DNA from: a virus
IMG/VR virus record: IMGVR_UViG_3300034121_000776
Span: 1-24,397 of that record
Direction: 5' to 3' (one strand)
DNA: 24,397 bases
In this document: piece by piece, positions 1 to 24,397 of the stretch
Numbering within the stretch: position 1 is the stretch's first letter
Layout of the letters: each line of letters begins with the position of its first letter
Translations under genes and position numbers: made by a program
The notes under the pieces: generated by a model
Database searches by the model: none
The model's input: only the letters and a program-made list of their open reading frames with translations
Told to the model about the DNA's origin: nothing

Positions 1-1
1 A

Positions 2-1446
2 ACCCCAACACATACACCAACAAGTAGTCATACACCAACACCGACAACAACGAGAACACCGACACCAACAAAAAGAGTTAAGAATTTGGCTTATAATGTG
101 TTATCTTGTTGTAGTAGAATTTCAGGTATTATAATATTACCATTAACATTTACTGTTGGCACAACAATTTTAACGACAAGTAATTTATGTATGTCTATTA
201 CAGGATATGCCCCAAAAGGTAGTATTCCAACATATACGTGGTCGGGTATGGAATATGGCCAAGGTTGTAACGAATGTTTAAATCGTTATCCTTGTAATCC
301 TATCCCAACTCCGACACCAACCCCTACAAGATGTAATGGTTGTTTAAGTTATGTGTTAGATGGTGGTTTAGGAAGTAGTGGTCACACAGATTTTAGTTAT
401 ATTCCTTGTGGAGGACAAACATCGGTAACGGTTTCGATAGATAGAACTAATATGTTACCAACAAATAAGGTAACAGTTTGTGGTGAGTGTTATTATGGTG
501 TTTTAATTTTGTCAGGGACTGGTAGTTATTCAATATCGGGGAATTGTCCAACAATCACTCCAACACCAACAACCACACCGACAACAACACCAGCAACCAA
601 TTTATGTTTAATAATCACCCCAAAATGTGGTACATATTTTCCAACTGAAGGTAATGGGTTAATAAATGGTAAGAAATTTTGGAACATAACTATTGATAAC
701 AACCCAACCTTAATTTATTGGGATAATGTTAATATTTGTTGGGTTGTTAAGAATACGTCAACAAATGAAGAATGTTCTAAATTATATATAGATTCTCAAT
801 ACCCTATTGGTGATTACACTCAATGGGTATCACCTTCACAAACATCAATGGGTTGTGAATGTTTAACTACGGATAATTACTTTAGTATATCGGCCATTAA
901 CTGTTTTACACCAACACCAACACCAACTAATACCGTTACACCAACACGCACTCCAACCCACACTCCAACACCAACAGTAACATCGTCACCATTATTACCA
1001 ATTGTTGGTTATTTTCAAGATTGTTGTAATGAAAATATAAAATTTAAAGCGGGTTTATTACCTTTTGGGTTAATTTTGGGTGAATCCTATTATGTACAAA
1101 CCACGGGATACACAGGTTGTACCACTTTTATACCCGAAACACCGGTTTCAGTTCAATACCCAAGTATTATTGTTATAGATGAGGGTGAAAATTGTCAAGT
1201 TTGTAATCTTAAAATGTCTATTGTATGTGCAACACCTACACCAACACCAACACCAACAAATACCATCACACCAACAAATACCGTTACACCAACACACACA
1301 CCAACACCAACTATGACTCCAACTAACACACCAATTGGTTGTATTGATTGTGGTGTTTCAGGATACACATATATAATATCCGAACCAATTATCTATCCAT
1401 CACCAAGACCAACAAGCACACCGACAAGAACACCAACACAAACCCC
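2..1446 (+). repeat. dispersed ACACCAACACCAAC-type low-complexity linker repeats
   Basis: Six tracts of an imperfect 6-base periodicity (ACACCA/ACTCCA, coding Thr-Pro) at about 2-76, 304-329, 549-597, 907-988, 1230-1335 and 1399-1446. Longer blocks recur nearly exactly: the stretch around AATACCGTTACACCAACAC occurs near 929-947 and again near 1275-1293. The plus strand of these tracts is almost free of G and rich in C, unlike the surrounding AT-rich sequence. The tracts are in frame and separate globular modules. Confidence 0.85.
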
Positions 1447-1486
1447 GGATAACACAATATACACAATATGGGTTAATATTGAATAA
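2..1486 (+). CDS. Thr/Pro-linker, Cys-rich modular virion protein (5' end outside window)
   Basis: The reading frame is already open at base 2 and runs to TAA at 1484-1486, so the start lies upstream of the window; the TTG at 86 is internal and should not be used as a start. The protein alternates globular modules of about 70-100 residues, each with several cysteines (CNEC, CNGC, CCNEN, CIDC patterns), with low-complexity linkers made of TPT/TPTP units. Linkers lie at about 2-76, 304-329, 549-597, 907-988, 1230-1335 and 1399-1446. This architecture is typical of extended surface or fibre proteins in which stiff Pro/Thr stalks separate domains. I recognise no named domain. It is followed after 17 bases by a serine protease gene on the same strand. 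Function as a fibre or adhesin is inferred from composition and position; no receptor-binding fold can be seen. Confidence 0.75.
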   Translation, partial: TPTHTPTSSHTPTPTTTRTPTPTKRVKNLAYNVLSCCSRISGIIILPLTFTVGTTILTTSNLCMSITGYAPKGSIPTYTWSGMEYGQGCNECLNRYPCNPIPTPTPTPTRCNGCLSYVLDGGLGSSGHTDFSYIPCGGQTSVTVSIDRTNMLPTNKVTVCGECYYGVLILSGTGSYSISGNCPTITPTPTTTPTTTPATNLCLIITPKCGTYFPTEGNGLINGKKFWNITIDNNPTLIYWDNVNICWVVKNTSTNEECSKLYIDSQYPIGDYTQWVSPSQTSMGCECLTTDNYFSISAINCFTPTPTPTNTVTPTRTPTHTPTPTVTSSPLLPIVGYFQDCCNENIKFKAGLLPFGLILGESYYVQTTGYTGCTTFIPETPVSVQYPSIIVIDEGENCQVCNLKMSIVCATPTPTPTPTNTITPTNTVTPTHTPTPTMTPTNTPIGCIDCGVSGYTYIISEPIIYPSPRPTSTPTRTPTQTPDNTIYTIWVNIE

Positions 1487-1503
1487 TATAAAAATAACGA
1501 ATT

Positions 1504-2763
1504 ATGTTTACAGAAGAGATAAAAAATAAATTAAGTGAATTATACCAAAATACTCCTGATTATGTGGGGGTTGCATATGGTTATAAAACAGTTCAAGGTG
1601 TTGAAACATCTGAGAAATCAATTGTTTTTACCGTTCCAAAAAAGAAACCGTTAAATGAAATTCCGTTAGAGGAACATTTACCGAAATTAGTTGATATTAA
1701 CGGTGTGGTTTATAAAACAGATATTATTGAAATTAGTGAAGTTGTTACTATGACCGATTCTGTTGTTTGTAACGACCCTTTAATTGACCCAAGTTGTTAT
1801 ACTTGGTCTCCTTTGGGTTCCGTATCTCCATCAAATAGAAATACTTTAAGACCGTTAGTTGGTGGAATATCATTAACATCACAGAATCAATTAGGTACCG
1901 TTGGTACCTTGGGACTAATCGTTGTTGATAGTGAAAGTCAAAAATTAGTTGGTTTAACCAATAATCACGTTGTTGTTAAAGATGCGTCATACACTAACGA
2001 AAGAAATTTAAGCGGTGTTATTGTGAATGAATATAAAGATATCGCTTACCAAAATGGTGAATCATCAACACCAAATATTGGTAATGTTATTGGTGAAGTT
2101 GTTAGATATGTACCAATAAAAAGCCAACCTCAGTTAAATACTGTCGATGGGGCATTAGTTTCATTAAGTGCCAACACACTTAGTAATGTTGAATCATTTA
2201 AACAATTGGGTATAAATTATTTACAACCTATGCCATTTGCAACAACAAACGAAATAAATAGTTTGATTGTAACACCAAGAACAATATTAAGTAGTGGTAG
2301 AACAACGGGAGCAAAAACCGGAAATTGTGGTATAAAAATAAAACTTTTAGGTGCAACACAAAATGTTGGGGCGTACCCCCTACAAGGTGTGGGTAGAACG
2401 GTAACTTTCAACGATTTAATAGTTTTCACAAGATTAAGTGAAACTTGTAATTACCCAATATATCACGGTGACTCAGGGTCTGTTCTTATCGCAGATTTTA
2501 ATGGTACTTATAAAATAATTGGATTAAATTTTGCTGGTTCAAGTCAAGTTGAAGGTTCATTAACAGATATAGGACAATATGGTTTTGCTTGTAGAATAGA
2601 TAATGTTGCTTTTGAGTTAGGTATTGAATCGTGGGATGGTAATTCTGTAAATGCTATAACAACAGTTAATAAAATTTTAACACCTAATGGTAGTGATAAT
2701 AAAACGATTATTGTAAATGGTAAAACATACTGGCAAGTAGGTTTATCAAACCATTTAAACTAA
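1504..2763 (+). CDS. trypsin-fold (chymotrypsin clan PA) serine protease
   Basis: 419 residues. A complete catalytic triad is visible: His155 in LTNNHVV, Asp215 in NTVDGALV, and Ser324 in the classic GDSGS motif (322-326). Residues about 20-80 (VGVAYGYK, then SIVFTVPKKKPLNEIP and DINGVVYKTDIIEI) resemble the N-terminal domain that precedes the protease domain in bacterial NAL1-like trypsin-fold peptidases. There is no signal peptide or membrane segment. The gene lies 17 bases after the Thr/Pro-linker protein and 25 bases before a large structural gene, so the three are probably co-transcribed and end at the terminator at 4997. The protease could mature a neighbouring surface protein, act on host surface proteins, or be a structural domain that retained its active site. 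The fold and triad are well supported by motifs; the substrate is unknown. ATG at 1504 is the first in-frame start after the upstream stop. Confidence 0.82.
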   Translation: MFTEEIKNKLSELYQNTPDYVGVAYGYKTVQGVETSEKSIVFTVPKKKPLNEIPLEEHLPKLVDINGVVYKTDIIEISEVVTMTDSVVCNDPLIDPSCYTWSPLGSVSPSNRNTLRPLVGGISLTSQNQLGTVGTLGLIVVDSESQKLVGLTNNHVVVKDASYTNERNLSGVIVNEYKDIAYQNGESSTPNIGNVIGEVVRYVPIKSQPQLNTVDGALVSLSANTLSNVESFKQLGINYLQPMPFATTNEINSLIVTPRTILSSGRTTGAKTGNCGIKIKLLGATQNVGAYPLQGVGRTVTFNDLIVFTRLSETCNYPIYHGDSGSVLIADFNGTYKIIGLNFAGSSQVEGSLTDIGQYGFACRIDNVAFELGIESWDGNSVNAITTVNKILTPNGSDNKTIIVNGKTYWQVGLSNHLN

Positions 2764-2765
2764 AT

Positions 2766-2778
2766 AAACAAAACAAAC
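2766..2778 (+). promoter_or_regulatory. A/C-rich leader element AAACAAAACAAAC
   Basis: This 13-mer just before the ATG at 2789 differs by one base from an identical pair of leader 13-mers, AAACAAGACAAAC, at 5065-5077 (DNA polymerase) and 15466-15478 (tail sheath). A related AAACAAGATAAA lies at 20155-20166 before the tube gene. It probably takes the place of a Shine-Dalgarno sequence or marks the 5' end of strongly translated mRNAs. No TATTTATA motif precedes it here, so it is not simply part of a promoter. Confidence 0.4.
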
Positions 2779-2788
2779 AAAATAATTT

Positions 2789-4990
2789 ATGCCTTTTTCA
2801 TCATCAATTTGTTTAACAAATATTGGAGTATTACCAACCGGGAGTAATTTAAATATTTATTCCAATACTGACTCTTATTCAACACCTTTTCAAACAAACA
2901 TACCATTATCTCAATTAGATTCAAATTGTCCGTTTATTTTAACTAATATTCCTGATGGAACAACGACTATTAAGTTTGTAGATTCAACCTCTAATTGTTG
3001 TTATGAACTCTTACTTTCACCCAACAATTTGTGTGACTTATTCGGAATTCAATTAACAGGTTTTTCATCCACAACAATTAGTCAAATTATTGCAGGTAAC
3101 TTAATTAGTTCTGTCGGAAACATCACAGATTATATTATAGATTGGTATGGCCCCGATAATAACACAACCGTAGCCTTTACGTCCGGTTATGGAACAGTTT
3201 TTGGTCCTTATCAACAAACACATCCGTTTGTTAGAATATCACTCCCCGGATATTATGTACCGATGATTCAAAAAATACGAATTAACGGTATTAATTATTC
3301 AATAACCGGTGGAACAGGATTTATTCAAGCAAATATCGATTGTTTGGAAAACCAAACTGTTGAGGTATTTCCATCAACTTGTTCGGGTAATAGAGTAGAA
3401 CCTATATATTCTTTTTCTGGATATAATAATTATTACTTTTCAAATACCGCAGCGTTTAACACACCACCCGAACCATTATCTATGGGATTTGACCTTGATA
3501 TAAATTCAAATCATTTTGCGTGGCAATTTCAAGCATACTCAGTTAGCGACACTATTAAAATAACTTTTCACGGAAATAACTACCCAACACCAATTGTCTT
3601 AGAATATTATACTGTGGGTCAAGAATACACAGAATTAAATGTTTCTGTTATACCAAAAACAATAAAAGTTGGGGGTGGATTTTTTAAAAAGGTTACAAAC
3701 CTCTCTAAATTATTGAGAACCGAAAACGATTTTTTAACAATTGAAGTAACACCTAACCCAGTTATAAGTAGAACCAATTGGGAATTATATTTTAAGTGTT
3801 TAAACACATTCAACTGTGAAACTTGTTTAGATTCTTTAAGTCCTTATAGATTTATTGATTCAAGTGTGACTATAACTTCATTGGGTTGTAATCTATATAA
3901 ACTGAGTGCAAATCTATCAGGTTGCACCAATAGTGTGTTACAAAGTAGTGATATTTATAAATATTTAACCGAAAGTTCCGCAATAAACTCGGGGTCATTA
4001 AATTCGGAATTTTATGGGTACTGTTCAACACCTAATGGTGAAATTGGGTTTAATTCAACACTAAGTAGTGGTTCAACATCTTGTAATAATTATGGTGTTT
4101 GCTCTGTAGATAATACTTCGTGTTCACAACAACCATATATTTGTGATAGTAATCCAGGTGGGTTTATTAGTTTTAATAAAACAAACGCTACTGTAGGAGG
4201 TCCCGGAAATATTTACATGGAATTCCAATATTTATCGGATTTAAATTTATATTATCAGTCGTATTTAACTAATGTTTTAAATTATGGGTTAGGAACACCA
4301 TTTGATAACACAAATATTAATTATTATCGTTATTTCTCTTTGGTTATTCCTATCATACCTTCTAATGACCCTAACAGAACTTGCGCCTCCGATACAGGTA
4401 ATCAAGCACAATATTCAATTCATACATCAAGTGTTGTAACAACAGGAATCACTGGTAATTTTTATTTTTTAAATATTACTATGCCATTGACGACCTTAGG
4501 TATTACTTTTGATTCGTGTGATTTAGGTTGTTTAGACTATGCGGATTCGGCGATTACCATTCTTAATAGTCACTCAATTGGGTCAGGTAATCAATATAGT
4601 TTTTATAGTAATGTTGGAGCAAAAAAATTAAACCCAATTTCGCAATATGTAAAACTTGTTAAATATACCTCAGGAGAGGTAAATGCTAATCAACAGTCAT
4701 TTCTAAGATTAACAAATCTAGTTAATAATACAATTCCGATGTCGGGAGATAGTTACACAATAATACCGTCATTATCGGCACAAACTTGTGATTTTTCGGG
4801 TTTTATAAATAATGGTACTTATTTAGGGGTAACCCGTTATGTTAAATATGCGTGGAATTACACCACTAACGTATCATTATTAAATTATTATAATATTTTT
4901 ACAGTAATTAACGGGTCTCAAGTTTTAATTTATCAATATAATTTAAACACCAACACACTCATATATAAAGACCCCACTTATTTTATTTAA
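2789..4990 (+). CDS. large Cys/Asn/Ser-rich structural protein, probable tail fibre or virion surface protein
   Basis: 733 residues, rich in Ser, Thr, Asn, Tyr and Cys, with beta-strand-like alternation throughout and no helical, signal or membrane segment. Paired cysteines recur (NCC near residue 71, NCETC and DSLSPY near 346-356, LSGC, TSCNNYGVC, DSCDLGCLD), the same style as the Cys modules of the Thr/Pro-linker protein two genes upstream. A central part (about residues 225-345) reads like a beta-sandwich ending in NWELYFKCL. No catalytic motif is recognised. It starts at ATG 2789 after a 25-base A/C-rich spacer containing AAACAAAACAAAC and is followed at once by a strong terminator, so it closes the first operon. 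Virion-surface function is inferred from composition and neighbours. Confidence 0.6.
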   Translation: MPFSSSICLTNIGVLPTGSNLNIYSNTDSYSTPFQTNIPLSQLDSNCPFILTNIPDGTTTIKFVDSTSNCCYELLLSPNNLCDLFGIQLTGFSSTTISQIIAGNLISSVGNITDYIIDWYGPDNNTTVAFTSGYGTVFGPYQQTHPFVRISLPGYYVPMIQKIRINGINYSITGGTGFIQANIDCLENQTVEVFPSTCSGNRVEPIYSFSGYNNYYFSNTAAFNTPPEPLSMGFDLDINSNHFAWQFQAYSVSDTIKITFHGNNYPTPIVLEYYTVGQEYTELNVSVIPKTIKVGGGFFKKVTNLSKLLRTENDFLTIEVTPNPVISRTNWELYFKCLNTFNCETCLDSLSPYRFIDSSVTITSLGCNLYKLSANLSGCTNSVLQSSDIYKYLTESSAINSGSLNSEFYGYCSTPNGEIGFNSTLSSGSTSCNNYGVCSVDNTSCSQQPYICDSNPGGFISFNKTNATVGGPGNIYMEFQYLSDLNLYYQSYLTNVLNYGLGTPFDNTNINYYRYFSLVIPIIPSNDPNRTCASDTGNQAQYSIHTSSVVTTGITGNFYFLNITMPLTTLGITFDSCDLGCLDYADSAITILNSHSIGSGNQYSFYSNVGAKKLNPISQYVKLVKYTSGEVNANQQSFLRLTNLVNNTIPMSGDSYTIIPSLSAQTCDFSGFINNGTYLGVTRYVKYAWNYTTNVSLLNYYNIFTVINGSQVLIYQYNLNTNTLIYKDPTYFI

Positions 4991-4996
4991 CATAAT

Positions 4997-5024
4997 ACCT
5001 CCCCCAAAAAGGGAGGTTTTTTTT
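4997..5024 (+). terminator. intrinsic terminator after the surface-protein operon
   Basis: Perfect 7-bp stem ACCTCCC / GGGAGGT (4997-5003 and 5011-5017), loop CCAAAAA, followed by an unbroken T run to 5024. It starts seven bases after the stop codon at 4990 and separates the surface-protein operon from the DNA polymerase gene. Confidence 0.92.
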
Positions 5025-5030
5025 ACCCAT

Positions 5031-5063
5031 TTGACTTAATCAATTATTTCCGATATATTTATA
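5031..5063 (+). promoter_or_regulatory. candidate sigma70-like promoter for DNA polymerase, overlapping TATTTATA motif
   Basis: TTGACT at 5031-5036, a 17-base spacer, then TATATT at 5054-5059, which merges into TATTTATA at 5056-5063. Of the TATTTATA sites in the window, this one has the clearest -35-like box. That would fit host RNA polymerase transcription of an early or middle replication gene. The leader element AAACAAGACAAAC follows at 5065-5077, and the polymerase start is at 5122. Confidence 0.6.
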
Positions 5064-5064
5064 G

Positions 5065-5077
5065 AAACAAGACAAAC
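5065..5077 (+). promoter_or_regulatory. leader element AAACAAGACAAAC upstream of DNA polymerase
   Basis: Identical over 13 bases to 15466-15478 before the tail sheath gene, and in both cases found directly downstream of a TATTTATA motif. Near the expected 5' end of the transcript, so it may be an untranslated leader signal. Confidence 0.4.
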
Positions 5078-5121
5078 CTGACTTATGTCGGTGCTAATAT
5101 GTCACTCAAAAAAAATATATT

Positions 5122-7911
5122 ATGGTAACACAAGAAGAAATTAAGGCGTTTCTAGAAGGAAACGACCCCGAAGAGCACATAGTTGCTATCGAGTATGATT
5201 ACGTAACTGACGCAATCTACAAAATCAAAGAAATCCCTGGTCAGGGAAAAATAATCAAAAAAGATACATTTACAGCATTTGCTTGGGTTGGAGACCTTAG
5301 AGATTTGAATTTTTATTCAAAATCTAAAGACCAACAAAGAGTTGCAATGAAAAAACATGGAATCGTCATTGATAAGTTAGAAACCAAAGGTAATGAGAGA
5401 TTAGAAAAGGGTCTCAAATTTATGGTTAAATCAATGAAAGGTTACCGTTCACTTATCCAATTCTTCAAAGAGGGTGGTGTTGACCCTTGGGGTGAAAAAA
5501 CAAAAGGAAAACTTACCGTACTTCCCCCAGTCGAACAATTCCTTATTTCGAGAGAAAAGAGGTTATTTAAGGGGTTTGAGGAGTATAATGATATCACCCG
5601 ACTCGGATTTGACTTGGAGACGACCGCTTTAGAACCTAAAGATGGTCGTATATTTATGATTGGAATTAAAACCAATAAAGGATACCAAAAAGTTATTGAG
5701 TGTGCTGATGAAGACCAAGAGAGAAGAGGTTTAGTAGAATTCTTTAATATTATTGATGAATTAAAACCATCTATTATTGGTGGGTATAATTCAGCAAACT
5801 TTGACTGGTTTTGGATATTCGAGAGATGTAAAGCTCTTAACTTAGACATCAAAAAGATAGCTAAATCACTAAATCCAGCAAGACCTATCTCTCAAAAGGA
5901 TGGTATGTTAAAACTTGCTAACGAGGTGGAAAGATTCTCACAAACTCAATTGTGGGGTTACAATATTATTGATATTATCCACTCAGTTCGTAGAGCCCAA
6001 GCAATTAATTCAAGTATTAAATCAGCAGGTCTTAAATACATCACCCAATACATTAAAGCCGAAGCTCCCGACCGAGTTTATATCGACCACTTAGAGATTG
6101 GTCCAATGTATGCCAAAAAAGAAGAATATTGGTTAAATGTTGAGAATGGGAAATATAAGAAAGCCGATAATCCAGATTTCAATAACTTAGATACAAGATT
6201 CCCTGGTAAATACATTAAAGTAACCGGTGATAATGTTGTTGAGAGATATCTTGATGACGATTTAGAAGAAACCCTAACAGTGGATGATGAGTTCAATCAA
6301 GGAACGTTTCTACTTGCGTCAATGGTACCAACAACATACGAGAGAGTTTCCACAATGGGAACGGCAACGATTTGGAGAATGATAATGTTGGCGTTTTCAT
6401 ATAAACATAATTTAGCTATACCTCAAAAAGAAGAGAAGACTGACTTCGTAGGGGGACTTTCAAGACTACTTAAGGTGGGTTACTCTACTGATGTATTAAA
6501 ACTCGATTATTCTTCTTTATATCCATCTATTCAACTAACTCACGACGTGTTTCCTAAATGCGATGTAATGGGGGGAATGAAAGGGATGTTGGATTACTTT
6601 CGTAATGCTCGTATTATGTATAAAAATTTATCATCCGAATATAAAACTATTAACCCAAAGAAATCTTTATCGTATGACCGTAAACAACTCCCTCTGAAGA
6701 TTTTCATTAACTCTTTATTTGGTGGTTTAAGCGCTCCTCACGTATATGAATGGGGGGAAATGAATAGTGGTGAGAGAATTACTTGTACCGGAAGACAATA
6801 TCTTCGTCAGATGGTTAAATACTTTGTTAAAAGGGGTTATACTCCTTTAGTTCTCGATACTGATGGGGTTAACTTTAGTTTACCGAAAGAAGGTGTTGAG
6901 GATAGAGTCTATATTGGAAAAGGTTTAAATTGGTTGGTTAAAGAGGGTAAAGAATATAGGGGTTATTATGCCGACACCGCAGAATATAACGATTTATTTA
7001 TGAAAAATTCTATGGGTTTAGATTGTGATGGGACTTGGGATTCTTGTATTAATTTAAGTAGAAAAAATTACGCCACGATGGAGTCCAACGGTAAGATTAA
7101 ATTAACCGGGAACTCAATTAAATCTAAAAAATTACCACTATATATTGAGGTATTTTTAGATAAAGGCGTGAGATTATTATTGGAGGGAAAAGGACAAGAA
7201 TTTATTGAGTGGTATTTTGAATATCACCAAAGAATATATAACCAACAAATCCCATTGAAACAAATTGCTCAAAGAGCGAGAGTTAAATTATCTATTGACG
7301 ATTATAAAAAAAGATGTGGTATGAAAACTAAGGCGGGTTCGTTAATGTCGAGGATGAGTCATATGGAATTGGTAATTAAACACAACTTAAAAGTATCATT
7401 AGGTGATGTTATTAGTTATGTTAATAATGGAACTAAAGCCTCTCACGGAGACGTTCAAAAAATAACAAAAAACAATTACACTAAAAAAGAGTTAGATTTA
7501 TTTACATCCGTGAATGGGATGGAACCTGAAAATAAAACTACCTCAACAATACAACTTAATTGTTATCTGTTAGACCAAACTGAAATTGAAAATAATCCCG
7601 AGTTAATAGGTGAGTATAATGTTGCAAGAGCAATCACAACATTTAATAAAAAAGTTGAACCATTATTGATTGTTTTTAACAAGGAGTTACGAGAAAGTTT
7701 GTTAATTGCCAATCCAGAAGAGAGAGGGTTTTTCACTAAAACTCAGTGTGAATTAGTTAGTGGGGTTCCAAATAAAGATGTTGACCAAGATAAAATTGAG
7801 GATTTATTAACGATAACCGATTTAGAGTTAAAATTTTGGGATAAAGTCGGGGTTAGTCCTGATTATATTTATGATTTAGCAGAACCGGGATGGGAAGAAC
7901 ATATTAACTAA
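5122..7911 (+). CDS. family B replicative DNA polymerase with 3'-5' exonuclease (T4 gp43-like)
   Basis: 929 residues, against 898 in T4 gp43. Exonuclease motifs: Exo I FDLET with Asp164 and Glu166; Exo II GYNSANFDWF with Asp228; a plausible Exo III at Tyr376-x3-Asp380 (YLDDD). Polymerase motifs: motif A LDYSSLYPS with Asp462; motif B KIFINSLFGG around residues 528-537; motif C LDTDGV with Asp579 and Asp581. Both metal-binding aspartates are present, but the usual DTDS is DTDG here, and the motif B Tyr of NSLYG is Phe. These look like lineage variants rather than damage, because the frame is intact and the catalytic residues are kept. The enzyme would copy the phage genome in the cytoplasm. 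It has its own promoter after a terminator and is followed by an RHH/HNH cassette. A short alternative reading frame starts at ATG 5085 and overlaps the start; its relevance is unknown. Confidence 0.96.
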   Translation: MVTQEEIKAFLEGNDPEEHIVAIEYDYVTDAIYKIKEIPGQGKIIKKDTFTAFAWVGDLRDLNFYSKSKDQQRVAMKKHGIVIDKLETKGNERLEKGLKFMVKSMKGYRSLIQFFKEGGVDPWGEKTKGKLTVLPPVEQFLISREKRLFKGFEEYNDITRLGFDLETTALEPKDGRIFMIGIKTNKGYQKVIECADEDQERRGLVEFFNIIDELKPSIIGGYNSANFDWFWIFERCKALNLDIKKIAKSLNPARPISQKDGMLKLANEVERFSQTQLWGYNIIDIIHSVRRAQAINSSIKSAGLKYITQYIKAEAPDRVYIDHLEIGPMYAKKEEYWLNVENGKYKKADNPDFNNLDTRFPGKYIKVTGDNVVERYLDDDLEETLTVDDEFNQGTFLLASMVPTTYERVSTMGTATIWRMIMLAFSYKHNLAIPQKEEKTDFVGGLSRLLKVGYSTDVLKLDYSSLYPSIQLTHDVFPKCDVMGGMKGMLDYFRNARIMYKNLSSEYKTINPKKSLSYDRKQLPLKIFINSLFGGLSAPHVYEWGEMNSGERITCTGRQYLRQMVKYFVKRGYTPLVLDTDGVNFSLPKEGVEDRVYIGKGLNWLVKEGKEYRGYYADTAEYNDLFMKNSMGLDCDGTWDSCINLSRKNYATMESNGKIKLTGNSIKSKKLPLYIEVFLDKGVRLLLEGKGQEFIEWYFEYHQRIYNQQIPLKQIAQRARVKLSIDDYKKRCGMKTKAGSLMSRMSHMELVIKHNLKVSLGDVISYVNNGTKASHGDVQKITKNNYTKKELDLFTSVNGMEPENKTTSTIQLNCYLLDQTEIENNPELIGEYNVARAITTFNKKVEPLLIVFNKELRESLLIANPEERGFFTKTQCELVSGVPNKDVDQDKIEDLLTITDLELKFWDKVGVSPDYIYDLAEPGWEEHIN

Positions 7912-7950
7912 AAATTAAGAATAAAAACCTGACTTTTACATAAAATAAGA

Positions 7951-7958
7951 TATTTATA
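7951..7958 (+). promoter_or_regulatory. TATTTATA motif upstream of RHH/HNH pair
   Basis: TATTTATA ends only three bases before the RHH ATG at 7962. A CTGACT (-35-like) lies at 7929-7934, 16 bases upstream. If it is a promoter, transcription would begin at or just inside the RHH start, giving a nearly leaderless RHH message or mainly serving the HNH gene. Confidence 0.4.
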
Positions 7959-7961
7959 TAT

Positions 7962-8117
7962 ATGGGACGACCTAAAAAAGAAGAGAAAGATAAAAAGATT
8001 AAAATTGGTATAACAATTGACCGAGAACTTTATAATCAAATTAAAAAAGATAAAATAATGCCTTCCCGAATTATAGAAAAACTAGTTAAAGAATATTATG
8101 AAAACAAAAATTTGTAG
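7962..8117 (+). CDS. small ribbon-helix-helix (Arc/MetJ-type) DNA-binding protein
   Basis: 51 residues, ATG 7962 to TAG 8115-8117. The sequence begins GRPKKEEKDKK, then a beta-strand-like KIKIGITID (about 12-20), a helix RELYNQIKKDKI, a turn MPS and a second helix RIIEKLVKEYY. That strand-helix-turn-helix order is the ribbon-helix-helix fold. The basic GRPKK start is common in these small regulators. Its 3' end overlaps the HNH gene by 20 bases (HNH ATG at 8098), so the two are translationally linked and the RHH probably controls the cassette or polymerase expression. It uses TAG, whereas nearly all neighbours use TAA. Start choice: this is the first ATG in the open frame, only three bases after TATTTATA. 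Confidence 0.72.
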   Translation: MGRPKKEEKDKKIKIGITIDRELYNQIKKDKIMPSRIIEKLVKEYYENKNL

Positions 8118-8751
8118 TAAGTGTAAAGAAGAAAAAGATATTAATATGTTTTATACCGGCAGACCCGAATGTAAAAGTTGTAAATTACTTAGAGATAAAT
8201 CTTATTATGATTTAAATAAAGAAATAATACTAAATAAAAATAAATTATATTGGGAAAATAATAAAGAAACAATAACAAATAGACATAAAGAATATTGGGA
8301 AAATAATAAAGAAAAATGTAAAGACCTTCAAAAAACTTATAGGTTAAATAATGTCGAGAAAGAATCTAATAGACGTAAATTATGGTTAAAATCTAACAAA
8401 TGTCGAATTAATGATTATAGAAAAAAACAAAGGTTAGAACATCCGACTTATAGATTATCGGAAAATATTAGACGAAGATTAAATACTTTTTTAAAATCAA
8501 ATAATGTTACTAAAAAAAACAAAACATTTGATATTGTTGGTTGTTCTCCGGAATTCCTTAAAGAGTATTTAGAACAAAAATTTACAGAAGGAATGTCTTG
8601 GAAGTTAATGGGACAACACATTCATATCGACCACATAATCCCTTTATCATCGGCAAACACCGAAGAAGAACTATATAAACTTTGTCATTATACAAACCTT
8701 CAACCATTATGGGCTTTTGATAATTTAAGTAAGGGAAGTAAAATATTATAA
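8098..8751 (+). CDS. HNH endonuclease, probable free-standing homing endonuclease
   Basis: 217 residues. The N-terminus holds a zinc-binding pair C6-x2-C9 and C25-x2-C28 (ICSKC, CKSC). Residues about 40-110 are a very basic, helical repeat region with recurring YWENNKE units. The C-terminal HNH/bba-Me core is HIHIDHIIPLS (Asp178, His179), Asn200 in TNLQPL and Asn209 in the final position, giving an HNN form common in phage HNH enzymes. The likely role is site-specific DNA cleavage that drives copying of its own gene into related phages. Placement next to the DNA polymerase gene is a typical homing position. The gene overlaps the RHH gene by 20 bases and ends at a bidirectional terminator. Codons are even more AT-rich than in the polymerase, which supports recent gain. 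Confidence 0.88.
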   Translation: MKTKICSKCKEEKDINMFYTGRPECKSCKLLRDKSYYDLNKEIILNKNKLYWENNKETITNRHKEYWENNKEKCKDLQKTYRLNNVEKESNRRKLWLKSNKCRINDYRKKQRLEHPTYRLSENIRRRLNTFLKSNNVTKKNKTFDIVGCSPEFLKEYLEQKFTEGMSWKLMGQHIHIDHIIPLSSANTEEELYKLCHYTNLQPLWAFDNLSKGSKIL

Positions 8752-8755
8752 ACAG

Positions 8756-8782
8756 AAAAGGTGTCGTTAGACACCTTTTTTT
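8756..8782 (+). terminator. bidirectional terminator between convergent genes
   Basis: Perfect 10-bp stem AAAAGGTGTC / GACACCTTTT (8756-8765 and 8770-8779) with loop GTTA and a T run through 8782. The A run at the 5' arm provides a T run on the minus strand, so it can end both the HNH transcript and the minus-strand transcript that reaches here. The stop codon of the minus-strand gene (8781-8783) touches the hairpin. Confidence 0.9.
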
Positions 8783-9125
8783 ATTCTAATTTTAAACCAT
8801 CAGAACTAATAATGTACCAGTTACCCTCAACTCTAAAAAATTCAACCGCGGCACCTCGGTCAATAAATATTTCGTCATATTGTTCGTCAATTAGACCCAT
8901 CATAGGTAAAATCATTACTTTTGTTAAAGTTTTAATTACAATATGTTCTGTAGTATTTTGGTCTAAAATAATTTTACAATTAGGAACATCTTTAACTAAG
9001 ATGAATTCTTCACCAATTGTTCTATGTTCCGGGATTGTAATTATTTGAATTGCCGGTTTATTTGGTAGGTTCGACATTGAACCGAATAATTTGTTTCCAA
9101 TTTTTGTTCTTGTTATAAAAGTCAT
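8781..9125 (-). CDS. small beta-rich protein, possible virion decoration or fibre-type domain
   Basis: 114 residues. The sequence is mostly beta-strand-like (IGEEFILVKDVPNCKIIL, TEHIVIKTLTKVMIL) and ends with FFRVEGNWYIISSDGLKLE. The closing pattern, a hydrophobic strand, then a x-NWYI strand, then SDGLK, resembles a small beta domain often seen at the end of phage fibre and decoration proteins; this is pattern memory, not a search result. It lies five bases downstream of the neck gene on the same strand, so it is co-transcribed with it, and its stop codon sits in the shared terminator. A role in the head-tail connector or on the capsid surface is inferred from context. Confidence 0.6.
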   Translation of the reverse strand: MTFITRTKIGNKLFGSMSNLPNKPAIQIITIPEHRTIGEEFILVKDVPNCKIILDQNTTEHIVIKTLTKVMILPMMGLIDEQYDEIFIDRGAAVEFFRVEGNWYIISSDGLKLE

Positions 9126-9130
9126 ATAAA

Positions 9131-10252
9131 TTAAATTACGTATATTTGTCTTGGCATTGCTCTAAATCTCAAACTAGTGTTAAGGTCAGTTGCAATTTTG
9201 GCCTCTCTCTCCATAACTCGTTCAGGTTTAAGTCTTGTTAATCTACCTTCAGTACCAATTAACTCTTCAATTAACTTTGTTTTTTCGTCTTTAGCTTCAG
9301 TCGATAACGATAGATAATCCATTGTTAATTCACTATCCGGTGTTTTGATATTCCCACTAAATTTACCACGAACTCTTGATAATGTTTCCTTCACGTATGC
9401 CGTAAACCAACGACGAACCCAAACTTGAGCAGGATTATTTAAATCGACCCAATCAATTCCTTCCAAAGGAACATCTGAAGGTAATTTAATGATATCCGGA
9501 TTTGATTTTAAACATTTATCTCTATCAGCAGGTCCAGCATCATAATACCAGTACCAAACACGCCCCCTCTTCATAGTTGCTTGACCAAAATCAAATTTAC
9601 CCCCCGGTGTTTGCATTAAATGTAGAGCCTTTTTTCCTTCAGGTAAAGCGGTGATTTTATAAGTTAAATCTCCGGCAATAATTCTTCTTTGTATGTTATT
9701 CTCTTGTAATCTTAATAACATATCAAAAGCTGGCATCATAAACATCGACCCTGACATACCCATTTGTGAAAAACCCCCAGGACCACCTAATCCGGCTGCA
9801 CCTAAGGAACCAAATGACCAAGGGTCTAGTAATATACTATTAAGTTCTGCGGGTGTATACCACATTACTTCATTAATTTCTCTATTAGCGGGAATTTCGT
9901 AAATTTGTTGGTTAGGAACTAACTCAACAAAATCTTTTTTAAGTTCCCAATCACCCCCCGCTTGTAGTCCAACAATTTTGGAGTAGGCGTAAGTATAACG
10001 AGTTTCATAATCCAAACTTTTGGTGATGAATGCTCGTGATAATGATTGTGTATCTAAATTTAAATTTGCTAATGATGTCCATTGAGATTCAATTAACCAA
10101 TCTTGAATATATTGTGAATAATCACTAATTGATAATTCCATTAAACTATCCATCATTTCGTCTTCGATTTCAATTGAACGAAGTGGTGCTCCCAATAAGT
10201 GTTTGATTCTTGTGTAAAGTTGGGTTCTTTCCGGTTCTGCAATTCCAGCCAT
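9131..10252 (-). CDS. gp13-like neck protein
   Basis: 373 residues, longer than T4 gp13 (309). The N-terminal segment RTQLYTRIKHLLGAPLRSIEIEDEMMDSLME (about 9-39, read in two halves: LGAPLRSIEI and EDEMMDSLMELSISDY) is the hallmark of the myovirus neck family found in many marine and freshwater T4-like phages. A Gly/Met-rich loop occupies about 148-173, and the C-terminus is rich in charged helices ending in RFRAMPRQIYVI. Gp13 joins gp14 to close the filled head and accept the tail. The gene is on the minus strand, opposite to the remaining neck and tail genes at 13269-24397, so this connector gene appears inverted relative to its partners. A TATTTATA motif at 10270-10277 precedes it by 17 bases, so it may be transcribed separately from the nuclease gene upstream. 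Confidence 0.78.
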   Translation of the reverse strand: MAGIAEPERTQLYTRIKHLLGAPLRSIEIEDEMMDSLMELSISDYSQYIQDWLIESQWTSLANLNLDTQSLSRAFITKSLDYETRYTYAYSKIVGLQAGGDWELKKDFVELVPNQQIYEIPANREINEVMWYTPAELNSILLDPWSFGSLGAAGLGGPGGFSQMGMSGSMFMMPAFDMLLRLQENNIQRRIIAGDLTYKITALPEGKKALHLMQTPGGKFDFGQATMKRGRVWYWYYDAGPADRDKCLKSNPDIIKLPSDVPLEGIDWVDLNNPAQVWVRRWFTAYVKETLSRVRGKFSGNIKTPDSELTMDYLSLSTEAKDEKTKLIEELIGTEGRLTRLKPERVMEREAKIATDLNTSLRFRAMPRQIYVI

Positions 10253-10269
10253 ATAGATTTGTGTTTCTA

Positions 10270-10277
10270 TATAAATA
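10270..10277 (-). promoter_or_regulatory. TATTTATA motif for the neck gene (minus strand)
   Basis: Reading the minus strand gives GATATTTATATAGAAACA, directly between the stop of the nuclease gene (ending at 10278) and the neck start at 10252. The downstream bases resemble the polymerase site (TATTTATAGAAACA at 5056). Confidence 0.5.
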
Positions 10278-11114
10278 TCAGCTAAGAGTATAAATTAAAT
10301 TCTCTTTGTTAAAAACAAAATTACCGTCAATAATTGTTGAATTTTTATTATCAAACACCAAAATTTCTTTATTATTTTTTGAGAAGATTAACCAATCGGT
10401 TTTATATTTTTTAACATTACCGGCACCCATAACAAATGTTAAATTTTGTTCTCCGATTAAATGGGTGAATGGTTTGATTTGAGCTGTTTTACGTTCATCA
10501 TTAATAATTATTTCACAATCAATTCCACCAATCATATCATCACTACTACCTAATTTACCGATAGGGATAACATTATTAACACCGAATTGTTTTTTAAGAA
10601 TTTCAACTGTTGTGTCTTCTCTTTTTTGACCCCACGCGTGGGTTTGGCCTAACACCATCATAAGTGATTGGAATGTTGAGGAGTTGGTGTTAAAGATTCG
10701 GTCTTTATATTGTTCGATTATGTTTATAAATTTTTTAACTTCATTTATTTGAGATAGAGCTGTTTGAAATTTGAAAACAATTATTGGATGTTGCATAGAC
10801 GACAGGACTTTATTAACATCTCTAAGAAGAACACAGAAACAACTATAGTTTGTGTTTAATTTGTTGATAACGGAACGACCGGGTTGTTCTAAGTCGTATA
10901 TACCATATGATTCACCTTCGGAATAACCTCCTTTTATGTAGTAGTTTTCTGAGAATACTTCTCTTAAAACATTATTAATTGAGTTTTTAAAGATTTCTTT
11001 AACTCGGGGGTTTGTGTTAAAAAGTTGTCTAATTTCTTCAATTTGAATTGGAAGACACTTTTCTGCTTTAGTTTGAATAAGTACTAAAGAAACTTTGTTT
11101 TCATTATTTATCAT
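10278..11114 (-). CDS. putative PD-(D/E)xK-fold nuclease
   Basis: 278 residues. The N-terminal 150 residues are not recognised and look mixed alpha/beta. The C-terminal part carries a restriction-endonuclease-like core: a helix TTVEILKKQFG (168-178), then SSDDMIGGIDCEI (190-201) with candidate metal ligands Asp193 and Asp199, followed by strand KTAQIKPF with Gln212-x-Lys214, a QxK variant of the (D/E)xK motif. A DNA-cutting or DNA-processing role is inferred from this pattern and from its position 29 bases downstream of the SNF2 helicase gene on the same strand, which suggests a two-gene operon. No RBS-like sequence is present. Alternatives are an inactive nuclease-fold protein or a structural protein. 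The exact catalytic assignment is uncertain. Confidence 0.5.
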   Translation of the reverse strand: MINNENKVSLVLIQTKAEKCLPIQIEEIRQLFNTNPRVKEIFKNSINNVLREVFSENYYIKGGYSEGESYGIYDLEQPGRSVINKLNTNYSCFCVLLRDVNKVLSSMQHPIIVFKFQTALSQINEVKKFINIIEQYKDRIFNTNSSTFQSLMMVLGQTHAWGQKREDTTVEILKKQFGVNNVIPIGKLGSSDDMIGGIDCEIIINDERKTAQIKPFTHLIGEQNLTFVMGAGNVKKYKTDWLIFSKNNKEILVFDNKNSTIIDGNFVFNKENLIYTLS

Positions 11115-11143
11115 AATAGGCTTGTTTTAATTAAACAACCGAG

Positions 11144-12949
11144 CTATCCCCGATTGTTTATCTTGTTCATAAGTTCTCCAATAAAATCACCTTTATCTTC
11201 AATATTATCCCCCATTACAGTTCCAATATTTAATTTCTTTTGATTTACCATATCGTAAATGATTGCTTCGACACTGTTATCAAAAATTGGGTAATAAACG
11301 GATACTGAATTTTTTTGTCCGTATCTGTACGCTCTATCTTCTGCTTGGGCTAAATCACCAGGGACAAATGATAGGTCATTAATAATTACGGCTTCAGCTG
11401 CGGTTAGAGTGATACCAACACCTGCGGCCTTTACATTACCAACAAATACTTTAATCTTTTCGTTATCTTGAAATTGGTCCACAGCATATTGTCTTTGAGG
11501 TTTTGATGTTGAACCATCTAATCTTACGGCTTGTTTTCCAAAATGGTCGGCAATTCTGTTTAATGTTTCGGTAAAGTTGGTAAAGATAATAACTTTTTTG
11601 TCTTGTTCCAAAATATTTTCAGCTAATTCTATCGTATCTTTAATTTTTTCTTCGGCAATCACTTGACGAACCTTCATTAACTTACTGAACTGAACCGTTA
11701 GAGATGTTGATTCATCGGGGTTCTTATTATACCAATCGTAGTATTCCCCCATCAATCCTTCATAAAGTTTTGATTTTAATCTTAAATAAACCGGTGTAAT
11801 AATTTTTTCGGGTAAATCTAAAACTTCCGTTTTCAATCTACGTAAAACTTGTCTTGATGTTCGGTCTCTCAATTCTTCTAAGTTTGATGCTCCAGTAACA
11901 TTCCATATTTTACGAGTTCCCGCAGTAAATTGATAACCTTGACAATATCTAATGGCATAGGCCATCCAATTATTACTTACCGGACTTTCAACCAACGATA
12001 ATAGGTTAAAATAATTCATCGGACGGTTAGTCATAGGTGTTCCGGTTAATAACCAAACTCTTTCACATTTTTTAGAAAAACTATTAACCAACTTTGTTCT
12101 CGCCGCTTGTCCGTTACTAACATAATGAGCTTCATCTAAGATAATTAAATCAAAATTTCCTTGTGTGATTAAAGAGTTTTCCTTATTTTTGAGGTCATAG
12201 AAGTTTTTAAGAATATCGTAATTAACAATTACAAAATCATGCTCAATTGAGAAATTTTTACCCTCAGAAATATAAACACTCCTATCAGAATAGTTTTCAA
12301 TCTCTCTTTGCCAGTTAATTTTTAAAGATGCCGGACAAATAATAAGTATTTTTTTGGCACCCGTTTCTAAAGCGGCGATAATTGTTGATGTGGTCTTACC
12401 TAATCCCATATCATCGGCAAGGATGAATCTTTTAGACCCGGCAAGTTTTTCGATAGCTTCTTTTTGATGTTCTAATGGTGGTCTATGAGAGTATTTTGAA
12501 TAATCCACAACAATATTCTTAATTGTGTGTGTTTTAATCAAAGCACCTTTCGGTAACCAAAAATCGTGGATAGTTTCGTTCTCCAATATTTTTCCCCAAA
12601 CGTGGTAGGATTTTTCTTTCTCAACTAATAGCTTTTCTACCCATACCTGTTCGGGGATTTTAAGTAATAATTTTTCGTCGGCAATTTTTTTGGCAAAGTA
12701 GGGGTCTAAATCAACCCATCGTTTGGCTACCTTTGGTGTAACTTCGTAATAATTTATTATGTAATCGCATTGAGCTCTTGTAGGAAAAAATCGTTTATTT
12801 GATTCCTTTTGAAATTTTAATTTTAAGATGTGGTTGTTTGCTCCCTGATAAGTTCCAAGAAGAGATATTGCTCGTTGTTCTATTGTTAAATTAGAATTAT
12901 CGGATGTGTTGTTTTCCAAATTTAATCTTTTTATAGAAATATAACACAT
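11144..12949 (-). CDS. SNF2-family DNA-dependent ATPase/helicase
   Basis: 601 residues. All core helicase motifs are visible: motif I LADDMGLGKTT (Lys185), Ia CPASLKINW, motif II DEAH at 272-275, motif III LTGTP at 301-305, then in the second RecA domain VIIFTNFTETL, motif V NVKAAGVGITLT (505-516), and motif VI QAEDRAYRYGQ (535-545). DDMGLGKT with QAEDRAYRYGQ is the SNF2 signature, closest in style to the compact SMARCAL1/HARP-like and RapA-like groups. The first 150 residues are an unrecognised N-terminal region. SNF2-type motors move on duplex DNA and remodel forks or displace proteins, so a UvsW-like role in recombination-dependent replication is plausible. The start at 12949 (MCYIS) is the only ATG near the frame start but lies in an AT-rich patch; TTG about ten codons downstream is an alternative. 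It is followed by the nuclease gene. Confidence 0.93.
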   Translation of the reverse strand: MCYISIKRLNLENNTSDNSNLTIEQRAISLLGTYQGANNHILKLKFQKESNKRFFPTRAQCDYIINYYEVTPKVAKRWVDLDPYFAKKIADEKLLLKIPEQVWVEKLLVEKEKSYHVWGKILENETIHDFWLPKGALIKTHTIKNIVVDYSKYSHRPPLEHQKEAIEKLAGSKRFILADDMGLGKTTSTIIAALETGAKKILIICPASLKINWQREIENYSDRSVYISEGKNFSIEHDFVIVNYDILKNFYDLKNKENSLITQGNFDLIILDEAHYVSNGQAARTKLVNSFSKKCERVWLLTGTPMTNRPMNYFNLLSLVESPVSNNWMAYAIRYCQGYQFTAGTRKIWNVTGASNLEELRDRTSRQVLRRLKTEVLDLPEKIITPVYLRLKSKLYEGLMGEYYDWYNKNPDESTSLTVQFSKLMKVRQVIAEEKIKDTIELAENILEQDKKVIIFTNFTETLNRIADHFGKQAVRLDGSTSKPQRQYAVDQFQDNEKIKVFVGNVKAAGVGITLTAAEAVIINDLSFVPGDLAQAEDRAYRYGQKNSVSVYYPIFDNSVEAIIYDMVNQKKLNIGTVMGDNIEDKGDFIGELMNKINNRG

Positions 12950-12967
12950 TTCTCAATATTTATCAAT

Positions 12968-13276
12968 ATGAATAATGAACCAATAAACTTTGACCGAGAT
13001 TATAAGATAATTAAAAGGTATTTAGATATAACTAAACCAAGTGGCGTTTCGGATATTGAGTTTGAATTAAGACCAACAGGTGATAAAGACGAATATTATA
13101 TGAGTATAATGTATATTGTTCCTGATGGTAGTAAATATTTAAGTTATGTTGTTACTAAAAATGTTGTACGAAATGAGTGGAATTACCAAATAATAAAAGA
13201 TATTCAAAATTATTTTGGATTAAGGGTGATTATTAATAACTCCGGAACAAGAAGTGAAAAATTTAATTATGAATAA
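12968..13276 (+). CDS. unknown small protein
   Basis: 102 residues with no recognised domain: an acidic, Tyr-rich, mixed alpha/beta sequence (FDRDYKIIKRYLD, then DEYYMSIMYIVPDG, then a helix WNYQIIKDIQNYFG). No signal or membrane segment. It starts at ATG 12968, diverging from the SNF2 gene whose start is at 12949, so the two genes share an 18-base intergenic promoter space; TATTTATC (one mismatch to the common motif) lies at 12957-12964. Its last 8 bases overlap the ATG of the next gene, which indicates translational coupling in an operon with neck and tail-completion genes. Confidence 0.68.
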   Translation: MNNEPINFDRDYKIIKRYLDITKPSGVSDIEFELRPTGDKDEYYMSIMYIVPDGSKYLSYVVTKNVVRNEWNYQIIKDIQNYFGLRVIINNSGTRSEKFNYE

Positions 13277-13781
13277 TAAAGTACCAATTACAAGAATAGG
13301 AAAGTTCTTCGGAGCCGAGGATTTTACATTAGAACAAGATTTTGGTTCTGAATGGTTGCATAATGATATGAACTTTACATTAGTTCTATACCGTGTTGAT
13401 AGATATAAGACAAAAGCTGATGACGTGTATGGTGAGACATCCGTGGATGGTATCAAGTTTTTACCACCGGTTGAATTTAAAGGATATGTTCAAATTATGG
13501 CTCCTGAGAACAAATATTTAGGAACATCTAAAATTGACCAAATGGAACCGGGTAATATGAAAGTATCTGTCTATCAAAGAGATTTGGAAGAATTGGAAAT
13601 TGATATTAGTTATGGTGATTACATTGGATACTACGAAACTGAAGATAAAGTGAGGTATTACACTGTTAATAACGATGGAAGGGTAACATCAGACAATAAA
13701 CATACAATTGGGGGTTATAAACCGTTCTATAGAACTATTATGGCATCTCCGGTTACAAATAACGAATTTAGAGGATTATAA
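13269..13781 (+). CDS. putative neck/head-completion protein (gp14-like by position)
   Basis: 170 residues from ATG 13269; a GTG at 13254 would add five residues, but the ATG is preferred because it gives the 8-base overlap with the upstream stop usual for coupled phage genes. The sequence is beta-rich (NFTLVLYRVDRYK, PVEFKGYVQIMAPE, MKVSVYQRDLEELEIDISYGDYIGYY) with DVYGET near residue 60. The strand pattern, with an initial YGE-type loop and a YGDYIGY strand near the end, recalls the C-terminal part of gp14-type neck proteins and other connector beta-barrels. This is a weak resemblance; position between neck-type and tail-completion genes is the main argument. It overlaps the next ATG in a TAATG junction. 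Confidence 0.5.
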   Translation: MNNKVPITRIGKFFGAEDFTLEQDFGSEWLHNDMNFTLVLYRVDRYKTKADDVYGETSVDGIKFLPPVEFKGYVQIMAPENKYLGTSKIDQMEPGNMKVSVYQRDLEELEIDISYGDYIGYYETEDKVRYYTVNNDGRVTSDNKHTIGGYKPFYRTIMASPVTNNEFRGL

Positions 13782-14155
13782 TGAAAGTAGTAATAACAGA
13801 GAGTAGGTTATTTGACGCAATATATAATTATATCGATAATATGTATGATGTTTCCGAACTTACTTTAAAACACCCTGAAGTTTGGGACGATGAAGAAATG
13901 TCGGAGATTGAAAACTCATATGTAACAGATTTCTACGATTATAATGAAAATTTAATATTTAGTTATTTTGAAAAAGAATATTACGGTAATGATATTGGTA
14001 GTAAATTTTTTAAAGATTCTGCACCAATTTTAGAGGTTAATGGATACGATTGGCAAAGATTAACTAGTATGTTTGGCAATAATTGGAAGGAACCAATGAA
14101 AAAATCATTTGAAGATAAATTTGGATTACCGGTTAATACCGTAACAATAGAATAA
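13781..14155 (+). CDS. unknown small acidic protein with KVVITES N-terminus
   Basis: 124 residues, starting in a TAATG overlap with the previous stop. The N-terminus MKVVITESRLFDAIYNYI matches an opening pattern (KxIITExxL) that I recall from many small unannotated proteins in large aquatic phages; its meaning is not known. The rest is acidic and aromatic (EVWDDEEMSEIENSY, DFYDYNENLIFSYFEKEYYG), mostly helical. No catalytic or metal motif. Because it is coupled on both sides to structural genes (12 bases before the next ATG), it may be a minor virion or assembly protein, but that is only context. Confidence 0.66.
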   Translation: MKVVITESRLFDAIYNYIDNMYDVSELTLKHPEVWDDEEMSEIENSYVTDFYDYNENLIFSYFEKEYYGNDIGSKFFKDSAPILEVNGYDWQRLTSMFGNNWKEPMKKSFEDKFGLPVNTVTIE

Positions 14156-14167
14156 TAAAACAATAAA

Positions 14168-15202
14168 ATGGGTTTACCAAACAAAATAAAAAAAAATATA
14201 CCACTAACGGAGTCCAAAACTCTTTTACCAAGAAGACACGAACTTTTGGATAAAATCAATAAAGACGGAACTTATCTTCCCAAATCTTTATTGCATGCCG
14301 ACTTAGATAGAGGTTTTTTAGATTTTGTTAAAGACGATTTAAAAGTTGTTGTTGAAGGTAAAACTATTCCAACGGTAGATATTTTAATTACCACTCAGAA
14401 TTGGGCTCAATTCACTGAAACTTGGAATTTCCAAAATATAGATAAAAACGCTGAACCCCCATTTATAACTGTTGTTAGAACGCCTGAAGTTAAATTTGGG
14501 ACTAATCCGGCAGTTTTATATAACATACCAAATAGAAGACAATATTTTTACGCTCAAGTTCCAACATTTGACGGACAAAGAAATGGTATGGATGTTTATA
14601 CTATACCTCAACCGGTTCCGGTAGATATTACCTATTCTGTTAAAATTATTTGTAATAGAATGAGAGAATTAAATAAACTTAATCAAATTATTCTTGAGAA
14701 GTTTGCATCAAGACAGGCATATGCGGTAATTAAGGGTCATTATATTCCTATTGTTATGGGTAATATTGCTGACGAATCGGTATTTGATGTTGAAAAAAGA
14801 AAGTATTACATTCAAACATATGAATTTACTATGTTGGGGTTTTTAATTGATGAAGACGAATTTGAGGTTTCTCCGGCAATAACAAGGGTATTACAGGTTG
14901 TTGAGATTGAAAAAAAGACGACAAGACGTAATAAGAAAAAACCTATTGAAGAAGGTCCTGGAAATCAAGCGTTGTTTTTAGTTGGTAATACAACTCTAAC
15001 ACAACTGTTTAGTTATGTTGTTGATATTAAAATTGGTGAAATAGTTAATATAAGTTCGTTTGATGTTTATATCAACGATGATTATTATGGGACCGATTTG
15101 ATTTTAATACAAATTAACTCTGGTGATGTTCTAAGGTTAGATATTGTTAAAAATGATAACCTATTAGAATCTACAATTCAGTTTATTGATAAGATATTTT
15201 AA
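14168..15202 (+). CDS. probable tail completion/sheath-stabilising protein (gp15/gp3-like)
   Basis: 344 residues. The middle segment has the features of the myovirus tail-terminator or sheath-stabiliser family: TQNWAQFTETWNFQN (about 76-90), PFITVVRTPEVKFGTNP, VPTFDGQRNGMDVYTIPQPVPVDITYSVKIICNRMRELNKLNQIILEKF, AYAVIKGHYIPIVM and KRKYYIQTYEFTMLGFLIDEDEFEV (the longest of these is read in pieces). Such proteins cap the tube and sheath at the head-proximal end and contact the neck. The region after about residue 262 is an extra beta-rich domain and has no counterpart I recognise in T4 gp15 (272 residues). It ends at TAA 15200-15202, overlapping the stop of a minus-strand RHH gene. Assignment rests on pattern, length and position between neck-type and sheath genes. 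Confidence 0.6.
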   Translation: MGLPNKIKKNIPLTESKTLLPRRHELLDKINKDGTYLPKSLLHADLDRGFLDFVKDDLKVVVEGKTIPTVDILITTQNWAQFTETWNFQNIDKNAEPPFITVVRTPEVKFGTNPAVLYNIPNRRQYFYAQVPTFDGQRNGMDVYTIPQPVPVDITYSVKIICNRMRELNKLNQIILEKFASRQAYAVIKGHYIPIVMGNIADESVFDVEKRKYYIQTYEFTMLGFLIDEDEFEVSPAITRVLQVVEIEKKTTRRNKKKPIEEGPGNQALFLVGNTTLTQLFSYVVDIKIGEIVNISSFDVYINDDYYGTDLILIQINSGDVLRLDIVKNDNLLESTIQFIDKIF

Positions 15203-15363
15203 TCCTCACCATAGATATCCTTTGTTGGTTTGCATTTTTCAACAATTAGTCGTTCTAAAAAACGATACATTTTAATTCCCTTCTTTTCGCAGTAGTTTTT
15301 AAGAATCTCGTGTGATTCCACCGATATCTTTAAATTTTTAATCTTTTTGATGTCTTTATCCAT
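15199..15363 (-). CDS. second small ribbon-helix-helix protein, antisense to the tail operon
   Basis: 54 residues on the minus strand: ATG at 15363-15361, stop TAA read from 15201-15199. Pattern: basic N-terminus KDIKKIKN, strand LKISVESH (about 11-18), helix EILKNYCEKKG, turn IKMYRF, helix LERLIVEKC. That is the order of an Arc/CopG-type ribbon-helix-helix repressor. Its stop codon interlocks with the stop of the plus-strand gp15-like gene, and its own TATTTATA motif lies 36 bases upstream at 15399-15406. It occupies the only gap between the neck/completion genes and the sheath gene and points away from the sheath, so it could repress the sheath promoter and its own. It is shorter than usual automated cut-offs and would be missed by them. 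Confidence 0.7.
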   Translation of the reverse strand: MDKDIKKIKNLKISVESHEILKNYCEKKGIKMYRFLERLIVEKCKPTKDIYGED

Positions 15364-15398
15364 AAGTAGAAAAAAGGTAGAAAATAATCTCCCTAAAA

Positions 15399-15406
15399 TA
15401 TAAATA
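15399..15406 (-). promoter_or_regulatory. TATTTATA motif for the antisense RHH gene
   Basis: The minus strand reads AACTATTTATATTTTAGG, 36 bases before the RHH ATG at 15363. It sits 37 bases from the palindromic site that faces the sheath gene, so the two units diverge from one short region that the RHH protein could control. Confidence 0.5.
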
Positions 15407-15442
15407 GTTGCTACGAAGTAAAGTATTTTGGTTTTTTTTTAA

Positions 15443-15458
15443 TATTTATATATAAATA
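15443..15458 (+). promoter_or_regulatory. 16-bp perfect palindrome TATTTATATATAAATA upstream of sheath
   Basis: The palindrome holds TATTTATA and TATAAATA back to back. The latter matches the T4 late promoter consensus on the coding strand, 22 bases before the sheath ATG. A T-rich tract precedes it (15432-15440). It could be a late promoter, an operator for the neighbouring RHH protein, or both. Confidence 0.55.
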
Positions 15459-15465
15459 AAATTAT

Positions 15466-15478
15466 AAACAAGACAAAC
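15466..15478 (+). promoter_or_regulatory. leader element AAACAAGACAAAC before sheath ATG
   Basis: Exact copy of the 13-mer in front of the DNA polymerase gene (5065-5077), here ending two bases before the sheath ATG at 15481, where a ribosome binding site would be expected. No Shine-Dalgarno-like purine run of G is present. Confidence 0.45.
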
Positions 15479-15480
15479 TA

Positions 15481-18400
15481 ATGGCAACAAACAGCAAAGT
15501 ATTCGTATCTCCCGGGGTATATACTTCCGAAGTTGATTTAAGTTTCGTAGCACAAAGTGTGGGTGTAACCACATTAGGTATCGTTGGTGAGACACAAAAA
15601 GGTCCCGCTTTTGAACCAATCTTTATACGTAACTTCGATGAATTCTCAACTTTTTTTGGGGGAACATCCCCTGAGAAGTTTATCAATACACAAATACCGA
15701 AGTATGAAGCATCATATATCGCAAAGGCTTACTTACAACAATCTAATCAATTGTTTGTTACGAGAATTTTGGGGTTATCAGGATATGATGCAGGACCATC
15801 TTGGTCTTTTAAAACAATCGCTAATGTTGATAAATCAACAGTAGGGTTTAAGTGTTCTGGAACAACATATGATGTAACATTATGTGCGGATGTATGTACG
15901 GGTTATACTATAACACCATTTACATTTACTTTCACAGGATGTAACAGTAATATAAATACGATTGGATTATCGGGGGTAACTAGTTATATATCAAGTAATT
16001 TAAATGATACTTACGAAACATTTAATGGAAGTACCTCAACAATATCTGATAATATTAAAACACAATTATTTAATATTATTAGTATTCCAAGTACTTCAGC
16101 AACATCAATTAACTACTACGGGACAATTTCAGGTTCTGATTATAACACATTAAGTACTACATACACAAGTGAAACTAATGTTTATGGTGTTGATAGTGTA
16201 AGTTCAACAAATGCGGACTATACTGATGCAAATAATGACCCTTGGTATTACTCTTTATTTGATAATACTAATGGTTCATATAGTGGTTTTTCATTTTATA
16301 ATGTTGTTAGTGATTTAACTCAAACTTCAACATCTTCAAACTGTGCAACATTCTATTCATTATCAGTTAGTTCTGCAACGGTATCAAATACTGTAGGTAG
16401 TATAAACTATAATACTAATACTATTGATGTTGTGTTACCATCAGGAACACCAACATCTGGTTTAACGGCATTAACAGTTATGTTTAGTGCTTGTACAACA
16501 AATGTTAAGGTTAGTGGTGTTACACAACAAAGTTCAGGTAGTACTCAAAACTTTTCAGCGGGAACTAAACAATATGTTTTAGTGTCCCAAGATAGTGGAA
16601 CAACGAATAATTGGACCGTTAATGTTACGGTTGATAATCCTTGTAATCCAGCGACAACAGGTCATACAGGTTCTCATAATACCGGAACAATAACTACTTG
16701 TTATAGTGGTACGGTTAGTGGTAAAATTTATGTTTATTCAGGTGTCTCTTATACTGATTTTGACGATATGGTTATTGCAACACTTCGTTCAAGAGGTATT
16801 GCAACATATAGTACTGATAGTAATGGTCCTGCTTATGAAGTTACAGGATTAACAGATGTTACTATTGATTGTGTTACTTCAACATATTCAAACATTGCTA
16901 AAAACCCATTTGCGGAATTTGGTCTTAATGTTATAGATAAAGATGGTAATAGTTTCTTCTTTGAAACATCATTTAGTGAATCGGATTCTAAATACTTACC
17001 AAAAGTGTTTGGTTCTTCTAATTTCTCTAAACCAAGAACAACAGTACCATTATTTGTTGAGGAAAAATTTCAAACATTATTGAACTACGGTTATAATAAA
17101 GGATATATTAAAGGTTTAAGTTGTGACTTACTATCATTACCTAGAGCTAATTCAAATGTTAATTCCTCGTCATCTATAGCATATTACTTAGAAAAATATC
17201 AAACACCGGTTTCACCGTGGATTGTTTCTGAAGTTAGAGGTAGTAAAGTATATAACTTATTTAGATTTACAACCATTTCTGACGGTAATGGTGCAAATAC
17301 GGAAGTTAAAATATCAATATCTAATATGTCTTTTAATAATTTAACATTTGACGTGTTAGTTAGAGATTTTTATGATACCGATAATAATCCGGTAGTAATT
17401 GAGAAATTTACTAATTGTACTATGGATTCTAATAGTAATTCATTTGTGGGACAAAAAATTGGAACAACAGATGGTGAATACGCATTAAATTCAAAATACA
17501 TAATGGTAGAAATGAATGAAGATGCACCTATTGATACATTACCTTGTGGTTTTCAAGGATTTAAATTTAGACAATATGGTTCATCAAATTCCCCATTTCC
17601 AATTTATAAAACTAAATACGATTATCCGGGAGAAGTGGTTTTTGACCCACCATTTGGATTAAGTTCAGGAAGTAACAACTCAACTTTAAGTCCGGGTGAT
17701 AATGTTCGTAAAACATATTTAGGTATTTCTACAGGAAATGGTGCTGGTTTTGACGTTGATTTCTTCCAATATAAAGGAAAACAAAGACCTTTAAATTTAT
17801 GTATTGATAGTGATGCTGCTGAATGGATAACATTAACTAAAGGTTATCATATGGATAAAAACGCAAGTGGTATAACAATTTCTAATAGTTATACAACTAG
17901 TGGAACTTCAGCATATTATGTTGGTGACGCTACATTCACAACAGACCCTTCAGACGAAACAAGTCCTTATTACAGAATATATTCTCGTAAGTTCTCAGTA
18001 TTAGTTCAAGGAGGTTTTGATGGTTGGGATATCTATAGAGAATCAAGAACAAATACCGACACATTTAAGTTAGGTAGAAGAGGTTACTTAAACGGTGCTT
18101 GTCAGGACATTAAATATCCTACAGCAACAGGTTGGGGAGCATTTAAACAAATTAAAGTTGGAAATAATACTGTTGATTGGGGTAACTCTGATTACTACGC
18201 TTATTTATTAGGACAACAAACATTCTCAAATCCTGAAGCAGTTAATATTAATTTATTTGTTACACCAGGTATTGATTATACTAATAATTCTGATTTAGTT
18301 GGGGATGCAATTGAAATGATTGAGTTCAATAGAGCTGATTCATTATACATTTGTACGACTGCTGATAGTAATTTATTTTTACCAACACCTGATACCGCTG

Positions 18401-19074
18401 GTTTAATTTACCCTCAAGAAGCTGTTAATGTTTTGGACGATAGTGGTGTAGATTCTAATTATACAGCAACTTATTATCCTTGGGTATTAACTAGAGATAG
18501 TGTTAATAATACACAAATCTATTTACCACCAACGGCAGAAGTTGTAAGAAACTTGGCATTAACCGATAACATTGCGTTCCCTTGGTTCGCGGCAGCAGGT
18601 TATACAAGAGGTATTGTAAATGCTATCAAAGCGAGAAAGAAACTTACTCAAGAAGATAGAGATGTCCTTTATCAAGGTCGTATCAACCCAATCGCCACTT
18701 TTTCTGATGTTGGTACCGTAATTTGGGGTAATAAAACTCTTCAAGTAGCACAATCCGCTCTTGATAGAATAAATGTGAGAAGATTATTACTTCAAGCTCG
18801 TAAATTGATTTCAGCAGTATCTGTAAGATTATTGTTTGAACAAAACGACCAAAAAGTAAGACAAGATTTCTTAGATGCTGTTAATCCTATCTTGGACGCT
18901 ATCAGAAGAGATAGAGGTTTATATGATTTCCGAGTTACAGTATCTTCAGACACTGCTGATTTAGATAGAAATCAAATGACAGGTAAGATTTATATCAAAC
19001 CAACCAAATCATTAGAATTTATAGACATTACGTTCTATATTACTCCAACCGGAGCTTCTTTTGAAAATATATAA
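15481..19074 (+). CDS. contractile tail sheath protein (gp18-like), greatly enlarged
   Basis: 1197 residues, nearly twice T4 gp18 (659). N-terminus (about 1-115): VFVSPGVYTSEVDLSF, TTLGIVGETQKGPAF, SYIAKAYLQQ, LFVTRILGLSGYDAG, all typical sheath. Typical sequence resumes near residue 420 (YTDFDDMVIATLRSRG, NPFAEFGLNVIDKDG, YLPKVFG) and continues through QGGFDGWDIYRE to the conserved C-terminal domain (FPWFAAAGYTRGIVNAI, RINPIATFSDVG, RDRGLYDFRVT, GKIYIKPTKSLEFIDITFYI), which builds the contractile core. Between them is an insertion of about 300 Ser/Thr/Asn-rich residues. Within it, about 297-387 reads like an Ig-like/DUF5018-type beta sandwich (NTIDVVLPSG, LTALTVMFSAC, TKQYVLVSQDSGTTNNWTVNVTV). 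The insertion would sit on the outside of the tail. Promoter palindrome and leader element precede the ATG; an inverted repeat follows the stop. Confidence 0.95.
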   Translation: MATNSKVFVSPGVYTSEVDLSFVAQSVGVTTLGIVGETQKGPAFEPIFIRNFDEFSTFFGGTSPEKFINTQIPKYEASYIAKAYLQQSNQLFVTRILGLSGYDAGPSWSFKTIANVDKSTVGFKCSGTTYDVTLCADVCTGYTITPFTFTFTGCNSNINTIGLSGVTSYISSNLNDTYETFNGSTSTISDNIKTQLFNIISIPSTSATSINYYGTISGSDYNTLSTTYTSETNVYGVDSVSSTNADYTDANNDPWYYSLFDNTNGSYSGFSFYNVVSDLTQTSTSSNCATFYSLSVSSATVSNTVGSINYNTNTIDVVLPSGTPTSGLTALTVMFSACTTNVKVSGVTQQSSGSTQNFSAGTKQYVLVSQDSGTTNNWTVNVTVDNPCNPATTGHTGSHNTGTITTCYSGTVSGKIYVYSGVSYTDFDDMVIATLRSRGIATYSTDSNGPAYEVTGLTDVTIDCVTSTYSNIAKNPFAEFGLNVIDKDGNSFFFETSFSESDSKYLPKVFGSSNFSKPRTTVPLFVEEKFQTLLNYGYNKGYIKGLSCDLLSLPRANSNVNSSSSIAYYLEKYQTPVSPWIVSEVRGSKVYNLFRFTTISDGNGANTEVKISISNMSFNNLTFDVLVRDFYDTDNNPVVIEKFTNCTMDSNSNSFVGQKIGTTDGEYALNSKYIMVEMNEDAPIDTLPCGFQGFKFRQYGSSNSPFPIYKTKYDYPGEVVFDPPFGLSSGSNNSTLSPGDNVRKTYLGISTGNGAGFDVDFFQYKGKQRPLNLCIDSDAAEWITLTKGYHMDKNASGITISNSYTTSGTSAYYVGDATFTTDPSDETSPYYRIYSRKFSVLVQGGFDGWDIYRESRTNTDTFKLGRRGYLNGACQDIKYPTATGWGAFKQIKVGNNTVDWGNSDYYAYLLGQQTFSNPEAVNINLFVTPGIDYTNNSDLVGDAIEMIEFNRADSLYICTTADSNLFLPTPDTAGLIYPQEAVNVLDDSGVDSNYTATYYPWVLTRDSVNNTQIYLPPTAEVVRNLALTDNIAFPWFAAAGYTRGIVNAIKARKKLTQEDRDVLYQGRINPIATFSDVGTVIWGNKTLQVAQSALDRINVRRLLLQARKLISAVSVRLLFEQNDQKVRQDFLDAVNPILDAIRRDRGLYDFRVTVSSDTADLDRNQMTGKIYIKPTKSLEFIDITFYITPTGASFENI

Positions 19075-19080
19075 TAAAAA

Positions 19081-19113
19081 AATTATGACCCATTGTAATA
19101 GTGGGTCATAATT
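19081..19113. terminator. 12-bp perfect inverted repeat after sheath gene, weak or minus-oriented terminator
   Basis: AATTATGACCCA (19081-19092) pairs perfectly with TGGGTCATAATT (19102-19113); loop is 9 bases. There is no T run after it on the plus strand, but an A run precedes it (19076-19082), so the T run follows the hairpin on the minus strand. It may act as a 3' stabiliser or attenuator for the sheath message rather than a full terminator. Confidence 0.6.
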
Positions 19114-19131
19114 AAGCCTTAATTAAAAATT

Positions 19132-19950
19132 ATGTTAAAAAATAGAATTGTAGAGGGTATTGACGAAACAGGTGCTCCGGATGAAAAGTATTACGCTTTT
19201 GATTGGGACGATAATATTGTTTCTATGCCGACAAAGATAATATTAAAAGATGAAGATGGTGATGAGGTTGGAATGTCAACTGAAGATTTTGCAACATATC
19301 GAGAAGAAATTGGTAAAGAACCAGTTGAGTTTGAAGGACACACTATTGTTGGGTTCTCTAACGACCCTTTTAGATGGTTTGGAACTAAAGGTGATAAACA
19401 ATTTATTGTTGATTCAATGACCGCAAAACCAGGTCCTGCTTGGCCGGATTTTGTTGAAGCAATTAATAATGGTTCAATATTCTCAATCGTAACAGCAAGA
19501 GGGCATACACCTTCAGTTTTAAAAGAGGCTTGTTACAATTATATTGTATCTAATTTCAACGGTATTAATTCTAATGAATTAGTTAGAAATTTAGAAAAAT
19601 ATAGAGATTTAACGGATGAAGAAAACACATCTAAAAGAGAAATGATTAGAGAATATTTAGATTTATGTCGTTTTTATCCTGTAACTTATGGAGAAGGTTC
19701 CGCAACAAATCCTGAACAAGGTAAAATCAAAGCATTAGATGAGTTTGTTGAGTATGTTAAAGATATATCTAACTATATTCAAAAAGAAGCATTTTTAAAA
19801 AATAAAATAAATAATTATTTTGTACCTAAAATAGGTTTTTCAGATGACGACTTAAAAAATGTGGATGTAGTGAAAAAACATTTTGAACAAGACCCAGAAA
19901 ATATTATTAAAACATATTCAACCGCTGGAGGAATTAAAAAAGAATATTAA
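19132..19950 (+). CDS. HAD-superfamily phosphatase-like protein
   Basis: 272 residues. HAD motif I is YAFDWDDNIV with nucleophile Asp24 and acid/base Asp26; motif II is FSIVTARGH with Thr121; a motif III lysine is likely Lys198 in EQGKIKALDEFVEY; motif IV is PKIGFSDDDL with Asp238/Asp239. All four are in order, so activity is likely. A long, charged helical insertion (about 145-180) lies between motifs II and III, where a cap or partner-binding element could be. Many HAD proteins dephosphorylate small molecules, nucleotides or nucleic acid ends; the substrate is not visible. The gene lies between sheath and tube genes, 57 bases after the sheath stop and read in the same direction, an unexpected place for an enzyme. 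It could be a virion-packaged or assembly-associated phosphatase, or a gene inserted into the tail operon. Confidence 0.8.
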   Translation: MLKNRIVEGIDETGAPDEKYYAFDWDDNIVSMPTKIILKDEDGDEVGMSTEDFATYREEIGKEPVEFEGHTIVGFSNDPFRWFGTKGDKQFIVDSMTAKPGPAWPDFVEAINNGSIFSIVTARGHTPSVLKEACYNYIVSNFNGINSNELVRNLEKYRDLTDEENTSKREMIREYLDLCRFYPVTYGEGSATNPEQGKIKALDEFVEYVKDISNYIQKEAFLKNKINNYFVPKIGFSDDDLKNVDVVKKHFEQDPENIIKTYSTAGGIKKEY

Positions 19951-19952
19951 AA

Positions 19953-19964
19953 TATTTATAAATA
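19953..19964 (+). promoter_or_regulatory. palindromic TATTTATAAATA motif before tandem repeats
   Basis: 12-bp perfect palindrome starting three bases after the HAD stop and running into the first 14-bp repeat. The same palindrome occurs at 21709-21720 before the tape-measure gene. It is 230 bases from the tube ATG, so it may be part of the repeat element rather than the tube promoter. Confidence 0.4.
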
Positions 19965-20064
19965 AAAATTATTAAATAAAAATTATTAAATAAAAATTAT
20001 TAAATAAAAATTATTAAATAAAAATTATTAAATAAAAATTATTAAATAAAAATTATTAAATAAA
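19960..20064 (+). repeat. seven perfect 14-bp tandem repeats (AAATAAAAATTATT)
   Basis: Seven identical copies of AAATAAAAATTATT from 19960 to 20057, then a partial copy AAATAAA to 20064. The unit is pure A/T, non-coding, and puts TAA stops in all frames because 14 is not a multiple of three. It lies in the 244-base gap between the HAD and tube genes, the longest plus-strand gap in the tail cluster with no recognised gene on either strand. Possible roles are a DNA-unwinding or replication element, a binding array for a phage regulator, or a recent slippage product. Confidence 0.95.
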
Positions 20065-20083
20065 CTATTAATATAAAAACTAG

Positions 20084-20120
20084 GATTTCTAGAATGATAG
20101 ATATTTTAATTCTAAAAGTC
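20084..20120. other. imperfect stem-loop between repeat array and tube promoter
   Basis: GATTTCTAGAAT (20084-20095) can pair with ATTCTAAAAGTC (20109-20120) with one mismatch and one G-T pair; loop is 13 bases. There is no T run after it. It includes the 8-bp palindrome TTCTAGAA (20087-20094). Could be an operator or an RNA structure; no gene is visible in this stretch. Confidence 0.35.
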
Positions 20121-20144
20121 AAGTAAAAAAAATTAAATAGGTAA

Positions 20145-20157
20145 TATTTATAATAAA
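20145..20157 (+). promoter_or_regulatory. TATTTATAATAAA promoter-like motif for tail tube
   Basis: Identical 13-mer to 20763-20775 and 23503-23515. It contains TATAAT. It is followed by AAACAAGATAAA (20155-20166), close to the leader 13-mer of the sheath gene, and by the tube ATG 37 bases after its end. Confidence 0.55.
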
Positions 20158-20194
20158 CAAGATAAAAAATAAAAATTAAAAAAACAAATAGAAA

Positions 20195-20683
20195 ATGGCT
20201 GATTTATTAATGAAAATGCCCATACCGTATGAACCGAAAAGACAAAATAGGTTTATTGTACGATTCCCTTCTACATTAGGGATTAACGAATGGTTCGTAG
20301 AATCTGCCGCTAGACCACACATAACAATCAAAGACGTTGAAATACCTTTTTTAAATACTTCAACTTATGTTGCTGGTAGATTTACTTGGGGTACTATGAA
20401 TGTTAAATTCCGTGACCCAATTGGACCTTCAGCGTCACAAGCTCTTATGGAGTGGGTTCGTTTATGTGCTGAGTCTGTTACAGGTCGTATGGGGTATGCT
20501 GCGGGATACAAAAAAAATATTGACCTTGAGATGTTAGACCCAACAGGTGTTGTTGTGGAAAAATGGATTTTAGAAGGTTCTTGGTTAAGTGATGTTAATT
20601 TTGACGCTTTACAGTATAGTTCAGACCAATTAGCAACAATTTCAACAACTATTCGTATGGATAGATGTGTATTAGTTTATTAA
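20195..20683 (+). CDS. tail tube protein (gp19-like)
   Basis: 162 residues, almost the same as T4 gp19 (163). Typical tube features: EPKRQNRFIVRFPSTLGI near the start, WFVESAARPHITIKDVEIPFLN, the YVAGRFTWGTMNVKFRDPIGPSASQALMEWVRLC segment (read in two parts, 56-72 and 73-89), LEMLDPTGVVVEKWILEGSWLSDVNF, and a final strand ATISTTIRMDRCVLVY. These strands form the hexameric rings through which DNA passes, with the gp18-like sheath around them. The gene has its own promoter-like motif and ends at a strong bidirectional hairpin, so it is probably a monocistronic, highly expressed unit. Confidence 0.95.
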   Translation: MADLLMKMPIPYEPKRQNRFIVRFPSTLGINEWFVESAARPHITIKDVEIPFLNTSTYVAGRFTWGTMNVKFRDPIGPSASQALMEWVRLCAESVTGRMGYAAGYKKNIDLEMLDPTGVVVEKWILEGSWLSDVNFDALQYSSDQLATISTTIRMDRCVLVY

Positions 20684-20696
20684 TTTATAAAAATTA

Positions 20697-20740
20697 AAAT
20701 AAAATACCCCTACATTTAATTATGTGGGGGTATTTTATTT
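20697..20740. terminator. strong bidirectional terminator after tail tube
   Basis: 19-bp stem AAATAAAATACCCCTACAT (20697-20715) with its complement at 20722-20740, one G-T pair, loop TTAATT. The lower stem is A-rich on the left and T-rich on the right, so it provides a U run in either direction. Located 13 bases after the tube stop. Confidence 0.9.
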
Positions 20741-20762
20741 ATATTAAAAAAATATATCGTAT

Positions 20763-20775
20763 TATTTATAATAAA
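20763..20775 (+). promoter_or_regulatory. TATTTATAATAAA promoter-like motif for gp26-like gene
   Basis: Exact copy of the 13-mer at 20145 and 23503, between the tube terminator and the gp26-like ATG (11 bases after the motif). Placement directly after a terminator supports promoter function. Confidence 0.55.
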
Positions 20776-20786
20776 AACAAAATTAT

Positions 20787-21542
20787 ATGGAACAAAGTTT
20801 AATAGATGCTGGAACACAAAATTTCAGCTTACCACACGATATGGTTCAATTACCGACAGATGGGGTTTTTTATAAATCAAAAAAGAAAGCGGTTAAAATT
20901 GGTTATTTAACAGCAAATGATGAAAATTATTTAATTGGTGCTGGTCGTAGTAGTGAAAACATTATTTTAAAATTATTGAGAAATAAAATGTACGAACACG
21001 ACTTACGTCCTGAAGAACTTTTAGATGGTGATGTTGAGGCAATATTAATCTTTTTAAGAAATACTTCTTTTGGTTCAGAATATAGTCTTAATTTAATTGA
21101 CCCAGGAACTGATAAACCATTTGTTGGTACAATTACTTTAGATGAGTTAAATTTTAGAAAAACGAATGTTAAACCGGATGAAGATGGTACATTTACCACT
21201 AAATTACCAAAAACTGGTGTTACAGTAAAATTAAAACCAACAACTTTTAATGATACAATTGATTTAGATAAAATGGCTGAACAATATCCCGTTGGTCATC
21301 AAGTGCCAAGAATTACTTGGAAATTATTAAAACATATTGTTGAAATTGATGGTAATACTGATAGAACAAAAATAAGTTTATTTATTGATTCCTTACCAAT
21401 TATGGATTCAAAATACATAAGAAAGTTTTTAAAAGAAAATGAACCGTCATTGGATTTAAAAAGAAGTGTAATCGCCCCATCAGGAGAATTGGTATCTTTC
21501 GAGATTGCCTTTGGGGTGGAGTTTTTTCGACCTTTCTTCTAA
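20787..21542 (+). CDS. gp26-type baseplate hub protein (T4 baseplate protein family)
   Basis: 251 residues, against 208 in T4 gp26. The order of features matches the T4 baseplate hub family: an LPTDGVFYKSKKKAVKIGYLTANDENYL segment (about 22-49), a helical region with ENIILKLLRNKM, RPEELLDGDVEAILIFLRNTSFGSEYSLN (about 72-100), a small domain, then ITWKLLKHIVEIDG and a C-terminal APSGELVSFEIAFGVEFFRPFF. T4 gp26 belongs to the central hub of the baseplate and is needed for hub assembly. It is followed by the tape-measure gene, as expected for hub and tail-length genes. The stop at 21540-21542 overlaps the end of a possible minus-strand small gene. Confidence 0.8.
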   Translation: MEQSLIDAGTQNFSLPHDMVQLPTDGVFYKSKKKAVKIGYLTANDENYLIGAGRSSENIILKLLRNKMYEHDLRPEELLDGDVEAILIFLRNTSFGSEYSLNLIDPGTDKPFVGTITLDELNFRKTNVKPDEDGTFTTKLPKTGVTVKLKPTTFNDTIDLDKMAEQYPVGHQVPRITWKLLKHIVEIDGNTDRTKISLFIDSLPIMDSKYIRKFLKENEPSLDLKRSVIAPSGELVSFEIAFGVEFFRPFF

Positions 21543-21673
21543 TCACCGACAATTATTGATTGAGGAATACTTGTATTTGTCTCAATCAATACACGTTTCA
21601 TATTCGGATTTTCATTTGATGCCAACATATGTTCGAAAATATTTAATAAACCGATTAATCGATAATAACACAC
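21539..21673 (-). CDS. possible 44-residue protein on the minus strand
   Basis: GTG at 21673-21671 to TAG read at 21541-21539; an ATG inside the frame at residue 16 gives a 29-residue alternative. The translation (RLIGLLNIFEHMLASNENP, then NMKRVLIETNTSIPQSIIVGD) has protein-like composition, unlike random translation of AT-rich sequence. It fills most of a 187-base gap between the gp26-like and tape-measure genes and faces the first of these. The palindrome at 21709-21720 could serve it as well as the tape-measure gene. No family is recognised, the start codon is not ATG, and the frame may be a remnant. Confidence 0.35.
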   Translation of the reverse strand: MCYYRLIGLLNIFEHMLASNENPNMKRVLIETNTSIPQSIIVGD

Positions 21674-21708
21674 CAGACTAGTAATTTAAAAACTATGTTT
21701 GGTGTATT

Positions 21709-21720
21709 TATTTATAAATA
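21709..21720. promoter_or_regulatory. palindromic TATTTATAAATA motif before tape-measure gene
   Basis: Second copy of the 12-bp palindrome seen at 19953-19964. It contains TATAAATA (21713-21720) on the plus strand, nine bases before the ATG at 21730, and TATTTATA on both strands. Confidence 0.5.
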
Positions 21721-21729
21721 CATTTAATT

Positions 21730-23478
21730 ATGCCGACCCCAATAGACCCAACAACACCCGCAGATAAATCGAGAGGATTAGGGGAAACTTTATATTCTAA
21801 TATTAGTCCTGAAGCAATTGCTAAAGTTGTATTAACACTTGATGCTGCTGCTAGTCAAATGTTACATCAGTTTGGACAAGGTCAAGCTATGTCCGACATT
21901 TTGCGTAAAAGTATGGCAGAATCAGTTACTGATGTTAGAAAACTAGGTGGTGATATTGCGGATGTTCTTAAAACACAACAAGAAGCTTCCTTAGCGTTAG
22001 GTAGAAATGTTATTTTATCTAATAAAACAACTGAAGATTTATATGCTACGATGAAGGTTACGGGACAATCTGTTAAAGAGATTGTTAGTAATATGGCAGA
22101 TGCGGGTATATCATCCGCAAAGGCGACAAATGAAATGTTAAAAGTGGTTAATGTTGCTCGAGAATCTGGTGTAAGTGCTGTAGCAGTTTCTGAAACGGTT
22201 TTAAAAAATATGAATGCTCTTAACAAATATAATTTTGAAGGTGGTGTTGATGGTTTGGCTAAAATGGCGGCACAAGCGACATCGTTAAGAATTGATATGT
22301 CTCAAACATTAGGGTTTGCTGAAAAAGTGTTTAATCCTGAGGGGGCTATTGAAATTGCTGCTGCGATGCAAAGATTAGGTGTTTCTCAAAGTTCATTACT
22401 TGACCCATTAAAATTAATGGATTTATCTCAAAATGACCCGGCTGAATTACAGAATCAAATTGCTGAAATGAGCAAACAATTTGTTCAACTTGGAAAAGAC
22501 GGACATTTTGAAATTATGCCGGGGGCAAAACGACAACTGAGAGAAATTTCAAGTGCGATGGGTATAGGTTACGACCAACTTACCAAAATGGCCTTAGGTA
22601 GTGCTGATTTAGATAAAAAAATGAAAGAAATATCTTTTCCATCAGCAACTGAAGACCAAAAGAAAATGATTGCCAATATGGCAGAAATGGGTACGGGTGG
22701 TGAATATATGGTTAAATTTACTGATAAAGAAGGTACTTCTCAAGAAAAGGCTGTTTCTGAATTAAATAAAGATGATGTTGCCGCTCTTGAAAAAATGGCT
22801 AACACAGCACCAAAATCGATGGAGGAATTGGCTAAAGACCAATTATCAGCAATACAAGATGTTACTGCAGCAATTAACAGTTTAGGTGATAGAACAGGTT
22901 TAGGGTTAGCTACGAGTAATCTAAGTAGTCAATTATTAAAAGGTGGTAGAAAAATTGGTGAGGCTTTAGGTGAAGTCCCTGGTAAAAATTTATCGGCGAA
23001 AAATATTGGAAAAGGTGCTGATGAAATTATAAATGATTTAAGTTCAGGGGCTAGTTTAAGTGATGTTTTGAGTAAATTTAAAAATAAATTTATTAATGAA
23101 TTACATACAGCTTTTGAAAATGTTAATGAACAAATGGCTAAACTAAAAGATGAGGTACCCCTATTCAAGGTGATTAATAGTATTAGTACGGGAACCCCAA
23201 TAGGAAACACTCCAACAAATTCTAGTATACCAAAAGGTAACAATACTACAAATAACTCTCAAACATCAAATAATCCATCAAATGTTAATGTAACATTAAC
23301 TCATAATATTACAGTAACTGCTCCGGTAAATATTGATGGAAAAACAATTGTAGAAGCGTTTAAAAATAATACAGATGTTTCTCAAGCAGTTGCTCAATCA
23401 ATTAAAGAAACTTTTACAAATTCTAATTTTGGAATGAATTCAGGTAAAAATGATAAAGTTGGTAATCCATGGAGTTGA
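21730..23478 (+). CDS. tape-measure protein (gp29-like)
   Basis: 582 residues, against 590 in T4 gp29. The first 400 residues are almost wholly helical and Ala/Lys/Glu/Met-rich with repeated short helices (EAIAKVVLTLDAAASQML, SVKEIVSNMADAGISSAKA, GVSAVAVSETVLKNMNAL), as in tape-measure proteins. No long hydrophobic transmembrane run is seen. After a flexible Thr/Asn/Ser linker (about 485-515), a beta-type C-terminal domain follows (NVNVTLTHNITVTAPVNI, then a helix TIVEAFKNN). The protein would span the tube lumen and set tail length. It lies after the gp26-like gene and ends with TGA, not the usual TAA. Length relative to T4 predicts a similar tube length, if the helical rise rule holds. Confidence 0.78.
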   Translation: MPTPIDPTTPADKSRGLGETLYSNISPEAIAKVVLTLDAAASQMLHQFGQGQAMSDILRKSMAESVTDVRKLGGDIADVLKTQQEASLALGRNVILSNKTTEDLYATMKVTGQSVKEIVSNMADAGISSAKATNEMLKVVNVARESGVSAVAVSETVLKNMNALNKYNFEGGVDGLAKMAAQATSLRIDMSQTLGFAEKVFNPEGAIEIAAAMQRLGVSQSSLLDPLKLMDLSQNDPAELQNQIAEMSKQFVQLGKDGHFEIMPGAKRQLREISSAMGIGYDQLTKMALGSADLDKKMKEISFPSATEDQKKMIANMAEMGTGGEYMVKFTDKEGTSQEKAVSELNKDDVAALEKMANTAPKSMEELAKDQLSAIQDVTAAINSLGDRTGLGLATSNLSSQLLKGGRKIGEALGEVPGKNLSAKNIGKGADEIINDLSSGASLSDVLSKFKNKFINELHTAFENVNEQMAKLKDEVPLFKVINSISTGTPIGNTPTNSSIPKGNNTTNNSQTSNNPSNVNVTLTHNITVTAPVNIDGKTIVEAFKNNTDVSQAVAQSIKETFTNSNFGMNSGKNDKVGNPWS

Positions 23479-23502
23479 GTAACTTAAAATGGGTTATTAA
23501 TC

Positions 23503-23515
23503 TATTTATAATAAA
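23503..23515 (+). promoter_or_regulatory. TATTTATAATAAA promoter-like motif for the last gene
   Basis: Third exact copy of the 13-mer, 24 bases after the tape-measure stop and 11 bases before the next ATG at 23527. Confidence 0.55.
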
Positions 23516-23526
23516 AGAAAAAAAAT

Positions 23527-24397
23527 ATGTCAAATAGTACATTATCATTTGCTTCATCCTCTTCGTTTAGAGATATTTTATTGGCAAAAAATTTAGCACC
23601 GTATAGTGTTAGTGGTGTATATACACCACCAGCCTCAGATATTGATACGGAAGTGTCTTTAAACAATTTTAATGTTATTGATTCACCAAATGATTTAATT
23701 ACTAATGACCCTTTTGCTCAATTACTATATCCTTTAAATGAATATGGTCCTAATGGTGGTTATGATTTAAATATTAATTTTAATGGACCCCCACTTCCAG
23801 TAACACCAAATCAAGGTGAATATGGTCCGAATGATACTGTTTTAGATTTAGTCAATGAATTTTTTATTGACGCCGCTTATATTGATAACTACTATGGACC
23901 TGTTGGTGGTTTTAATGATATGTATGGGGTTACTACTCAGATATTGGGACAACCTATACATCAACCTTATTTACCTACAAATTTTGTTCCTTCATCGTAT
24001 TCACCATATACAATTTTAATGTCTAATAATCCGACTGGTAGTGATGGTTCATTATCTCAGGATTCATATTTGGCTAGATTAGGAGCAACATTTTTAAATA
24101 AGTTATTTCAAGATAGAATTAATCGAGAAATTTTTATAAATACAGTGGGTCAAGTTAATTTACAATCATTACAAGACCCTTTTGATGCTAGTTTAATGAT
24201 TACCGGACAAGAACCGTTAATTTATAAAAATTGGAAGATTACATCACCGGAAAACCCTGTTACTGCCGCCGCTGATTTATTAACAAGATTGGCGGGGGCT
24301 TATTGGCCGGTATCTTTAATTCCTGGAGATTATTTTACCGATAACACAAGAAATGGACAAACACAACAAACATCAACAGCATTAAATGTTGTTAATC
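23527..24397 (+). CDS. large structural protein, N-terminal part (3' end outside window)
   Basis: Open from ATG 23527 to the window end (290 codons, no stop). N-terminus is Ser/Pro/Asn/Tyr-rich (SNSTLSFASSSSFRDILLAKNLAPY, read as two halves) with three repeats of a Y-G-P-N/V motif (NEYGPNGGYD, GEYGPNDTV, DNYYGPVGGFND), then a helical region SYLARLGATFLNKLFQDRINREIF and ITSPENPVTAAADLLTRLAGAYWPVSLIPGDYF. It is not recognised. Position after the tape-measure gene suggests a baseplate component or tube-baseplate initiator, but no motif supports a specific one. It has its own TATTTATAATAAA motif. Confidence 0.72.
   Translation, partial: MSNSTLSFASSSSFRDILLAKNLAPYSVSGVYTPPASDIDTEVSLNNFNVIDSPNDLITNDPFAQLLYPLNEYGPNGGYDLNINFNGPPLPVTPNQGEYGPNDTVLDLVNEFFIDAAYIDNYYGPVGGFNDMYGVTTQILGQPIHQPYLPTNFVPSSYSPYTILMSNNPTGSDGSLSQDSYLARLGATFLNKLFQDRINREIFINTVGQVNLQSLQDPFDASLMITGQEPLIYKNWKITSPENPVTAAADLLTRLAGAYWPVSLIPGDYFTDNTRNGQTQQTSTALNVVN

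Follow-up and report, generated by a model that had tools for sequence, protein, structure and literature searches.

A predicted NAL1-type serine protease encoded among surface-protein genes of tailed phages

The DNA analysed here (the window) is a virus record of 24,397 nucleotides (24.4 kb). Three IMG/VR records share the protein described below, the longest of which (G003) is 93 kb and equals the window at 24395 of 24397 bases. The window matches a sheath, a tube, a baseplate hub, a head-tail adaptor and a family-B polymerase in Pfam and PHROGs, which identifies its source as a contractile-tailed phage; relatives of the polymerase occur on contigs of up to 322 kb. The protease gene, its parts and its immediate neighbours are arranged as follows.

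2..1486, + strand: 3' part of a Thr/Pro-rich linker protein with a Thr+Pro content of 31%, truncated here at the edge of the window and 974 aa long in G003
1504..2763, + strand: NAL1-type trypsin-fold serine protease gene (predicted), 419 aa, ATG start
1504..1755, + strand: N-terminal domain, residues 1 to ~84, which aligns with that of NAL1
1849..2640, + strand: predicted two-barrel protease domain, residues 116-379, as delimited by VIA-align against SGPB and alpha-lytic protease
1966..1968, + strand: codon of His155, in the context TNNHVV
2146..2148, + strand: codon of Asp215, in the context NTVDGAL
2197..2277, + strand: segment shared by the phage family around FATTxEI, residues ~232-258 (alignment A3)
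2473..2475, + strand: codon of Ser324 of the GDSGS motif, in the context HGDSGS
2656..2760, + strand: C-terminal tail of the phage family, residues 385-419, which contains TYWQVG and lies past the end of the NAL1 match
2789..4990, + strand: Cys-containing partner of 733 aa (cluster 16), with 21 Cys (2.9%), directly downstream of the protease gene

The three catalytic residues are present in the ORF as given in a preliminary description of this DNA, and the two flanking genes agree with its account of a gene set between a Thr/Pro-linker protein and a large Cys-rich protein. The Thr/Pro-rich protein is likely an appendage. A hydropathy scan, used in place of a dedicated predictor, reveals no hydrophobic signal-peptide-like or membrane segment in the window protein (top 19-residue value 0.98), and the protease should therefore be synthesized in the cytoplasm and then assembled in the manner of other tail proteins. 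In trypsin, an Asp occupies the position six residues ahead of the catalytic Ser; the equivalent residue here is Pro318, which is at least 90% conserved in the family alignment, so that the sequence does not suggest Lys/Arg specificity. The preliminary description further placed the gene far from any capsid gene. This stands as far as capsid matches are concerned, none being obtained among the 20 ORFs of the window and the rest of G003 scanned against PHROGs; a head-tail adaptor gene lies 6 kb away, and in other locus types virion structural, sheath or adaptor genes are close to the protease gene.

Several other features of the record are worth mentioning. Upstream of the window, the 93-kb record contains three large consecutive ORFs before the Thr/Pro-rich protein (L008 5581-10141), two of which are glycosyltransferases (GlcNAc type, PF11397, 1.2e-66; family 25, 4.7e-16), while the remaining one (558 aa) gave no PHROG match; together they may glycosylate the Thr/Pro linkers. 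The tail sheath protein (window 15481-19074, 1197 aa) has its best PHROG stretch at residues 894-1195, which makes a long insertion or an extra domain likely. Between the sheath and tube genes, an ORF at 19132-19950 has DWDDN near its start and looks by eye like a HAD-type phosphatase. Two more ORFs (window 8098-8751, Pfam HNH E 0.42, and L008 10138-10752) look alike and, on visual inspection, end in HNH-like sequence; they are possible homing endonucleases.

A scan with the single protein recovered only identical copies, and the family was gathered through neighbouring genes, using a polymerase route (282 relatives, 80 kept) and a downstream-gene route (9 loci). Together these yielded six further distinct homologues, one of them partial, whose alignment gave 82 relatives (80 kept) and finally 65 distinct phage ORFs in 63 loci, identical ORFs being counted once. 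Alignment A2 omits L149, L162 and L185, which have long insertions, and represents the identical copy L106 by the window protein; the insertion in the L185 protease lies directly past the catalytic His motif. The preliminary description had staked its reading on homologs that conserve the three residues, and His, Asp and Ser are each conserved in 64 of 64 covering rows; of two fragments, one is missing the His/Asp region and the other that of Ser. The triad is likewise invariant (24/24) in an alignment that includes one archaeal virus protein and two plasmid proteins. The peptide patterns used for searching, around TYWQ and FATTxEI, fall outside the catalytic motifs; the invariance of FATTxEI itself is biased by this choice, and phage members without these patterns were possibly missed. 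The five full-length close relatives show 74-79% identity to the window protein, and for 14 of the 15 close pairs dN/dS falls within 0.11-0.30, the last pair having 0.49. The protease gene is thus under purifying selection.

Across the 63 loci, the ORF directly upstream on the same strand is Thr/Pro-rich in 43 of 61 cases, with a median gap of 13 bases, and in 20 of 32 after dereplication at 80% identity, which left out the fragments L164 and L182. Such ORFs make up 101 of 694 ORFs in the protease loci overall, the 43 upstream ones included, and 11 of 64 downstream ORFs; Fisher's test on the raw upstream counts gives 1.6e-24, which is not a true probability as the loci are related. The downstream ORF belongs to cluster 2 in 16 of 64 cases, and the tested exemplar of this cluster matches tail and tail-fibre PHROGs (1.2e-18 and 9.6e-8). 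With one or a few ORFs scanned per type, four types of locus can be recognized, characterized by a polymerase and glycosyltransferases (the window), by an exonuclease and virion-structural proteins, by sheath and adaptor proteins (L117), and by a very large virion protein (L173). The differing neighbours imply repeated occurrence of the gene across several lineages of phage, for the most part in the company of virion or fibre genes. L118, L122, L129 and L167 also have clusters 13, 15 and 6 near the protease; two of these clusters contain the glycosyltransferases of the window lineage. L173, L176, L177, L178, L171 and L185 represent a further phage type, in which the protease gene has cluster 23 upstream and cluster 21 downstream. 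The preliminary assignment to a phage surface-protein setting is supported, as far as sequence can tell, by the adjoining Thr/Pro, tail and virion proteins and by fusions to adhesion-type domains (see below).

Within the window lineage the protease gene is dispensable, since of the 51 related loci with 5 kb or more of sequence ahead of the polymerase 7 have it, and these represent only 4 distinct proteins. Cluster 16 lies directly downstream of the protease gene in 8 of 8 non-identical protease loci that have it. An exclusive co-occurrence of the two (9/9 contigs, 6 distinct proteins) was considered and is ruled out by L049 and L050, in which a Thr/Pro-rich ORF is followed by cluster 16 and then by the polymerase, with no protease gene; the cluster 16 proteins of these two loci are identical, and hence one example, with 40% identity to that of the window. 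The TYWQVG-like tail was also considered as a tag common to neighbouring proteins and was rejected: a loose regular expression run over the ORFs of the protease loci matched just three outside the family, two of them of cluster 16 and the third unrelated.

Ten of the 65 ORFs extend 155-508 residues past the tail motif, the extensions of relatives beginning beyond TYWQVG. They are found in L115 (two tandem copies), L125, L129, L148, L161, L163, L170, L180 and L184; in L130 the protease likewise occurs in two tandem copies. Seven of the ten were scanned with Pfam. A DUF285 domain is present over the cut-off in L129 and L148 (6e-31 and 7e-33), and a phosphatidylethanolamine-binding-like (PEBP) domain, also over the cut-off, in the second L115 copy and in L163 (3e-10 and 5e-8), to which L161, L170 and L184 look similar in sequence. 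PKD matches in L129 and L148 and a cohesin match in L129 remain below the cut-off, and the Pfam scan found no named extra domain in the first L115 copy, L125 or L180. Thr/Pro-type linkers are observed in the extensions of the first L115 copy, L125, L129 and L180. DUF285 repeats also occur in proteins of other phages that are annotated as surface-repeat or putative tail proteins. The fusions are the best indication that the enzyme may work at the virion surface.

To judge from the predicted structure, the window protein is a two-part NAL1-type protease. The AlphaFold2 model, built with 62 sequences, has a pLDDT of 88.0 and a pTM of 0.91, the five models spanning 86.5-88.0. It shows a two-barrel trypsin fold of the PA clan, in which a short helix that follows a strand contains His155, while Asp215 and Ser324 each sit in a loop leading into a strand; the His-Asp-Ser order and the conserved GDSG motif are likewise those of the PA clan. 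In a Foldseek search of the PDB the best 34 matches are all NAL1 (best E 1e-17), followed by Streptomyces protease B (4.5e-9). Superposition by VIA-align on rice NAL1 (NARROW LEAF 1; PDB entries 8pmi, 7y77 and 8hau) aligns 329 residues over model residues 1-383 with a Z-score of 30.1 and an rmsd of 3.5, and the model reproduces the two-domain architecture of NAL1, the N-terminal and trypsin-fold domains being common to both proteins at 18% sequence identity. SGPB-type and alpha-lytic proteases match model residues 116/118-377/379 only (Z ~19), with alignments of 184-191 residues for known chains that are 185-198 residues long, and DegP/DegS score lower (Z ~14). The trypsin fold with its triad, as proposed in the preliminary description, is thus borne out by structure prediction and structure search at the level of a model.

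A relationship to NAL1 is also evident from profile comparisons. A search of PDB sequences retrieves NAL1 with E 4.9e-9 and 3.5e-13, and the phage profile is aligned with NAL1 at the HV motif and at GDSGS, the region of the Asp falling between the aligned stretches. In Pfam the window protein stays below the curated cut-offs of both NAL1_N (13.7 vs 27 bits, E 0.055) and Nal1_C (12.5 vs 26.1), for which reason it is named here a NAL1-type homologue and not filed as a member. When 62 members were scanned at E 0.1, matches were obtained to NAL1_N in 18 (best 1.6e-5), Nal1_C in 4 (best 0.022), SlpA in 7 (best E 0.002), Peptidase_S6 in 2 (best 1.6e-5) and Trypsin_2 and Trypsin in one each. Unlike rice NAL1, the phage proteins have the FATTxEI segment, the TYWQVG tail, the adhesion setting and the fusions. 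The likeness of the N-terminal domain to bacterial NAL1-like peptidases, noted earlier, holds as a kinship with NAL1 and extends to both domains; a few plasmids encode bacterial NAL1-like proteins, but these are remote from the phage family.

Among viral families, the PHROG phrog_20754, labelled 'protease', matches window residues 5-348 over positions 10-299 of its 324 with E 6.8e-18, this family having no curated cut-off; it is also matched, in part partially, by 10 of 10 divergent members tested. A public viral member is A0A7S9XDX3 of Virus NIOZ-UU157 in BFVD (Foldseek E 3.4e-45, TM 0.89, 36% identity to the window protein), which is annotated 'uncharacterized'. More distant is ORF 25-326 of Aeropyrum coil-shaped virus (ACV), an archaeal ssDNA virus, which matches the phage profile with E 1.6e-13 and keeps the triad; this protein of 326 aa, which lacks FATTxEI and TYWQVG, is annotated 'putative serine protease' and is called a putative trypsin-like serine protease in the available text of PMC7416610. 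We would guess that it belongs to phrog_20754. Plasmid proteins of Rhizobium sp. T136 (E 3.7e-12) and Clostridiaceae bacterium 14S0207 (E 7e-15) also match the phage profile and keep the triad. The Clostridiaceae protein (312 aa) lacks FATTxEI and ends without a TYWQVG tail; the Rhizobium protein lacks FATTxEI and was cut at residue 333 for alignment, its tail region lying outside the comparison. The latter (L187 2893-4791) combines the NAL1-type protease with an Endonuclease_NS domain (PF01223, 9e-41).

Searches of 50,697 phage records with tblastn gave no match for the window protein or the divergent L172, while L155 found ACV, represented by two records of the same virus, at 2e-3 and gave a further match, at 0.6, that is unconvincing; L129 has phage matches only via its fused DUF285/PKD part, among the matches listed (30 of 116). 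Two scans of a species-level genome collection with short back-translated patterns found no relative. Phage morphogenetic proteases such as T4 gp21 and those of the phiKZ type have other folds, and Pfam and PHROG family scans of the window protein gave no match to a head or morphogenetic protease. Both kinds act on head substrates, gp21 according to the T4 annotation and the phiKZ-type protease according to the available text of PMC13282480.

With starts taken as the first ATG, a Shine-Dalgarno-like motif lies ahead of 3 of the 52 predicted starts of the 93-kb record. The same script finds one at 28 of 32 starts in a 40-kb portion of phage T4, and across all protease loci the figure is 41 of 535. 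Their rarity would fit Bacteroidota hosts.

What role the protease plays can be approached from these observations. We tentatively favour, with a probability a little below even, an appendage protease that is borne on the tail or fibres and acts on host surface proteins. The NAL1-type enzyme, catalytically competent as judged from its conserved motifs, would lack a secretion signal and be produced inside the infected cell, would be incorporated into the tail/fibre adhesion apparatus beside or fused to the Thr/Pro linker and adhesion-type domains, and would probably nick or clear host surface proteins during adsorption. By analogy, it could be the protein counterpart of the polysaccharide depolymerases present on many tailspikes. 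A peptidase of Bacillus phage PhiNIT1, which digests the host surface coat poly-gamma-glutamate (available text of PMC5380687), resembles it by description only, as a case of peptide hydrolysis of a surface coat. The predicted fold, the conserved triad, the purifying selection, the gene setting and the fusions form the observed basis of this reading, from which we infer the virion location, the activity and the host-protein substrate. A gene position among virion genes is no proof that the protein itself is part of the particle; the dispensability of the gene in the lineage and the mixed-strand neighbours in L181 and L183 count against an appendage protease, as does the closest studied relative, NAL1, which acts inside plant cells.

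The main rival, which we regard as plausible if somewhat unlikely, is that the protease matures the appendage during assembly, by cutting its Thr/Pro-rich or Cys-containing neighbours, or itself where it is fused. Its close linkage to the Thr/Pro-rich upstream ORF (43/61) and the constant position of cluster 16 behind it (8/8) would suit such a role, and the fused forms could self-cleave. Yet L049 and L050 (one distinct protein) combine a Thr/Pro-rich ORF and cluster 16 without a protease, in 31 of the 44 polymerase loci that lack the protease at least one of the last six ORFs upstream is Thr/Pro-rich, and the downstream partners vary among lineages. The presence of the gene in 7 of 51 loci moreover argues against essentiality, as expected for a host-range module. 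Cluster 16 and Thr/Pro-rich ORFs without a protease, together with this patchy presence, are the reasons for preferring a host-directed protease over fibre maturation.

Quite improbable, in our estimate, is an intracellular accessory enzyme that, once infection is under way, breaks down regulatory or defence proteins of the host, much as plant NAL1 proteins do with a corepressor. Plant NAL1 relatives degrade TOPLESS-type corepressors, according to the available text of PMC12915138 and PMC10970654. The hydropathy scan showed no secretion signal, and patchy presence suits an accessory gene, but the DUF285 and PEBP fusions, the Thr/Pro linkers and the frequent location among virion or fibre genes argue against it. 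That the fold is retained solely as a non-catalytic binding scaffold is very improbable indeed, since the triad is invariant in all 64 and all 24 rows, even though adhesion modules reuse many folds.

Returning to the appendage protease, the fold and the matching 'protease' PHROG were already known. No description of the adhesion-module setting or of the fusions was found in searches of one open-access library, and a NAL1-type protease in a tailed phage is not described in the available portions of PMC7416610, PMC12915138, PMC10970654, PMC5380687, PMC10537231, PMC13282480 and PMC13037465. It is possible, although somewhat less likely than not, that a widespread class of protein depolymerases exists: phages, probably those of Bacteroidota, would bear active proteases of the NAL1 type on fibres with Thr/Pro linkers, swapped and fused as modules, and would use them to digest host surface proteins on contact. 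Virion-borne tail enzymes known so far act mostly on sugars or on peptidoglycan. Tailed phages and an archaeal virus are now seen to have relatives of the plant protease NAL1, and, if such a class exists, host surface proteins would be a barrier that phages actively cut by means of a conserved, modular serine protease.
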